Assembly: GCF_004122035.1 (NCBI RefSeq)
Contig: NZ_SAXA01000017.1
Location: 1-64,000, forward strand
Direction of reading: 5' to 3'
From: Ancylomarina salipaludis
GTDB lineage: Bacteria > Bacteroidota > Bacteroidia > Bacteroidales > Marinifilaceae
Length of the DNA stretch: 64,000 nucleotides
The notes under the pieces are model-generated. The model did no database searches. It had not been told where the DNA came from and worked only from the letters and a program-made list of their open reading frames with translations. Every line of letters begins with the position of its first letter. The stretch's first letter is position 1. Shown here piece by piece: positions 1 to 64,000 of the stretch. The position numbers and the translations under genes were made by a program.

Positions 1-171
1 GGTACAATACATGTAGAAGACATTCTTCTTTAAATTATTTATCTCCTTTAGAATATGGAAGGCTATTAAATAATGACAAGAGAGCGGCATGACTTAACTT
101 ATTGTCCACATTTTTGTTGCAAGTCCAGTCCAAATATTATTAATTCATAACTCTTAATTCATAATTGAATA
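1..171. other. Left-edge non-coding stretch
   Basis: No reading frame of note is seen here. Positions 140-169 hold an AT-rich direct repeat based on TTAATTCATAA, repeated twice, just downstream of the minus-strand comM/yifB gene. Similar AT-rich text recurs at about 60066-60170. No hairpin followed by a U-tract is visible, so the terminator of the neighbouring gene is not evident. Confidence 0.4.
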
Positions 172-1710
172 TCACCCTCCCCAACCATCGCGATCGAGAC
201 TGCGATACTGAATGGCCTCAGACAGATGATCTGTTTCAATATTTTCGGAGCCAGCTAAATCGGCTATTGTTCGGGAGACCTTCAAAATTCTGTCGTAAGC
301 CCTGGCTGATAGACCCACTTTTTCCATAGCAATCTTCAACAGATTCATCCCTTCTTTATTGGGACGGCAATATTTTCGTAAAAGCCGTGAACTCATCATT
401 GCATTACAATACACTCCCTCTTCATCGGCAAAACGAGCCGATTGAATCTCACGTGCCGCCTCAACTCTTGCTCTAATATCCGCTGATTTTTCAGATAAAC
501 GGTCTTCTGAGATTTTATCAAATGAAACCGGAGTCACCTCGATGTGAATATCAATCCGATCGAGAAGTGGTCCAGAAATTCGGCTCAAATATTTTTGAAC
601 CATACCTGGTGGACACAAACAATCTTTCTCAGGATGATTATAAAAACCACAAGGACATGGATTCATCGACGAAATCAGCATGGTACTTGCCGGATAATCA
701 ACCGTAAATTTAGCCCGTGATATAGTTATCGTCCTGTCCTCCAAAGGTTGTCGCATCACTTCAAGGACAGTTCGTTTAAATTCGGGCAATTCGTCCAGAA
801 AAAGCACACCATTGTGAGATAAGGAAATTTCACCGGGCTGAGGAATAGTGCCGCCCCCTACCAGTGCAACATCAGAAATGGTATGATGCGGGCTGCGGAA
901 AGGGCGCTTGGTCATCAAACCACTTTCTTTTTCCAACGTTCCGGCTACCGAATGAATCTTAGTTGTTTCTAGAGCCTCTTGCAAACTCAAAGGTGGTAAT
1001 ATACCCGGTATGCGTTTTGCCAACATGGTTTTACCTGAACCTGGAGGACCTATCATGATGATATTATGTCCGCCGGCAGCTGCAATCTCAAGAGCTCGCT
1101 TGACGTTTTCCTGACCTTTGACATCAGCAAAATCGTGTTCAAAATGATTCAAATGGGAATAAAACTCCGCTCGGGTATCAACCTCAGTAATAAGCAACTC
1201 AGCATCCCCATTAAAGAAATCAATCAGCTCCTTAATATTTTCGATACCATAAACCTTTAAATTATTAACAACAGCAGCTTCTCTTGCATTTTCCTTGGGT
1301 AGAATTAAACCTTCAAATCCTTCTTCTCTGGCTTTAATCGCCATGGGTAAAACCCCTTTTATAGGGACCAAACTACCATCAAGCGAAAGTTCCCCCATAA
1401 TCACATACTTCTGCAAATCGGGACATTTAATTTGTTCCGTAGCCGTCAGAATCCCAATAGCCAAAGGCAAATCATAAGCCGATCCTTCCTTGCGAATATC
1501 AGCAGGAGCCATATTGATAATAATCTTTTTCCCGGGAATTTTATATCCCACTTCCCTAAGAGCAGAATCAATCCGTTGCTGACTTTCTTTCACGGCATTA
1601 TCAGGCAAACCCACCAAACTAAAACGAACACCGTTAAAAACATTCACTTCTATTGTAATGGTCGTAGCATGTATGCCATATACAGCACTCCCATAGGTCT
1701 TGATGAGCAT
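172..1710 (-). CDS. yifB: YifB/ComM family Mg-chelatase-like AAA+ ATPase
   Basis: A 512-residue protein of the usual family length. Residues 1-170 form the Lon-protease-like/ChlI N-terminal domain. A Walker A motif (GPPGSGKT) follows in the middle, then the Mg-chelatase ATPase core with the [15 protein letters not shown] region and a C-terminal ChlI domain. ComM of naturally competent bacteria is a hexameric helicase that promotes branch migration during integration of transformed DNA. Outside competent species the role is less clear, so the biological process here is inferred. It starts with ATG and stands alone, divergent from thyA across 249 bp. Confidence 0.93.
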
Positions 1711-1959
1711 AGTAGCTTATTTTTAGTGTATTAAGAAATACAATGAGACTTTAATTTAATAATTTATGTTGAGTTTAATACCAAATAATTTAGATATTTG
1801 TCATTTTTCAAATACATTATATCCCTCTTATTGATGAATAGATAAAGTTTTCAACAGACTTGTTAATAAGTTGAATCTCGAAATATTTCTATCAGTGAAA
1901 CATTCTTTCAATGGAAAGTTTAACTTTAAACTAATTTTCAAAAGTAAATGTGAACAACT

Positions 1960-2754
1960 ATGCGCCAATATCTCGATTTGCTAAAAAGAGTAACTCAAGA
2001 AGGTAACCAAAAAGGAGATCGAACAGGAACCGGAACCATCAGTATTTTCGGACATCAGATGCGATTCGACTTAGCAGAAGGCTTTCCTGTGTTGACAACC
2101 AAAAAGCTTCATCTAAAATCAATTATTCACGAACTGTTATGGTTTTTGAATGGCGACACGAATGTCAAATACCTACAGGATAATGGTGTGAAAATCTGGA
2201 ATGAATGGGCTGATGAAAAGGGTGATTTGGGACACGTTTATGGCTACCAATGGCGTTCGTGGCCTAAAGCAAATGGCGAACATATCGATCAGATTTCTCA
2301 ATTGGTAAATGACATTAAAACGAATCCAAACTCTCGACGATTAATCGTGAGTGCCTGGAATGTTGCCGATATTGAAAATATGGCTTTACCCCCATGTCAT
2401 GCCCTATTTCAATTTTACGTAGCTAATGGCAAACTATCGTGTCAGTTGTATCAACGGAGCGCCGATATCTTTCTGGGTGTTCCATTTAATATCGCATCCT
2501 ATGCCTTGCTGACTATGATAATGGCTCAGGTTTGTGATTTAGAACCGGGTGATTTTATCCACACTTTAGGCGATGCACATATTTACAACAACCATTTAGA
2601 ACAAGTTGATTTGCAATTGACTCGTAAGCCTAAAAAGCTACCGCAAATGAAAATCAATCCTGATGTAAAAAATATTTTTGATTTCAAATATGAGGATTTC
2701 AGTCTTGAAAACTACGAGGCCGATCCGCACATCAAGGGAGCGATTTCCATTTAA
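1960..2754 (+). CDS. thyA: Thymidylate synthase
   Basis: A 264-residue protein, the exact length of compact bacterial ThyA. It converts dUMP and 5,10-methylene-tetrahydrofolate to dTMP and dihydrofolate. The catalytic cysteine is C146 in the [11 protein letters not shown] motif, and the folate/dUMP signature around RRLIVSAWN (about 127-134) is intact. The gene begins with ATG in the window's typical weak-RBS context. The dihydrofolate reductase gene follows after 47 bp, so the pair forms a folate-cycling operon: FolA regenerates the tetrahydrofolate that ThyA consumes. Confidence 0.98.
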
Positions 2755-2801
2755 TATCGGATAAATAACAACGAAATTATATTCACTAATATATTCCTAT
2801 C

Positions 2802-3287
2802 ATGTCTCTATCTATCATAGTAGCAGCTTCTCAAAACAATGTTATTGGAAAAGACAATCAACTGATATGGCGTTTATCTGCCGATCTGAAACGATTCAAG
2901 GCTTTGACAACTGGACACCATATTATTATGGGGCGTAAAACATTCGATTCAATAGGGAAACCCCTTCCAAATCGTACCTCAATTATTATTACCCGTCAAG
3001 CGGATTATGAGGCAGAAGGTTGTATAGTGGTAAACTCGTTGGAAGATGCTTTGGCTAAAGTTCCTGCAGATGAGGAAGCTTTTATCATTGGTGGTGGAAC
3101 CATTTATAAAGAAGCCATTGATAAAGCTGATAAATTGTATCTAACACGAGTACACAGCAAATTTGATGGGGATACATTCTTCCCCGAAATTGATGCTAAA
3201 GTCTGGAATAGTATCAAACGTGAAGATCATATGCCGGATGCTAAAAATGAATATGCCTATTCATTTATTGACTACGAGAGAAAATAG
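2802..3287 (+). CDS. folA: Dihydrofolate reductase
   Basis: A 161-residue type I dihydrofolate reductase that reduces dihydrofolate to tetrahydrofolate with NADPH. The N-terminal strand (SIIVAASQNNVIG), the substrate-loop LIWRLSADLKRFK with its acidic/tryptophan context, the GRKTFDSIGKPLPNR cofactor motif and the IIGGGTIY motif are all present and in order. It lies 47 bp behind thyA on the same strand, so the two are very likely co-transcribed. The operon ends at a strong hairpin shared with the convergent clpX gene. Confidence 0.97.
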   Translation: MSLSIIVAASQNNVIGKDNQLIWRLSADLKRFKALTTGHHIIMGRKTFDSIGKPLPNRTSIIITRQADYEAEGCIVVNSLEDALAKVPADEEAFIIGGGTIYKEAIDKADKLYLTRVHSKFDGDTFFPEIDAKVWNSIKREDHMPDAKNEYAYSFIDYERK

Positions 3288-3309
3288 AAACGAAAAAATA
3301 TAATAAAAA

Positions 3310-3342
3310 CAAAAGTCTGGTGATTCACCAGACTTTTGTTTT
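3310..3342. terminator. Bidirectional terminator between folA and clpX
   Basis: A near-perfect inverted repeat (arms CAAAAGTCTGGTGA and TCACCAGACTTTTG) is flanked by A-runs on the left and T-runs on the right. It sits between the convergent folA and clpX stop codons, so it can serve both strands. Confidence 0.9.
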
Positions 3343-3357
3343 ATATAGAAAACTAAT

Positions 3358-4572
3358 TTAAGCTATTCTCAAATGCTTCATATTGGTCTTTTCCAATTTT
3401 GCAGAAGCATATTTTGCATCGATTGTCACAGACTTTTCCTCAGAAGTTGGCAATTCGAACATGGCATCAATCATGATAGCCTCGCAAATCGAACGTAAAC
3501 CACGGGCTCCAAGCTTATATTCGATGGCTTTATCAACGATATATTCTAAAGCACTTTCATCAAAAGTCAATTCAATATTATCGATTTTGAACAACTTGCT
3601 GTATTGCTTAATGATTGAGTTTTTAGGCTCAGTCAGAATATTTCGAAGGGCTTCACGATCAAGTGGCTCCAAATAAGTTAAAACCGGTAAACGACCAATA
3701 ATCTCAGGTATCAATCCGAAAGATTTTAAATCCTGAGGAGCAATATATTGTAAGAAATTTTCCTGATCGATTTTCTCAGCCTGCTTACTTGCATTAAAAC
3801 CAACTACAGATGTATTTAAACGCTGTGCAATTTTACGCTGAATCCCATCAAAAGCACCTCCACAAATGAAAAGAACATTCTTCGTGTTAACTGGTATCAT
3901 TTTCTGATCGGGATGTTTACGACCGCCTTGTGGTGGAACATTGATAATAGATCCTTCAAGCAATTTCAACAAACCTTGCTGAACACCCTCACCTGAAACA
4001 TCACGGGTGATTGAAGGGTTATCGCTTTTACGTGCAATTTTATCAATCTCATCAATAAATACAATGCCTTTTTCAGCAGCCTCAACATCGTAATCAGAAG
4101 CTTGCAATAGTCGAGTTAAAATCGATTCGATATCCTCTCCTACGTATCCTGCTTCAGTTAATACTGTTGCATCTACAATCGTGAAAGGCACATGTAGCAT
4201 TTTAGCAATCGTTCTTGCCAAAAGTGTTTTACCTGTTCCGGTTTCACCAACCAAAATGATATTCGATTTTTCGATCTCTATTTCCTCATCGTCTTGTTCC
4301 TGAAGCAATCTTTTATAGTGATTGTATACGGCAACAGACAGGTATTTTTTTGCATCATCCTGACCAATAACATACTGATCGAGAAACGCTTTTATCTCAG
4401 TAGGTTTCAACAATTGAACCTCTTTCAGGTTAAGGTCAGAATTAATTTTTGATTCTTCCTTAATGATCTCATGAGCTTGGTCGATACAACTATCGCAAAT
4501 GTGACCACTGATTCCCGCAATTAAAAGATTGGTATCTTTTTTATCTCGCCCACAAAATGAACATTTATCCAT
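3358..4572 (-). CDS. clpX: ATP-dependent Clp protease ATP-binding subunit ClpX
   Basis: A 404-residue AAA+ unfoldase that recognises substrates and feeds them to ClpP. The N-terminal zinc-binding domain has four cysteines at C4, C7, C26 and C29. The Walker A motif (GETGTGKT), Walker B (FIDEIDK) and sensor-2 region (GARGLR) follow in order. The acidic stretch QDDEEIEIE within the ATPase domain is typical of Bacteroidota ClpX. It follows clpP on the same strand with a 178-bp gap that contains a long hairpin and no clear promoter, so expression relative to clpP may be tuned after transcription. Confidence 0.97.
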
Positions 4573-4684
4573 AAGTAAAATATAGTCTTTTAGCTTGCCG
4601 ATGTCAGTTCATAACATCATTAAACCATGTTGTTTACAATTAAATAGGTCTCTGTATTTTCAAAATACAATATCCTCTTATATT

Positions 4685-4727
4685 AGAAATGCAAAGTTAA
4701 GCATTTTAAGCTTAACTCTGCATTTCT
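4685..4727 (-). other. Intercistronic hairpin between clpP and clpX
   Basis: Arms AGAAATGCA+AGTTAAGC (4685-4702) and GCTTAACT+TGCATTTCT (4710-4727) pair over 17 bp with a single A/C mismatch and a 7-nt loop. No T-run follows on the minus strand, so it is not a standard intrinsic terminator. It may be a partial terminator, an mRNA stabiliser or a processing site between clpP and clpX. Confidence 0.6.
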
Positions 4728-4750
4728 CAAACTTTTATGATTTTCAAGCC

Positions 4751-5431
4751 TTATTTCTTTGGCTCTCTCAACAATACTTCGTCAATCATACCATATTCCT
4801 TGGCTTCCTGAGCAGTCATCCAATAGTCACGATCTGAATTCTTTTCAACCGTCTCAAAAGGCATACCTGAATGATCAGAAATAATGGTGTAAAGCTCTTT
4901 TTTCAACTTCATAATCTCACGAGCCGTAATTTCAATATCAGAAGCCTGGCCTTGTGCGCCACCCATGGGTTGGTGAATCATCACACGAGAATGTTTCAAA
5001 GCTGAACGCTTACCTTTTTCTCCGGCAGTTAACAAAACAGCTCCCATTGAAGCAGCCATCCCTGTACAAATAGTTGCGATATCGCAATTGATATACTGCA
5101 TGGTATCGTAAATTCCTAAGCCAGCATGAACAGAACCTCCAGGGGTATTGAAATAGATTTGAATATCCTTAGATGGATCAGTCGACTCCAGGAATAAAAG
5201 CTGAGCCATAATAATATTAGCCACATAATCATCGATAGGCACACCCAAAAAGATGATTCTATCCATCATCAAACGCGAAAACACATCCATAGATGCAATA
5301 TTCAACTGACGCTCCTCAATAATTGTAGGAGAAATATATGAATTACTAATAGAGGTGTATCGATCTAAATTAAGACTACTAATGCCTCTATGCTTAGTTG
5401 CAAATTTTTTAAATTCGTCTTGTGGTATCAT
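4751..5431 (-). CDS. clpP: ATP-dependent Clp protease proteolytic subunit
   Basis: The serine peptidase subunit that forms the double-ring chamber served by ClpX. From the ATG at 5431 it is 226 residues. An upstream in-frame TTG at 5476 would add 15 residues, but the ATG start matches Bacteroidota ClpP better. The catalytic serine is S128 in GMAASMG, the histidine is H153 in MIHQP, and the aspartate is probably D202 in the DRDYWM region. The N-terminus is somewhat long compared with E. coli, as is usual in this phylum. It lies between tig and clpX on the same strand. Confidence 0.96.
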   Translation of the reverse strand: MIPQDEFKKFATKHRGISSLNLDRYTSISNSYISPTIIEERQLNIASMDVFSRLMMDRIIFLGVPIDDYVANIIMAQLLFLESTDPSKDIQIYFNTPGGSVHAGLGIYDTMQYINCDIATICTGMAASMGAVLLTAGEKGKRSALKHSRVMIHQPMGGAQGQASDIEITAREIMKLKKELYTIISDHSGMPFETVEKNSDRDYWMTAQEAKEYGMIDEVLLREPKK

Positions 5432-5575
5432 AGGATGAATATATTTATTTGAGCTTTGCCTGGAATATCTTCCCAAACAAAAGACTATAATGGGATATAC
5501 AAATTCAACATTTAAGTTTAGCTAAAATAACGAAAAAAAATGCTTCTTGTACATCTGCTTTGCAAAATACTGAAT

Positions 5576-5605
5576 AAAAAACAACCACGCCCTAATGAGC
5601 GTGGT
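5576..5605 (-). terminator. Terminator of tig
   Basis: On the minus strand the arms ACCACGC and GCGTGGT (5584-5605) are followed by a T-rich run. This lies directly after the tig stop codon and separates tig from clpP. Confidence 0.8.
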
Positions 5606-5630
5606 CGAAATATATTTATTCTATAAATGC

Positions 5631-6980
5631 TTATTCAAACATTTTATTGAATTCTTCTGTAGAAACTTCTTTGTCTTCTACCTTAATTGTTTCTTTAAGA
5701 TACTCAACAACTTTGTCGTCTAACTTACGATCCCAGATTTTTCTAGCCTCGTCTTTGTGTTCCAACATTTGCTTAGCATAGTTGGTTAAGTATTCTTCAG
5801 GTACTTCCATCATACCATACTGCTGGAATTGCATTAAAGCTTGTTTCTTAGCAAACTCAACAACTTCTTCTTCGTTAACCTTAAGATCGTTGTCTTTTAC
5901 TAATTTGTCTTTAATCAACTGCCATCTGATATCATCAGAATAGTTTTCAAAATCAGTATCTACTTGCTCAGCAGTTAGGTCTTTGTTTGTTGCAATAATC
6001 CAACGCTTCAAGAATTCAACTGGCAATTCAATCTTAGCTTTCTTAACTAATTTATCTTTAGCATCGATAAGGAATTTATAATCACTATCGTTTACCAATT
6101 GAGCTTCGATATCCGCTTTAATTTGATTTCTGAATTCTTCTTCAGAAGCAACTTTTCCTTCACCGAATACTTTATCGAATAATTCTTGATTGATTCCTGC
6201 AGGTACAAACTTAGAAATATTTGTAATTGTGTATTGGAAATCAGATTCAAGAGTTTCAGCCATCTCAGGAGCGATACCCAACATAGAAGCTAAATCAGTT
6301 CTGTTAGGGAATGCCTTAGCAGGATTGAAAGTAATAATCTGGTTTTTGTTAGCACCTACAAATTTTGCTTTAGACTCTTCGTCTTTCATATATTCCAATG
6401 AAATAGCAACATCTTCGCTTACGATACCATCTTCAACAAGATTTCCTTCAGCATCAAGTTGAGCGAAATTTCCTTTAAGGATTTCTTTATCTTCAACAAC
6501 TTCAGCTTCTTCGTTAGAACCAAAACGACGAGCGTGCATGTCTACACCATTCTGAATCATCTTCTCATCAACAGTAATTTTATAGAAGTTGATTTTATCT
6601 CTTTTGCTTAGGTTTAGAGCATACTCAGGAGCCATAGCAATATCAAATACGAATTCGAAATCAGTATCATTCTCCCAATCGATATCTTTTTGTTCAGTCT
6701 CATTTGGAAGAGGCTCACCTAGGATATCCAACTTGTTTTCCTCGATATACTTGTATAGCTCACGACCTAGAATTTTATTTACTTCATCAGCTAAAACAGG
6801 AGTACCATACATTTTCTTAATCAAACCCATTGGCACTTTACCAGGACGGAAACCATCAATACTTGCTTTTCTACGATGGTCCTTAAGCACAGAGTCAACT
6901 TGACTCGCATAATCTTCCTTTACTAACTGTAACTTAATTACAGCATTCAAATCATCAGTGTTGGTTCTTGTGATATTCAT
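5631..6980 (-). CDS. tig: Trigger factor
   Basis: A 449-residue ribosome-associated chaperone that holds nascent chains as they leave the exit tunnel. The N-terminal ribosome-binding domain contains the GFRPGKVP motif (about residues 44-51; the family signature is GFRxGKxP). A divergent peptidyl-prolyl isomerase-like middle segment and a charged helical C-terminal arm region follow. The FKBP part is degenerate, as is common in Bacteroidota. It starts with ATG. The tig-clpP-clpX order is conserved widely and links folding with degradation. A terminator follows, so clpP probably has its own promoter. Confidence 0.95.
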   Translation of the reverse strand: MNITRTNTDDLNAVIKLQLVKEDYASQVDSVLKDHRRKASIDGFRPGKVPMGLIKKMYGTPVLADEVNKILGRELYKYIEENKLDILGEPLPNETEQKDIDWENDTDFEFVFDIAMAPEYALNLSKRDKINFYKITVDEKMIQNGVDMHARRFGSNEEAEVVEDKEILKGNFAQLDAEGNLVEDGIVSEDVAISLEYMKDEESKAKFVGANKNQIITFNPAKAFPNRTDLASMLGIAPEMAETLESDFQYTITNISKFVPAGINQELFDKVFGEGKVASEEEFRNQIKADIEAQLVNDSDYKFLIDAKDKLVKKAKIELPVEFLKRWIIATNKDLTAEQVDTDFENYSDDIRWQLIKDKLVKDNDLKVNEEEVVEFAKKQALMQFQQYGMMEVPEEYLTNYAKQMLEHKDEARKIWDRKLDDKVVEYLKETIKVEDKEVSTEEFNKMFE

Positions 6981-7018
6981 TTTTTAGCTATTAGAATGAT
7001 AAACCCTTTGTAATTGCA

Positions 7019-7066
7019 AAAAACCGCCTCAAGCATGATGCATTCACATCTTCAGCAGGGCGGTTT
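7019..7066 (-). terminator. Terminator downstream of tRNA-Leu
   Basis: On the minus strand an AAACCGCC/GGCGGTTT stem (arms 7059-7066 and 7021-7028) encloses about 30 nt with a small inner GCAT/ATGC hairpin. It is followed by a T-run. It ends the tRNA-Leu transcript just before tig. Confidence 0.75.
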
Positions 7067-7084
7067 AAGGTTATTTCTCTGTAG

Positions 7085-7166
7085 TGCGGATGAAGGGACT
7101 CGAACCCCCACGCCTTACGGCACTAGATCCTAAGTCTAGCGCGGCTACCAATTACGCCACATCCGC
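7085..7166 (-). tRNA. tRNA-Leu (anticodon TAG)
   Basis: An 82-nt cloverleaf read on the minus strand. The acceptor stem is GCGGATG/CATCCGC with discriminator A. The anticodon stem CTAGA/TCTAG encloses loop CTTAGGA with anticodon TAG. A long class II variable arm is present, and the T-loop GTTCGAGTC is intact. No CCA is encoded. The gene sits between lptB and tig with its own terminator. Confidence 0.97.
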
Positions 7167-7316
7167 GGGTTAATTGCGGTGCAAATATAAATCTCTTTTT
7201 TTATTTGTGCAATAGTATTTTTCAAAAAAACTAATATTTTTTCACTTATCTTTTTTAAGTCATTAAATATCAAACAAACATCTCCAAAAACAAATCGAGA
7301 TAAGTCTCAATAAAGT

Positions 7317-8048
7317 TTATTTCGATCGCCTTAATTCAAAATTCTTACCTAAATAAACACGACGAACATCTTCGTCTGCTGCCAACTCTTCAGCGGTACC
7401 CGATTTAAGAATATTACCTTCAAATAAAAGATAAGCTCTTTCGGTTATCGAAAGGGTCTCCTGCACGTTGTGATCGGTAATTAAAATACCAATATTCTTA
7501 TCCTTTAAAGTTCGAACTATATCCTGAATGTCCTCAACAGCAATTGGGTCAACTCCCGCAAAAGGTTCGTCCAATAAAATAAATTTGGGTTTTATCGATA
7601 AGGCTCTTGCTATTTCAGTTCTTCGTCGCTCTCCTCCGGAAAGCTGAATACCCAAACTCTTACGAATTTTCTGAAGACTGAATTCGTTCAACATTTCTTC
7701 CAAGCGCTGTTCCTGATATTCTTTGGTGAAATCAGACATTTGTAAAACAGCCTTAATATTGTCTTCAACACTCAACTTACGAAACACCGAAGCTTCCTGT
7801 GCCAAATAGCCAACACCCATCTGAGCTCTTTTGTAAACTGGCTCATTGGTAATTTCCCGTTCATCAAGATATATCCGACCGCCATTGGGCTGAATTAAAC
7901 CAACAATCATATAAAAAGATGTGGTTTTACCAGCACCGTTAGGCCCCAACAATCCAACAATCTCTCCCTGTTTCACTTCAACCGAAACACCTTTAACAAC
8001 TGTACGGCTTTTATATTTTTTTACTAAATTTTCAGCTCTTAAAATCAT
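7317..8048 (-). CDS. lptB: LPS export ABC transporter ATP-binding protein LptB
   Basis: A 243-residue ATPase that powers the LptB2FG complex extracting lipopolysaccharide from the inner membrane. Walker A is GPNGAGKTT, the ABC signature is LSGGERRR, Walker B is [13 protein letters not shown], and the switch histidine is in LITDHN. These are the LptB hallmarks, including a Q-loop near YLAQEASVF. It starts with ATG and has a good promoter box (8081-8088) about 33 bp upstream. The neighbouring kdsD gene supplies arabinose-5-phosphate for Kdo, another LPS step. Confidence 0.96.
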
Positions 8049-8080
8049 AAGAATACTTTAGGTTTTGTCCCCGAATTTTG

Positions 8081-8088
8081 CAAATATA
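8081..8088 (-). promoter_or_regulatory. Candidate promoter -7 box of lptB
   Basis: On the minus strand TATATTTG is a perfect match to the Bacteroidota -7 consensus TAnnTTTG. It predicts a leader of about 25 nt. No clear TTTG -33 element is seen. Confidence 0.4.
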
Positions 8089-8174
8089 TGAAACAACCGG
8101 GAATAGTCTTGGGCTGATGTGTTAATATATCTTACAAGTATCTATTTTAAATCAAATATAAAGTTAAGTCAGCT

Positions 8175-10685
8175 CTAAAAAGTCATCTGAAACATGGCAC
8201 GAATACCAAACTTCTCAAAATCCTGATTGGGATTTGGTTCCAGATGGTTCAATCGCCACATGGCATCTACACGAAAAAACTTAAAAATATTCTCAACCCC
8301 AACACTAGCCTCAAAATAAGGATCAGTTACATCAGACAAGCCAACCGGAAATTTTAGAATCGCCTCACTATTGGCTAATGCGCCATTATTTTTATCAGAT
8401 AAAGTTCCCCATAAACCTTTTGCGGAAACAACGGTACGCCATTTCAATCGCTTAAATAAAGGAATACGGTTCAAAATAAATCCCTGAAAATGATGCTCCA
8501 CGGATAAACTCACATACTGATCACTTGCAAATTCAAAATAGTTCATCATATTAAACGCATAGGGATCAAAAGCATAAGTTTCGTTCCCTTCGTGAAGCGA
8601 TAATAAGGGGTATGGGACCTTTCCGAATAACTTAGAAGCAGTTGCTAAATAACGCATTTTACCCAAAGGTGGTAAATCAAGTGTATGATCCACACTTAAA
8701 TCTGCCTTAAAATATTCTTGTCCGGAACCCAGTACATTTTTCAGTCCCATCGTAAGATAAAGATTAACAATGGGCACAGGACCACCCAAATGAACTCTCT
8801 CGAATTCACCCATCACAACCTTCTCGTTTCTTGTCCACCGGGTTCTTAATTCAATTTCCGAATTCTTGATTCCTGAAATAGGCAAGTCACCATTAGGTGA
8901 AACAAATGGAACGATTGGTGTTGGTGAAATATCGCGATAACGAAATTTCAAACTGTTCATAAACCCCTGAAACCATTCTTTCTCATAATGTGCCTCAAAC
9001 TGATTAAGCATCGTCAGCTTATTATTTGGATTCCGCTTAAGCAATGAGGCTAAGATATTTCCCTCAGTAAAAGCATTGGGACTTTTCCCCAGTTGATGAA
9101 TATCGTGTTTCCACTGCATCCCAAAGGTTTCCCTCGGGAGTTTATTAATCATGTACAGAAATCCCAAACCATATTTAAATCGATTATCCTTATCTCCGTA
9201 GGCAACATGAGCGTTGTACATCACTTTCGTACTAAAATCATTCGATGTACGTCCCCCAAACATAAATCGGTTTCCTTCAATCTCATTGAATGAATAAAGC
9301 TTATAATAAGGTCCGTATTCAAAGTTCCCTTTTGTATAATAGCCCGTCACAAAAGTTTGAATAATATCGATGATATTCTTGTAGAGCGGAACATTCTGAA
9401 TGGAGTCGACCATAGAATAAATTCCCGATTCACGCTTGGAAAGCTTAAATGGACGAGCGTCATCCCAATACGAAGCCTGCTTTCCCAATGCATCATCATT
9501 TACGATAACATTATTCTCCAGCTTCACAATTTCTTTACGAATCGGCTCATTCAATTTCACTTTGCGATAAGAGATTGTTTTTCGTCCAAAAAATCCCATT
9601 TGTGAAGTTGAATCTCTATTGGTCAACATGAAATCGACAAATAGATTTTGCTTTTTCAAAAACCAGGTTGAATCGTTTAACTTTTGAAATTCATTGGTAC
9701 TCACCAAATCCTTAACCCAGTTGAGGTTCACATCTTTGGTGATGCGCATTTTCATATTCTCAACCGCAAAGGTCGTATCGGCTACCCAAAAATCGCCCAC
9801 AAAACAAGGCTCTAATTTTCTTTTGGGTTTAAAAGACATATGATAGCACCAATTTCCATCACGATAGGCACTATCTGTCAGGTAATATTTGTAATAACTC
9901 AAACCTCCATCTGCAATCGGACTCACAAAATTTTTATTAAACAAATCGATAAAGTTATCGTAGATGTTTATATTTTGATGCAACTGTCCCGTAAACTGGG
10001 CCAAACTTGCATTATCCTTAATCCCTGACATTTGAGACGCTTTAATAACTTCTCTCTCAAGCTTTGGTGTCTTACGATAGTAATAATCTGATAAAGATTC
10101 GGTTATAAAAACGGGGAGATAAGATTTACCTGTAACAACTGATGTATCAACATAATCGAAAACAAACTGAAACTGACGCATGATTTTTTTATTCTTAAAA
10201 TCATCGTTGATATTGTTTAAGTCCATCTCCATCTTCGTATAAGTCTCGTACTGATAGGATTCCAAACGAGATGGGTTATTTTTCTTTTTATGTGCTATGA
10301 TTTTCCTCAAAAGGATATGAGCAGGATTCTCTCCCGGTAGAATTTTAATCTCTTGCAAGGCTACTGCTTCAGAATGCAACTCAATATTTAAAGTCTGAAA
10401 AACACCCTTCTGAACAGCATACACCCTGCCCTTATACCCCACAAAAGAAACCTGCAAAGAATCTGTTGGCGTTCGGGTCTCAATAAAATAATTCCCATCA
10501 AAATCGGTAGTCGCTCCTATTGTAGTCCCCTTAAAAGAGATATTAACAAAAGGTAACGGCTCTTGAGTTTTAGCGTCAACAACCTTACCTCTCAGTTTAG
10601 TTACCTGAGAAAAAGCAGTCTGATTTATTCCTACCCCCATAAGAATAAACAGCAGTAACAATAATCCTTTAGTAATCTTTAGCAT
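8175..10685 (-). CDS. DUF5686 family outer-membrane protein with carboxypeptidase-like regulatory domain
   Basis: About 836 residues from the ATG at 10685. A TTG at 10724 would add 13 residues before the signal peptide and is less likely. A hydrophobic signal peptide (LLLLLFILMGVG) is followed by a carboxypeptidase-regulatory-like beta-sandwich (LRGKVVDAKTQEPLPFVNI) of the type that precedes many Bacteroidota outer-membrane proteins. The long remainder matches DUF5686. The C-terminus ends in an aromatic residue (FQMTF), which fits an outer-membrane beta-barrel. Its function is unknown. It lies between tatC and lptB on the same strand, which suggests an envelope role. Confidence 0.85.
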   Translation of the reverse strand: MLKITKGLLLLLFILMGVGINQTAFSQVTKLRGKVVDAKTQEPLPFVNISFKGTTIGATTDFDGNYFIETRTPTDSLQVSFVGYKGRVYAVQKGVFQTLNIELHSEAVALQEIKILPGENPAHILLRKIIAHKKKNNPSRLESYQYETYTKMEMDLNNINDDFKNKKIMRQFQFVFDYVDTSVVTGKSYLPVFITESLSDYYYRKTPKLEREVIKASQMSGIKDNASLAQFTGQLHQNINIYDNFIDLFNKNFVSPIADGGLSYYKYYLTDSAYRDGNWCYHMSFKPKRKLEPCFVGDFWVADTTFAVENMKMRITKDVNLNWVKDLVSTNEFQKLNDSTWFLKKQNLFVDFMLTNRDSTSQMGFFGRKTISYRKVKLNEPIRKEIVKLENNVIVNDDALGKQASYWDDARPFKLSKRESGIYSMVDSIQNVPLYKNIIDIIQTFVTGYYTKGNFEYGPYYKLYSFNEIEGNRFMFGGRTSNDFSTKVMYNAHVAYGDKDNRFKYGLGFLYMINKLPRETFGMQWKHDIHQLGKSPNAFTEGNILASLLKRNPNNKLTMLNQFEAHYEKEWFQGFMNSLKFRYRDISPTPIVPFVSPNGDLPISGIKNSEIELRTRWTRNEKVVMGEFERVHLGGPVPIVNLYLTMGLKNVLGSGQEYFKADLSVDHTLDLPPLGKMRYLATASKLFGKVPYPLLSLHEGNETYAFDPYAFNMMNYFEFASDQYVSLSVEHHFQGFILNRIPLFKRLKWRTVVSAKGLWGTLSDKNNGALANSEAILKFPVGLSDVTDPYFEASVGVENIFKFFRVDAMWRLNHLEPNPNQDFEKFGIRAMFQMTF

Positions 10686-10735
10686 GCACAATTTATAAGT
10701 GAATAAGATTGACAATTCCTGCAATTTAAGAATTT

Positions 10736-10743
10736 CAAAATTA
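10736..10743 (-). promoter_or_regulatory. Candidate -7 box of the DUF5686 gene
   Basis: TAATTTTG on the minus strand matches TAnnTTTG and lies about 50 bp upstream of the preferred ATG at 10685. It supports that start over the upstream TTG at 10724. The -33 element is not clear. Confidence 0.3.
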
Positions 10744-10799
10744 ACAATAAATCCATCTTGATAAAAAACTCGCTTAAACTAATTTTATTGTATAAATGC

Positions 10800-11612
10800 T
10801 TATTCAAATTCCTTTGCCTGCTTTTTTTGGATGCGCTTAGAAATACTAATCCCCACCTCATATAAAAGCAATAATGGTAAACAAACCAATACTTGAGAAA
10901 AGATATCCGGCGGTGTAATAATTGCTGACAAAATCAGAATCAAAACAATGGAATGCTTTCTGTATTTTCTTAGAAACTCAGGGCTGACTAAGCCTATTTT
11001 ACTCAGAAAAAAGATGAGAATTGGCAATTCGAATATGATCCCACTAGCCAAAACTATCGATGTAATTGTTGAGATATATGAATTCAAATTAATCTGATTC
11101 ATTACCTGAGACGAAACATTGTATGAACCTAAAAAATGAACCGACAAAGGTGTAATAATGTAATAACCAAAGGCAACCCCAAGGGCAAACAAGAAACTGG
11201 TATAAAAAATAGAACCTCTTGCATGCTTCTGTTCTGAAGAATATAAAGCCGGTTTCACAAATCTCCAAAACTCAAAAAACAAATAAGGGAAACCTGCAAT
11301 GCAACCAACAACTACAGAAACAGTTATATGAGTAGCAAATTGTCCGGCCATGTTAATGTTTATCACTTGAAAAGGTTTGGTATTAATCTTTAAAGACTCA
11401 ACACCCGTATAATCAGACAAAAGAGCAAACATCCTGTTGGTAAAAAAGTCAACATTTTTAGGCGCTAATATGATTTTATCAAAAATAATATCGTAAAATA
11501 CAAAAGCTACAACAGCAAATACTAATACAGCTAAAGCAGAACGAATCAGGTGCCAACGTAGTACTTCAAGATGTTCAAGGAAACTCATTCCATCTTCTTC
11601 TTTTTCTGACAT
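10800..11612 (-). CDS. tatC: Sec-independent translocase TatC
   Basis: A 270-residue integral membrane protein with about six hydrophobic segments. TatC is the receptor of the twin-arginine pathway that exports folded proteins. The N-terminal motif MSFLEHLEVLRWHLIRS matches the conserved cytoplasmic start, and the FEFWRFVKPALY region (about 125-136) matches the TatC signature after the second segment. A start at M9 is possible instead of M1. No TatA/B gene lies in the window. It is flanked by kdsD upstream (87 bp) and the DUF5686 gene downstream. Confidence 0.95.
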   Translation of the reverse strand: MSEKEEDGMSFLEHLEVLRWHLIRSALAVLVFAVVAFVFYDIIFDKIILAPKNVDFFTNRMFALLSDYTGVESLKINTKPFQVININMAGQFATHITVSVVVGCIAGFPYLFFEFWRFVKPALYSSEQKHARGSIFYTSFLFALGVAFGYYIITPLSVHFLGSYNVSSQVMNQINLNSYISTITSIVLASGIIFELPILIFFLSKIGLVSPEFLRKYRKHSIVLILILSAIITPPDIFSQVLVCLPLLLLYEVGISISKRIQKKQAKEFE

Positions 11613-11699
11613 ATAATTTCAATTACAATAAACAATTCCTAATTTGAGGCTTAACAGCCTTATCTCAAAAAGGCCACCTCTCTCTCTTTCAATAAAATA

Positions 11700-12668
11700 C
11701 TATACAATTCCTTCTTTCAGAATATCATGAAGATGAACCAAACCTAAATATTCACCGTCCTTACAAACAACCAACTGCGTAATGCTGTTTTTCTCCATTA
11801 AATGAAAAGCATTTATAGCCAACTCATCTTCTGCAATTGTCTTTGGGGACACTGACATAATATCTTTTGCCTTAAGTGGTTTCACATCCTCATATTGCTG
11901 CATCATTCTACGCAAATCACCATCGGTAATAATGCCGGACAATTTATTTTCATCACTGATTACAGCTGCCGCTCCCATTCTCTTCGAAGAAATCTCAAGA
12001 ATAACAGTCCGAATATCATCATTTAATTTTACTTGTGGAGCAGATTGTTTTACCAAAAGATCACTCACACGCAAATACAACTTTTTACCCAAAGCTCCAC
12101 CCGGGTGAAACTTAGCAAAATCCTGAGAGCTAAACTGACGGCATTCAAGCAAGGCAACAGCCAAGGCGTCTCCAATAACCAACTGTGCAGTTGTTGAATT
12201 TGTAGGCGCTAAATTGTTAGGACAAGCTTCTTTATCAACTACCGCCTTAAGCACATAATCCGATTGTTTCGCTAAAAAGGAATCCAGGCCAGCAACCATG
12301 CCTACTAAAACATTTCCCAGATTTTTAATCAATGGTGCCAAAACTTTGATCTCTGGCGTATTTCCACTCTTCGATATACAAATAATGATATCATCAGGCC
12401 TAATCATACCTAAATCACCATGAATTGCATCAGCTGCATGCATAAACATAGATGGTGTCCCGGTAGAATTTAATGTCGCAACGATCTTATTGGCAATATT
12501 TGCACTTTTCCCGATTCCGGTCACAACAACACGACCTCTGCTTTCTAAAATAAGCTCAACAACTTCTGCAAAGTCATCATCTATATAATCAGCAAGTTGA
12601 CCAATGGTTCTAGCTTCCTCTTTTATTGTATTTATTGCGATCTCTTTTATCTTATTTTTTGAATTCAA
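11700..12668 (-). CDS. kdsD: Arabinose-5-phosphate isomerase (KpsF/GutQ family)
   Basis: A 322-residue enzyme that interconverts ribulose-5-phosphate and arabinose-5-phosphate, the first step to Kdo for lipopolysaccharide. An N-terminal SIS domain (VVVTGIGKSANIANK and SKSGNTPE motifs) is followed by two CBS domains (about 205-322). The start is unusual: the frame is closed by a TAA two codons upstream of a TTG at 12668, and no ATG occurs until about residue 73, inside the SIS domain. TTG is therefore the only credible start. Weak translation is a possible consequence. Confidence 0.93.
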   Translation of the reverse strand: MNSKNKIKEIAINTIKEEARTIGQLADYIDDDFAEVVELILESRGRVVVTGIGKSANIANKIVATLNSTGTPSMFMHAADAIHGDLGMIRPDDIIICISKSGNTPEIKVLAPLIKNLGNVLVGMVAGLDSFLAKQSDYVLKAVVDKEACPNNLAPTNSTTAQLVIGDALAVALLECRQFSSQDFAKFHPGGALGKKLYLRVSDLLVKQSAPQVKLNDDIRTVILEISSKRMGAAAVISDENKLSGIITDGDLRRMMQQYEDVKPLKAKDIMSVSPKTIAEDELAINAFHLMEKNSITQLVVCKDGEYLGLVHLHDILKEGIV

Positions 12669-13026
12669 AACTTATCAGTATTATATTATTAATGTTCTAT
12701 TTAAGCCCAAATCTCAGCTAAAAACATAAAAAAAGTTAAAAGCTGTTAAATGACTTCAAGGTTTTGTTTTCTTCAAATGTTTATCTAAATTTAAAATACA
12801 AAAGTATTCATTTATTGAATAAAAAAGACTGAAGAGAGGTAAAAATCACACCTTTAAAAGCTAAATCTGCAAAACATTTTTATTAGCTTCGCAGGTTCTC
12901 AGCTATACTTAAATTAGCAACTAATAATATTAAGATTATTTTTAAAACAATTGGAGCAACGTTTTTAACGCGAATCCAAAAAGAAAAAGAATCTTACAAA
13001 TATCTAATGACAACAAATTACAGAAG
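12669..13026. other. Divergent intergenic region kdsD/recQ
   Basis: A 358-bp AT-rich gap that must hold promoters for both genes. On the minus strand TACTTTTG (12799-12806) matches the Bacteroidota -7 box and would give kdsD a leader of about 120 nt. For recQ only an imperfect box (TAGCTTCG, near 12885) is seen. No open reading frame or strong hairpin is evident. Confidence 0.4.
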
Positions 13027-15204
13027 ATGAAAACGGAGTTTGAGCTAGTTAGTCATTTAAAAAAGAATTTTGGATTTGACACCTTCAAAGGGAGTCAGGA
13101 AGAAGTTATAAACAATGTCCTTAATGGCAACGATACATTTGTATTAATGCCTACTGGTGGAGGAAAATCGCTTTGCTACCAACTACCAGCTATGATGCTG
13201 GAGGGTACTGCAATTATCATTTCCCCACTAATTGCCTTGATGAAAAATCAGGTTGATGCGATGAGGAATTTTGGTGAAGATGATGGAGTGGCACACTTTA
13301 TGAATTCATCTCTGTCAAAATCAGCCACACTTAAGGTTAAAGAAGATGTCATTGAAGGCAGAACCAAACTATTGTATGTTGCTCCAGAGTCTTTGACTAA
13401 AGAGAGTAATATTGAATTTCTTAAAAACATCAAGATTTCATTTTATGCAGTAGATGAGGCACACTGTATTTCTGAGTGGGGCCACGATTTCCGTCCTGAA
13501 TATCGCAAAATAAGACCTATCGTTGAAGAAATTGGGAAAGCACCGATTATTGCACTAACTGCAACAGCAACACCAAAAGTTCAACACGATATACAAAAGA
13601 ACCTTGGCATGTTAGATGCCAATGTTTATAAATCATCCTTCAACCGTTCGAACCTTTATTACGAGGTAAGACCCAAAGTTGATGCAACCAAAGAGATTAT
13701 CAAATTCATTCGGAAGAATGAAGGGAAATCAGGTATCATCTACTGCTTAAGCCGTAAAAAAGTTGAAGAATTAGCAGAAACACTTCAAGTCAATGGCATC
13801 AATGCAGTTCCTTATCATGCGGGGATGGATTCTGCCACTCGATCGGGTAACCAGGATAAATTCCTTATGGAAGATATTGATGTTGTTGTAGCAACCATTG
13901 CATTTGGAATGGGAATAGACAAACCCGATGTTCGCTTTGTTATTCATTACGATATCCCTAAAAGCCTGGAAGGTTATTATCAGGAAACCGGTCGTGCCGG
14001 TCGTGATGGTGGTGAAGGACACTGTTTGACTTTCTACAGCTACAAAGACATTCAGAAGCTTGAAAAATTTATGCAAGGCAAACCTATTGCCGAACAGGAA
14101 ATTGGGAAACAACTTTTACTGGAAACCGTTTCCTATGCCGAATCTGCACTCTGCCGACGTACCGTTCTACTCCACTACTTCGGAGAAACTCACACTGAAG
14201 AAAATTGTGGCAGCTGTGACAACTGCCTGCATCCTAAAAAAGAATTCCAGGGTGAAGAATACGTGGTAAAAGCTCTTAACGTTGTTAAAGCTGTAAAAGA
14301 ACGTTTCAAAGCAGATCATCTCGTCAATATTTTAACGGGCGAATCCAATTCCTCAATAAAATCATACAAACACGACGAACTTGATATCTTTGGCTGCGGT
14401 AAAGATAAAGATCAACATTTTTGGAATATGGTTTTCCGCCGTGCCTTAATCAACATGTTCATCGAAAAAGATATTGAGCAATATGGGGTCATCAAGATTA
14501 AAAAGGAAGGTCACAACTTCTTAAAGAAACCAACACCTTTCATGCTTACTGACGATCACGACTTTGATGAATCAGACACTGATGCTCCAAAATCAGGGGG
14601 AACTGCGGCTGTTGATACAGTCCTGCTTAAAATGCTGAAGGAACTTCGCAAAAAAATCTCTAAAATTAAGAAAACACCACCCTACGTTATTTTCCAGGAT
14701 CCATCTCTTGAGGATATGGCTATTCAATACCCCATCACCATTGAAGAGATGTCACATATCCAGGGTGTAGGAGCTGGAAAAGCAAAACGTTTTGGTAAAG
14801 AATTCATCGAACTGATTGCCAAACATGTTGAAGAAAACGACATTGAGCGTGCACAGGATATGGTTGTCAAATCTATCGCTGACAAGTCCAAATTCAAGGT
14901 ATACATCATTCAAAGTGTTGATAGAAAAATGGATCTCGAAGACATTGCTGATGCAAAAGGAATGGAATTCGAGGATCTGCTTAAAGAAATGGATGCCATT
15001 GTATATTCTGGTACCAAACTCAATATCGACTATTATATAGATGAAGTCATCGATGAGGACAGACAAGAAGAAGTCATGGAATACTTTAACGAAGCTGAAA
15101 CGGATGATATTGATGAGGCTCTTGAAGAATTAGGAGAGGAAGATTATTCTGAAGAAGACATTCGTTTGATGCGAATAAAATTCCATACTGAGAATGGATT
15201 ATAA
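13027..15204 (+). CDS. recQ: ATP-dependent DNA helicase RecQ
   Basis: A 725-residue 3'-5' helicase used in recombination and replication-fork repair. The helicase core has Walker A (MPTGGGKS), the DEAH box (AVDEAHCISEWGHDFRP) and motif VI (QETGRAGRDG). The zinc-binding cysteines CRRT...CGSCDNC follow at about 378-400, then the winged-helix RQC domain and an HRDC-like region (about 530-610). An acidic tail (DIDEALEELGEEDYSEED) is typical of Bacteroidota RecQ. It starts with ATG and is transcribed away from kdsD. Confidence 0.97.
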   Translation: MKTEFELVSHLKKNFGFDTFKGSQEEVINNVLNGNDTFVLMPTGGGKSLCYQLPAMMLEGTAIIISPLIALMKNQVDAMRNFGEDDGVAHFMNSSLSKSATLKVKEDVIEGRTKLLYVAPESLTKESNIEFLKNIKISFYAVDEAHCISEWGHDFRPEYRKIRPIVEEIGKAPIIALTATATPKVQHDIQKNLGMLDANVYKSSFNRSNLYYEVRPKVDATKEIIKFIRKNEGKSGIIYCLSRKKVEELAETLQVNGINAVPYHAGMDSATRSGNQDKFLMEDIDVVVATIAFGMGIDKPDVRFVIHYDIPKSLEGYYQETGRAGRDGGEGHCLTFYSYKDIQKLEKFMQGKPIAEQEIGKQLLLETVSYAESALCRRTVLLHYFGETHTEENCGSCDNCLHPKKEFQGEEYVVKALNVVKAVKERFKADHLVNILTGESNSSIKSYKHDELDIFGCGKDKDQHFWNMVFRRALINMFIEKDIEQYGVIKIKKEGHNFLKKPTPFMLTDDHDFDESDTDAPKSGGTAAVDTVLLKMLKELRKKISKIKKTPPYVIFQDPSLEDMAIQYPITIEEMSHIQGVGAGKAKRFGKEFIELIAKHVEENDIERAQDMVVKSIADKSKFKVYIIQSVDRKMDLEDIADAKGMEFEDLLKEMDAIVYSGTKLNIDYYIDEVIDEDRQEEVMEYFNEAETDDIDEALEELGEEDYSEEDIRLMRIKFHTENGL

Positions 15205-15212
15205 AAGAAACT

Positions 15213-15241
15213 AAAGCCGTCTTACAAAGATGGCTTTTTTT
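15213..15241. terminator. Terminator of recQ
   Basis: Arms AAAGCCGTCTT and AAGATGGCTTT (one G-T pair) with a 3-nt loop are followed by a T-run. It sits just after the recQ stop and before the convergent GNAT-like gene. Confidence 0.85.
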
Positions 15242-15276
15242 ATCTCCCCAATTCAAGTCTTAAAACTGAATGACAA

Positions 15277-16458
15277 TCATTTGATTATTGGAGAACGTTC
15301 AAATTTCTTTTTCTCATCAAAAAGCTTACGAAAAGTGATATGGGTTTTATAAATTTTTGCACCGATATGCTCCATCATATGCATCATACGGGGATTAAAG
15401 TCACCAATCCAATTCATCTCAAGAGTTTCAAAAGGGAAATTTGGATTAAATCCTTCTTTTGAAAATTGGTAGATCATAGCAGCATCAACACCTTTGGATT
15501 GGAAAGCCGGAACAACGCCAAATATCAAACCAACTGCATTTTTATTCTTCTTAATATACTTATAATGTAAGAATTTCAACTTAGCCAGCCAACCGAATCG
15601 ACCATTGCCCCCCTCAATAACCTCATTCATATCGGGACTCATAATAAAAAAGCCAATAGGTTCATCTTTGTAATAAGCAAACCAGAGTAGTTTTTTGTGC
15701 AAAACTGATCGAAGACTGTTAAAATTCTCCAAAGCTTGCTCTTCAGTCATTGCCTCAACACCCGGAATAGTAGACACCCATGCTTCATTGTATATATAAA
15801 CAAAATCACGAATGTACTTTGTCCAGTCTTTCTCATTAAAATGAACAATTGAAAAATCCGGGTTGCGTTCAATCCGCTGGGCTTTCCAGGCAATAATTTC
15901 ACTTAAGCTCTCAACAGAGAACTTCGTTTTATAAGTATACTGCTCAAAATAAGTTTTAAAACCGTATGATTCAAACAGATTTCTATAATATGGAAGCGAA
16001 TAAGGCATTCCGTATAAGGGCTTGTGAAAACCATCAACCAGTAAGCCCCACCATTGATGACGATCACCAAAGTTAATCGGCCCATCCATAGCTTCAATCT
16101 CTTGGTCTTTCAACCAATTGGTACAGCAATCAAAAAGCTTAAATGCAGCATCCCTGTCATCAATACACTCAAAAAAGCCCATTCCTCCAATAGGAAATTC
16201 ACCTAAATCCCGTGTTTTATAATCGATAAAAGCTGCTACACGTCCAACAGTTAACCCATCAGCATTTTTCAAAATCCATCGGCAACAAGTCCCTCTCTGA
16301 AACATTTTATTTTTCCCGGGATCAAAAACAGCTTCAACTTCACTATCCAATGGACGAATCCAATTCGGTTCATTCTTGTAAAGACGCACAGGTAGTTCCA
16401 AAAATTCCTGCTTTGACGGCGCATCCACCACCTCTTCTATTTGAAACTTACTATCCAT
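15277..16458 (-). CDS. GNAT-fold protein of the YghO type
   Basis: A 393-residue cytosolic protein resembling the long GNAT-like family that includes E. coli YghO. Recognisable features are an N-terminal FLELPVRLYKNEPNWIRPL block, a GFFECIDDRDAAFKL segment typical of the family, and a C-terminal acetyltransferase-like fold with WFAYYKDEPIGFFI. The substrate is unknown. The gene for a flippase-like membrane protein lies 24 bp upstream on the same strand, so the two are probably co-transcribed and may act on the same lipid or envelope substrate. That link is inference. Confidence 0.7.
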   Translation of the reverse strand: MDSKFQIEEVVDAPSKQEFLELPVRLYKNEPNWIRPLDSEVEAVFDPGKNKMFQRGTCCRWILKNADGLTVGRVAAFIDYKTRDLGEFPIGGMGFFECIDDRDAAFKLFDCCTNWLKDQEIEAMDGPINFGDRHQWWGLLVDGFHKPLYGMPYSLPYYRNLFESYGFKTYFEQYTYKTKFSVESLSEIIAWKAQRIERNPDFSIVHFNEKDWTKYIRDFVYIYNEAWVSTIPGVEAMTEEQALENFNSLRSVLHKKLLWFAYYKDEPIGFFIMSPDMNEVIEGGNGRFGWLAKLKFLHYKYIKKNKNAVGLIFGVVPAFQSKGVDAAMIYQFSKEGFNPNFPFETLEMNWIGDFNPRMMHMMEHIGAKIYKTHITFRKLFDEKKKFERSPIIK

Positions 16459-16482
16459 ACAATTCTAACTACTAATTCTAAC

Positions 16483-17481
16483 CTACAATTTCTTTCTGTT
16501 AACAATAGGCAAAGCAATTACCGAAAGTGCCCCAACTATAATTATCATCGCTGTTTGAGAACCATGAACAACCAAAGCAAAACTTCTGGATAACTTCTCA
16601 ATATCAGGTGTGCCTGGCAGGTAAATCAAAAGTGTCCCAATAACCATAAAATGCCAGGCTCCAATGCCTCCCTGAACGGGGGCAACCATACCAAAACTTC
16701 CCATCACAAAAACAGTTAATCCTGCAAGAGCTGGCAGATTCGACGTGAAACCAAAACTAAAGAAACAAATGTAGGTCATCATATAATACATCACCCAAAT
16801 AAAAATGGTGTGAAGAACAAATGGCAACTTATTATCCAGTTTACGAATCGCTTTAAACCCATCCATAAAGTTCCCTAACGTAAACATGATCTTTTTATAA
16901 AAGAGGGTGTGCTTAAATTTTTTACGAAAAATAAATATTAATAAAACCAGACCTCCCAACACATACATGGTAATGGAAGAAGCAAAAACAGTCGATAATT
17001 TCGAGCTAACCTCTGGATTACGAGTCATAAAATCTGATAAAACTTCGAACTGAGTAACCATTGTTAAAAGCAAAAACAACAACAGCATCACAATATCAAG
17101 AGCTCTTTCAAGGACAACTGTCCCAATAAGCTTTGAAAATGAAACATCCTCATATTTACTAATCACCCCGCATCGGGAAATCTCCCCCATTCTTGGTAAA
17201 GCCAAATTCGCAAAATAACCAACCATTACAGCTAAAAAGGTATTGGTAAAACGTGGTTTTTTACCTAATGATTCAATCAACATATTCCATCGAAGCGTCC
17301 GACTAACATGACTTAACAGTCCAAAAACAAGAGAAGCCAGAATCCAGAAGTAATTGACTTCATTTTTTAATACGTCAAAAATTTGAGATGTGTCTTGTCC
17401 TCTATAAATTAACCAAAATAAAAAAGCACTTATGGAAAAGAAAATAAGGAATTTTATGCCTTGACTTAATGTTTTCTTCAA
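16483..17481 (-). CDS. Lysylphosphatidylglycerol synthase TM-region/flippase-like membrane protein
   Basis: A 332-residue protein with about eight hydrophobic segments, matching the UPF0104/LPG_synthase_TM family. The family contains the MprF flippase region and many uncharacterised proteins. Motifs include LSHVSRTLRWNMLIESLGKK near the second segment and VQGGIGAWHF late in the protein. There is no catalytic GNAT-like lysyl-transferase domain attached, but a GNAT-like protein is encoded 24 bp downstream. The only start that keeps the first two membrane segments is TTG at 17481; the next ATG is at residue 67. Confidence 0.8.
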   Translation of the reverse strand: MKKTLSQGIKFLIFFSISAFLFWLIYRGQDTSQIFDVLKNEVNYFWILASLVFGLLSHVSRTLRWNMLIESLGKKPRFTNTFLAVMVGYFANLALPRMGEISRCGVISKYEDVSFSKLIGTVVLERALDIVMLLLFLLLTMVTQFEVLSDFMTRNPEVSSKLSTVFASSITMYVLGGLVLLIFIFRKKFKHTLFYKKIMFTLGNFMDGFKAIRKLDNKLPFVLHTIFIWVMYYMMTYICFFSFGFTSNLPALAGLTVFVMGSFGMVAPVQGGIGAWHFMVIGTLLIYLPGTPDIEKLSRSFALVVHGSQTAMIIIVGALSVIALPIVNRKKL

Positions 17482-17805
17482 TGTTCTATGTTTTTGTATG
17501 ACATCTATTCTTAGAACTGATACAAGTCTGATTATATTTCGAACAAAACAGATCCCAATCTGATTAAACCATCAATCAAAATGAATTTTTACTACACAAA
17601 TAATGCTGAAATAAACGAATCTGAATTTTCTTGCCAATGAATTTTAAAATTTCAACAAGTAAACCCTGTTCTTATGGTATTTAGTTCTAAATTTGCCGTA
17701 ATTTACGACAGGTGAAGCGCAAAAATAACGAAATGTTTGTAAAATACTTTGGTTTTTTAGCTTAAGAATAAAAGCTCCTGTTAAAAAAGTATTGAAGACC
17801 TGAAT
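17482..17805. other. Divergent intergenic region flippase-like gene/rsmA
   Basis: A 324-bp gap. On the plus strand TAAATTTG (17688-17695) is a perfect -7 box for rsmA and gives a leader of about 100 nt. On the minus strand TATTTTTG (17720-17727) could serve the flippase-like gene, but with a leader of about 230 nt. No ORF or clear hairpin is seen. Confidence 0.35.
17688..17695 (+). promoter_or_regulatory. Candidate promoter -7 box of rsmA
   Basis: TAAATTTG matches the Bacteroidota consensus exactly. The -33 region is not clear. Predicted transcription start is near 17702, leaving about a 104-nt leader. Confidence 0.4.
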
Positions 17806-18585
17806 ATGGGATACGTTAGAGCAAAGAAAAATTTAGGTCAGCATTTCTTAAAAGATTTAAACATCGCTAAGAAAATTGTTGACAGTTTAGATGGTGAACA
17901 AACAAACAAAGTATTGGAAATAGGACCGGGTATGGGCGTTCTCACACAATACCTGTTGCCCAATAAAAATTTCGAAACACACGTTGTTGAAATTGATACC
18001 GAATCAGTAGCCTATCTAAAAGAACACTATCCTGAACTTGAAGGTCGGATTATTGGTGAAGATTTTCTTCGATTTGATTTATCAAAATTATTCGATGAAC
18101 CATTTTCTGTCATCGGTAATTTCCCTTACAATATTTCATCACAAATCTTTTTTCGGGTTCTTGATTATCGCGATCAGATTCCTGAAGTTGTTTGTATGAT
18201 TCAAAAAGAAGTTGCTGAACGAATGAGCGCAAACCCTGGCTGCAAAGCTTATGGTATCTTAAGTGTGCTTATGCAAGCTTTTTACAATATCGATTACCTT
18301 TTTACAGTCGGAGAAAAAGTATTCGATCCACCACCAAAAGTAAAATCAGCGGTTATTCGCATGCGTCGAAACACAACAACAGACTTAAAATGTAGTGAAC
18401 CTCTATTTTTCAGAGTAGTTAAAACGGGTTTTAATCAGCGACGCAAAACACTCCGAAATTCGCTTAAAAGTGTACTCGGTGAATTAAAACTTGAGGATGA
18501 AATCATGAGCAAAAGACCTGAGCAACTTAGCGTACAGGAATTTGTCGAACTAACTAATAAAATTGATGCTCTTTTGGCTGAATAA
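17806..18585 (+). CDS. rsmA: 16S rRNA (adenine1518/1519-N6)-dimethyltransferase
   Basis: A 259-residue SAM-dependent enzyme that dimethylates two adenines in helix 45 of 16S rRNA late in 30S assembly. The N-terminal KKNLGQHFL motif, the SAM loop [11 protein letters not shown], and the catalytic NFPYNISS motif (NLPY type) are all present. The C-terminal region ([10 protein letters not shown]) is complete. Length fits the family. Known alternative names are ksgA. It has its own promoter box and is followed by mgtE after 245 bp. Confidence 0.97.
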
Positions 18586-18631
18586 AATCTTTATTCAATC
18601 TTTTAAGCACTTTTCAAAAAAAAGTTAGTAT

Positions 18632-18691
18632 TACTTTATCAACTATTTAATTATATTAGATGCTAAAGTTGATAATCCTATGTTCTTATCA
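18632..18691 (+). promoter_or_regulatory. Candidate alternative-structure leader upstream of mgtE
   Basis: TTATCAACT (18636-18644) can pair perfectly with AGTTGATAA (18667-18675). The same central strand can instead pair with TTATCA (18686-18691). The two pairings exclude each other, as in a switch. A further hairpin, ACATATC/GATATGT (18765-18786), follows before the start codon. It does not resemble the M-box by eye. No clear promoter box was found, so it is not certain that this region is in the mgtE transcript. Confidence 0.3.
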
Positions 18692-18830
18692 TTTAAACAA
18701 AGGCCTATTTTCATATAACTGGTACAATCATTCTGACACTTTTAATAAGCGCAGACTAATTACAACATATCAATAATAAGATATGTGTCTTACAAAGAAA
18801 ATTCGTCACACACTCAAAAAATAAGATGTT

Positions 18831-20189
18831 ATGCAATTTGAATTAACACGCGAATACATCGATGATCTAAGAGAACTTATAGATCAGAAAAATGAGAACG
18901 AAGCAAAAGCTAAGATCGAAGATCTGCATGCGGCAGATATTGCAGACATCCTGGACGAATTAAATACCGAAGAAGCCGTATATCTCTTTTTACTTCTCGA
19001 TGCAGACACGGGTGCTGACGTGCTTGCTGAAATTGAAGAAGATGACCGCAGACGTTTTATCAAAGTCCTTCCGATAGAAGTCATTGCTAAAAAGTTCATC
19101 GACCATATGGACTCTGATGATGCTGCCGACCTTATTGGCGGACTTTCTGAAGAGAAACAAGAAGAGATTCTTTCGCAAATAGAAGATGTCGAAACTGCGG
19201 GTGATATTGTTGATCTTTTGCATTACGACGAAGACACTGCAGGGGGTCTGATGGGCAAAGAATTAGTTATTGTCAACGAAAACTGGACCGTTCTTACCTG
19301 CCTTAGGGAACTTAGCCGTCAGGCTGAGGATATTGATGAAATTTACTATGTCTATGTTGTTAATGACGACAACAAACTCATCGGAACTCTATCACTTAAG
19401 AAAATGATATTGAGTCCAACTTCTGCCAAAATCGTCAATATTTATGAACCAGATGTCATGTCAGTTCATACCGATGCTTCGGACGAAGAAGTTTCTCTTA
19501 TTATGGAGAAATACGACTTGGTTGCCCTCCCAGTTGTTGATAGTATAGGTCGATTAATGGGACGAATTACTATTGATGATGTTGTCGATGTCATTCGCGA
19601 TGAAGCCGAGAAGGATTATCAGATGGCTTCAGGTATCTCGGAAGATATTGAAGCAAGTGACTCAATCTGGCTGCAAACACGCGCCCGACTTCCATGGCTT
19701 CTGATTGGACTGGCTGGTGGAATACTTTCTGCAATGGTTATTTCTACACATGAAAGTGGTTTAATTGCGACCCCGGCTATGGCTTTTTTCATCCCGTTGA
19801 TTACGGCCATGGGAGGTAATGTCGGCGTTCAATCTTCAGCTATCATCGTACAAGGCTTAGCCAGCAACTCGCTTGGATTTGAAAGCACATTCAGTCGCTT
19901 ACTTCGTGAATTAGGAGGCGCATTCGTAAATGGTATCACCTGCTCTTCACTTTTATTCACATACAATTATTTTTTCAGTGACTCATATGCTCTCACCATC
20001 AGTGTATCTGCCGCGCTTCTATCTGTCATTATTTTTGCATCAGCAACTGGCACACTAATCCCTTTGATGCTAAATAAAATTAAGATTGACCCAGCCTTGG
20101 CAACAGGCCCTTTTATCACAACATTAAATGATATTATTGGTCTTTTGATTTACCTATCGATTGGGGCCTATTTTTATGGCGTAATCTAA
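18831..20189 (+). CDS. mgtE: Magnesium transporter MgtE
   Basis: A 452-residue Mg2+ channel. The N-terminal acidic superhelical domain (about 1-130), two CBS domains (about 130-255, with VMSVHTDASDEE and GRITIDDVVDVI), the connecting helix and five C-terminal membrane segments (about 280-452) are in the normal order. The CBS and N domains act as a cytosolic Mg2+ sensor that closes the pore. The pore motif MGGNVGVQSS is present. It starts with ATG. The long leader carries possible alternative RNA structures. Confidence 0.96.
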   Translation: MQFELTREYIDDLRELIDQKNENEAKAKIEDLHAADIADILDELNTEEAVYLFLLLDADTGADVLAEIEEDDRRRFIKVLPIEVIAKKFIDHMDSDDAADLIGGLSEEKQEEILSQIEDVETAGDIVDLLHYDEDTAGGLMGKELVIVNENWTVLTCLRELSRQAEDIDEIYYVYVVNDDNKLIGTLSLKKMILSPTSAKIVNIYEPDVMSVHTDASDEEVSLIMEKYDLVALPVVDSIGRLMGRITIDDVVDVIRDEAEKDYQMASGISEDIEASDSIWLQTRARLPWLLIGLAGGILSAMVISTHESGLIATPAMAFFIPLITAMGGNVGVQSSAIIVQGLASNSLGFESTFSRLLRELGGAFVNGITCSSLLFTYNYFFSDSYALTISVSAALLSVIIFASATGTLIPLMLNKIKIDPALATGPFITTLNDIIGLLIYLSIGAYFYGVI

Positions 20190-20430
20190 TCACCTAAATT
20201 ATTACCCAAACCATTCATGCATAAGTCGTAATTGTTAGAATAATTCCACAATTACAATTTATTTCAAAAAAATCGTTCCTTCAAAATCTCGTCCCGCATT
20301 TCAACGACAAAAAAAACAGTTATCATTTCCCAACACACCTCTAACCCACTCAAAAACAAGGAGAACTGTTTTTCTCAGAAATTGCTTGAAAAAAGCTCTG
20401 ATTCTGAGTCTTATTTTTTAGGCTTTTTCT
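20190..20430 (+). other. Gap after mgtE with a possible terminator hairpin
   Basis: Within this gap GTAATTGT (20228-20235) pairs with ACAATTAC (20248-20255), followed by a modest AT-rich T-run. It could end the mgtE transcript. No open reading frame of interest is seen. Confidence 0.4.
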
Positions 20431-20438
20431 TAACTTTG
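20431..20438 (+). promoter_or_regulatory. Candidate promoter -7 box of purH
   Basis: TAACTTTG matches TAnnTTTG exactly. A T-rich -33 region (TTATTTTTT) lies about 20 bp upstream without a clean TTTG. The predicted leader to purH is about 120 nt. Confidence 0.5.
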
Positions 20439-20471
20439 CGTGAAACTAGACTTAGTCATATAAAATGTTAA

Positions 20472-20525
20472 ATACTAGCACTTTACAATGCCTATCCTAG
20501 TATGAGAAATATTTTGCTGTAAAGT
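20472..20525 (+). promoter_or_regulatory. Possible pseudoknot in the purH leader
   Basis: ATACTAG (20472-20478) pairs perfectly with CTAGTAT (20497-20503), and ACTTTACA (20480-20487) pairs perfectly with TGTAAAGT (20518-20525). The order of strands is A-B-A'-B', the layout of an H-type pseudoknot or of two competing hairpins. The element lies between the promoter box and the purH start. It matches no RNA class that I recognise. Confidence 0.4.
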
Positions 20526-20564
20526 TAATTTTCTACACATATAAATTACCCCAAAAAACGAATC

Positions 20565-22097
20565 ATGAAAAGAGCTCTAATCAGTGTTTTTGATAAGACA
20601 AACGTTGTTGAATTTGCAAGAGAACTCGACCAACTGGGATGGGAAATCATTTCAACTGGTGGAACTTCTGCTAAATTTAAGGCTGAAGGAATTCCTGTTA
20701 TGGACATTTCAGATTTAACTCAATTCCCTGAGTGTTTTGATGGCCGAGTAAAAACGCTTCACCCAAATGTTGAAGGTGGAATTTTGGCTATTCGCGACAA
20801 TGAAATGCACCAAAAACAAATGAAAGAATTAGGTATTGAAGCAATTGACATTGTTGTATGCAACCTATACCCTTTCAAACAAACGGTTCTAAATCCTGAA
20901 GCTGGTCACGAAGAAATTATCGAAAACATCGATATAGGTGGTCCAACTATGCTTAGAGCTGCTGCAAAAAACTACAAATTTGTTTCAGTCATTACTGATC
21001 CTAAGGATTACGATACTGTTATTGCAGAGCTTAAAGAAAATGGTTCAACAAGTTTCGAAACGAAAGAATATTTAGCAGCTAAAGTGTTTCAACACACGGC
21101 TCACTATGACGCTTTAATTTCAAACTATTTCAATACAAAACTGGATATCAAAACTCCGGATACAATTACTCTTACGTACGAGAAGAAACAAGATTTAAGA
21201 TATGGTGAAAATCCACATCAGCAAGCAAGTTTCTATACTCAAATTAAAGAGACCGAAGGAACACTTACTGCAGCAAACAAAATTCACGGTAAGGAGCTTT
21301 CATACAATAACATTGGTGACACCGATGGAGCATTGGAAACTTTAAAAGAATACCAGGAACCAACAATTGTTGCTGCTAAGCATGCAAATCCTTGTGGAAT
21401 TGGAAGTGCTGATACAATTGCTGAAGCCTTCAAAAAAGCTTACGAAGCTGATCCGGTTTCAATCTTTGGAGGTATTGTTGCTTCAAACCGCGAAATTGAT
21501 GCTGCTACTGCTGAGATCATGAGCACTATCTTCCTTGAGGTTGTGGTTGCACCTTCCTACAGTTCAGAAGCGCTTGAAATTTTAACTAAGAAAAAGAATT
21601 TAAGATTATTGGAACTTCCTGAAATCTTAAAAACCGGATATTCAACCTTCAAAGCACGTACAGTTCTAGGAGGCTTGTTAATCCAGGAACAAGATCAGAA
21701 ATTAATTAATGATGAGTTGAAAGTTGTTACAGAGCGTCAGCCATCAGAAAAAGAAATGGAAGATCTGCTATTTGCATGGAAAGCAGTGAAACACGCCAAA
21801 TCGAATGGAATTGCCATTGCCAAAAACTTAACAACCTCAGGCGTTGGTCCTGGACAAGTGAGTCGTATTTGGGCACTGGAGAATGCCATCCGTCAAGGAG
21901 GCGAAAACATCAAAGGAAGTGTGATGGCATCGGATGCCTTTTTCCCTTTCGGCGATTGTGTTGAAGCTGCCAATGAGGCTGGAATCACTGCAATTATCCA
22001 ACCTGGAGGCTCAATTCGTGACCAGGAATCTATCGATTTAGCTAACAAATATGGTATTGCAATGGTGTTTACAGGAATGCGTCACTTTAAACATTAA
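20565..22097 (+). CDS. purH: Bifunctional AICAR transformylase/IMP cyclohydrolase
   Basis: A 510-residue enzyme that catalyses the last two steps of de novo IMP synthesis. The N-terminal IMP cyclohydrolase domain (MGS-like fold, about 1-190; STGGTSAKF and DGRVKTLHP motifs) is followed by the AICAR transformylase domain (about 190-510; DLRYGENPHQQASFY, VAAKHANPCG and AKSNGIAI). It begins with ATG and appears monocistronic at its promoter end, with a structured leader. The folate cofactor (10-formyl-THF) links it to thyA/folA metabolism. Confidence 0.97.
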   Translation: MKRALISVFDKTNVVEFARELDQLGWEIISTGGTSAKFKAEGIPVMDISDLTQFPECFDGRVKTLHPNVEGGILAIRDNEMHQKQMKELGIEAIDIVVCNLYPFKQTVLNPEAGHEEIIENIDIGGPTMLRAAAKNYKFVSVITDPKDYDTVIAELKENGSTSFETKEYLAAKVFQHTAHYDALISNYFNTKLDIKTPDTITLTYEKKQDLRYGENPHQQASFYTQIKETEGTLTAANKIHGKELSYNNIGDTDGALETLKEYQEPTIVAAKHANPCGIGSADTIAEAFKKAYEADPVSIFGGIVASNREIDAATAEIMSTIFLEVVVAPSYSSEALEILTKKKNLRLLELPEILKTGYSTFKARTVLGGLLIQEQDQKLINDELKVVTERQPSEKEMEDLLFAWKAVKHAKSNGIAIAKNLTTSGVGPGQVSRIWALENAIRQGGENIKGSVMASDAFFPFGDCVEAANEAGITAIIQPGGSIRDQESIDLANKYGIAMVFTGMRHFKH

Positions 22098-22104
22098 AAT
22101 TATA

Positions 22105-22191
22105 ATCAGATTCTTTGTTTCGAGCTAAGTGAAAATCTTAAGAAACTTACTACCTTAGGAAGCTTCTTAGCTCAGACGACAAAGTTCTGAT
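22105..22191 (+). promoter_or_regulatory. Long imperfect hairpin between purH and mreB
   Basis: Three nested paired blocks: ATCAGA/TCTGAT (22105-22110, 22186-22191), CTTTGT/ACAAAG (22113-22118, 22179-22184) and GAGCTAAG/CTTAGCTC (22122-22129, 22166-22173). Within the apical loop AAGAA-x-CTT and AAG-x-TTCTT can also pair. No T-run follows, so it is not a classical terminator. It ends 34 nt before the mreB start codon. Confidence 0.55.
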
Positions 22192-22225
22192 AAAACACAG
22201 ATAAAACCGAGATACACACGACTAT

Positions 22226-23248
22226 ATGGGATTTTTTTCATTCATGACACAGGAAATTGCCATCGACTTAGGTACGGCGAACACAATCATCATCTGCGAT
22301 GATAAAATTGTGGTAGACGAGCCTTCGATTGTGGCACTTGACCGACGCACCGAAAAAATGGTGGCTATTGGCGAGAAGGCTCGCCAGATGCAAGGTAAAA
22401 CTCACGACAACCTTCGTACAATCCGTCCGCTACGCGACGGTGTGATTGCAGACTTTAATGCTGCCGAACAGATGATACGTGGGATGATCAAAATGATCAA
22501 TAAGAAACCTCGTTTATTTCCTCCTTCATTAAGAATGGTTATTTGTATCCCATCGGGTAGTACTGAGGTTGAAATGCGTGCTGTTCGTGACTCATCAGAA
22601 CATGCCGGAGGTAGAGATGTTTATATGATTTATGAACCGATGGCTGCTGCAATTGGTATTGGAATCGACGTTGAAGCCCCTGAAGGCAACATGGTGGTAG
22701 ACATAGGAGGTGGAACAACTGAAATTGCCGTTATCTCACTGGGAGGTATTGTTACCAACAAATCCATTCGAATTGCCGGTGATGATTTAACGGCAGATAT
22801 TCAGGAATACATGCGTCATCAACACAATATCAAAATTGGTGAACGTACTGCTGAAGATATCAAGATTCATGTTGGATCGGCACTTTCTGAATTAGAAGAA
22901 CCACCAACTGATTTCCGTGTTCAAGGACCGAATCAGATGACAGCTCTTCCGATTGAAATTCCGGTTTCATATCAGGAGATTGCACACTGTCTTGAAAAAT
23001 CGATCTCAAAAATTGAGATTGCGATTTTAAGTGCATTGGAGCAAACACCTCCTGAATTGTATGCCGACATTGTGAACCGCGGAATTTATCTTGCCGGTGG
23101 TGGTGCGCTGCTTCGTGGCCTTGATAAACGTTTGATGAATAAACTGAATATTCCATTCCATATTGCAGAAGATCCATTGAGAGCCGTTGCAAGGGGAACA
23201 GGTGTTGCACTAAAAAATGTAAACAATTACTCATTCTTAATGAGATAA
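22226..23248 (+). CDS. mreB: Rod shape-determining protein MreB
   Basis: A 340-residue bacterial actin that polymerises under the inner membrane and positions peptidoglycan synthesis. The phosphate-1 loop (IDLGTANTII), connect-1 and adenosine loops (GGGTTEIAVISLGGIV and YLAGGGALLRGLDK) are conserved. A short hydrophobic N-terminal MGFFSFMTQ may serve as the membrane anchor. The gene starts the mreBCD-mrdA-rodA operon. The leader and the mreB-mreC spacer both carry strong hairpins. Confidence 0.97.
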   Translation: MGFFSFMTQEIAIDLGTANTIIICDDKIVVDEPSIVALDRRTEKMVAIGEKARQMQGKTHDNLRTIRPLRDGVIADFNAAEQMIRGMIKMINKKPRLFPPSLRMVICIPSGSTEVEMRAVRDSSEHAGGRDVYMIYEPMAAAIGIGIDVEAPEGNMVVDIGGGTTEIAVISLGGIVTNKSIRIAGDDLTADIQEYMRHQHNIKIGERTAEDIKIHVGSALSELEEPPTDFRVQGPNQMTALPIEIPVSYQEIAHCLEKSISKIEIAILSALEQTPPELYADIVNRGIYLAGGGALLRGLDKRLMNKLNIPFHIAEDPLRAVARGTGVALKNVNNYSFLMR

Positions 23249-23255
23249 AGACACC

Positions 23256-23324
23256 GTAAATGATCTGGTATCATTTACAAAATATAGCTTGTTGATTAGT
23301 TGAACTTACAACTAGTCAACAAGC
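23256..23324 (+). promoter_or_regulatory. Two tandem hairpins between mreB and mreC
   Basis: First, GTAAATGAT (23256-23264) pairs perfectly with ATCATTTAC (23270-23278) around a CTGGT loop. Second, GCTTGTTGA (23287-23295) plus TAGTTG pairs with CAACTA plus TCAACAAGC (ending 23324) with one T-G pair in the middle. This gives a 16-bp stem and a 6-nt loop. Neither is followed by a T-run. They may set the MreB:MreC ratio by partial termination or by protecting the mreB mRNA 3' end. Confidence 0.6.
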
Positions 23325-23358
23325 ATTAAATTAAAACCGCTTACCCTTTTATCATTGA

Positions 23359-24186
23359 ATGAAGAATCTACTCCAACTCATTGTCAGATTTCATTTCACA
23401 ATTCTATTCTTAATAATAGAGTTGGTCTGTTTTTTACTCCTTGTAAACAACAATAACTATCACAAAACAATATTCTTAAACTCGAACAATGCCCTAAGCG
23501 GAGGCATTTACAATAAGGTTACTTCTTTCTCAGATTACATCCGACTAACGGAAATCAATGATCAACTGAACAAGGAAAACACACAGCTTCACAACTTACT
23601 TTCTGAGAATTACAAACTCACTGCCGATTCATTTTTCTTTTTCGAAGATTCACTATTCAAACAACAGTATGTGTATCGATCGGCAAAAGTGATCAACAAC
23701 TCAATCAACAAACAACGAAATTACATCACCTTAAACAAAGGTCGGAAGCACGGAATTAAACCTGAAATGGGAGTGGTTGCAAACAATGGTGTAGTTGGTA
23801 TTGTAAAATCTGTATCCGACAACTATTCCACTGTTTTATCGCTATTGAATAGCAGATTGAAAATTTCAGCAAAAATAAAAAAGAACAATCATCATGGCTC
23901 GCTATATTGGGACGGAAAGGATTACCGAAGGGCAAAACTAATTGAAATCCCATCCCATGTGAACATCAATGTAGGTGACACAATTACTACAAGTAGCTTT
24001 TCTTCAGTATTTCCTGAAGGGATATTAATTGGGACAGCTGATAAAATCCTCCCTTCAAGTGGAGGTAATTTCCGTGAAGTTATTGTCTTACTTAGTAACG
24101 ATTTCAATCAACTATCATATGTTGATGTCATTGGCGATTTATTAAAGAATGAAAGATTAGAACTAGAGAAAGAGGTTGAACAATGA
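23359..24186 (+). CDS. mreC: Rod shape-determining protein MreC
   Basis: A 275-residue bitopic protein that bridges MreB with periplasmic enzymes. One N-terminal membrane segment (ILFLIIELVCFLLLV, about 14-28), a coiled coil (about 62-85) and a beta-barrel domain with MGVVANNGVVGIV and PEGILIGTADKI motifs are seen. It starts with ATG at 23359. Its stop overlaps mreD by 4 bp in an ATGA arrangement, so the two are translationally coupled. Confidence 0.93.
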   Translation: MKNLLQLIVRFHFTILFLIIELVCFLLLVNNNNYHKTIFLNSNNALSGGIYNKVTSFSDYIRLTEINDQLNKENTQLHNLLSENYKLTADSFFFFEDSLFKQQYVYRSAKVINNSINKQRNYITLNKGRKHGIKPEMGVVANNGVVGIVKSVSDNYSTVLSLLNSRLKISAKIKKNNHHGSLYWDGKDYRRAKLIEIPSHVNINVGDTITTSSFSSVFPEGILIGTADKILPSSGGNFREVIVLLSNDFNQLSYVDVIGDLLKNERLELEKEVEQ

Positions 24187-24686
24187 ATTTTATAGTTAAA
24201 AATATTATCCGGTTTATAATATTAATCTTACTTCAGGTTACTATTTTTAATAACATACAACTTAGCGGTTTTATCAACCCTTACCTGTATGTTCTATTTA
24301 TTTTACTCCTCCCTTTTGAAACGCCTCCATGGCTTTTATTAATCCTGTCTTTCTTTATGGGACTGAGTATCGATATTTTCTCAAACACAATTGGCATGCA
24401 TGCTTCAGCTTGTGTTTTTATGGCATTTTTAAGACCCTATGTCTTGAATTATATTTCCGTTCGTGATAATTATGAGTCGAATATTGAACAAGGCCTTTAT
24501 GTCTACGGATTTTCCTGGTTTTTTAAATATGCCCTTATTTTAATTCTTGCCCATCACAGTTTTCTTTTCATTGTTGAAGTTTTTTCCTTTAATAATTTCG
24601 GAGACACATTATTACGAATCATACTAAGCAGTATTTTCTCATTAATACTCGTAATTGCAAGTCAGTTTATCATCTCAAAAAAATAA
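24183..24686 (+). CDS. mreD: Rod shape-determining protein MreD
   Basis: A 167-residue inner-membrane protein with about five hydrophobic segments. It matches the MreD layout, including FFMGLSIDIFSNTIGMHA in the middle. MreD is part of the elongasome with MreC, RodA and PBP2, but its exact role is not known. The start overlaps mreC by 4 bp, and the PBP2 gene follows after 16 bp. Identity rests on hydropathy, the central motif and operon position. Confidence 0.9.
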   Translation: MNFIVKNIIRFIILILLQVTIFNNIQLSGFINPYLYVLFILLLPFETPPWLLLILSFFMGLSIDIFSNTIGMHASACVFMAFLRPYVLNYISVRDNYESNIEQGLYVYGFSWFFKYALILILAHHSFLFIVEVFSFNNFGDTLLRIILSSIFSLILVIASQFIISKK

Positions 24687-24702
24687 AATTGTCTGAACCG
24701 AT

Positions 24703-26577
24703 ATGAATAACTATTCAAACCGAAAATTTATTGTTGGAGGCATCTTTGCCTTTGTTATTCTAATATTCATAATCAGGCTTTTCAACTTACAGATTATTGA
24801 TGATCAGTACAAACTATCGGCGGAAAGTAACTCTCAACGTCGAGTTACTCAATATGCTGCAAGAGGTTTAATTTACGATCGAAATGGCGAGCTTTTGGTA
24901 TACAACCAAGCTGCTTATGACTTAATGATCATCCCTCGTCAGGTTAAAACATTTGACACACTTGACTTTTGCTATCTACTTGGTATTGATAAAGAAGATC
25001 TGATTCATCGAATTCAAAAAGCAAAAAAACACTCCTGGTATCGGTCATCAATTTTCATAAAACAACTTTCATCTGAACGCTATGCAGTTCTGCAGGAAAA
25101 GCTTTATAAGTTTCCTGGTTTTTTTGTACAAACCCGTACACTTAGAAAATACCCACACCATAATGCAGCCCATACTTTAGGCTATTTGGGTGAGGTTAAT
25201 GACAGAAATATCAAGAAAGATGATTACTACACACAGGGTGACTACATCGGTAAAAATGGAATAGAAAACACCTACGAAGAAATTCTACGAGGCGTAAAAG
25301 GTCTAAAAGTATATTGGGTCGATGTTTACAATCGCATCAAGGGATCGTTTCACGATGGTAAACTAGATAGAGATGCGATTGAAGGACAAGATATTAAAAC
25401 AACATTGGATATTAATTTGCAGGAGTATGGTGAAAAACTCATGCAAAACAAAAAGGGAGGTATCGTAGCTATTGAACCAAAAACAGGAGAAATTTTGGTT
25501 AAACTCTCCAGTCCAGGGTACGATCCTGAAATGTTTGTTGGCCGTGCCATGTCAAAAAACTATCGTGAACTTGCAAATAACGACACATTAAAACCTTTAT
25601 TTGACCGTTCGATGATGGCCACTTATCCTCCTGGCTCAATCTTCAAGCTTGTGAATGCACTTATTGCCCTGCAAGAAGGAATAATCACTCCATATACACG
25701 AATCAAATGCCAGAATGGTTATCATGCCGGGAGTTTTACAATGGGATGTCACCCTCACAAATCACCTGTCGACTTAAAAGAATCCGTTCAAATCTCTTGT
25801 AATGCATATTATGCCCAAACATTCCGCGACATTCTTGATGCACCCCGTTTTAATTCAATCAACGAAAGTTATACCAACTGGAGAAGACATGTGACCTCTT
25901 TCGGCTTTGGGGAGAAACTAGGAACCGATTTACCCAACGAGTTAACGGGATTTATTCCGACAGCAAACTATTACAACAAAGTAATAAGAACACGTAACTG
26001 GAAGTCTTTAAATGTGGTATCTCTCGCAATTGGCCAAGGAGAACTTTCCATTACACCGCTTCAAATGGCAAATATGGTTGCCTGCGTTGCCAACAGAGGT
26101 TATTATTACACACCTCATATCGTCAAATCAATAGGTTCTAATAACAGTATAGATCCAAAATTTCTGAAAAAAAATAAAACCACAATAGACCCAAGCTATT
26201 TTGAACCTGTAATTGAAGGTATGGACCTTGTTGTTCATGGTGGTGAAGGAAGTACCGGGCGATCATCCGCAATAAAAGACATCCGCGTATGCGGAAAAAC
26301 GGGTACCGTACAAAATCCTCATGGCGATGACCATTCAGTTTACGTCGCCTTCGCTCCCAAGGATGATCCTAAAATTGCCATTGTGGTGTATGTTGAAAAT
26401 GGCGTTTGGGGTGCCCGATATGCTGCACCTATATCAGGCCTAATGATAGAAAAATATCTCAAGGGTGAAATTTCTGAAAACAAGAAGTATCTCGAAAAGA
26501 AGATGCTTGAAGCAGATTTGATTAAGGAACAGGAAATAAAGAAAGTTCAATTGAAAAAGGAAAGCAGTCATGAATAG
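24703..26577 (+). CDS. mrdA: Penicillin-binding protein 2 (transpeptidase of the elongasome)
   Basis: A 624-residue class B PBP. One N-terminal membrane segment (about 9-24), a non-catalytic pedestal domain, then the transpeptidase domain with the SxxK active-site motif in PPGSIFKL, SxN in SCNAY, and KTG in CGKTGTVQNP. It cross-links peptidoglycan during cell elongation together with RodA. A lysine- and glutamate-rich cytoplasm-like tail ends the protein. It overlaps rodA by 8 bp, which fits tight coupling of the two partners. Confidence 0.97.
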   Translation: MNNYSNRKFIVGGIFAFVILIFIIRLFNLQIIDDQYKLSAESNSQRRVTQYAARGLIYDRNGELLVYNQAAYDLMIIPRQVKTFDTLDFCYLLGIDKEDLIHRIQKAKKHSWYRSSIFIKQLSSERYAVLQEKLYKFPGFFVQTRTLRKYPHHNAAHTLGYLGEVNDRNIKKDDYYTQGDYIGKNGIENTYEEILRGVKGLKVYWVDVYNRIKGSFHDGKLDRDAIEGQDIKTTLDINLQEYGEKLMQNKKGGIVAIEPKTGEILVKLSSPGYDPEMFVGRAMSKNYRELANNDTLKPLFDRSMMATYPPGSIFKLVNALIALQEGIITPYTRIKCQNGYHAGSFTMGCHPHKSPVDLKESVQISCNAYYAQTFRDILDAPRFNSINESYTNWRRHVTSFGFGEKLGTDLPNELTGFIPTANYYNKVIRTRNWKSLNVVSLAIGQGELSITPLQMANMVACVANRGYYYTPHIVKSIGSNNSIDPKFLKKNKTTIDPSYFEPVIEGMDLVVHGGEGSTGRSSAIKDIRVCGKTGTVQNPHGDDHSVYVAFAPKDDPKIAIVVYVENGVWGARYAAPISGLMIEKYLKGEISENKKYLEKKMLEADLIKEQEIKKVQLKKESSHE

Positions 26578-27994
26578 AAAAGTAAGCCTTATCAAAAACC
26601 TGGACTGGATGACGATTATGCTTTATGCCATACTCGTTTTTTTAGGGTGGATAAATATATATGCTGCTGTATATAACGAGGATCACCAAAGTATATTTGA
26701 CGCAACTCAGCGTTACGGAAAACAATTAATGTGGATTGGTGCGGCCATTTTCATCGCCATTATCATACTTACCATCGAAAGTAAATTCTATTCAGCTTTT
26801 GCCTACCCCACACTAATTCTGATGATTTTACTCCTATTGGCCGTCCTTACCTTTGGTGTAAAAGTCAATGGTGCGCGTTCCTGGTTTGAGTTGGGGGCAA
26901 TACGTTTCCAGCCTGCCGAGTTTGCAAAATTTGCAACCAACCTGGCAATTGCCAGATACTTAAGTCAACACAATTTCAAAATACACAGACTAAAATCACT
27001 GGCCGTTACGGGATTGATTCTCTTTACGCCTGCGGTATTAATTTTAATGCAAAATGACACCGGTTCTGCCTTAGTCTATTCGGTTTTCATATTAGTTCTG
27101 TACAGAGAAGGCTTATCTGGCTTCGTATTATTTCTAGCTTTATTGGCAGCTATTTTCTTTGTTTTCACACTTATCTACTCCAGTTTTACTGTTTCAATTC
27201 TTATCCTGATAATCGCAGCTATAAGTTTAAAAACGATCGGTATTCAGACAAAACAAATAGCAATTGCGACAGCTATGCTTGCCGGAAGTTTTGGAACTTT
27301 ATGGCTAATTAATAAGGGAACAAATTTTCAACTTGGAAACTTCTCTTTGGTTGTTATTTCCATTTTGCTTAATACGATTCCCTTTTTGATATATACCTAT
27401 CGACAGAAAATAAAGAAGGCTGCTCTTGTTCTTTTATTGGTAATTGGAAGTCTTTTTTACACGTTTTCGGTTAGTTATATTTTTGATACAGTTTTAGAGT
27501 CACATCAACAACAGCGAATCAACGAACTCTTGGGTATAAAATCCGACCCATATGGAACAGGGTATAATGTCAACCAATCAAAAATTGCCATCGGTTCCGG
27601 AGGCTTTAATGGAAAAGGCTTTCTTAATGGTACCCAAACCAAATTTAATTTTGTGCCTGAACAAAGTACCGACTTTATCTTCTGTACAGTTGGTGAAGAA
27701 TGGGGATTTTTAGGTTCAGCTCTTGTCCTGCTTTTACATTTGAGCCTCATCCTGCGATTGATCTATTTGTCAGAAAGGCAACGCTCCAGTTTTAGTCGAA
27801 TATATGGCTATGGCGTGGCCGCCATTCTGTTTTTTCACGTTGCAGTAAATGTAGGGATGACGATTGGTTTAGCACCCGTTATTGGAATTCCTCTGCCCTT
27901 TTTTAGCTACGGAGGCTCTTCTCTATGGTCATTTACCATTCTACTCTTTATCTTCTTAAGATTGGATGCAAACCGTCTGGAACTACTTAGATAA
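26570..27994 (+). CDS. rodA: Rod shape-determining glycosyltransferase RodA
   Basis: A 474-residue SEDS-family peptidoglycan polymerase with about ten to twelve membrane segments. Conserved SEDS motifs are GARSWFELGAIRFQPAEFAK (early), QNDTGSALV, and the C-terminal GMTIGLAPVIGIPLPFFSYGG signature. It is longer than E. coli RodA (about 370 residues) because of extra membrane segments in the middle (about 175-310), which is common in Bacteroidota. It polymerises glycan strands that PBP2 cross-links. It is the last gene of the operon. Confidence 0.95.
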   Translation: MNRKVSLIKNLDWMTIMLYAILVFLGWINIYAAVYNEDHQSIFDATQRYGKQLMWIGAAIFIAIIILTIESKFYSAFAYPTLILMILLLLAVLTFGVKVNGARSWFELGAIRFQPAEFAKFATNLAIARYLSQHNFKIHRLKSLAVTGLILFTPAVLILMQNDTGSALVYSVFILVLYREGLSGFVLFLALLAAIFFVFTLIYSSFTVSILILIIAAISLKTIGIQTKQIAIATAMLAGSFGTLWLINKGTNFQLGNFSLVVISILLNTIPFLIYTYRQKIKKAALVLLLVIGSLFYTFSVSYIFDTVLESHQQQRINELLGIKSDPYGTGYNVNQSKIAIGSGGFNGKGFLNGTQTKFNFVPEQSTDFIFCTVGEEWGFLGSALVLLLHLSLILRLIYLSERQRSSFSRIYGYGVAAILFFHVAVNVGMTIGLAPVIGIPLPFFSYGGSSLWSFTILLFIFLRLDANRLELLR

Positions 27995-28397
27995 AAGCTA
28001 AGGCGAGCGCCATACTTGAAAAAACTGCAACGATCCGTTCAAGGCTATCAATTGTAATTATACTAACTCAAAAGTACATTGCACTCAAATACAAATATTG
28101 AGACGGGGCAATTTCAAAACTTACAGCTCTGCAACCTAAAACATGCAGAGCAGTAATTTGTTTCTGTCTAATCGCACAAGCAGATATCACGAAATCAAAT
28201 CTCTTAAAGATCGTGCGCTATTATTTTTTCTTGTTCATACCTGCTAAAATATAAGCTCAAATAAAAGCAATCTACCTGAAATTTGGATTGATCCGAATTC
28301 AACTTGATCCATACCAAGCTCCAATCTTTAAAATAATAAAGCACACAAAAGCCTACTAAAAAAATTAGTAGGCTTTCACATAAGAGTTTATTGAGTC
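27995..28397. other. Gap between rodA and rpsT
   Basis: A 403-bp gap with no credible ORF. A hairpin at 28121-28156 pairs GCTCTGC with GCAGAGC, and TTAC with GTAA outside an A/A mismatch. It is followed by TTTG and could end the mre operon or be part of a small RNA. The rpsT terminator lies at 28348-28376. Confidence 0.4.
28348..28376 (-). terminator. Terminator of rpsT
   Basis: Arms AAAGCCTACTAA and TTAGTAGGCTTT surround a short A/T loop. On the minus strand the stem is followed by a T-rich stretch after the rpsT stop. Confidence 0.85.
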
Positions 28398-28649
28398 TTA
28401 CAACGCGTTAACGTGTGAAGCTAATTTCGATTTCAAGTTAGCTGCTTTGTTCTTATGAATAACGTTGATTTTCGCCAACTTATCCAACATAGCTGTAACT
28501 TTAGGTAGCAACTCAGAAGCAGCTTCCTTATCAGTGGTCGCACGTAAATTTCTTACGGCATTTCTGGCAGTCTTAGCATAGTACTTGTTATGCACTCTTC
28601 TAGCCTCAGACTGACGAATTCTTTTAATTGCGGATTGATGATTTGCCAT
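28398..28649 (-). CDS. rpsT: 30S ribosomal protein S20
   Basis: An 83-residue basic, helical protein with the S20 start [15 protein letters not shown] and the conserved [12 protein letters not shown] near the C-terminus. S20 binds 16S rRNA early in 30S assembly. It starts with ATG. It lies directly downstream of the two tRNA-Glu genes on the same strand with 30 bp between, so it may share their transcript. Confidence 0.97.
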
Positions 28650-28679
28650 CTCTTTATTGTATCAAATTATTTAAAACTG

Positions 28680-28751
28680 TAGTCCGTACGGGAATCGAAC
28701 CCGTGTTACCAGAATGAAAATCTGGCGTCCTAACCCCTAGACGAACGGACC
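28680..28751 (-). tRNA. tRNA-Glu (anticodon TTC), copy proximal to rpsT
   Basis: A 72-nt cloverleaf on the minus strand. The anticodon stem CCAGA/TCTGG encloses TTTTCAT with anticodon TTC. The T-stem ACGGG/CCCGT and GGTCCGT/ACGGACT acceptor are complete. Identical to the copy at 28795-28866. Confidence 0.97.
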
Positions 28752-28794
28752 AAAAAAAATCTCCAAAAAGCAATTAAAGAATTGCAAAACTATG

Positions 28795-28866
28795 TAGTCC
28801 GTACGGGAATCGAACCCGTGTTACCAGAATGAAAATCTGGCGTCCTAACCCCTAGACGAACGGACC
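28795..28866 (-). tRNA. tRNA-Glu (anticodon TTC), upstream copy
   Basis: Identical over 72 nt to the next copy, 43 bp away on the same strand. Anticodon TTC. The pair arose by tandem duplication and is probably transcribed together, with rpsT downstream. Confidence 0.97.
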
Positions 28867-29086
28867 AAACGAATTTGGAGCTGCAAAGATAATTGAAGTT
28901 TTTAATAAGACAAACTCTTTACAGTTTTTTTTTGCTTGAGAAAGAAGCTTAAACACAAGGCCTATTTCCTTTCTTTTGCGATGCAAAGTAAATTATAATT
29001 CTTCAATCCCACAAGTGCCAATTGCAAAAAAAATCAAGTTTTATGCAACAAAAAAGCTAACCCCTTATTCCTGAGGACAATTATTT

Positions 29087-30028
29087 TTAATTCCACTCAA
29101 CAATTGTTCCTCTATTTTTATCCAAATAGGCTGTAGGTATTATTTTCTTTATATGTTCGCCTAATAAATTCAATAATTTATTCTTCGAATAATGTCGGGA
29201 ATAAACTAAACTAACCTCTCGTAAAGGGTGCAAATTAGTAAAAGACTTCACTTGTTTCAACTTTTCAGCCGACATATACTGAGTTGCCAGTTCTGGAATT
29301 AATGTAAATCCACCTTCCCTGTCAATAATTTTCATAAGTGTCTCCAAAGAATTACTCTCAAATTCGAAAGGCAACTCCTGATGTTGCATACTATGCATAT
29401 CACAAAGATTGATTACCTGGTTGCGGAAACAATGTCCATCTCCCAACATCCAAATTTCAGAAGTGGCAATATCCTTCACCTCAATAATCTCCTGCTTTAG
29501 TATTTCATGATCTTTATGGGCATAAATCATCATCTCTTCATAAAACAAGGGCACTTCTTTAATTTTATCATCCCGTAATGGAGTAACAAAAACGCCCACG
29601 TCCAATAAATCTTTTTTCAGTGCTGAAACAATATCATCAGAAACCATTTCTTCAACCTCGACTTTTACATCGGGGTAGTTTCTGATATAATCCCCAATAA
29701 ACATTGGTAATAAGAAAGGAGCCAAAGTCGGGATAATTCCAATTTTCAGACTTCCCTCAACTGTATCTCTGTGGTTTTTGACAATCTCATCGATCTTTTT
29801 CGACTCTCCTAATATAATACGAGCCTGCTCTATTATCTGTATGCCTACATCAGTTGGAATAATGGGTTGCTTACTTCTATCGAAAATGGTGATATCTAAA
29901 AATTCCTCCAATTTCTTAATTTGCATACTCAAAGTTGGCTGTGTAATAAAACAGCTATCTGCAGCTGTAGCAAAATGCCGATGTGTATCAACTGCTACAA
30001 TATATTCCAGTTGTGTTAATGTGACCAT
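29087..30028 (-). CDS. oxyR: Hydrogen-peroxide sensor/regulator OxyR
   Basis: A 313-residue LysR-type regulator. The N-terminal winged helix-turn-helix (about 1-60, with FITQPTLSMQIKKLEE) is followed by the effector domain. The redox pair is seen as C200 and C209 in GDGHCFRNQVINLC, which matches C199/C208 of E. coli OxyR and separates it from other LysR regulators. Oxidation by peroxide forms a disulfide and activates transcription. In Bacteroides OxyR controls dps, katB and ahpCF. A dps gene lies 6 kb away here. A divergent RNA candidate shares its promoter region. Confidence 0.95.
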   Translation of the reverse strand: MVTLTQLEYIVAVDTHRHFATAADSCFITQPTLSMQIKKLEEFLDITIFDRSKQPIIPTDVGIQIIEQARIILGESKKIDEIVKNHRDTVEGSLKIGIIPTLAPFLLPMFIGDYIRNYPDVKVEVEEMVSDDIVSALKKDLLDVGVFVTPLRDDKIKEVPLFYEEMMIYAHKDHEILKQEIIEVKDIATSEIWMLGDGHCFRNQVINLCDMHSMQHQELPFEFESNSLETLMKIIDREGGFTLIPELATQYMSAEKLKQVKSFTNLHPLREVSLVYSRHYSKNKLLNLLGEHIKKIIPTAYLDKNRGTIVEWN

Positions 30029-30062
30029 ATGGGATTATTTTGTTTTATATTGATTTTAAACA

Positions 30063-30096
30063 CAAATATAAAAATAATCTATTGCTTTATATACAA
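30063..30096 (-). promoter_or_regulatory. Candidate promoter of oxyR
   Basis: On the minus strand the -7 box is TATATTTG (30063-30070), and a TTG -33 element lies at 30094-30096 with a 23-bp spacer. The predicted start gives a leader of about 28 nt. An inverted repeat TATTG-N9-CAATA (30080-30098) overlaps the -33 element and could be an autoregulatory site. Confidence 0.5.
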
Positions 30097-30102
30097 TATT
30101 GA

Positions 30103-30134
30103 TTTGATTGATGTTTAGAACTATTCTATATTTG
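30103..30134 (+). promoter_or_regulatory. Candidate promoter of the oxyR-divergent RNA
   Basis: TTTG (30103-30106), a 20-bp spacer and TATATTTG (30127-30134) match the full Bacteroidota housekeeping promoter consensus. A short dyad TAGAA-N3-TTCTA (30116-30128) sits between the boxes and could be an operator. Confidence 0.65.
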
Positions 30135-30140
30135 TATAAA

Positions 30141-30375
30141 CTATATAAGATAAACCTATGTATCAGATACACTCTGATATTAATTATTAGTCTATCAGCT
30201 CTGTAATAACTAAAATTTAGCATTAGTTATCATATTTAAAGAGCCGAAAAAAGTCTCAGATTACAGGTTTTACTTTTTTCAAGAACAATACGACTGTTTG
30301 ATAGTTTTTTGTTATTTAAGTTTTATTAGATGTTTGGGTTAAACAGCCGGAAGGATATCCTTCCGGCTGTTTTTG
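30141..30375 (+). ncRNA. Candidate structured small RNA divergent from oxyR
   Basis: Bounded by a consensus promoter and a strong terminator hairpin, predicted length about 235 nt. It contains three perfect stem-loops: TATCAG/CTGATA (30161-30179), ATAACTAA/TTAGTTAT (30206-30230) and GAAAAAAGT/ACTTTTTTC (30246-30280). No credible CDS exists: the longest ATG frames are a 10-codon peptide (30158) and a 20-codon one (30330) that runs past the terminator. In enterobacteria the peroxide-induced small RNA oxyS is encoded next to and divergently from oxyR. The arrangement here is the same, but sequence homology cannot be claimed. A 6S-type RNA is an alternative. Confidence 0.55.
30341..30375 (+). terminator. 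Terminator of the oxyR-divergent RNA
   Basis: A perfect palindrome with arms AAACAGCCGGAAGG and CCTTCCGGCTGTTT around ATAT, followed by T residues. It is one of the strongest hairpins in the window and has no annotated gene upstream on the plus strand. Confidence 0.85.
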
Positions 30376-30523
30376 TGTGCGGAAAAAAATAACTGAACTT
30401 TAATCAACACAGCACCAACATGTTGTTTAGCAACAATGCTAAACAGCAGATTTCAGGCTTAAAAAATATACTATTTTAGCGAACGATTTTGAAATTCATA
30501 AGCTCAATATAAACTGAATAACA

Positions 30524-31840
30524 ATGCAACAAGGTATTAAAACAGTATCATTCGAAGAAGCTGCAAAGGTGATTAAATCAGGTGACAGAGTACACCTACA
30601 CTCAGTTGCACTAGCGCCACACAAATTTATCAACGCAATGTGTGAGCGTGGCCGTAATGGTGAAATCTACGATGTAACCATTCAACATATCCACACCGAA
30701 GGTCCGGCTCCATATGCTGCGACTGAGTTCGAGGGTATTTTCAACCTTGAATCTTTATTCGTTGGATCAAATGTTCGTAAACAAACTCAAGCTGGATACG
30801 CAGATTATATCCCTGTTTTCTTAAGTGAAACTCAGCAATTAATCCGCGAGGGCTATTTAAATGTAAACGTAACTGTTGTTCAGGTTAGTCCTCCGGACAA
30901 GCATGGCTATGTATCATTAGGAACTTCTGTAGATTGTTCTCGTGCAGCTGTTGAAATGGCTGACACAGTTGTGGCAATTATCAATCCAAACGTACCTCGT
31001 GCTTTTGGTGATGCCATGATGCCATTAAACTCTTTCGATATCTTCTGTGAAGATGATTCTCCACTTATCGAGCATCACAATGCACCTCTTTCTGATATTG
31101 ATATCGCTATTGGTAAAAATGTAGCAAACCTTATTCCTGACGGAGCATGTCTTCAGATGGGGATTGGTGGTATTCCGAATGCAGTATTAGCTCAGCTTGG
31201 TAACCACAAAAATCTTGGTGTTCACACTGAAATGTTTGCTGACGGCCTTCTTCCTTTGGTTGAAAGCGGTGTTGTAAACGGTATGAACAAAAAACTGGAC
31301 AAGGGTAAGATTGTAGCAGGTTTCCTAATGGGAACAAAAGAGCTTTACGATTTCGTTGACGATAACCCAGGCGTATTGATGATGGATGTTGCTTACACCA
31401 ATGGTGTTCACATTATCAAACAAAACCCTAAGGTTTGTGCAATCAACTCAGCTCTTTCTATCGACCTAACTGGTCAGGTTTGTGCTGACTCAATCGGAAC
31501 AACTCACTACTCAGGTGTAGGTGGACAGATTGACTTTACTCGTGGAGCTGCTGCTTCAGAAGGTGGTGTACCAATCATCGCAATGCCTTCAGTAACAGGT
31601 AAAGGTGTTTCTAAAATTACACCAACTCTTTTACAAGGATCAGGTGTTGTAACAACACGTAACAACATGCGTTGGTTTGCTACTGAGCACGGTTGTGTTA
31701 ACCTATTTGGTAAAACACTTCAGCAAAGAGCTAAAGCAATTATCTCGGTTGCTCACCCAGACTTTAGAGAAGAGTTAGATAGAGCTGCTTTCGAAAGATT
31801 CGGTTCTCACTACCATTTCGTAAATTCATTGGTGAAATAA
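30524..31840 (+). CDS. Acetyl-CoA hydrolase/transferase family CoA-transferase
   Basis: A 438-residue family I CoA-transferase that moves CoA between acyl groups through a glutamyl-CoA intermediate. The catalytic glutamate is E236 in GVHTEMFADG. The GIGGIPNAV glycine loop and the GVGGQIDFTRGA motif are conserved. Length and motifs resemble butyryl-CoA or 4-hydroxybutyrate:acetate CoA-transferases and also succinyl-CoA:acetate enzymes, so the acyl donor is uncertain. It starts with ATG, stands alone and ends at a bidirectional terminator. It could release acids made by the 2-oxoacid oxidoreductase pathway at 57-62 kb. Confidence 0.9.
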   Translation: MQQGIKTVSFEEAAKVIKSGDRVHLHSVALAPHKFINAMCERGRNGEIYDVTIQHIHTEGPAPYAATEFEGIFNLESLFVGSNVRKQTQAGYADYIPVFLSETQQLIREGYLNVNVTVVQVSPPDKHGYVSLGTSVDCSRAAVEMADTVVAIINPNVPRAFGDAMMPLNSFDIFCEDDSPLIEHHNAPLSDIDIAIGKNVANLIPDGACLQMGIGGIPNAVLAQLGNHKNLGVHTEMFADGLLPLVESGVVNGMNKKLDKGKIVAGFLMGTKELYDFVDDNPGVLMMDVAYTNGVHIIKQNPKVCAINSALSIDLTGQVCADSIGTTHYSGVGGQIDFTRGAAASEGGVPIIAMPSVTGKGVSKITPTLLQGSGVVTTRNNMRWFATEHGCVNLFGKTLQQRAKAIISVAHPDFREELDRAAFERFGSHYHFVNSLVK

Positions 31841-31864
31841 TTTTTTCACTGATTGCAAAATATA

Positions 31865-31894
31865 AAAGCTGCTCAAATCGAGCAGCTTTTTTTT
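31865..31894. terminator. Terminator between the CoA-transferase gene and btpA
   Basis: Arms AAAGCTGCTC and GAGCAGCTTT enclose AAATC, followed by a long T-run. The convergent neighbours can both use it. Confidence 0.9.
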
Positions 31895-31919
31895 TATCCA
31901 TTTAATTTTAAGAAACCTA

Positions 31920-32717
31920 CTAGCGGGATCTCAAAATTTCAACCCTATTCATAAATTCAGTCAAACGCTCATCCGAAATTGGATTCATCCAATAACCCTT
32001 TTCTTTAAAATGCGAACCAATGATAAAGGCATTGGCATAATGCCAATACTCAGCAATATTATCTGCGGTTATACCAGAGCCAACCAAAATCGGTTTATCA
32101 ACTGTGTCTTTCAGTGCATCAAGCTCTCGAATATCAACAGCTTTTCCGGTTGACGACCCCGTTACAATTAAACCATCACTTAGGAAAAATTCAGCAGCAT
32201 GAGCTGTTTCCACTATATCAACATCGGAGGTTATGGCATGAGAACTGTGTTTCTTTTTGATATCCGTAAATACGTTCACTTCATCTGCACCAATCATTTT
32301 TCGATAGCGCATCAATTCTCCGGCGCATGAATCTATATAGCCTTCATCAGCTACATGCCCAAAAACGAAACCTTCTGCTCGTATAAAATCCAAATTTGCA
32401 GCTTTAGCAACTGCCAGGGCCTCTTTATTGGCGCCAGCCAAAATCTGAATGCCCAAAGGCAAACTCACTGCATTTCGAATCGCTTGCGCAACAAAAGTCA
32501 TCGCAGCTGTAATTTCCGAACCAACCTGACCTTTCAGATAAGGAACATCGTGCATGTTTTCAATCATGATTGCATCCAGCTTTGCTTTTTCGTATTGCTT
32601 AGCCTCATTAACTGCCACAGCAGAAATTTCTTCTACACTTAATTTATGATTGGGTGTACCAGGCAATGCCTGAACATGAATCATTCCTATTATCAACTTC
32701 TTATCCGAAAATTGCAT
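31920..32717 (-). CDS. BtpA/SgcQ family TIM-barrel protein
   Basis: A 265-residue protein with the family start GMIHVQALPGTP and the barrel motifs MIENMHDVPY and ILVGSGITADNIAEY. The family is named for cyanobacterial BtpA, needed for stable photosystem I, and includes E. coli SgcQ. In a non-photosynthetic organism neither role is proven, and a sugar-phosphate or nucleoside substrate has been suggested only by fold. It lies 15 bp downstream of the OmpA-type lipoprotein gene on the same strand, probably as part of its transcript. Confidence 0.88.
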   Translation of the reverse strand: MQFSDKKLIIGMIHVQALPGTPNHKLSVEEISAVAVNEAKQYEKAKLDAIMIENMHDVPYLKGQVGSEITAAMTFVAQAIRNAVSLPLGIQILAGANKEALAVAKAANLDFIRAEGFVFGHVADEGYIDSCAGELMRYRKMIGADEVNVFTDIKKKHSSHAITSDVDIVETAHAAEFFLSDGLIVTGSSTGKAVDIRELDALKDTVDKPILVGSGITADNIAEYWHYANAFIIGSHFKEKGYWMNPISDERLTEFMNRVEILRSR

Positions 32718-32732
32718 TTCTCTATCTTTAAT

Positions 32733-33740
32733 TTATGACTGACCCAATATCTTGAAAAGCTCATCAAGTTTAGGCGTTAAGATAATTTCAGTACGACGGT
32801 TTTTACTTCGACCTTCAGCCGTGGCATTGGTTCCTATTGGTAAATATTTACTACGACCTGCAACCGTCATTCTTTGAGGATCGATTCCCTTATTCAGGCT
32901 TAGAATTCGAACGATAGAGGTAGCTCGTTTCACACTCAAATCCCAATTATCCTTTAAAGCTCCACTCCCTTTATAAGGTACATTATCGGTATGGCCTTCG
33001 ATCACAATATTGATATCCTTATTCTGAGACAGAACCTCAGCCAGTTGATTTAAAGCCTGAGCGCCACGCACATCTACTGTATAGCTTCCCGATTTAAAAA
33101 GAAGTTTTTCATCCATCGAAACGTAGACTTTCCCATTTCGATTCGAAATACTTAATCCCTTATTATCAAAACCCGTCAAAGCTTTCATGACTTTCGACTT
33201 AAGAGCCATTACGGCCTCATCCTTTCTGGACAGTGCCCTTTCTAATTCCCGCAAACGCTTATCGCGTTGACCTATTTCATCCTGCAAAGCTTCCAATTTC
33301 TTCATTCTGCGCTTCATATCCTGTTCCAAACGCACAAGCTCATCTTCACGAAGATTTAAATCATCCTGAGTTTTATGAATCTGATCCAATAAAGCTTTGG
33401 TCTCCCGAGCACTTCCTTTTTGTTGTTTTGCTAACTGACCGAGTAAATTTTCCTGATTCTCTTCACAACGCTTTAATTGTTCCTTGCTCTTAAGCAAACG
33501 TTCAGAACTTTCCTGATATTCTTCATCAGCTTGTTTGTATTTATCTTCTAAAACCTCAAGTCTCCCTTCTAATTCAGTATTGCTTTCTGTCAACAACCTG
33601 TTGGCATCCTTAAGCTTTTCATACTTTTCATGGTTCTCATTTGCACGCGCTTCTAAATTCTGATACTGACGTGCAGGTACACACGAAAGAAGTACACCAC
33701 TTACTGCAATAACAATCAAAAACTGCCTATTTCTCTTCAT
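32733..33740 (-). CDS. OmpA-family peptidoglycan-binding lipoprotein with long coiled coil
   Basis: A 335-residue exported protein. The signal peptide ends in lipobox LLSC with lipidated cysteine C20. Residues about 25-190 form a highly charged coiled coil. The C-terminal OmpA-like domain (about 215-325) has the peptidoglycan-binding motif IEGHTDNVPY with its conserved aspartate, and an arginine in the GRSKNRRTEI helix. It is expected to sit in the outer membrane and clamp the cell wall across the periplasm. It resembles coiled-coil OmpA/MotB-like lipoproteins common in Bacteroidota. Confidence 0.9.
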   Translation of the reverse strand: MKRNRQFLIVIAVSGVLLSCVPARQYQNLEARANENHEKYEKLKDANRLLTESNTELEGRLEVLEDKYKQADEEYQESSERLLKSKEQLKRCEENQENLLGQLAKQQKGSARETKALLDQIHKTQDDLNLREDELVRLEQDMKRRMKKLEALQDEIGQRDKRLRELERALSRKDEAVMALKSKVMKALTGFDNKGLSISNRNGKVYVSMDEKLLFKSGSYTVDVRGAQALNQLAEVLSQNKDINIVIEGHTDNVPYKGSGALKDNWDLSVKRATSIVRILSLNKGIDPQRMTVAGRSKYLPIGTNATAEGRSKNRRTEIILTPKLDELFKILGQS

Positions 33741-33931
33741 CTCTTAATTATCAATTAATTACCCAACGATTTCTTTTAAGTCATACATGAGACAATCTCA
33801 AAAACAAATATAAAGAGTCTCAAATTAGCACACAATTAATATCCCTTATAAGAATTAATGACTCTATCCTGTAACAACACTAATGTATCAAACAATAATC
33901 CTTACAATTTATAAGGTATCCAGTAATGCCT

Positions 33932-33966
33932 TTTGCAGTCTGATTGCTCAATTTTTCCTATCTTCG
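33932..33966 (+). promoter_or_regulatory. Possible promoter of dxs
   Basis: TTTG (33932-33935), a 23-bp spacer and TATCTTCG (33959-33966) match the Bacteroidota promoter with one mismatch in the -7 box. The predicted leader is about 60 nt. Confidence 0.35.
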
Positions 33967-34032
33967 TCCCCTAGACCATTTACTTAAATCTGAACAAAGA
34001 TCTTACAGCAACTGACTAAAAATTGAGTAATA

Positions 34033-35934
34033 ATGACAAAATCTGAAAAACCACTATTGGATCAAATCAACTTTCCGCCCGACCTGAAGAAGGTATCGGA
34101 AGATGATCTAATACAAGTTTGTGCAGAACTACGTCAGGAAATTATAGAACAAGTCTCCTGTAACCCAGGTCATTTTGGTGCCAGTCTGGGTGTTGTTGAA
34201 TTAAGTGTGGCTTTGCATTACGTTTTAAATACACCATACGACAATCTAATTTGGGATGTAGGGCATCAAGCCTATGGTCATAAAATTTTAACTGGTCGTA
34301 AAGATCTTTTTCATACCAATAGAAAATACAAAGGCATCAGCGGCTTTCCCAATCGTGGTGAAAGTGAATACGATGCATTTACCGTTGGACATTCATCAAC
34401 TTCAATTTCCGCAGCTCTCGGTATGGCAGTTGCTGCCCAGCTCAGCGATGATAAAGAACGAAAAACGGTCGCCGTCATTGGAGATGGTTCTATGACAGCA
34501 GGTTTGGCTTTTGAGGGCTTAAATAATGCTGCCACTAATAATGCCGATTTATTGGTGATTTTGAATGACAACAACATGGCAATCGACCCCAATGTGGGTG
34601 GTTTGAGCGAATATTTGTTGGATATTACAACATCACAAACCTATAATAAAGTAAAAAATGATGTTTGGCGATTTCTCGGAAAATTTAACCGGGTGAATCC
34701 CAACACACAAAAGCTGTTTCAAAAAGTAGAGCATGGTATTAAAACCATTCTTCTGAAACAAAGTAATTTATTTGAAGCTTTAAACTTCAGATATTTTGGC
34801 CCAGTTGATGGCCACAATGTAAATCATCTGGTTAAGGTATTGAGTGATCTTCAGAAAATCCCTGGTCCTAAGATTCTACATTGTATTACTAAAAAAGGGA
34901 AAGGATTCGAACCTGCTGAGAAAAATCAAACCTACTGGCATGCTCCGGCAAAGTTTGATGCTAACACAGGTGAAATTCTTCAAAAGAAATCCAATAATCC
35001 TCAAATTCCAAAATTTCAGGAAGTCTTTGGTCATACACTTGTAGAATTGGCTGAACAAAACGAGAAAATTGTCGGAATAACACCAGCTATGCCAACTGGT
35101 TCTTCATTAAATATCATGATGGAGAAAATGCCGGATCGAGCTTTTGATGTGGGAATTGCTGAGCAACATGCCGTTACATTTTCTGGTGGATTGGCAGCAA
35201 ATGGAAAAATCCCTTTCTGCGCCATCTATTCGTCTTTTATGCAACGGGCCTACGATCAGGTTATACACGATGTTGCCTTACAAAATGTAGATGTCGTTTT
35301 CTGTCTGGATCGAGGAGGTTTGGTTGGTGCCGATGGGGCAACCCATCATGGTGTTTACGATCTTGCCTTTTTCCGATGCATACCAAATATGACAATTTCG
35401 TCACCTCTAAACGAAGAAGAGCTCCGAAATTTAATGTACACCGCTCAATTGGGAGGCAAAGGTGCCTTTTCAATTCGTTACCCTCGCGGAACCGGCCGTG
35501 AATTAAACTGGAGGAAACCTTTCAAGGAAATTGAAGTGGGTAAAGGACAAAAACTGAAAGATGGAAAAGATCTCGCTATCCTTTCTATCGGCCCAATTGG
35601 TATGCTAGCCAGTGATGCACTGGAAGAGTTAGAAAAAGAAGGACATTCTATTGCACATTACGATATGCGTTTTCTGAAGCCTATCGATGAAGAAATACTT
35701 CACGAAGTCTTTAAAAATCATCAAAATATTATCACTCTTGAAGATGCTTGTATTACCGGTGGGCTCGGTTCTGCCGTTTTGGAATTCATGAGCGATAATC
35801 AATATGCTGCACGAATTAAACGTCTGGGCGTACCAGACAGATGGGTCGAACATGGGACTCAGGAAGAACTCTATAAAGAATGTGGATTCGACAAGGAGGG
35901 TATCAAAAAAGCCTGTTTAAAATTCCTTGAATAA
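34033..35934 (+). CDS. dxs: 1-deoxy-D-xylulose-5-phosphate synthase
   Basis: A 633-residue thiamine-diphosphate enzyme that condenses pyruvate and glyceraldehyde-3-phosphate, the first committed step of the methylerythritol phosphate route to isoprenoids. The TPP/Mg2+ motif [17 protein letters not shown] (about 155-171), the [12 protein letters not shown] motif with its catalytic glutamate (about 374-385) and the transketolase C-terminal domain are all present. It begins with ATG, has a single-gene layout and ends at a good terminator. Confidence 0.97.
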
Positions 35935-35953
35935 ATCACAATTCATAATATTT

Positions 35954-35994
35954 AAAAGCACCGTACTTCATCCATAAAGTACAGTGCTTTTTTT
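35954..35994 (+). terminator. Terminator of dxs
   Basis: AAAGCACxGTACTT pairs with AAGTACxGTGCTTT across one mismatch, followed by a T-run. It also faces the convergent dps gene. Confidence 0.85.
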
Positions 35995-36034
35995 GTATCA
36001 CTTCAAACATTAATTAAAACTTCGATCTAACTGA

Positions 36035-36502
36035 CTATCGAAGATAAGAGTTCAACATCCACAGGGTTTTCTCCGTTTCTGAGATATAGTCACTCATTAA
36101 GCTAACAGTTCCTTCATCTTCAGCATCACCTGCCAAACTTAAAATCTCTCTCTCTTTCAAAATTAAAACGGAGAAATTTTTAACGACAACTTCTATACCT
36201 TCAATTCCATTTGTAATGCCTTTGGCTTCTTTTAGCTCAGATACTTTCAAATAATCTGAAAAGGTATGCAAGGGTTCTGACTCAAGAGTTAAAATTCTTT
36301 CTGCAATTTCATCAACCTTAATAACAGCATCGTTGTATAATTCTTCAAATTTCAAGTGCAATTCAAAAAATTCCCGCCCTTTTATATTCCAGTGAAGTCC
36401 TCTTAAATTCTGATAAAACATCTGATAATTTGCCAATAAGTCGTTTAATTTTGCACTTAAGACTTTCGCTTTTTCCTGATCTATTCCGATTAAATTTTTC
36501 AT
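36035..36502 (-). CDS. dps: DNA-protection/ferritin-like protein Dps
   Basis: A 155-residue four-helix-bundle protein that forms a 12-mer storing iron and detoxifying peroxide. The ferroxidase signature is visible as HWNIKGREFFELHLKFEELYND (about 39-60), with the conserved histidine, aspartate and glutamate ligands. In Bacteroides dps is under OxyR control during oxygen exposure, and oxyR lies 6 kb away here. The 5' leader holds a GCCCGATT/AATCGGGC hairpin (36532-36557) about 30 nt before the start. Confidence 0.95.
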   Translation of the reverse strand: MKNLIGIDQEKAKVLSAKLNDLLANYQMFYQNLRGLHWNIKGREFFELHLKFEELYNDAVIKVDEIAERILTLESEPLHTFSDYLKVSELKEAKGITNGIEGIEVVVKNFSVLILKEREILSLAGDAEDEGTVSLMSDYISETEKTLWMLNSYLR

Positions 36503-36821
36503 CTTGATTTCTATTTTAATGATAGGCTATTGCCCGATTTAATTTCAACAATCGGGCTTAACTTGATTATTTCTAATTGCTTATATTAACATTACGAAGA
36601 TACAAATAAATCACACATAGATCAAATTGATTGTTTTTATATTTCCATAGATTAATACTATTCATCATTCCAAAGACTACAGACAGGGCTCTTGATATTT
36701 TATTCTGAAAAATTTATCAACTTCTTTTATTCACTTTTCAAATATCTTCTCCCGACATCGTTTCCGCTCAAATATTCTTTATTTAAGTGAGAGTAGATCA
36801 CAACGATAGAATAAAAATCAC
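36503..36821. other. Divergent gap dps/sulP
   Basis: Part of the 359-bp gap between the two genes. It holds the dps leader hairpin (arms at 36532-36539 and 36550-36557), a near-consensus minus-strand -7 box (TTTATTTG, 36603-36610) for dps, and a half-symmetric GTGA-N7-TCAC near the sulP promoter (36787-36801). No ORF is seen. Confidence 0.35.
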
Positions 36822-36829
36822 TACTTTTG
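36822..36829 (+). promoter_or_regulatory. Candidate promoter -7 box of the SulP gene
   Basis: TACTTTTG matches the Bacteroidota consensus exactly and lies 33 bp before the start codon. The -33 element is unclear. Confidence 0.5.
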
Positions 36830-36861
36830 CGCCCTTTAAAACAAAATTTTGACAAAAAAAT

Positions 36862-38514
36862 ATGGTAGAATTTTTCAAGCAGAAAGCTGCTAATTCAAAA
36901 GATGATATTCTTTCAGGTTTAACAGTGGCCTTAGCACTGGTTCCCGAAGCTGTAGCTTTTGCCTTTGTTGCAGGGGTTGATCCCTTGGTTGGTCTTTACG
37001 CGGCATTCATGATAGGATTAATCACATCTGTTTTTGGTGGACGACCAGGAATGATTTCAGGTGCAACAGGCGCCTTAGCCGTTGTAATGGTTAGCCTAGT
37101 AAGTGAAGGTAATCAAATGGGGCTTGATATGGTGGAACCCATACAAAACATGGGCTTAAATTATTTATTTGCCACTGTAATTCTAGCGGGTGTTTTTCAG
37201 TTTCTAGCGGGTGTCTTTAAATTTGGAAAATTTGTCAGACTCATTCCACACCCCGTAATGATGGGATTTGTAAATGGTTTGGCCATTGTTATTTTCATGT
37301 CGCAACTGGGGATGTTCCCTCAGCTTATAAATTGGGATGCCATTTCATTTGCAGACAACGCAATACATATCAATCGCGAATCGTTTTGGTTAGCAGATCA
37401 GGCTTTATATACTATGATTGGTTTAGTTGCTTTAACCATGTCCATCATGTATTTTCTCCCAAAAATCACAACTAAAATTCCTGCAGCTCTTATGGCTATT
37501 CTAACGGTATCAGCGATTGTTATATTCGGTGGATTAGATGTAAGCACGGTTGGATCATTCATTCGCGATGGTGGAGGTGCCGGACTTAAAGGTGGTCTAC
37601 CAACATTCCAATCTCAACTATTCCAATTGGTTCCTCTTAATTTAGAGACGATTAAATTCATCTTACCCTATGCCGCGATTATTGCAGCTATCGGATTGAT
37701 TGAGTCACTAATGACACTTAATCTTCTGGATGAAATTACAGAAAGCAGAGGAAATGGCAATCGCGAATGTATGGCTCAGGGCGCTGCCAATATCGTAACA
37801 GGTTTCTTTGGCGGTATGGGTGGCTGTGCCATGATTGGCCAATCACTTATCAACGTCAAATCCGGTGGACGTGGTCGATTATCAGGAATCATTGCTGCCT
37901 TAACACTTCTAGCATTTATATTATTCGCTTCTCCGCTTATCGAGCAAGTTCCTATTGCGGCATTGGTTGGTGTGATGTTTATGGTGGTTATCGGAACTTT
38001 TGCATGGGCCACCTTCGGAATCATCAATAAAATTCCTCGTGCCGATGCCTTCGTTATTGTTCTGGTTACAGGTCTTACCGTAATTTTCGATCTTGCAATT
38101 GCTGTATTGGCAGGCGTTATTGTATCCGCATTGGTATTTGCATGGCAGGATGCGAAACGTATTCGTGCGCGTAAATCTTTCAGAGAGGATGGAACAAAGG
38201 TATATGAAATCTGGGGCCCTCTTTTCTTTGGATCAATCACCACTTTTAATTCAAAATTCGATGTTCATAGCGATCCACAAAATGTTGAAATTGATTTTAT
38301 CGAATCCAGAGTAGCTGACCATTCGGGAATTGAAGCCATCAGTAATTTGGTTGATAAATATGAAAATGCAGGAAAAAGCATTAAATTAAAACATTTAAGT
38401 GCCGACTGTATCAAATTATTACAACGTGCTGATGCTCGTTTTGATAATGTAATTATTCGCGATATTGACGATCCGCGTTACTATGTTGTAACCGACAACG
38501 TGAAGATCGAATAA
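36862..38514 (+). CDS. SulP family inorganic anion transporter with STAS domain
   Basis: A 550-residue transporter with about twelve to fourteen membrane segments (about 15-430). The SulP opening (DDILSGLTVALALVPEAVAFAF) and the MISGATGALAVVM motif are conserved. The cytosolic C-terminal STAS domain (about 450-545) regulates transport in this family. Substrates in bacteria include sulfate, bicarbonate, fumarate and other anions, so it cannot be narrowed here. It starts with ATG and ends at tandem terminators. Confidence 0.93.
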   Translation: MVEFFKQKAANSKDDILSGLTVALALVPEAVAFAFVAGVDPLVGLYAAFMIGLITSVFGGRPGMISGATGALAVVMVSLVSEGNQMGLDMVEPIQNMGLNYLFATVILAGVFQFLAGVFKFGKFVRLIPHPVMMGFVNGLAIVIFMSQLGMFPQLINWDAISFADNAIHINRESFWLADQALYTMIGLVALTMSIMYFLPKITTKIPAALMAILTVSAIVIFGGLDVSTVGSFIRDGGGAGLKGGLPTFQSQLFQLVPLNLETIKFILPYAAIIAAIGLIESLMTLNLLDEITESRGNGNRECMAQGAANIVTGFFGGMGGCAMIGQSLINVKSGGRGRLSGIIAALTLLAFILFASPLIEQVPIAALVGVMFMVVIGTFAWATFGIINKIPRADAFVIVLVTGLTVIFDLAIAVLAGVIVSALVFAWQDAKRIRARKSFREDGTKVYEIWGPLFFGSITTFNSKFDVHSDPQNVEIDFIESRVADHSGIEAISNLVDKYENAGKSIKLKHLSADCIKLLQRADARFDNVIIRDIDDPRYYVVTDNVKIE

Positions 38515-38527
38515 AGGCTTTTTTTTT

Positions 38528-38590
38528 CTCTGGGGTGAAAATCGCAGAGTTTTTTTTCACCTCTCCAACGCCTGTTGGAGAGGTGTTTTT
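38528..38590 (+). terminator. Tandem terminators after the SulP gene
   Basis: The first hairpin, CTCTG/CAGAG (38528-38549), is followed by eight T residues. The second, with 12-bp arms CACCTCTCCAAC/GTTGGAGAGGTG (38558-38585), is followed by another T-run. The region separates the convergent SulP and C1 peptidase genes. Confidence 0.85.
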
Positions 38591-38649
38591 ATTTTTAAAA
38601 AATGCAATCTGTATTTCAAATAAGCATTGTTAAGATTCTTAAAATCAAC

Positions 38650-39843
38650 TTACTTCAAGCCTAACTTATTAGCAATTTCAAGTGGAATAGCATCTTTATG
38701 AATCAAGACAGACACAGTTTTATATTGCAAGAATGGCTTCGATGCATAGAAATAGCCCTTGTACGAATTCAAATCAGTCCCCCAGGAATTTTTCACCAGG
38801 TAATACTTACTGCCATTCTGATCTTTTGCCGTTCCTACAATATGCATCATATGATCTTCTGTCGATTCATAATTATCGAAAGCCACTTGACGCATTTCCT
38901 GAATAATTACCTTTTCCTTAACCGGATATTCAGTGCCATAAGCTGATTTTTGATCTTTACTCATATTTTGCCATTTTGAAATTTCAGAATCAGCCATATT
39001 CTTTGACTCCGTTTCAGGAACAACGGCAACGCCTTTTCTAAAAGCAAAACCTTTTTCACTCACATCACTTCCCCAGGCGATACTATAACCAGTCTCGATA
39101 GCATGATCAACAATCTGCATCATTTCGTCCATGGGCACATTAAGTACTTCGCCCAAAGACCAGTTATCGGCACCTTCAAAAATAAAACTTTCATAAAAAG
39201 GATGATGCGTGTAAGACGTAATTGTAACGTAATCATCCATATTTAATCCCAAAGACGAAGCGAACGATTTCGGAGTATACTCTTTCCCTTTGTACATGAA
39301 TGATTCAGGAATTTCGCCCAAATACGCCTCAAGAACACCATCAAAACCTTTTCTCCAAATTGAGGTAATTTTCTTGTTCTTATTCTTTACAACAGCATCA
39401 ACATATGCCTTCAGAATCTCATCCATTTCGCCATGAACAGGAAGGGTTTCATCAAAAGTATTTCCGGTATATGCCTCCTGAGGCATAATTCCAAACTGCT
39501 TAATTACGTTCAAAACATCCCAACCTTCCGCTCCGGCTGAAAAACTCTTCATCCCATGAAAACGCACATAATCTTTTGCTCTTAAATGGTAATTTCTATT
39601 CACAACAAACATCTCAGAAAGGTCGAACTCTCCTTTTCCCATTCGAATTAATTCTGACTCTAAAAAAGAACTCATTGCATAAGCCCAACAGGTTCCTGAA
39701 CGGTGTTGATCTTTTACCTCTGTGGCTTTCAACTGCTTTTCGATAGTAAACTGATACGTTTTCTTTTCCTCTTTTTTCTTTGCAAATGACGATGAAATTG
39801 ATCCTAAAGTCAAAAGGATTGCAATTATTATTCTAGTATTCAT
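38650..39843 (-). CDS. Exported C1-family cysteine peptidase (bleomycin hydrolase/PepC type)
   Basis: A 397-residue protein with a signal peptide (IIIAILLTLGSISSSFAK). The papain-type triad of the C1B group is seen: Q46 and C52 in DQHRSGTCWAY, H331 in the DHMMHIVG motif and N352 in KNSWG. Cytosolic PepC trims peptides as an aminopeptidase; this homologue is exported, so it probably acts on peptides in the periplasm. It starts with ATG. It is divergent from the exported M49-like peptidase with 170 bp between them, and both would release amino acids for fermentation. Confidence 0.9.
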   Translation of the reverse strand: MNTRIIIAILLTLGSISSSFAKKKEEKKTYQFTIEKQLKATEVKDQHRSGTCWAYAMSSFLESELIRMGKGEFDLSEMFVVNRNYHLRAKDYVRFHGMKSFSAGAEGWDVLNVIKQFGIMPQEAYTGNTFDETLPVHGEMDEILKAYVDAVVKNKNKKITSIWRKGFDGVLEAYLGEIPESFMYKGKEYTPKSFASSLGLNMDDYVTITSYTHHPFYESFIFEGADNWSLGEVLNVPMDEMMQIVDHAIETGYSIAWGSDVSEKGFAFRKGVAVVPETESKNMADSEISKWQNMSKDQKSAYGTEYPVKEKVIIQEMRQVAFDNYESTEDHMMHIVGTAKDQNGSKYYLVKNSWGTDLNSYKGYFYASKPFLQYKTVSVLIHKDAIPLEIANKLGLK

Positions 39844-39926
39844 TTTAAATAAAAGTTTTGGTTGTTTAAATATGCTTAAGTATTGATATTACAATTCTTT
39901 GCTTGTATTTTTGAACATCTAAAATA

Positions 39927-39934
39927 CAAAACTA
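39927..39934 (-). promoter_or_regulatory. Candidate -7 box of the C1 peptidase gene
   Basis: TAGTTTTG on the minus strand matches TAnnTTTG and lies about 84 bp before the start codon. No clean -33 element was seen. Confidence 0.3.
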
Positions 39935-40013
39935 TAGGTTCTTCAAAAGAATACGGACAGTTATATTATAGAAAAACGCACAAGTAATAAACACTAATTA
40001 ATAATTCATTCAA

Positions 40014-41660
40014 ATGAACAAACTAGCAAGTCTGGCTTTAATCGCCATTTTTAGTTTAGGATTTACATCTTGCAAAGAAAAGCAATGTTGTAACAAAGAA
40101 AAGGTATCACCTCTTCAGGAAAAAGTAAATCAATATGCTGAGGTTGAACTAAAAACCGATATATCGGTTCTTACTGAAAAAGAAAAGCAAATGCTTCCTA
40201 TCCTGATCGAAGTATCAGAAATTATGGAAGAAATCTTCTGGAAAGATGCTGTTGGGGACAAAACCGAATTCCTTTCGAAATTGAAAGATCCTGCAGCTGT
40301 TGCTTATGCAAAAATCAATTACGGACCTTGGGACAGACTTGATAATCAAGCTCCTTTTATTGATACTTATGGTAAAAAACCTGCTGGAGCTAACTTTTAT
40401 CCTGCAGATATGACCAAAGAAGAATTCGATGCTATTCAGGATGAATTAAAGAGCAGCACCTACTCTGTTATTCGTCGTGATGAAAATGGGAAATTAGTTG
40501 TTCTTCCTTACCACCTTGCTTACAAAGCTGAAACTGAAAAAGCATCAGCATTGTTGCTTAAAGCTGCTGAATTAGCTGAAGATGCAGGTCTTAAAAAATA
40601 TTTGGAACTTCGTGCTGAAGCATTATTAACTGATGACTATTTAGCTTCGGATATGGCTTGGATGGATATGCAAGACAACACCATTGATTTTGTTGTTGGT
40701 CCTATCGAAACCTACGAAGATGCACTTTATGGCTACAAAGCGTCTCACTCTGCTCAAATCCTGGTTAAGGATAAAGCTTGGTCTAAAACCCTTTCTCGTT
40801 TTGGGGCACTTCTTCCTCGTTTACAAGAAAGTCTTCCGGTTCCTGCAAAGTATAAAGCTGAAAAAGCAAATGCTAATGCAGATATGAATGCCTACGACGT
40901 AATTTATTACGGTGGTGATTGTAATGCGGGTAGCAAAAATATCGCTATTAACCTACCAAACGACCCAAGAGTACATCTTGCAAAAGGTAGCCGTAAGTTG
41001 CAGTTGAAAAATGCAATGCAGGCTAAATTCGATAAGATTTTGGTTCCAATCTCAAATTTATTGATGGACGAAAGTCAGCGTAAGCATGTTAAATTCGATG
41101 CTTTCTTCGAAAACACCATGTTCCACGAAGTGGCTCACGGTTTGGGTATCAAATACACACTTGCAGACCAAACACTAACTGTTCGTAAAGCGCTTAAAGA
41201 TGCTTATACGTCTATTGAAGAAGGTAAAGCTGATATTTTAGGTCTCTATATGGTGACTAAACTAGCTGAATGGGGCGAAATCAAAGACAAAGATCTAATG
41301 GATAACTACGTAACCTTTATGGCAAGTACATTCCGTTCAGTTCGTTTTGGTGCATCAAGTGCACACGGTAAAGCCAATATGATTCGTTTCTATCGTTTCC
41401 AGGAAGCTGGTGCTTTCACACGTGACGAAGCAACAGGAACATACAAAGTGGATTTCGAAAAAATGAAAGCTGCAGTGAACGCTTTAGGAGAAGAGCTATT
41501 GGTACTTCAAGGTGATGCTAACTACGAAGCTGCTAAAAAATTAATCGCTGAAAAAGGAAATATTGGTGAAGATCTACAAGCTGATCTTGATCGCGTTAAC
41601 AATGCAGGGATTCCTAAGGATATCGTTTATAAACAAGGTATAAAAGTACTTGGCTTATAA
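40014..41660 (+). CDS. Lipoprotein of the dipeptidyl-peptidase III (M49)-like family
   Basis: A 548-residue lipoprotein with lipobox FTSC and lipidated C20. The zinc motif is HEVAHG with H371, E372 and H375. A second metal-ligand/helix motif EEGKAD follows at E402/E403. Most M49 enzymes carry HExxxH (as HELLGH), so the shorter HExxH spacing is atypical. A few bacterial M49 members with HExxH have been described. The enzyme would cleave dipeptides from the N-terminus of oligopeptides at the cell surface or in the periplasm. Next to another exported peptidase on the opposite strand. The M49 assignment itself is an inference from motifs and length. Confidence 0.75.
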   Translation: MNKLASLALIAIFSLGFTSCKEKQCCNKEKVSPLQEKVNQYAEVELKTDISVLTEKEKQMLPILIEVSEIMEEIFWKDAVGDKTEFLSKLKDPAAVAYAKINYGPWDRLDNQAPFIDTYGKKPAGANFYPADMTKEEFDAIQDELKSSTYSVIRRDENGKLVVLPYHLAYKAETEKASALLLKAAELAEDAGLKKYLELRAEALLTDDYLASDMAWMDMQDNTIDFVVGPIETYEDALYGYKASHSAQILVKDKAWSKTLSRFGALLPRLQESLPVPAKYKAEKANANADMNAYDVIYYGGDCNAGSKNIAINLPNDPRVHLAKGSRKLQLKNAMQAKFDKILVPISNLLMDESQRKHVKFDAFFENTMFHEVAHGLGIKYTLADQTLTVRKALKDAYTSIEEGKADILGLYMVTKLAEWGEIKDKDLMDNYVTFMASTFRSVRFGASSAHGKANMIRFYRFQEAGAFTRDEATGTYKVDFEKMKAAVNALGEELLVLQGDANYEAAKKLIAEKGNIGEDLQADLDRVNNAGIPKDIVYKQGIKVLGL

Positions 41661-41681
41661 ACTGAAATAATTAAAATACAG

Positions 41682-41716
41682 AAGCGGCTATCTTAATAAA
41701 ATAGCCGCTTTTTTTA
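41682..41716 (+). terminator. Terminator of the M49-like gene
   Basis: Perfect arms AAGCGGCTAT and ATAGCCGCTT with a 9-nt loop, followed by a T-run. It lies between the M49-like gene and the convergent globin gene. Confidence 0.9.
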
Positions 41717-41760
41717 TTTTTGAATCTCTGATAAAAAATTCCCTTTCTGAAAAATAGTCT

Positions 41761-42201
41761 TTATGAATTAACCATCCAAATGGAAAAGATGTTGAGATAA
41801 TTCCAAAAAGAAACGACCACATCTTCAGGAGCATCAAGCTTAGGTAAAATCTCTTTATAAGCATTTAACCAGATTTCACGTGCCTGCGCTGTAATTTTAA
41901 AATGAACATGTCGACTGACCAACATAGGATTTCCCTGATTCTGATTGAAATAATCAGGACCACCTAAAGCTTGAATAAAAAAATCGGAAGAACGCAGTTT
42001 TGCTGCCTCAAATTCCTTATCCCAGCGAGGGAACATCCCTCCTATTTCGCTTAATCGCAATAGATCATAGTGGTCGCTCACCATCTTTCGAACCCCCTCT
42101 TCTCCAATACAAGCCAATAGTTTTACATCGGGGCGAGTAACTTGTGGACGTCCTCCTCCTGGTGGAACTGGTGCTATCTCTAATTTCATGCTTAATCTCA
42201 T
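41761..42201 (-). CDS. Truncated-hemoglobin-like globin
   Basis: A 146-residue helical protein. The proximal histidine is H98 in VSRHVHFKI, and the following AREIWLNAYKEIL helix matches the truncated-hemoglobin H-helix. The first ATG (M1) or M5 may be the true start. Such globins bind oxygen, nitric oxide or sulfide, and in anaerobes often detoxify NO or O2. Family group (II or III) is not clear. It stands alone between two convergent or divergent neighbours. Confidence 0.8.
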   Translation of the reverse strand: MRLSMKLEIAPVPPGGGRPQVTRPDVKLLACIGEEGVRKMVSDHYDLLRLSEIGGMFPRWDKEFEAAKLRSSDFFIQALGGPDYFNQNQGNPMLVSRHVHFKITAQAREIWLNAYKEILPKLDAPEDVVVSFWNYLNIFSIWMVNS

Positions 42202-42382
42202 TTTATAACCATTTTAAAATGGCTCTTATTTTTATAATTCTCAAAAGGCAATACAAATTAAATACTTTCATGTCTTAATTTAGCATTTTAAGGCAAGGAT
42301 TTTTAATATGATTTTTTTTTCATAAATTTAAACTTGACAAATCAAATAACAAAACAATTATTTTTTGTTTAAAATATGACAA

Positions 42383-42736
42383 ATGGATACAAGTAAAGTT
42401 GACCTTTTCTTAATGACGAATGCAAAATATTTTGAAAGTTATCAGATCTCAACAATCAAAAATATGATTCAGGATCTAGATGATGACAAATTTATTATTT
42501 TGCAAACTTTAAATTTAAAAGATCCAACAATAGCTCTTATTCTGTCCCTTTTAAATATTGTCGCACCCTTTTCATTCGACCGTTTCTTTATTGGTGATAT
42601 TGGTTTAGGTATCATCAAACTATTAACCTGTGGTGGTTTATTTATCTGGATCATTGTTGATTGGTTCATCATTATGGAAAGAACCCGCCAGATTAACTTC
42701 GAAAAACTTCAACAAGCATTACAGTATAATGCCTAA
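42383..42736 (+). CDS. TM2-domain membrane protein
   Basis: A 117-residue protein with a hydrophilic N-terminal half and a C-terminal TM2 domain of two membrane helices joined by DRFFIGDIGLGIIKLL (about 67-82), the DRF-type turn of the family. Function is unknown. Its last 8 bp overlap the start of the DUF2752 gene, so the two are translationally coupled. The pair often occurs together in Bacteroidota. Confidence 0.85.
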   Translation: MDTSKVDLFLMTNAKYFESYQISTIKNMIQDLDDDKFIILQTLNLKDPTIALILSLLNIVAPFSFDRFFIGDIGLGIIKLLTCGGLFIWIIVDWFIIMERTRQINFEKLQQALQYNA

Positions 42737-43142
42737 AAAGAAATTATACGGTCTCGTTATTTTACTTTCCATTTTAGCTTATAGCTGGCTCATTTACAAT
42801 TTCTACTTTCTTAATTCGTCCAAAGATGGAATAACTGTTTGCTGGTTTAAAATCCTAAGCGGCTTCCCCTGTCCGGCATGTGGTTCAACCAGTGGTATGA
42901 TAGAAATTTTTAAAGGACACTTCGCTCAAGCCTTTCAATACAATCCCTTTTCATACAGCTCACTTTTTATCCTGATTTTTTCCTCAGGCTGGGTGGTGGC
43001 TGATCTGATTCGTAAAAAAGATGGCTTTTACCATTTTTACCATACCATCAACAACCAACTAAAAAAAAAGAGAATAATCATACCGATTATCCTCTTGTTT
43101 ATAATTATCTGGATATGGAATATCTATAAAACTTTAAACTGA
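42729..43142 (+). CDS. DUF2752 membrane protein
   Basis: From the ATG at 42729 it is 137 residues. An upstream frame extension to 42630 overlaps the TM2 gene in another frame and is rejected. The family motif PCPACGSTSG (C48, C51) lies between the first and second of about three membrane segments. The conserved cysteine pair could bind a metal or form a disulfide. Function is not known. Overlap of 8 bp with the TM2 gene suggests a joint role. Confidence 0.88.
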   Translation: MPKKKLYGLVILLSILAYSWLIYNFYFLNSSKDGITVCWFKILSGFPCPACGSTSGMIEIFKGHFAQAFQYNPFSYSSLFILIFSSGWVVADLIRKKDGFYHFYHTINNQLKKKRIIIPIILLFIIIWIWNIYKTLN

Positions 43143-43145
43143 GTT

Positions 43146-44090
43146 TTAGTTCATAATATTACGAGGTTTTCCTTGCAACCATAATTTTATATTTTCCATC
43201 ACAATTTCGATGCGTTTATCAAACGATTCATGAGTAGCAAATGCCAGGTGCGGGAGCATGATTAGATTCGGTGCCGAAAACAAAACATGCTCTTTTTCCA
43301 AAGGCGGTTCCTTCTCATAAACATCAACAGCTGCTCCGGCAATTTGTCCTTCTTCAAGAGCCAAACAAAGCGCCTGACTATCGACTACCGGACCTCGTGC
43401 CGTATTGATTAAGATAGCAGTATCTTTCATCGCCTTAAATTCATCAGAACCAATCAGTCCTTTTGTCTCATTGGTCAGTGGTGTATGCAGCGAAATAATA
43501 TCAGCTTCCTTCAATAAAGTTGCCTTATCAACAAACTCAACACCTTCAACCTGCTTCTCCGTACGAGAATAAGCCAACACCCTGCAATTAAACACCTTTG
43601 CAATTTCAGCAACACGTAAGCCTATAGCACCTGCTCCTATTATTCCCAGACATTTCCCATTCAACTCCGTTCCCAGAAATGTGCCACGACTCCCACCAAA
43701 GCGCGTAATGGCATCACCTCCAACAATTTTTCTATACAAGGAAATAATCATCCCTATGGTAAGCTCAGCTACAGATTCATTTGAGAAACCTGCTGCATTA
43801 CTCACCAGAATATCTCGTTCATTACAAGCCTGCATATTGATATGATCAACACCTGTAAAAGCAACAGATATCATCGCCAAATTGGGGCAATTCGCAATAA
43901 AATTGGCGCTTATTGGAATATTACTCACAACAATTACCTCTGCATTTTCAGCTCTCTTTATCAATTCTTCCTCATTTTCATTTCGATCTGAATAAAACGT
44001 CAGTTCATGACCAAGAACTTCAAAATCCTGCTTCAACTGAGCATATTTACAAGAAGTAATTCCGATAGGTTCTAAAATAGATATCTTCAT
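43146..44090 (-). CDS. D-2-hydroxyacid dehydrogenase family protein
   Basis: A 314-residue NAD(P)-dependent enzyme. The dinucleotide-binding motif GIIGAGAIGLRVAE (about 150-163) and the catalytic set are visible: arginine in NTARGPVVD, glutamate in VYEKEP and histidine in LPHLAFAT. Candidates are glycerate, phosphoglycerate-type or D-lactate-type activity; the substrate cannot be assigned. The short length excludes an ACT domain of SerA type. It starts with ATG and is monocistronic. Confidence 0.85.
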   Translation of the reverse strand: MKISILEPIGITSCKYAQLKQDFEVLGHELTFYSDRNENEEELIKRAENAEVIVVSNIPISANFIANCPNLAMISVAFTGVDHINMQACNERDILVSNAAGFSNESVAELTIGMIISLYRKIVGGDAITRFGGSRGTFLGTELNGKCLGIIGAGAIGLRVAEIAKVFNCRVLAYSRTEKQVEGVEFVDKATLLKEADIISLHTPLTNETKGLIGSDEFKAMKDTAILINTARGPVVDSQALCLALEEGQIAGAAVDVYEKEPPLEKEHVLFSAPNLIMLPHLAFATHESFDKRIEIVMENIKLWLQGKPRNIMN

Positions 44091-44197
44091 TTTGTGTTTA
44101 TTTTGGGAAAGTAAAAATACTTTAATCTTATTGATCTCATTAAGCTTGAATAATCATCAATATTGCTTAATTTTATTAAGATCTAAAGTCAAAGTTG

Positions 44198-45058
44198 ATG
44201 CTATCAAAAATAGAAATTATAAAGGAATTGCTGAATGATTTCTGTAACGAAATCTTAAATTGTCCGGCTTACGCAAAAATCTGCCATCGGGTCCTTCATG
44301 AACTCGACCAACACCCCGACCATCCACTTGACAGGGGGAAGGAAAACATTTGGGCTGCAGGTATTGCTCATGCCGTTGGTAGTATCAATTTCCTTTTTCA
44401 AACCTCATCTTCTCCCCATATAAGTGTTAATGACCTGAACTATTTTTTCGGTACACGAGCAACTACTACAGGAAAAAAATCACTGGATTTACGCGACTTA
44501 CTGCATATTTCGCCTTACAATTCTGCCTACCAAATCAATCAAACTTATTCTGATGATCCATTGGACCAGATCAAAGACGCGATTGTTAAAAAATTTGGTG
44601 TTTCGGAAGAAGATGTTGAAGCAATTTTAAACAGTGTCAACCGTCCTGATTGCCCCGTTATTCCTAAAACTGATTACAGTGCCATCAGAATTATCCCCAA
44701 ACAAAAATTCTGGGATTGGGTAGAGACTCAAATCGATTTGGATCAAATTGATCCAAAAATGCGACAAGATTATAACATATATTTGATTTATGATATCGAA
44801 TTAAAATCTTCAATTGAAGAAGAACTACGCCTGAAATACAAAGAGATATGGGAAATTGAAGCAACCCGATACATCAACTCAGACTCTGATTTTCCAACAG
44901 GATCATTTCTGGAGTTTCTGCAATGGTTCGAGGTTCGTGTTTCATCACATGTTATGGATCTGACCGGCGAACTTTTAGATGATTTCAACGAAGAAGATTT
45001 TGATGATGAATTGGGATCTAATGATAACAATTTCCCACCTGACTTCAGCCTGAATTGA
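44198..45058 (+). CDS. DUF6398 domain protein
   Basis: From ATG at 44198 it has 286 residues (a TTG at 44195 is an alternative by one codon). Residues about 10-110 match DUF6398 by eye: ENIWAAGIAHAVGSINFLF and a helical DLRDLLHISPYN block. The remainder, about 110-287, is not assigned and ends in a strongly acidic tail. No function is known. It is followed by the double-cubane reductase gene after 93 bp that contain a promoter, so it need not share that operon. Confidence 0.6.
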   Translation: MLSKIEIIKELLNDFCNEILNCPAYAKICHRVLHELDQHPDHPLDRGKENIWAAGIAHAVGSINFLFQTSSSPHISVNDLNYFFGTRATTTGKKSLDLRDLLHISPYNSAYQINQTYSDDPLDQIKDAIVKKFGVSEEDVEAILNSVNRPDCPVIPKTDYSAIRIIPKQKFWDWVETQIDLDQIDPKMRQDYNIYLIYDIELKSSIEEELRLKYKEIWEIEATRYINSDSDFPTGSFLEFLQWFEVRVSSHVMDLTGELLDDFNEEDFDDELGSNDNNFPPDFSLN

Positions 45059-45116
45059 CTAATTCTATATTTCTAAAAAATCGATCACATCGTTAGGAAT
45101 GAGAGTGAAAGCTTTC

Positions 45117-45124
45117 TACTTTTG
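45117..45124 (+). promoter_or_regulatory. Candidate promoter -7 box of the double-cubane reductase gene
   Basis: TACTTTTG is an exact match to TAnnTTTG. A weak TTAG at 45093-45096 lies 20 bp upstream. The predicted leader to the ATG at 45152 is about 20 nt. Confidence 0.5.
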
Positions 45125-45151
45125 CGGCCAATCATAAAAAACAATAATATT

Positions 45152-46426
45152 ATGGCAGATTACACGCAAATGTGGACTGATCTTGGTTTGAACCATGACA
45201 ATCACAACGCACTATTAGACAACTTAGGACAAGCATACCAGTCAATTTTTATGACACAGGAAAATCGACCTGAAGGGATGTCTTATTTTGATTTTGTAAT
45301 GAGTGAAGCTCATGGCTTAAGAATACAGGAATTGCGTGAAGAACAAGAAGCGGGGCGCAAGATTATTGGTTCTTTTTGCGTTTTTGTTCCTGAAGAAATC
45401 ATATTAGCGGCTGGTTGCACCGCAGTAGGACTATGCGCTGGAGCCGATTTTGCTCAGGAAGAAGTTGAAAAAGTTCTTCCTCGTAACACGTGTTCACTAA
45501 TCAAATCATTTTTTGGATTCAAGCTTGGAAAAGTTTGTCCCTACATGGAAGTATCAGATATGATCGTGGGAGAAAACACCTGTGATGGTAAGAAGAAATC
45601 ATTTGAAGTATTCAAAGAAATGGTTCCCAACTTCTATCAAATGGATCTTCCTCAGACCAAAACACCTATGGCCAGACATATGCTGAAGCAAGAGTTTAAG
45701 AGTTTTGTTGAAAAACTTGAAGAAATGACCGGCAAGCGCATTACCATAGAAGATTTAAAACAAGGAATTGCGACTGTAAATGCTAAACGCCAGGCTTTAC
45801 GTCGCTTATCAATGCTTCGCGCAGCTGACCCTGCACCTATTTCAGGTTTGGATGCCCTATTGATTAATCAAATTGCTTTCCTGGATAATCCAATCCGTTT
45901 CACCGAAAAAGTGAATGCGATTTGTGATGAACTTGAATTGCTAATTAAAGAGACAAAAGGCGCCAAAAAAGCCAAAGCTCCTCGTGTTCTTATCTCAGGA
46001 TGTCCAATGGCTATTCCAAATTGGAAATTACCTTCGATTATCGAATCAACAGGTGCCGTTATCGTTGGTGAAGAGTCATGTATTGGGGAACGTGGTCAAC
46101 GCAACCTAACTGATGATTCCGCTGATAGTTTAGAAGGCTTAATGAATGCTATTGTTGATCGTTATCTTAAAATTGATTGTGCCGTATTTACTCCTAATCA
46201 AGAGCGTGTTAACCACATCAAAGAAATGAGTCAGCAATACAATGCTGATGGTGTCATTCATTATGGACTTCAGTTTTGCCAGCCCTACATCATGGAGTCA
46301 TTCTCTGTTGAAAAGGAATTGGAAAAACAAAACATTTCGGTATTACGACTGGAAACAGATTACAGTCAGGAAGATATGGGACAATTATCGACTCGAGTAG
46401 AAGCCTTTGTCGAAATTATTAAATAA
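45152..46426 (+). CDS. Double-cubane-cluster-type 2-hydroxyacyl-CoA dehydratase-like reductase (YjiM family)
   Basis: From ATG at 45152 it is 424 residues; a TTG at 45122 is less likely because it lies within the promoter box. The fold is that of 2-hydroxyacyl-CoA dehydratase component D. N-terminal cysteines at 76, 89, 95, 114, 129 and 144, six in all, fit the set needed for a double-cubane [8Fe-9S] cluster rather than the three of a normal dehydratase, but I cannot assign individual ligands. Known members use ATP hydrolysis by a partner to reach very low potentials. The partner gene follows 89 bp downstream. Confidence 0.8.
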   Translation: MADYTQMWTDLGLNHDNHNALLDNLGQAYQSIFMTQENRPEGMSYFDFVMSEAHGLRIQELREEQEAGRKIIGSFCVFVPEEIILAAGCTAVGLCAGADFAQEEVEKVLPRNTCSLIKSFFGFKLGKVCPYMEVSDMIVGENTCDGKKKSFEVFKEMVPNFYQMDLPQTKTPMARHMLKQEFKSFVEKLEEMTGKRITIEDLKQGIATVNAKRQALRRLSMLRAADPAPISGLDALLINQIAFLDNPIRFTEKVNAICDELELLIKETKGAKKAKAPRVLISGCPMAIPNWKLPSIIESTGAVIVGEESCIGERGQRNLTDDSADSLEGLMNAIVDRYLKIDCAVFTPNQERVNHIKEMSQQYNADGVIHYGLQFCQPYIMESFSVEKELEKQNISVLRLETDYSQEDMGQLSTRVEAFVEIIK

Positions 46427-46443
46427 TTCAAGCTTACTAAATA

Positions 46444-46482
46444 ATCAAGAGTGAGAAACAAATCGTGTTTCTCACTCTTGAT
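46444..46482 (+). promoter_or_regulatory. 17-bp perfect hairpin between the reductase and its activase
   Basis: Arms ATCAAGAGTGAGAAACA (46444-46460) and TGTTTCTCACTCTTGAT (46466-46482) pair perfectly with a 5-nt loop. There is no T-run, and the next gene starts 33 nt downstream. It could reduce read-through so that less activase than reductase is made. Confidence 0.7.
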
Positions 46483-46515
46483 ATTTGAATCTTAACCAGA
46501 ATAAAATAGGAAACA

Positions 46516-47277
46516 ATGAGAGTAGCAGGTATCGATATAGGCTCACGAAGCATCGAACTAATTGTACTGGAAGATGGACAGGTGGTTCATAGCAAACAGG
46601 CCGAGTCGGGCTACAATCCTATAGAAAGAGTCAAAGAGTTAATCTCAGATGTATCCTTTGATAAGATTATGGCAACAGGCTATGGACGAGGCATTGTGGA
46701 GGTAGCTTTCGATTACCCCACTGTAACCGAAATAAAAGCCTACGGAGCCGGAGCCACAGCTTTGTATCCCGGAGTTAGAAGTGTCCTGGATATTGGAGGG
46801 CAAGACACCAAGGTCATTTCTATAAACGAAATGGGAAAAGTTGTGAAATTTGAAATGAATGATAAGTGTGCTGCCGGAACGGGTAAATTTCTGGAAATGA
46901 TGGCCACAAGTCTGGGCTATCAGGCACAAACACTAGGTGCAGCAGCTCAAAAAGGAACTGAAGGTATCGAAATCAATAGCATGTGCGCTGTCTTTGCCGA
47001 ATCAGAAGTAACCTCCTTACTGGCTAAAGGGTGCGATAGAAACGATATTGCTTTAGCAATCCATCAATCGGTATGCAGACGTGCAATTGGCATGATCCGT
47101 CGCCAGAATATAAGCACCCCTTTAATGTTTGCCGGTGGCGTTGCAAACAATACTTGTATGGTACAACTCTTAAAAGAAGCTTTGGGCGAAGATATCATTA
47201 TTCCTGAAAACCCTCAATTTGTTGGAGCACATGGTGCTGCCATTTTGGCTAGCCAATACGAACCAACGCCATATTAA
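46516..47277 (+). CDS. Acyl-CoA dehydratase activase-type ATPase (YjiL family)
   Basis: A 253-residue ASKHA-fold ATPase that forms a homodimer bridged by one [4Fe-4S] cluster. The ATP loops (GIDIGSRS and DIGGQDTKV) and the cluster cysteines C118 (NDKCAAGTGKFLEM) and C157 (NSMCAVFAESE) are intact. It uses ATP hydrolysis to push a single electron into the partner. Together with the double-cubane reductase it forms an ATP-driven low-potential electron system; its physiological substrate is not known. Confidence 0.92.
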   Translation: MRVAGIDIGSRSIELIVLEDGQVVHSKQAESGYNPIERVKELISDVSFDKIMATGYGRGIVEVAFDYPTVTEIKAYGAGATALYPGVRSVLDIGGQDTKVISINEMGKVVKFEMNDKCAAGTGKFLEMMATSLGYQAQTLGAAAQKGTEGIEINSMCAVFAESEVTSLLAKGCDRNDIALAIHQSVCRRAIGMIRRQNISTPLMFAGGVANNTCMVQLLKEALGEDIIIPENPQFVGAHGAAILASQYEPTPY

Positions 47278-47304
47278 AAACACATCCTGAAAGAAAAGAA
47301 AAAC

Positions 47305-47334
47305 CTGTATTCAATCTCTAAATACAGATCTTTT
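47305..47334. terminator. Terminator after the activase gene
   Basis: CTGTATT pairs with AATACAG around a 9-nt loop and is followed by a short T-run. The convergent NYN gene ends 9 bp away. Confidence 0.6.
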
Positions 47335-47342
47335 ACTATCAG

Positions 47343-48110
47343 TTATGCTTTTTTCTTCGCTCGGATGTACACATGTTTTATTGTAGCTCTATCCGTCTCC
47401 CTCTCATCAATATCAAAATACTTTTTGAGAGATTTAATCAATGGGGTTAGCTTATCAAACCCATAATTTCGTGGATCAAAATCCGGTCTTTTCTTTATCA
47501 ACAAGTTCCCAACATCGCCCAAAAATGCCCAGCCATCCTCATCGGCTATATCGTTAATGCTGGATGTGAACAAAGCAATCACCTTTTTATCCAATTTGTA
47601 TATGGGACTTTTCTTTGCATGATCAGGTTTGGGCACGACTTCATCAACTGAAGGTTCCGAGCTACCCGAACCTTTAAGAATTTCGAGATATATAAACTTA
47701 TCACAGGCTACAATAAAAGGCATAGGTGTTTTTTGTTCGCCAAAACCAAAGACCTGCATCCCTGATTCTCTTAACCTGATTGCCAATCGGGTAAAGTCGC
47801 TATCGCTTGAAACAATACAAAACCCATCAACCTTCTCGGTATAGAGAATATCCATTGCATCGATAATCATAGCCGAATCGGTTGCATTTTTACCCGAAGT
47901 ATAACCATATTGCTGAATGGGTGTAATCGCATTTTCAAGAAGAACCGATTTCCAACCAGCTAAGTTGGGTTTTGTCCAATCGCCATAAATCCGCTTGAAA
48001 GTTGGGGTTCCATATTTGGCAATTTCTTCCATCATGCTTTTCACATTTTTGGCAGGGACATTATCGGCATCTATAATAACGGCTAATTTTAAATCGTTTT
48101 TGGTTTTCAT
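47343..48110 (-). CDS. NYN-domain protein with C-terminal OST-HTH/LOTUS domain
   Basis: A 255-residue protein. The NYN/PIN-like nuclease domain (about 8-145) retains its acidic residues in VIIDADNV, DSAMIIDAMD and SSDSDFTRLA, so it is likely active on RNA. The C-terminal OST-HTH/LOTUS domain (about 175-250) is a predicted RNA-binding module. LabA/DUF88-type proteins of this layout are widespread but mostly uncharacterised. It sits 40 bp downstream of the patatin gene on the same strand and may share its transcript. Confidence 0.88.
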   Translation of the reverse strand: MKTKNDLKLAVIIDADNVPAKNVKSMMEEIAKYGTPTFKRIYGDWTKPNLAGWKSVLLENAITPIQQYGYTSGKNATDSAMIIDAMDILYTEKVDGFCIVSSDSDFTRLAIRLRESGMQVFGFGEQKTPMPFIVACDKFIYLEILKGSGSSEPSVDEVVPKPDHAKKSPIYKLDKKVIALFTSSINDIADEDGWAFLGDVGNLLIKKRPDFDPRNYGFDKLTPLIKSLKKYFDIDERETDRATIKHVYIRAKKKA

Positions 48111-48150
48111 CGTATTCTATTTTTTTGAAAGCTATACGTTAATCCTAAAT

Positions 48151-49857
48151 TTACCCGACATTCCTAACCTCACGGGCACCCTGCAGATAAAAATCATGTT
48201 GATAATACGGATCTTTAATAAACGTATTCCAATCATACTGAAAAACCCGAATCATCTGATCGAGCAGTTCCCGATCAACATCAACCTCAGCTTTTCTCAA
48301 ATCGACACAGTATTTCAAAAGATTATAACAAGCCGTAAATTGTCCGCATGCAACGAGATTTTTAAGTCTCTCAACATCTCTGTCCTTGTCAGTAAACCAA
48401 AGTGTCGTATCCATTTCTGAAGCAATTTTAGCCGCATTATAAATCAGATTACCTGGTTCATTTATTTCTTCATCCTTTTTATCAATAAGCAGCTCATCCG
48501 AATCACCCTGCTTGTATTGTTCTCTTGTAAGTTCATAAATAAGAGACGTAATCCTTCTGTGCTTAAGGCTCTCGTCCTTATAAAGCAAATCGTAATTAAG
48601 TCGCCTGATTTGCTTCAAAAAAATATCACTAATCATGATCAAAGAAGAGGTCCCGCGTTCTTCAATCATTCGTTGAATTAAACGGAGTTTCAAGTTTTGA
48701 AAACGAACAAGCTTATTTTTCATAAATTTAGGCACCATTCCCATTAACCAAAACCAAAACTGAAGAACCTTCTCCTCCATTTTGCCGATCAAATACTTCA
48801 GTGCAATTGCAAAAATCGCAAACATGGCCATTGCTCCTCCACCTATAAATAAGCCCACACTAGGCTTATTCATAAAACCAAATACCAATAAACCAATACT
48901 AAGAATCATCGGCAACCACAACCACCAACTCAATTTCAGTTTCTCAACCAAAAGATTAAATAATTGCTTTGGACTCTTTGACCAGCCAATACGATCCATC
49001 TCAATTTCGGAAGGCTCCCAAGGCTCCATAAAATAGCTACCGACATCACAAACCATAATTAAATCGTAGGAATTCCCTTTCCTTTCACGACGAACATCGG
49101 CATTCATGATACTACCTATTCCCTGATTATCGACAATACCACCATCCATAATACCAACACCATTTTCAAACACTTTCTCAGATTTAACAGCCTTATAAAC
49201 TTCAGAATGATGATCACTCACATAATCATCAGGCATTACTAAAGGTTCAAATCCTACAGGAAAACATGAAGAAGAAGCAATAGCATCAGAAATCTTCATG
49301 TCATCAGCGAGTAAATTGAGGTGTGAATTATAAAGACGATAGTTACCAAATCGACCCGTTGTCTGAAAACGAAATGCCAATCCAAAAGAAAAATCAGTCG
49401 CATTAAAACAAATATCTTCGAGATGAGAACGATTTTGTTTTAAAAATCTAAAGTTTTCGTTGGTTAATAAGTCTTCATAAGCTAAGGCAAAGGCATTAAT
49501 AAGAGAACGTCTTTTATGGGATTTTTTCCACAACTCATCCGAATCAAGTTTTTCAAGTGCCAGGCTTAAAAGTTCATCCTCGTCAAGCACTTTATAAAAA
49601 TCAGTATAGAAATTCTCGAATTGATTTCCTTTTGCCATATGGTAGGCATAGGTTCCCCCCATTAAACTTCCTCCACTTACGGTGCTTAATCCTTTGACGT
49701 GTTGCAACAAGGGTTTACCTTTAAACTGCACCCGGTTAAAATAGGACAAAACACCCAAGCTAAAAGCAGATGCACGATAACCGCCACCACTAAATGTTAA
49801 AGCTATATTTTCGAAAAGATTAATACTTGGGTTCGAATGTGTGTTTTCAGTTTCCAT
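48151..49857 (-). CDS. Patatin-like phospholipase with central membrane segments
   Basis: A 568-residue protein. The N-terminal catalytic domain has the oxyanion loop GGGYRAS (24-30), the nucleophile S61 in STVSGGSLMGG (cPLA2-like spacing) and the catalytic aspartate in MDGGIVDNQG. Two adjacent hydrophobic segments in the middle, about 288-306 and 312-335, are unusual and would anchor it in a membrane. The C-terminal third is helical and unassigned. Expected role is hydrolysis of phospholipid or lysophospholipid ester bonds. It may act with the downstream NYN protein, but this is inferred only from proximity. Confidence 0.85.
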   Translation of the reverse strand: METENTHSNPSINLFENIALTFSGGGYRASAFSLGVLSYFNRVQFKGKPLLQHVKGLSTVSGGSLMGGTYAYHMAKGNQFENFYTDFYKVLDEDELLSLALEKLDSDELWKKSHKRRSLINAFALAYEDLLTNENFRFLKQNRSHLEDICFNATDFSFGLAFRFQTTGRFGNYRLYNSHLNLLADDMKISDAIASSSCFPVGFEPLVMPDDYVSDHHSEVYKAVKSEKVFENGVGIMDGGIVDNQGIGSIMNADVRRERKGNSYDLIMVCDVGSYFMEPWEPSEIEMDRIGWSKSPKQLFNLLVEKLKLSWWLWLPMILSIGLLVFGFMNKPSVGLFIGGGAMAMFAIFAIALKYLIGKMEEKVLQFWFWLMGMVPKFMKNKLVRFQNLKLRLIQRMIEERGTSSLIMISDIFLKQIRRLNYDLLYKDESLKHRRITSLIYELTREQYKQGDSDELLIDKKDEEINEPGNLIYNAAKIASEMDTTLWFTDKDRDVERLKNLVACGQFTACYNLLKYCVDLRKAEVDVDRELLDQMIRVFQYDWNTFIKDPYYQHDFYLQGAREVRNVG

Positions 49858-50073
49858 ACCGGTCTCTTTTAGGAAGGTTCTTAGTGTTGATTAAGTTACT
49901 TTCTTACTAGACTAAATTTAACACAAAAACAATTTAAAAGAACAATATAGACCTCAAAATATTATTAGAATATGTAAGTTATAGAATAAACGCAACAGAT
50001 TGTACAAACGGCTTTAAAAGAGATACAAAGGTCTTAAAATAAGACAAATCAACTTTCTAAAGTAAAGCGATAT

Positions 50074-50709
50074 CTAATACCCCAGTTCCTCATCAATTAA
50101 AATGATTTTGATTCTTTTCTTTGGATACGACTTTTCGATTATCGACCATGAATTACAGATGCGCTGGGGACTTATACAATCGTGACAAGTCCCTGTTATT
50201 TGACAAGGAAGTTTTAAATCGGGGTGTCTTTTTGCATTTAGTGGGGCTGAAATTGTTTTTATACGCTTAAAAGCTTCATCCAAATCTGCCACCAGTTTAT
50301 TTTTACCAATAAATAAAACAACATATCGGGGACCAAAAGACAGAGCTGAAATCCGATTTCCTATCATGTCTAAATTCACCAACTGCCCCGCTTCGGTTAT
50401 GGCATTGGTACCCGTCAAAAACAAATCGACAGTCAAAGCCTTTTTCCTCTGATTGATTTGCTCTCTCCAGCTATTTTCCGGATCAAAAGTATCAACAAAG
50501 TCGATATCTGTTTTCGCACGAAGAATATCAAGAACACCTGTCGATTTCATCGTGATGGAATCAGCATAAGAAACAGTAGATAACTCAAGCTTATCAAGAA
50601 TCTCTTTTTCAAAAATTTCTTTGGCTGATCTGAGATCGGAAGCCAAAAACACCTCAAAATTATTCCTCTCGAGTTGAATAATAAGCTTTGATAAGTTTTC
50701 TTTACTCAT
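50074..50709 (-). CDS. LUD-domain lactate-utilisation-type protein
   Basis: A 211-residue protein of the LUD/DUF1121 family (LutC/LutB-related fold). The motif VSYADSITMKSTGVLDIL and the core SFGPRYVVLFIGKNKLV are characteristic. The C-terminal cysteines in CQITGTCHDCISPQRIC suggest a metal or iron-sulfur site. LutABC oxidises L-lactate, but no LutA or LutB lies here, so that function is not supported. It is encoded 10 bp downstream of an EamA transporter on the same strand. Confidence 0.85.
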   Translation of the reverse strand: MSKENLSKLIIQLERNNFEVFLASDLRSAKEIFEKEILDKLELSTVSYADSITMKSTGVLDILRAKTDIDFVDTFDPENSWREQINQRKKALTVDLFLTGTNAITEAGQLVNLDMIGNRISALSFGPRYVVLFIGKNKLVADLDEAFKRIKTISAPLNAKRHPDLKLPCQITGTCHDCISPQRICNSWSIIEKSYPKKRIKIILIDEELGY

Positions 50710-50719
50710 AACAACTGGC

Positions 50720-51595
50720 TTACTTCTTTTTATTAATCAGATAAACTCCCAGAAGTATAATCAACATACAAATCAAATGCAGGGCCGTAATTCTTTCATT
50801 GTCAAGAATCCCCCACATAATAGCAAAAATCGGAATAATATAGGTAACTGATGATGCATAAACGGCTGAAGTATACCGAATCAAACTATTCATTAATATC
50901 AAGGCTATAGCTGTACCAATTATCCCCAAACCTGCCAAAGCTAAAAAATGAAGCGCCCAATTCGGATTCTCAAGCACCGGAGCAAAATCAGTTGTTAACA
51001 GGTAGAACAAAGCGGCCGGCCCCGTAAAGAAAAATGCTAGAGATGTAATCTGCATTCCTGTAAGGTGCGACAATCTGGCCTTAATTTCATTAATATTTAT
51101 CGCATAAAAACAGGTTGCCAGAACAATATATAAAGCATATGAATTGATATGTCCGATCTCCAAACCGTTCCCCGATGCAATTAAACCTATGGCTCCTAAC
51201 AAACCCAGAGCCAAACCCAAAACCTGAAGGATCTGAAATTTCGTTTTATGAAAAAGCATGCCAACAAGTAACGTAAACACAGGTGTCAATGAATTTAACA
51301 TCCCAGCCAAAGCACTATCAATTTGAGTTTGAGCTTTGGTAAACAGAAAAGCGGGAATAAAACTTCCTAAAAATCCGGCAATCAACAGACTCTTGAGATC
51401 TTTTTTCTTTAAATGCTTTAAATTCTTTATTGAATAAGGCAACAATACTAATGAGGCCAGCAACATTCTGATACCGGCAGCCTGATCATTGGTAAAACTC
51501 TTCAATCCAATTTTCATCAGAATAAAGGATGAGCCCCATACAAAGGCCAGAAGCAAAACAATAGAGTACTGAAACCAAGGTTTTTTCCAAATCAT
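50720..51595 (-). CDS. EamA/DMT-family transporter
   Basis: About 291 residues from the ATG at 51595; a GTG at 51637 would add 14 hydrophilic residues. Ten membrane segments form two EamA repeats, with WGSSFILMKIGL in the first segment and the GTAIALILMNSLIRYTSAV region in the second. DMT transporters export or import metabolites such as amino acids or sugars, and substrate cannot be read from the sequence. It overlaps the LUD gene's operon, 10 bp apart. Confidence 0.9.
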   Translation of the reverse strand: MIWKKPWFQYSIVLLLAFVWGSSFILMKIGLKSFTNDQAAGIRMLLASLVLLPYSIKNLKHLKKKDLKSLLIAGFLGSFIPAFLFTKAQTQIDSALAGMLNSLTPVFTLLVGMLFHKTKFQILQVLGLALGLLGAIGLIASGNGLEIGHINSYALYIVLATCFYAININEIKARLSHLTGMQITSLAFFFTGPAALFYLLTTDFAPVLENPNWALHFLALAGLGIIGTAIALILMNSLIRYTSAVYASSVTYIIPIFAIMWGILDNERITALHLICMLIILLGVYLINKKK

Positions 51596-51795
51596 AGTGT
51601 GAATATTTAAGGTCTGCAATATAGTTTGATTCTCCACTCAATTTGCAAGTCGTTAAAAAAATTATGAAAAAAAAGGCTAAAACTGGCCTAAAGAATTCCC
51701 CGATCCGAACAATTTTATCACACAAAATTAACAAGAGCATAATATAAGGATAACACGCACATCCCCCTGTCTATCTAGATTTGAATAAAAAACAA

Positions 51796-52428
51796 ATGGA
51801 ACTATTTATCTTCTCATTCGGAGCATTATTCTCCATTATGAACCCACTTGGGACTGTCCCGGTCTTTGTTGGGCTGACACAAAACAACAGTAAAAGAGAG
51901 AGAGCGGGCATCGCCTTTTGGACATCATTTAATGTCCTCATCATTCTTTTACTTTCCTTTTTTGCAGGAAAATACATTTTATCCTTTTTTGGGATCAGTC
52001 TGAATTCATTGAAAATTGCAGGCGGTTTGATTATTGCCTCATCGGGTTTTGCTTTACTAACGGGCAAATTTACCGAACACAAAGGAATGAAAAAACCACG
52101 TGTGAAAGATGATATTCACACCCGATCGGAGATCTCATTAACGCCACTCGCAATCCCCATGTTAGCAGGCCCCGGAACAATTTCCTTGCTCATCACCTAC
52201 AATCAGGAATATAAAGGCATGTTTGATTGTTTAATCATATTGGGCTCGGTTTTTGCCAGTAGCTTATGCATTTATCTCATCCTTAAATCATCGCATTATA
52301 TTGTTCGAATGCTGGGTGCGTCCGGAATTAATGCCCTATCTCGAATCATTGGTTTTATTGTTATAGCAATCGGCATTGAATTAATCGTAGTCGCAGTACT
52401 AAGTATTCTTAAGTTAGCGGGCTTTTAA
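51796..52428 (+). CDS. MarC family membrane protein
   Basis: From ATG at 51796 it has 210 residues; a TTG at 51781 adds five and does not improve the match. Six membrane segments. The MarC motif SIMNPLGTVPVF (about 13-24) and TPLAIPMLAGPGTI (about 118-131) are conserved. The name comes from the mar locus of E. coli, but members do not confer multidrug resistance and their role is unresolved. It is divergent from the EamA gene. Confidence 0.93.
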   Translation: MELFIFSFGALFSIMNPLGTVPVFVGLTQNNSKRERAGIAFWTSFNVLIILLLSFFAGKYILSFFGISLNSLKIAGGLIIASSGFALLTGKFTEHKGMKKPRVKDDIHTRSEISLTPLAIPMLAGPGTISLLITYNQEYKGMFDCLIILGSVFASSLCIYLILKSSHYIVRMLGASGINALSRIIGFIVIAIGIELIVVAVLSILKLAGF

Positions 52429-52446
52429 CAAAAGCCATAATTAAAA

Positions 52447-52487
52447 CACGAATGATCGGATATAATTCGAAAATTCGTGCTTTTTCT
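52447..52487. terminator. Terminator between marC and the radical-SAM gene
   Basis: CACGAAT (52447-52453) pairs with ATTCGTG (52473-52479), followed by CTTTTTCTTT on the plus strand. It lies between the convergent stop codons. Confidence 0.6.
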
Positions 52488-52509
52488 TTACTAAGAACGA
52501 GGCAAATAT

Positions 52510-54699
52510 TTACAAAACCAGAAGTCCGTTTTCTCTAAGAATATTAATGGGTTTTGAATACCAAAACAATTCAAAATTTTCAAACTGCTCCTCGTAGCTT
52601 TCTTTTAAACTTGCGAAGGTGAAAACATCCTCATCATTTATTGACAGGCGATCAAGATGATCAAGCCACCATTCCCCTTGTTCTTTATCCATACTCACAT
52701 CAACCATTCCTGTCTTACTATGAAAAGTCATTTCAAAAACCTCACGTGTGATGCCTCGCTTGCTTTTAGTGTAAGATGAAACCAAAGGCAAACCGCCTAA
52801 CCAAACAATTTTTGCGGAAGGTTTCGTTATAAAAGGTTCTTCAGCCTGAAGGTAATTTCGAATAAAACCTCGTTTAATTGTTGTTTTGGGGATCTTAAAA
52901 TCAAACCATTCCTGTAAAGGCAAATCGAAACCAATATCATGCATGTAGTTATACAGTGATTTCTTCAAGCCGAAACTAAATTTATCATGCTTAATTCCCG
53001 TTTGATCTTTAAACTGAATATCGTTATTGGCAAAACCAATCTCTTCGTAAACGGGCTTCAAGCCATATTTTTCAGGCGCCAGACCAATGGGGCTATGTGC
53101 TGTCAGAGCAAACTGATGCCAAAAACCGGACTGAATAATACCCAATTCGAATAATTGACGCACCATTTCAAGACTGTCAACCGTTTCCTGAACCGTTTCG
53201 GTCGGAAAACCATACATCAAATAAGCATGAACCATCACACCTGCCTCTGTCAGATTATGTGCTACGCGAGCGACTTGCTCCACCGTTGTTCCCTTATTAA
53301 TCAGCTTAAGCATCCGATCAGAAGCCACTTCCAAACCTCCCGATACAGCAATACAACCCGAAGCTTTTAATAGCTCGCACATATCTCTGGTGAAACTTTT
53401 CTCAAATCGAATGTTGGTCCACCAGGTTAAACTCAGTTTTCGTTTGATAATTTCTATCGCCAAAGCTTTCATCAATGCCGGTGGTGCAGCTTCATCCACA
53501 AAATGGAAACCCGTTTCGCCCGTTTGAGCAATCAACTCTTCCATTCTGTCAACCAATTTAACTGCTGATAGCGGGTCGAAGGTTTTGATATAATCCAGCG
53601 AACCGTCACAAAATGTACACTTGCCCCAATAACAACCATGTGCCATGGTCAACTTATTCCATCGCCCATCGCTCCAAAGACTGTGCATGGGGTTGGCAAT
53701 CTCAATCACCGAAATGTACTGATCAAGCAATAAATCGGAATAATCCGGCGTCCCCAAATCGTCTTGTTTGTAATCTTTTAGTGACGAATTATTCACATAA
53801 ACCACTGCCCCATTTTCACAAACAAAAGTACGTTTCAGCTCTCTCTTCTCAGATGGATTTGAAAGATGTTGCCAAAGTAGATCCAAGGGCAATTCCCCAT
53901 CATCAAGGGTGATATAATCCACAAAATCAAAAACACGGATATCTTTTACGCTTCTTAATTCCGTATTTGGGAAACCACCTCCCATTACAATTTTAATCTC
54001 CGGATAGTTCGCTTTTACAAACTGGGCACATCGGAAAGCACAATATAAATTTCCAGGAAAGGGTACCGATAAACAAAACAGCTTGGGCTGAATCTCTTTC
54101 AACTTTTGGTCAAGAATTCGCAACGAAATCTCATCGATATAGGTCGGTTCTTCCTGCAGTTTAGTGTGCAATTCATCAAAACTGGAGGCAGAACGCCCCA
54201 AACGTTCAGCATAACGACTGAAACCAAAATTCTCGTCAATACACTCGATAATAAAATCAGAAATATCCTCAAGATATAGCGTTGCCAGGTGCTTGGCCTT
54301 ATCCTGAAAGCCCATCAAACCAAAAGCCGTCTCCATATCATCCACCTGATCGAAACGAGAAGCCTGGGGTAAAAAATTAGGACTGCAAATCTGTCGTGAG
54401 AAGCTCTGATTCTTGCCCTGAACAAACGCCACAATCGGATTTATGGTCTTTAAATAATCCTCTTTAAGGGCATAAATACGCTGAGCATTCTCAGACACAA
54501 TCGTCTCGTTTTCATAGGCAAAATCGAATATATCCTGCAAACTCTCTTTCGTAAAAAGAGCCAGGATCACTTCAATTCCCAAATCCATCTGAAAAGATGA
54601 AATCCCTTTTGTATTGAAAAAACCTTTGAGATAGGCCGTAGCCGGATAAGGTGTATTAAGCTGTGTAAAGGGTGGTGTTACAAGGAAAATATCTTTCAC
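52510..54699 (-). CDS. B12-binding-domain radical SAM protein
   Basis: A 729-residue enzyme. A GTG start (54699) is required because the next ATG is at residue 38. The N-terminal part, about 205-290 (PKLFCLSVPFPGN and IVMGGGFPNTELR), is a B12-binding-like fold. The radical SAM cluster is C356, C360 and C363 in GCYWGKCTFCD, followed by the HFVDEAAPP and ISGGLEVASDRML motifs of a TIM barrel. Such enzymes make methyl transfers or rearrangements in natural-product or cofactor paths. It stands alone, so the substrate is unknown. Confidence 0.88.
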   Translation of the reverse strand: MKDIFLVTPPFTQLNTPYPATAYLKGFFNTKGISSFQMDLGIEVILALFTKESLQDIFDFAYENETIVSENAQRIYALKEDYLKTINPIVAFVQGKNQSFSRQICSPNFLPQASRFDQVDDMETAFGLMGFQDKAKHLATLYLEDISDFIIECIDENFGFSRYAERLGRSASSFDELHTKLQEEPTYIDEISLRILDQKLKEIQPKLFCLSVPFPGNLYCAFRCAQFVKANYPEIKIVMGGGFPNTELRSVKDIRVFDFVDYITLDDGELPLDLLWQHLSNPSEKRELKRTFVCENGAVVYVNNSSLKDYKQDDLGTPDYSDLLLDQYISVIEIANPMHSLWSDGRWNKLTMAHGCYWGKCTFCDGSLDYIKTFDPLSAVKLVDRMEELIAQTGETGFHFVDEAAPPALMKALAIEIIKRKLSLTWWTNIRFEKSFTRDMCELLKASGCIAVSGGLEVASDRMLKLINKGTTVEQVARVAHNLTEAGVMVHAYLMYGFPTETVQETVDSLEMVRQLFELGIIQSGFWHQFALTAHSPIGLAPEKYGLKPVYEEIGFANNDIQFKDQTGIKHDKFSFGLKKSLYNYMHDIGFDLPLQEWFDFKIPKTTIKRGFIRNYLQAEEPFITKPSAKIVWLGGLPLVSSYTKSKRGITREVFEMTFHSKTGMVDVSMDKEQGEWWLDHLDRLSINDEDVFTFASLKESYEEQFENFELFWYSKPINILRENGLLVL

Positions 54700-54737
54700 A
54701 ATAGAACGAGTTTAAATCAAATGACTTTAAGTATCCA

Positions 54738-54745
54738 CAAAATTA
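54738..54745 (-). promoter_or_regulatory. Candidate -7 box of the radical-SAM gene
   Basis: TAATTTTG on the minus strand matches TAnnTTTG and lies about 38 bp upstream of the GTG start. No -33 element was seen. Confidence 0.3.
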
Positions 54746-54857
54746 CAAGGATATGGAGAAAGTCACTTGTTTTTAACCCTATTTATTCTTGCTCTAAATG
54801 AAATTATCTTCCTAAGAGACATATTTTATTACAATCTCTTAATGAATCTTTAAGCCA

Positions 54858-55787
54858 TTAAATCCACTGTCGTTTTCGAAATACAAAAACACCCAGTATC
54901 GATAAAAGCAAAGAACTCACAATGATTGCAGGCATGGCCCAAGATGAATTTTCAAATGAGTTGGGCACATTCATACCAAATATACTGGCTATCAAAGTTG
55001 GAATCATCAGAATAATTGAGATCAGAGTCAACTGCTTCATCACCACATTCAGATTGTTTGAGATAACCGATGCAAAAGCATCCATCATTCCACTCTGTAT
55101 ATCCGAATAGATCTGAGCCATCTCAAGAGCCTGTTTGTTCTCAATAATGGCGTCGTCCAGCAGATCCTGATTCATTTCACTGCTGATTTTCTTCGAATTC
55201 CGGAGTTTTGCCAAAACAATCTCGTTAGCTTTAATTGAGGTAATAAAATACACCAAACACTTCTCCATTTTTAGGAGTTTATTCAGTTCTCTGTTTTTAA
55301 TGGATTTCTCCAGATCCTGCTCAATCAGTGCTGTCTGCTGATTAATCTGCTTCAAATATTTCAGATAAATATTTCCGGAACGCAGAAAAAGTCTAAGAAT
55401 AAAATTATACACATCAGAAACAGCACGGTACTGCTCCCTAAAAGGTGACGATTGCTCAATAGGCAAAACCTCATTATTCTGCAAACACAAAGTAAGAGTG
55501 AAATCTTGAGAAACATAAATTCCCAAAGGGATAGTATGAAATGGCGTTCCCTTATTCGAACTTTCAACCGGAACACGCATAATCACTAAAGACCAGTCGT
55601 CGTCGAATTCAACACGCGATCGTTCGTCCGTATCTAAAATATCCTGAATAATATCAGCAGGTAGCTGAAACTCGTGGTGGAGTCGCTGAACTTCTTCAGA
55701 GGTAGGCTGAGTGACGTTTATCCAACAGCCTTTCTCAGCTTTGGGAATTTCAACATAACCCCCAAATGATTTAAAAATTTTAATCAT
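54858..55787 (-). CDS. CorA-family divalent metal transporter
   Basis: A 309-residue protein with a cytosolic N-terminal domain, a long helix and two C-terminal membrane helices. The signature GMN is G271-M272-N273 in SIFGMNVP. A basic C-terminus (RKRQWI) follows. It conducts Mg2+, Co2+ or Ni2+ inward. It has no neighbouring partner. With MgtE at 18.8 kb the window carries two Mg2+ uptake families. Confidence 0.95.
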   Translation of the reverse strand: MIKIFKSFGGYVEIPKAEKGCWINVTQPTSEEVQRLHHEFQLPADIIQDILDTDERSRVEFDDDWSLVIMRVPVESSNKGTPFHTIPLGIYVSQDFTLTLCLQNNEVLPIEQSSPFREQYRAVSDVYNFILRLFLRSGNIYLKYLKQINQQTALIEQDLEKSIKNRELNKLLKMEKCLVYFITSIKANEIVLAKLRNSKKISSEMNQDLLDDAIIENKQALEMAQIYSDIQSGMMDAFASVISNNLNVVMKQLTLISIILMIPTLIASIFGMNVPNSFENSSWAMPAIIVSSLLLSILGVFVFRKRQWI

Positions 55788-55951
55788 TACATTTCCTTAT
55801 AAGATGAGCTATAAGGAAACAAGACTAGCTCCTTACAGATCAGTTAATACGCTTATTCTACTATGATACGGGCCTTCGTCCATGACATTTTTAAATATTA
55901 ATTACACGCAAAAGTAATTGAATTATTCAATTCACCAATTTAGAAACTTTT

Positions 55952-56215
55952 TTATTTCCACCTCTCAAGTTTCGGAATGCCCTTGGTAAAGAATCCTGCT
56001 ATAAAACCAGGATAGCCCATTTCCTTAAGTTTCCCTTTACAAAAGGCTTGCATTTTTTCAGCGGTATCAATTTCGGGGCTCAGAAATTCACCCTCCTCAA
56101 AACAGTAGGAACAATACATATGGCACTTACTACCATCCTTGTTTGTACCACCTCCATTTTTATCTCTTTTTAATGGCATTCCACAGCTCTGACAATTTCT
56201 ATAAGTCTTTTCCAT
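55952..56215 (-). CDS. Putative zinc-ribbon protein
   Basis: An 87-residue protein. Three cysteine pairs are seen: CQSCGMPL (residues about 8-15), and CHMYCSYCFEEG (about 31-42), which fits a zinc ribbon of the PF12674 type. The C-terminal half is helical (EKMQAFCKGKLKEMGY). Function is unknown. Proteins of this kind often occur as a fusion partner or a stand-alone small protein. It is flanked by the CorA gene and the Lrp regulator, all minus. Confidence 0.85.
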   Translation of the reverse strand: MEKTYRNCQSCGMPLKRDKNGGGTNKDGSKCHMYCSYCFEEGEFLSPEIDTAEKMQAFCKGKLKEMGYPGFIAGFFTKGIPKLERWK

Positions 56216-56337
56216 ATCGATAAATTTAATCGTAAATCAACTTCAAGTTAAAAAACTTATCTGACTTTAAGCTGTTAACAATTAAGACAATTGACTTCTA
56301 CATTCTATCTTTGGACTAAAGAAATCCCAATTCACAA

Positions 56338-56796
56338 CTATAAATCGTAACCTATCTTTTCTGCTGAAGAAATCACGAAGGTACTGTTGAAACGTGTGAT
56401 GTATTCGAATTTTGAAAGTTTCTCCTGAATAAAGTGCTGAAAGGCATGCATATCCTTCACCATTATTTTCAGCATGGCATCAAAATTCCCCGACGTAATA
56501 TAAAACTCCATCACCTCGGGTAAAGCCAAGACTTCGGTTTCAAACTTTTGAACCACATCTCGAGTATGTTTCGTTATTGAAACTGAGATAAAGACCACCA
56601 TACTTCGGTCAATTTTCTCAGGATCGAGCACCGCCACATAATTTTTAATAATGCCACTTCGTTCCAACTTTTTCACCCTCTCGTAAACAGGCGTATTACT
56701 CAAATGAAGCTTTTCGGCTAACTCCTTGATAGTTATACGACAATCTTGTTGAAGCAACTCTAGAATTTTCCTGTCTGTGCGATCTAAACTTTCCAT
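56338..56796 (-). CDS. Lrp/AsnC family transcriptional regulator
   Basis: A 152-residue regulator with an N-terminal helix-turn-helix (about 5-50; CRITIKELAEKLHLSNTPVYERVK) and a C-terminal RAM effector domain (about 65-145) that binds amino acids and oligomerises. It is divergent from the porGDAB-aminotransferase cluster with a 206-bp intergenic region that contains a perfect palindrome. The context makes amino-acid-dependent control of that cluster likely. Confidence 0.95.
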   Translation of the reverse strand: MESLDRTDRKILELLQQDCRITIKELAEKLHLSNTPVYERVKKLERSGIIKNYVAVLDPEKIDRSMVVFISVSITKHTRDVVQKFETEVLALPEVMEFYITSGNFDAMLKIMVKDMHAFQHFIQEKLSKFEYITRFNSTFVISSAEKIGYDL

Positions 56797-56927
56797 AAAA
56801 AGAATATTTTACTATTAAACCAACTGTTTCGAAGCTTTGTAAAGATATTAATTCTTTTAAAACCACCTTTCACTAGATCAGTTTTCTGTATTCAAGGCAT
56901 ATTCTAGTAAATAATTAGGCTTAAGCG

Positions 56928-56963
56928 TAATTTTACAAGACTTTTTAACCTGAATATCAGGTT
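56928..56963 (+). promoter_or_regulatory. Candidate promoter and palindromic operator of the por operon
   Basis: TAATTTTA (56928-56935) matches the -7 box with one mismatch. Just downstream is a perfect dyad AACCTGA-ATA-TCAGGTT (56947-56963). A site of this size near the start of transcription fits a binding site for an Lrp-type regulator, whose gene is divergent. As RNA it could also form a short hairpin. Confidence 0.4.
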
Positions 56964-57002
56964 CGATAAGTCACATTCAAAATCAAAACACAAACAAAAC
57001 AT

Positions 57003-57545
57003 ATGAAAGAAATTAGATGGCACGGAAGAGGAGGACAAGGTGGCTTTACCGCTTCTCGTCTTTTAGGAATTGCAGCTAGTGTTCACGGAGGCAAGCATGC
57101 TTTAGCATTTCCATCCTTTGGACCTGAGCGAAGAGGTGCTCCTGTATTGGCCTTCACCAAAATTGATGACAGTAAAATTCATGATCGCAGTGAGGTGCAG
57201 GAAAGCGACTATGTGGTGGTGATGGATGAAACATTAATCACCCCGGGATTTGAAAAAGGAATCCGACTAGGCGCTTGTATTCTTGTAAATACCGAGAATA
57301 TCGAAAAATACCGCGAGACTTTGAAAGGTTTTGATTTAAGAGGGATTGATGCAACTTCTCTGGCAATGGAGGTATTGGGCCGACCAATAACCAACACGGC
57401 TATGTATGGTGCATTGGCTGCCGCATCCGGATTGGTTAGTCTGGACGCTGCTCTTGCCAGTATCCGAACTGAAATGAAACCCAAATTGGCCGAATTGAAC
57501 ACGAAGATTGTGGAACGTGCCTTCGATTTAATAATTAACAATTAG
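57003..57545 (+). CDS. porG: 2-oxoacid:ferredoxin oxidoreductase, gamma subunit
   Basis: A 180-residue subunit with the GRGGQGGFTASRLLG start and the FPSFGPERRGAPVLAF core of the family. It contributes structure and CoA binding in the four-subunit enzyme that oxidises a 2-oxoacid to acyl-CoA, CO2 and reduced ferredoxin. Homologues are PorG/VorC. It begins with ATG and opens a gamma-delta-alpha-beta gene order. The same order is seen in archaeal and Thermotoga enzymes. Confidence 0.92.
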   Translation: MKEIRWHGRGGQGGFTASRLLGIAASVHGGKHALAFPSFGPERRGAPVLAFTKIDDSKIHDRSEVQESDYVVVMDETLITPGFEKGIRLGACILVNTENIEKYRETLKGFDLRGIDATSLAMEVLGRPITNTAMYGALAAASGLVSLDAALASIRTEMKPKLAELNTKIVERAFDLIINN

Positions 57546-57578
57546 TAATTATTAATTGCTAATCACTCATTACTAATT
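57540..57578 (+). repeat. AT-rich palindrome between porG and porD
   Basis: Perfect arms AATTAGTAAT (57540-57549) and ATTACTAATT (57569-57578) overlap the porG stop codon. It is one of three palindromic elements that fill the non-overlapping gaps of this operon. Confidence 0.55.
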
Positions 57579-57586
57579 GAAATATA

Positions 57587-57886
57587 ATGAACAGACCTAA
57601 ACATACGGAATTTACTTTCCCAACACATATAGATGACTACCCTACCGGTCCACAATACAAGGCTGGTTACCTACCTGAAACCAATGCGGGCTGGCGAACA
57701 TTCCGACCCGTAGTTGATCACGATGCTTGTGTTTACTGTCTTCGTTGCTATCTGCTTTGTCCGGATGGCACCATCATAAAAGACAGTGGGCAAATCAAAA
57801 TCGACATGGATTATTGCAAAGGCTGTGGCGTATGCGCACACGAATGCCCAAAGGATGCAATTGAGATGGTAAAAGAACAACTTTAA
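57587..57886 (+). CDS. porD: 2-oxoacid:ferredoxin oxidoreductase, delta (ferredoxin-like) subunit
   Basis: A 99-residue 2x[4Fe-4S] protein. Cluster cysteines are C48, C51, C54, C58 (CVYCLRCYLLC) and C77, C80, C83, C87 (CKGCGVCAHEC). It passes electrons from the thiamine site to free ferredoxin. The N-terminal tail before residue 40 is typical of PorD/VorD. It lies between porG and porA with hairpin-bearing gaps on both sides. Confidence 0.93.
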   Translation: MNRPKHTEFTFPTHIDDYPTGPQYKAGYLPETNAGWRTFRPVVDHDACVYCLRCYLLCPDGTIIKDSGQIKIDMDYCKGCGVCAHECPKDAIEMVKEQL

Positions 57887-57908
57887 GTTGAAGGGTTAAA
57901 AGTAAACA

Positions 57909-57961
57909 GTTGTCTGTTATCAGTTTTCCGTTTAAACCGATAACTGAAAACCGATAACAGA
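57909..57961 (+). repeat. Palindromic element between porD and porA
   Basis: TCTGTTATC pairs with GATAACAGA at its outer ends, and an inner GTTTTC/GAAAAC pair extends the stem. The right half also contains ACCGATAAC twice as a direct repeat. It lies 15 nt before the porA start codon. Confidence 0.5.
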
Positions 57962-57976
57962 ATTAAAGGAAAAACA

Positions 57977-59167
57977 ATGAAAACAAATAAAATATTCATA
58001 TCAGGTGATGAGGCAGTTGCTCAGGGCGTGCGATTATCGCGTCCACATGTGATTGCTGCCTACCCAATCACCCCTCAAACCATCACCGTTGAGCGTCTGT
58101 CTGAAATGGTAGAAGCCGGCGAAATGGATGGCGAATACATGCACGTAGAGTCTGAGCACTCTGCGATTTCAGCAACTATGGGTGCCAGTGCAGTTGGCGC
58201 CAGAACCTTTACCGCATCCTCTTCACAAGGGCTTTTGTACATGGCCGAAGGTCTGCATTACTGCTCTGGTGGTCGTTGGCCGGTGGTCATGATGAATGCC
58301 AACCGCTCGGTGGCTTTGCCATGGAGTATCTACGGCGATCAGCGCGATTCCTTGTCGCTATTGGATTGCGGATGGATTCAGGTTTATGTGGAAGATGCAC
58401 AGGAAGCTTTGGATATGATTATCCAGGCCTACAAAATTGCTGAACACAAAGACGTTTTAACACCAATGATGGTGAATTTGGATGGCTTTATCCTGACTCA
58501 CACTTACGAGTTGGTTGAGATTCCTGAGCAAAAAATGGTAGATGAATTCCTTCCTCCATTCCAAACACCAAACAAAATGTCTTTCGAAGAGCCCAAAAAC
58601 CTTGGTTTTAGTTCTAAGCCGGATGATAACACAGAATTTAAGTATCAGCAAAACGAAGCCATGTTTAAGGCTGTTGATGTGATTCGTGAAGTGGATCAGG
58701 AGTTTGCAGAGAAGTTTGGTCGCAAGTACCACGATATGGTTGAAGAATACCGTTGCGAAGATGCCGATGTGGTTTTGGTTGCACTTGGTAGTGTTTGCGG
58801 AACCGTTCGTGTGGTGGTTGACAAAATGCGTGCTGCAGGCAAAAAAGTTGGTTTGCTGAAAATTCGTTACATGCGTCCTTTCCCCGAAGCTGAAGTGAAA
58901 GACCTTGCACAGCGTGTTCAGGCAATCGGTGTAATCGATAAAGACATCTCTTTTGGATACGAAGGAACGGTTTACACCAATGTAAACTCAGCGATTTCAA
59001 AAATCGACAAATATGTTTTCAAAAGCAATTTCGTAGGCGGACTGGGTGGTCGTGACATCACCAAAGCTGAAATCGAAGACATGTTCAATCACCTGTTGGA
59101 TGGTATTGAAAAGAAAAGTGAAGAAAAAGTAGAATTTTTTAGCCTTAACGTAGAAACCAATGACTAA
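57977..59167 (+). CDS. porA: 2-oxoacid:ferredoxin oxidoreductase, alpha subunit
   Basis: A 396-residue subunit with the GDEAVAQGVRLSRPHVIAAYPITPQT opening and the ESEHSAISATMGASAVGAR motif that lines the thiamine site. The C-terminal transketolase-like domain carries LLKIRYMRPFPE. It oxidises pyruvate or a branched-chain 2-oxoacid with the beta subunit; the sequence alone does not separate the two. The stop overlaps porB by 8 bp. Confidence 0.93.
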   Translation: MKTNKIFISGDEAVAQGVRLSRPHVIAAYPITPQTITVERLSEMVEAGEMDGEYMHVESEHSAISATMGASAVGARTFTASSSQGLLYMAEGLHYCSGGRWPVVMMNANRSVALPWSIYGDQRDSLSLLDCGWIQVYVEDAQEALDMIIQAYKIAEHKDVLTPMMVNLDGFILTHTYELVEIPEQKMVDEFLPPFQTPNKMSFEEPKNLGFSSKPDDNTEFKYQQNEAMFKAVDVIREVDQEFAEKFGRKYHDMVEEYRCEDADVVLVALGSVCGTVRVVVDKMRAAGKKVGLLKIRYMRPFPEAEVKDLAQRVQAIGVIDKDISFGYEGTVYTNVNSAISKIDKYVFKSNFVGGLGGRDITKAEIEDMFNHLLDGIEKKSEEKVEFFSLNVETND

Positions 59168-60068
59168 TCTAGTAGATATCCCAAAAGTGAATGCGAAAAA
59201 CATGACCGAGAAGGAATTTTTCTATGGTCATAAAGCTTGCGCCGGATGTGGCGGAAGTGTGGCAGTACGATTGGCACTTAAAGTATTGGGTGAGCGCACC
59301 TATACGGCCCTACCAGCCGGATGTATGTCGGCAGTAGGCTTTATTTATCCTCAAATGGCATTCAATACCAATGCAATAATCACAACCTTCCCCGGAGCAG
59401 CCAGTATGGCATCGGGAATTGCAGCAGGAGCCAAAGCTTTGGGGCAAAAAGATGTGAAAACTGTAGTTTTTGCAGGTGACGGTGGAACAGCCGATATCGG
59501 ATTCCAGGCCTTGTCAGGTATGATTGATCGTAACGACGATGTGCTTTACATCTGCTACGACAACGAAGCCTATATGAATACAGGAATTCAGAAAAGTGGA
59601 TTGACCCCTTACGGAACCAAAACCACCACAACACCTGCTGGTAAAAACATCCCGGGAACAGTCACTCACAAAAAGAATTTGTTCGAGATTATTGCGGCTC
59701 ACGATATTGCCTATGCGGCAACAGCCAGCATTGGTTACCCTCAGGATTTCCTAAACAAGGTAAACAAAGCCAAGCATACCAAAGGCGCGACCTTTATTCA
59801 TGTGTACGCTTCCTGCCCAACAGGATGGGGAACTCCGACTGAAACCTCTATTGAGATTGCTAAGGATGCTGTAGACTGTGGTTTGATTTTCTTAGCCGAA
59901 TTTGAGGATGGCGAATACAAATTGAATCGCAATCCAAAGGAATTTGCTTCAGTAAAAGACTATCTGAAAAAGCAAGGCCGATTTAAGCACATGACCGATG
60001 AGGACATTCAGTGCGTGATTGAGAATCGCGACAGAAAATGGGCTCGTATGCGTAAACAATGGCTATAA
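59160..60068 (+). CDS. porB: 2-oxoacid:ferredoxin oxidoreductase, beta subunit
   Basis: A 302-residue subunit that binds thiamine diphosphate (GDGGTADIGFQALSGMIDRN) and a [4Fe-4S] cluster with cysteines C27, C30 and C55 plus one in the ASCPTGW region. The CYDNEAYMNTGIQKSG block is of the archaeal/Thermotoga type. It starts within the last codons of porA. The enzyme donates low-potential electrons to ferredoxin. Confidence 0.93.
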   Translation: MTNLVDIPKVNAKNMTEKEFFYGHKACAGCGGSVAVRLALKVLGERTYTALPAGCMSAVGFIYPQMAFNTNAIITTFPGAASMASGIAAGAKALGQKDVKTVVFAGDGGTADIGFQALSGMIDRNDDVLYICYDNEAYMNTGIQKSGLTPYGTKTTTTPAGKNIPGTVTHKKNLFEIIAAHDIAYAATASIGYPQDFLNKVNKAKHTKGATFIHVYASCPTGWGTPTETSIEIAKDAVDCGLIFLAEFEDGEYKLNRNPKEFASVKDYLKKQGRFKHMTDEDIQCVIENRDRKWARMRKQWL

Positions 60069-60170
60069 ATAATTATTAATTATAAATTCAGAATTATTAA
60101 TGATTTACGATAACATCAGATTATCAACTATGAAAATTCATAATTAATCATTTATAATTCATAATTAGCA
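60066..60170 (+). repeat. AT-rich imperfect inverted repeat before the aminotransferase gene
   Basis: The 106-bp gap after porB consists almost wholly of AATTAT/ATAATT-type words. The left segment (AATTATTAATGATTT) and right segment (AATTAATCATTTATAATT) can pair in part. AATTCATAATT at 60144 and 60159 is repeated and also resembles 140-169 at the left edge. Confidence 0.4.
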
Positions 60171-60174
60171 AGAT

Positions 60175-61398
60175 ATGATCAGCGATTTAAAAGGTACTTT
60201 TTCCAAAATCAGCAATAACAACAAACGATCTGCGATTCGTGAGATCTTAAAATTGACTCAGAATCCTGAAATTATTTCATTTGCAGGGGGCTTACCAGCT
60301 CCTGAATCCTTTCCTGTAGATGCATTGGATACCATTGTTTCAGACATGTTGCGCGAAGAAGGTGCAGCAGTTTTGCAATACGATGCAACCGAAGGGGTTA
60401 AAGAACTAAGAGAGGTGCTTCTGAAGAAATATACAGACGAAGGCACCCAGGCAACTTTAGATAACCTAATTATCACAACCGGATCGCAACAAGGTCTTGA
60501 CCTGGTAGGTAAAGTTTTTGTGAACGAAGGCGATGTGGTCATTTGCGGCCTGCCATCGTACCTGGGTGGTATTGGTGCTTTCCAGGCTTACGGCGCTAAA
60601 ATGGCTGGTGTCCCAATGGATGAGCAAGGCATGAGTGCTGAGCTTTTGGAGGCCAAATTGGAAGAATTGAAGCAGCAAGGCATCAAACCAAAATTCATTT
60701 ATGTGATTCCTGACTTCCAGAACCCAACAGGGATTACCATGCCGGAATCACGCCGTTTGGAAATCATTGCATTGGCACACAAATACGATGTGTTAATCGT
60801 TGAAGATTGTCCTTACCGCGAAGTGCGATTCGATGGTCAGCCTCAGCGCATGATGTACGATTTGGATAATAACGATCACGTCATCACTTTGGGAACTTTC
60901 TCTAAGATTTTTGCACCGGGATTCCGCATTGGCTGGATTTTAGGACCGAAAGATGTGAATGAGAAAATTGTAATTGCAAAACAATCGGCTGACTTGTGTA
61001 CACCAACTTTTGTACAGAAAATTGCTGTGCGTTATATGAACTCAGGCGTGTTCGAAACCAATCTGAAAAAAACCATCGATTTGTATCACCAACGTCGTGA
61101 TGTGATGTTGTCCGAATTGGAAAAACACATGCCCGAAGGTGTCAAATGGACCCATCCTGAAGGAGGGATGTTTCTTTTCATCACCCTTCCTGAACATATG
61201 GACGCTATGGATCTGTTTCACAAAGCCATTGAAAAGAAAGTGGCTTTCGTAACCGGAAATGTATTCTATTGCGACGGTGGCGGAAAAAACACCATGCGCC
61301 TGAACTTCTCATATGTAAACAACGAGAAAGCAATAGCAGGTGTTCAGCGTTTAGCTGAAATCATTAAGGCTGAGATGCAGGTTGGAGAAACCTGTTAA
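60175..61398 (+). CDS. PLP-dependent class I/II aminotransferase (LysN/2-aminoadipate-type)
   Basis: A 407-residue enzyme of fold type I. The PLP lysine is K244 in GTFSKIFAPGFRIGW, the aspartate-tyrosine set is in the PDFQNPTG motif, and an arginine at the C-terminus (NTMRLNFS) anchors the substrate carboxylate. Similar enzymes transaminate branched-chain, aromatic or 2-aminoadipate substrates. Downstream of por, it would feed 2-oxoacids to the oxidoreductase. It lacks a DNA-binding GntR domain, so it is not a MocR regulator. Confidence 0.9.
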   Translation: MISDLKGTFSKISNNNKRSAIREILKLTQNPEIISFAGGLPAPESFPVDALDTIVSDMLREEGAAVLQYDATEGVKELREVLLKKYTDEGTQATLDNLIITTGSQQGLDLVGKVFVNEGDVVICGLPSYLGGIGAFQAYGAKMAGVPMDEQGMSAELLEAKLEELKQQGIKPKFIYVIPDFQNPTGITMPESRRLEIIALAHKYDVLIVEDCPYREVRFDGQPQRMMYDLDNNDHVITLGTFSKIFAPGFRIGWILGPKDVNEKIVIAKQSADLCTPTFVQKIAVRYMNSGVFETNLKKTIDLYHQRRDVMLSELEKHMPEGVKWTHPEGGMFLFITLPEHMDAMDLFHKAIEKKVAFVTGNVFYCDGGGKNTMRLNFSYVNNEKAIAGVQRLAEIIKAEMQVGETC

Positions 61399-61440
61399 TC
61401 CTTTTTCGATTTCATAATATTGCCTGAAGGCATATAAAAT

Positions 61441-61475
61441 AAAGCCCGGGGCCAAACTCCGGGCTTTGTTACAGG
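61441..61475 (+). terminator. Terminator after the aminotransferase gene
   Basis: AAAGCCCGG/CCGGGCTTT (61441-61467) forms a strong GC stem, followed by only a short T-run (GTTA). It separates the aminotransferase from the acyltransferase gene, which probably has its own start. Confidence 0.65.
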
Positions 61476-61561
61476 TAATTGGCTGCATGCCTGTTTACAT
61501 GCATCTGATTCAGCATTATTTATCTACTTTTACATCGTATCTATCTTAAGATTCTTGAAAT

Positions 61562-62470
61562 ATGAATGCCATCAAATCACTTAAGGAAATGGTTTCGCAC
61601 CTGGAAAATCTGGCTGTGAACAAAAAAATAGCAGTGGCAGTTGCCGAAGACGACAACACCATTGGCGCGTTGATTGAAGCTTCAAAAGCAGGTTTTGCAA
61701 GTCCGATATTAATCGGGTGCAAAGAAAAAATTGTGAAACTCCTCTCTGCTGAAAATGTAGAGCCCAATGCCTTCCAAATTGTTGATCTACCCGATCAGCA
61801 GGAAGCCGTTACTGAAGCGGTTCGAATGGTTAAAGATGGCGAGGCTGATGTGCTGATGAAAGGTTTAATCGGAACGGATAAATTCCTTAAGGCAGTCTTA
61901 AACAAGGACAAAGGTCTTTTGCCTCCTAAAGCCATCATGTCTTATGTGTGTGCGCTCGATCTACCCAAATACGACAAACTCCTCTTTGTTTCGGACACAG
62001 CCGTATTGCCCTATCCCGATCTGAACCAAAAAATCGCCATGGTGAATTACAGTGTGGCAATGGCAAAACGATTTGGAATTGAAAAACCCAAAGTGGCCTT
62101 GATTAGTGCAACCGAGAAACCCAATCCGACTTTCACGTCATCCATAGATGATACAACAATTTGCAAGATGGCCGATAGAGGTCAGATTAAGGATTGTATT
62201 GTAGATGGGCCTTTGGATGTTTTTCTGGCTTGCGACAAAGAAAGTATTGCCATCAAAGGCGTGGAAACACCCATCAATGGCGAGGCCGATGCCCTTATTT
62301 TTCCATCACTTGAAGCGGCCAACACCTTTTACAAGGGGCTCATGTTGTTTGGAGGGGGTGAACTGGCAGGTTTAATTCAGGGAACCATAAAACCCGTCGT
62401 TGTGATGTCGCGAAGCGAAAGTCAAAAATCAAAATTCTATTGTATTGCTCTTTCCTGTTTAATGGCTTAA
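61562..62470 (+). CDS. ptb: Phosphate acetyl/butyryltransferase family protein
   Basis: A 302-residue enzyme that exchanges CoA of an acyl-CoA for phosphate to give an acyl-phosphate, which a kinase can use for ATP. The GEADVLMKGLIGTDKFLKAVL motif and DGPLDVFLACDKESIAIKG region are typical of phosphate butyryltransferase. Acetyl and butyryl forms are difficult to separate. It lies 43 bp from the molybdopterin gene on the same strand. No acyl kinase gene is in the window. A near-consensus -7 box TACTTTTA lies upstream at 61525. Confidence 0.85.
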   Translation: MNAIKSLKEMVSHLENLAVNKKIAVAVAEDDNTIGALIEASKAGFASPILIGCKEKIVKLLSAENVEPNAFQIVDLPDQQEAVTEAVRMVKDGEADVLMKGLIGTDKFLKAVLNKDKGLLPPKAIMSYVCALDLPKYDKLLFVSDTAVLPYPDLNQKIAMVNYSVAMAKRFGIEKPKVALISATEKPNPTFTSSIDDTTICKMADRGQIKDCIVDGPLDVFLACDKESIAIKGVETPINGEADALIFPSLEAANTFYKGLMLFGGGELAGLIQGTIKPVVVMSRSESQKSKFYCIALSCLMA

Positions 62471-62512
62471 TTATTTTGACTAATTTTTCAGCGAATTTAA
62501 CGCCCCAATCCC

Positions 62513-64000
62513 ATGAAACTCATCTCATCTGCCTGCCCCCGAAATTGCTACAGCACTTGTAGCCTAAAAGTCAGAGTAGAGAATAACCGAATTTGTGGTA
62601 TTGAGCCACATTCCGAAAACAAAGCCACTCCCGAAGGGCCATGCATCAAAGGCCTGGCCTATGTGGAGCGCGCCAATTCGAAGGACCGAATTTTATATCC
62701 GCAGAAACGAGTTGCCGAAGGCAAATACCAACGCATTTCGTGGGATGAGGCTCTAGACTGCATTGCCGAAAACTTATCGAATTGCAAAGAACAGTTTGGC
62801 CCCCATTCGGTCCTGTATTTTGCATCAAGCGGCATGTCGGGTTTATTGAATGGAGTCAGCACCTCTTTTTGGAAACTCTTTGGCGGTGCCACCACCACCT
62901 ATGGCAACCTGTGCTGGCCAGCCGGATTGGAAGCCACCCGTTTATGCCTTGGAGCCAATAAGCACAATGCCCCCTGGGATTTGGAACATGCCAAACTGAT
63001 TGTTTTGTGGGGAAAAAATCCGGCGGAAACCAACATTCAGGAGATGATCCCCATCGAAAAAGCTCAGGAAAAAGGCGCCCAATTTATCGTTATCGATCCC
63101 AGAAGAACCCCGTCTGCCGAACGAGCCAATAGCTTGTTCCAGGTGAAATCGGGAACCGATGCGGCTTTGGCTTTAGGACTGGCCCGAGAAATCATTAAAA
63201 ACGATTGGATCGATCACGATTTTATTGAGAAAAACGTTCTAGGATTCGAACAATTTAAAGAACGTGCAGAGGCTTACACACCTGAAAAAGTGTCACAAAT
63301 CTGTCGCATATCCGAAACCAGCATTCGCCATCTGGCCAAACAAATAGGCACCATCAAACCCATGACCCTCATCCCGGGCTATGGCATGCAACGCTACGAA
63401 AATGGCGGTCAGACCACGCGCTGTTTGCTGGCTCTTTCGGTCATAACCGGAAATATTGGCAAACAAGGGGCTTGCTGGCATTACGCCAATTTGCAAAGCT
63501 ATGTGTTCGACGATTTGAAAGAACCCCTGTCCTATTTCCCGGGTTGCGAACACCCCAGCTTCCGAAGAAAAGTCTCTGTCGCTAAACTGGGCGAAGACCT
63601 CTTAAAACTCGTCGATCCGGAAGTAAAAATGATTTGGGTAGAACGAGGCAATCCACTTTCTCAGAATCCGGATACCAACAGCATTCGCAAGGCGTTTCGA
63701 AAAGCCGGGTTTCGGGTTGTGGTGGATCAGTTTATGACCGATACGGCTTACGAGGCCGATATCATTCTGCCAGCCAAAAATATGTTTGAGCAATCGGATA
63801 TTATCGGCTCTTACTGGAACCCCTATGTGCAATTGAAACAAAAAGTAGTGGAACCTGCGGGCGAAGTTAAACCCGAAACCGAAATCTACTATCTGCTGGC
63901 CAAACGTTTGGGTATGGATGCGGCTGAAATCAGCAAACACATTCCCGCTCCTACCGATGAAGCCATTGAAAACTATTTGGAGAATTGCCTGAAAAAGTTC
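62513..64000 (+). CDS. Molybdopterin-dependent oxidoreductase, N-terminal 496 residues (partial, runs off the window)
   Basis: Open from ATG at 62513 to the window edge, 496 codons, stop not reached. The [4Fe-4S] motif is C8, C12, C16 and C44 (CPRNCYSTC and GPCIKG). The molybdopterin core has TPSAERA, FQVKSGTDAALALGL and LPAKNMFEQSD segments of the DMSO-reductase family. A cysteine, C134 in GNLCWPAG, is in the position expected of the metal ligand. Base composition is visibly more GC-rich than in the first half of the window. The substrate cannot be assigned: formate, polysulfide, arsenate or tetrathionate enzymes are possible. Confidence 0.9.
   Translation, partial: MKLISSACPRNCYSTCSLKVRVENNRICGIEPHSENKATPEGPCIKGLAYVERANSKDRILYPQKRVAEGKYQRISWDEALDCIAENLSNCKEQFGPHSVLYFASSGMSGLLNGVSTSFWKLFGGATTTYGNLCWPAGLEATRLCLGANKHNAPWDLEHAKLIVLWGKNPAETNIQEMIPIEKAQEKGAQFIVIDPRRTPSAERANSLFQVKSGTDAALALGLAREIIKNDWIDHDFIEKNVLGFEQFKERAEAYTPEKVSQICRISETSIRHLAKQIGTIKPMTLIPGYGMQRYENGGQTTRCLLALSVITGNIGKQGACWHYANLQSYVFDDLKEPLSYFPGCEHPSFRRKVSVAKLGEDLLKLVDPEVKMIWVERGNPLSQNPDTNSIRKAFRKAGFRVVVDQFMTDTAYEADIILPAKNMFEQSDIIGSYWNPYVQLKQKVVEPAGEVKPETEIYYLLAKRLGMDAAEISKHIPAPTDEAIENYLENCLKKF

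Follow-up and report, generated by a model that had tools for sequence, protein, structure and literature searches.

The region upstream of oxyR in Ancylomarina salipaludis raises the question of whether a member of the Bacteroidota carries a small RNA (sRNA) gene divergent from oxyR, in the position that oxyS occupies. A preliminary description had proposed such an RNA from a promoter, three stem-loops and a terminator hairpin. We analyzed the locus in a window of 64,000 nucleotides (the whole stretch of DNA studied, to which all coordinates refer) and compared it with related genomes. The RNA gene is present in a single copy between two protein-coding genes:

29087 to 30028, minus strand: oxyR, encoding a LysR-type regulator of 313 amino acids with the two-cysteine motif GHCFRNQVINLC.
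30140 to 30375, plus strand: the small RNA gene, with the start predicted from promoter spacing and the end from the terminator.
30524 to 31840, plus strand: an acetyl-CoA hydrolase/CoA-transferase gene, a neighbour of the sRNA that is not required for it.

The top NCBIfam match of the oxyR product is OxyR (215 bits, below the 329-bit cut-off), its HTH_1 and LysR_substrate domains score above their cut-offs and its top PDB match is an OxyR. We take the GHCFRNQVINLC motif to correspond to the region around C199 and C208 in the E. coli protein. For the CoA-transferase gene, the nearest NCBIfam family is butyryl-CoA:acetate CoA-transferase, below its cut-off. Both flanking genes point away from the terminator of the sRNA, an argument for an independent transcript.

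Promoter elements can be recognized on both strands:

30063 to 30070, minus strand: the -7 element of the presumed oxyR promoter, TATATTTG on the minus strand, which is CAAATATA on the plus strand.
30103 to 30134, plus strand: the sRNA promoter TTTG-N20-TATATTTG, with TTTG at 30103 to 30106 and TATATTTG at 30127 to 30134.

The sRNA promoter is thus present as it was first described, and TTTG-N20-TANNTTTG is found at all 24 sRNA loci in the family Marinifilaceae. The claim that the oxyR and sRNA promoters lie 6 bp apart fared less evenly. We assume from the Bacteroidota consensus that 30063-30070 is an oxyR promoter element; its -7 sequence persists in 14 of the 15 aligned loci (the exception is L017), but the -33 element is poor, the closest CAAT being 23 bp away. 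The distance from the sRNA promoter to the oxyR start is 64-77 nt in the family loci and 329 nt in genome G015.

To find which portion of the RNA is conserved, we compared 15 loci (L003-L017), in which the sRNA gene measures 152-266 nt. Three portions can be distinguished in the window:

30140 to 30291, plus strand: a variable 5' part that contains the three stem-loops of the preliminary description, not conserved between genera.
30296 to 30340, plus strand: a near-invariant U-rich core of about 45 nt, within which a 28-mer is the same in 23 of 23 family matches.
30341 to 30375, plus strand: an intrinsic terminator, a perfect 14-bp hairpin (30341-30372) followed by TTTTTG.

The core reads ATAGTTTGATAG-T(n)-GTTATTTAAGTTTTATTAGATGTTTGGGTT with few changes in the 15 loci, and the terminator hairpin follows directly 3'. 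The preliminary description had noticed the 14-bp terminator hairpin correctly and had missed two elements, the core at 30296-30340 and an OxyR-type box at 30068-30103 (below). The terminator also carries the covariation. Seven of its nine modelled pairs have changed on both sides, and 95.4% of the cells are paired (12 distinct rows). Its covariation score was reached by none of 500 shuffles and exceeds that of every slid version, although one of the five measures (further pair types) was not above the shuffles (208 of 500).

The three 5' stem-loops do appear in the minimum-energy fold of the window sequence, and the predicted fold of 30140-30375 (-61.3 kcal/mol, z -4.76) is better than 200 of 200 dinucleotide shuffles. 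The 5' part alone, however, is only weakly better than shuffles in the window (z -1.8), and across the 15 loci its z ranges from +0.3 to -3.8, with nothing remarkable about the fold in most species. Promoter and core are 91 to 204 nt apart, and the intervening sequence is too variable between genera for confident alignment. Because the 5' part aligns poorly between genera and folds unremarkably in most species, we regard the three stems as lineage-specific; covariation had been proposed as their test, but the stems are not conserved and the covariation that we measured is that of the terminator. Judged by the alignments, the conserved portion of the sRNA is the core with the terminator.

The gene does not look coding. 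Reading frames longer than about 20 codons had been said to be absent; the interval holds a 32-codon TTG frame on the plus strand, starting in the promoter, and one of 55 codons on the minus strand, while the single frame of at least 20 codons that begins within the transcript (at 30330) extends beyond its end. We found no conserved reading frame within the predicted transcript in these loci, and the core shows length changes of 1-3 nt.

How widespread is this RNA? A search with the core 28-mer, allowing 3 mismatches, gave 23 matches, all without mismatch; G003, whose core has a 2-nt insertion and is not caught by the pattern, was counted as the 24th genome. The core thus occurs in 24 of 56 Marinifilaceae genomes, with one copy in each. 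Every genome sampled from seven genera (Ancylomarina, Labilibaculum, Marinifilum and their kin), 24 in all, has it, and the pattern search of the 56 family genomes found it in none of the 32 genomes from the other ten genera. We also sought OxyR in 58 genomes and read the upstream regions of 30 oxyR loci. The core segment is present in 15 of them (L003-L017) and was not seen in the other 15 regions read, two of which have a divergent peroxidase gene (AhpC in L029, peroxiredoxin in L032).

Broader searches returned the same group of bacteria. The exact core 32-mer occurs in 19 contigs of a collection of 84,980 species, all titled Marinifilum, Labilibaculum, Ancylomarina or Marinifilaceae bacterium, and these contigs overlap with the 24 family genomes. 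A core 24-mer with 1 mismatch allowed matched only the window's own genome among 395 genomes of the phylum. A covariance model of core and terminator (R1), run on 393 genomes of the order, scored 95.9 bits in the window's own genome and found nothing convincing outside the family; distant relatives may be missed in this search because 11 candidates per genome were scored. Four other R1 matches (36.5-42.6 bits) were judged from their alignments and neighbours to be chance terminators, and one of these sequences (L097) starts 116 bases ahead of its match, so that its upstream context is not visible. Comparison of genomes establishes the conservation of the sRNA, its synteny with oxyR and its covarying terminator.

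One locus was set apart during this survey. In G024 (L008, G024:C1:2627288-2631223), most 150-base windows of oxyR and of the CoA-transferase gene match Ancylomarina G001 at 100% identity, and the sRNA part is 98-99% identical to that of G013. This locus probably arose by chimeric assembly or by recombination and is not an independent observation.

The frequent presence of the CoA-transferase gene downstream on the same strand (22 of the 24 genomes) is what one would expect if the RNA were a cis-acting 5' leader of that gene, attenuator- or riboswitch-like, whose hairpin chooses between termination and readthrough. Two genomes speak against such a leader, since core, promoter and terminator are all kept in G015, where the next gene downstream of the sRNA is a glutathione peroxidase gene (L086 5194-5814) instead, and in G827, which has no CoA-transferase gene in the 2003 bases downstream. 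The distance between core and gene is moreover variable (173 to 487 nt), and conserved sequence of its own lies upstream of the CoA-transferase gene:

30426 to 30443, no strand: the palindrome TTTAGCA-N4-TGCTAAA, 5' of the CoA-transferase gene, with a -7-like element after it at 30467-30479.

Sequence similar to this palindrome region is found in loci that have the CoA-transferase gene, and palindrome and -7-like element are probably that gene's own promoter region. The contexts in G015 and G827 and this separate upstream sequence make a leader quite unlikely. The palindrome itself is likely to be an operator.

Could the RNA belong to a known family? The preliminary description had suggested a covariance search against Rfam, and no family matched the element. 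At the gathering threshold the whole window yielded 3 tRNAs only, and with E<=10 no family fits the element in the 701 bases round the locus (29900-30600) or in the 15 loci. The OxyS model had no match in the window at the gathering threshold, nor in 29900-30600 or the 15 loci at E<=10. A 6S-type RNA, which the preliminary description had offered as the alternative and with which length and structure are loosely compatible, is the least credible explanation of all: 6S models have no match at the locus, and all 4 genomes tested carry 6S-Flavo-like candidates (RF01685) at other places, which score 45.5-47 bits against a cut-off of 85 bits. The candidate in the window's genome (L194, G000:C45:241929-242054, 46.5 bits; similar ones in G013, G015 and G032) may be a 6S RNA that has diverged.

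The FopS/GibS family of Bacteroidota deserves a closer look, because FopS is among the weak Rfam matches (23.5 bits) and ATTAGAT precedes the terminator in both RNAs. The FopS cut-off is 56 bits, though, and no FopS match was found in the 15 loci at E<=10. Similarity to FopS seeds was equalled by 1063-1843 of 3000 shuffles, and FopS-like tandem copies, below the cut-off, are located elsewhere in the genome. We consider it very improbable that the sRNA is a member of this family. The tandem FopS-like genes form an observation in their own right: the window's genome has four copies 265-278 bp apart (L198 962-1847, G000:C54:89237-90122), and arrays are also present in G032 (L197, L201, G032:C1). 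These copies score 33-39 bits against the 56-bit cut-off and have a conserved TTTTTCATAG...TTAGATTTAGGTTAGTAA before the terminator, which suggests that Marinifilaceae, too, have RNAs of the FopS kind.

The connection between the sRNA and OxyR is suggested by the second element that had been missed:

30068 to 30103, no strand: an OxyR-type box of two 15-bp halves, 30068-30082 and 30089-30103, whose starts are 21 bp apart.

The box overlaps the -7 element of oxyR and abuts the -33 element of the sRNA promoter. A typical box reads ATAAANAWTATCTAT-N6-ATAAACAWTATTGAT, followed by the TTG that completes the -33 TTTG. As had been claimed for the window, the sRNA gene is divergent from oxyR, and this holds at all 24 family loci, each with a box within 3 mismatches. 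The same box arrangement precedes ahpC in L029 and the peroxiredoxin gene in L032.

In order to assess whether the box marks other genes, we searched 15 genomes with the box pattern, in which the -7 element was not included. At 3 mismatches there were 39 sites, compared with 2 for the reversed pattern: 15 at the sRNA locus, 13 before dihydroorotate-dehydrogenase (DHOD)-like genes, 5 at AhpC, 1 at Dps, 1 at a peroxiredoxin and 4 others. The 15 sRNA sites are matches by construction, because the 6-bp spacing was taken from the sRNA promoters and L029. A pattern with 7-bp spacing had no site in the 15 genomes and was dropped. At N20 from the box, TANNTTTG is perfect at every sRNA site (15 of 15), at every AhpC site (5 of 5) and at 12 of the 13 DHOD-like sites. 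The Dps site matches 5 of the 6 bases, the four unrelated sites match 0-3, and the peroxiredoxin site (L209) is without a -7 element (2 of 6). The AhpC sites are spread over 5 of the 15 genomes and the Dps site is in 1 of 15; four of the AhpC proteins, each searched at full length, scored above the AhpC cut-off. No ahpC site was found in the window's own genus with this pattern (3 mismatches, 15 genomes). The promoter geometry and the box are therefore common features established by comparison.

The second-best OxyR-type site in the window lies before a dps-like gene:

36035 to 36502, minus strand: a dps-like gene, 36035 to 36661 with its box region; the box runs from 36661 to 36623 with 4 mismatches and has TATCTTCG at N20.

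Its product has a Ferritin-like domain above the cut-off and no NCBIfam match at E<=1e-20; the name Dps rests on weak Dps matches of the G004 orthologue. The DHOD-like gene has a box in 13 of 15 genomes (L062-L066, L068, L069, L071-L075, L210) and is likely to be a new member of the OxyR regulon, which would thereby be widened.

We read the element as an OxyR box because in P. gingivalis both ahpC and dps are OxyR-dependent, according to the excerpted text of PMC6231650. Since pattern sites also precede ahpC, dps, peroxiredoxin and DHOD-like genes, the comparison suggests an OxyR regulon that includes the sRNA. The position of the box against the -33 element suggests activation of the sRNA, and autorepression of oxyR is likely because the first half of the box overlaps the oxyR -7 element. 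One might object that this overlap, in a box that lies between both promoters, is all there is, that is, that the box serves oxyR autoregulation only and that the sRNA is constitutive or otherwise controlled and merely adjoins oxyR. We find this unlikely, for the spacing of the box to the -33 element equals that in the ahpC and DHOD-like promoters, and in G015 the box (3 mismatches) stays by the sRNA, 329 nt from oxyR.

We therefore favour, with reasonable but not high confidence, an independently evolved, OxyR-controlled, trans-acting sRNA divergent from oxyR, an analogue and not a homologue of OxyS. The OxyS-like RNA of the preliminary description thus gains strong comparative support (divergence at 24 of 24 loci, a kept promoter, a common box) but loses the three stems on which it had been based. 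From sequence we infer its transcription, the binding of OxyR, peroxide induction, pairing and targets. Oxidised OxyR would bind the box at 30068-30103, repress oxyR (the box overlaps its -7 element) and activate the sRNA promoter from immediately upstream of its -33 element. The sRNA would belong to a regulon with ahpC, dps and the DHOD-like gene and would work in trans through its invariant U-rich core. OxyR of P. gingivalis supports ahpCF, dps and sodB anaerobically and without induction by peroxide, as far as the excerpt of PMC6231650 goes; peroxide induction of the sRNA can therefore not be assumed and is a guess.

The core is presumably a pairing or protein-binding element, both being equally possible, and it is partly paired in the predicted folds (mean unpaired 0.26-0.48). 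In the proposed mechanism it would most likely pair with A-rich translation starts of mRNAs and block translation. Blocking of initiation is the natural model because the complement of the core resembles the A-rich starts of Bacteroidota and because FopS, in the available part of PMC11697453, offers a precedent.

We searched for an 18-nt core complement in 9 of the 24 sRNA-bearing genomes. Among the matches listed, core complementarity was at the level of chance in these 9 genomes (158 non-self matches against 152 for the reversed pattern). Twenty places, chosen by eye for their recurrence among the matches listed, were read as candidate targets, and no convincing target emerged. The core-mRNA duplexes of the candidates were no stronger than those of ordinary translation starts (48 starts in the window, with a best duplex of -24.1 and five at -20.1 or better). 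The best candidate is an acyl-CoA-dehydrogenase-like gene, whose starts have a perfect core complement of 14-16 nt in 6 of 18 genomes (L175-L178, L180, L183), with duplex energies from -15.8 to -20.8. This gene is possibly a lineage-specific target. We dropped it as evidence because the site is absent in 12 of the 18 genomes, including the window's own, and the energies are within the background. In the window's own genus, the DHOD-like starts (mostly 16 nt with one mismatch, -17.2 to -18.0) were likewise dropped as target evidence.

How the circuit might have arisen is more speculative. The sRNA of G015 stands ahead of a glutathione peroxidase gene, and two distant relatives have a peroxidase gene divergent from oxyR. 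A more far-reaching reading is that the oxyR-oxyS circuit was invented convergently in a second phylum, the sRNA having perhaps originated in the leader of a peroxidase gene formerly at this place; we regard this scenario as rather doubtful. If the favoured reading is confirmed, Bacteroidota evolved a divergent OxyR-controlled sRNA independently, and would thereby have a regulatory RNA linked to redox state, for which promoter, box and core are predicted. A dedicated sRNA for a peroxide sensor would then suggest itself as a recurrent regulatory design. The kind, an OxyR-controlled sRNA beside oxyR, is already known; the sequence family appears to be new in Bacteroidota, and among the matches listed in the open-licence PMC literature we found no report of an OxyR-linked sRNA in this phylum.

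Among known systems, FopS/GibS of Bacteroides (RF04319, RF04182) resembles the sRNA in its Bacteroidota promoter and in a conserved segment before the terminator hairpin. FopS is about 65-70 nt long, has 14 copies and a seed at its 5' end, is induced by bile salts, and pairs near start codons, blocking translation initiation (PMC11697453, in the part available), whereas the sRNA described here is single copy and oxyR-linked and has an unrelated core. PG_RS02100 of P. gingivalis was set aside as unrelated, since in the excerpt of PMC6231650 it is flanked by other genes and contains a protein domain. The oxyR-peroxidase loci L029 (AhpC) and L032 (peroxiredoxin) share the box and promoter geometry, but their divergent product is a peroxidase and not an RNA; divergent oxyR-ahpCF is also described for some Prevotella in the excerpted text of PMC7999485.

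In OxyS of E. coli and Salmonella, as here, the RNA gene lies beside oxyR and is divergent from it, and an apparent OxyR box lies between the two promoters at our locus. The E. coli OxyR box lies between the oxyR and oxyS promoters, over the oxyR promoter. The starts of the box halves are 21 bp apart here, compared with 22 bp in E. coli. The position of OxyS beside oxyR and its induction by OxyR are described in the available portions of PMC11975290 and PMC12101431. Unlike OxyS, the sRNA of Marinifilaceae belongs to another phylum, uses another type of promoter, has a long variable 5' part and no Rfam match, and its conserved element is the U-rich core ahead of the terminator.
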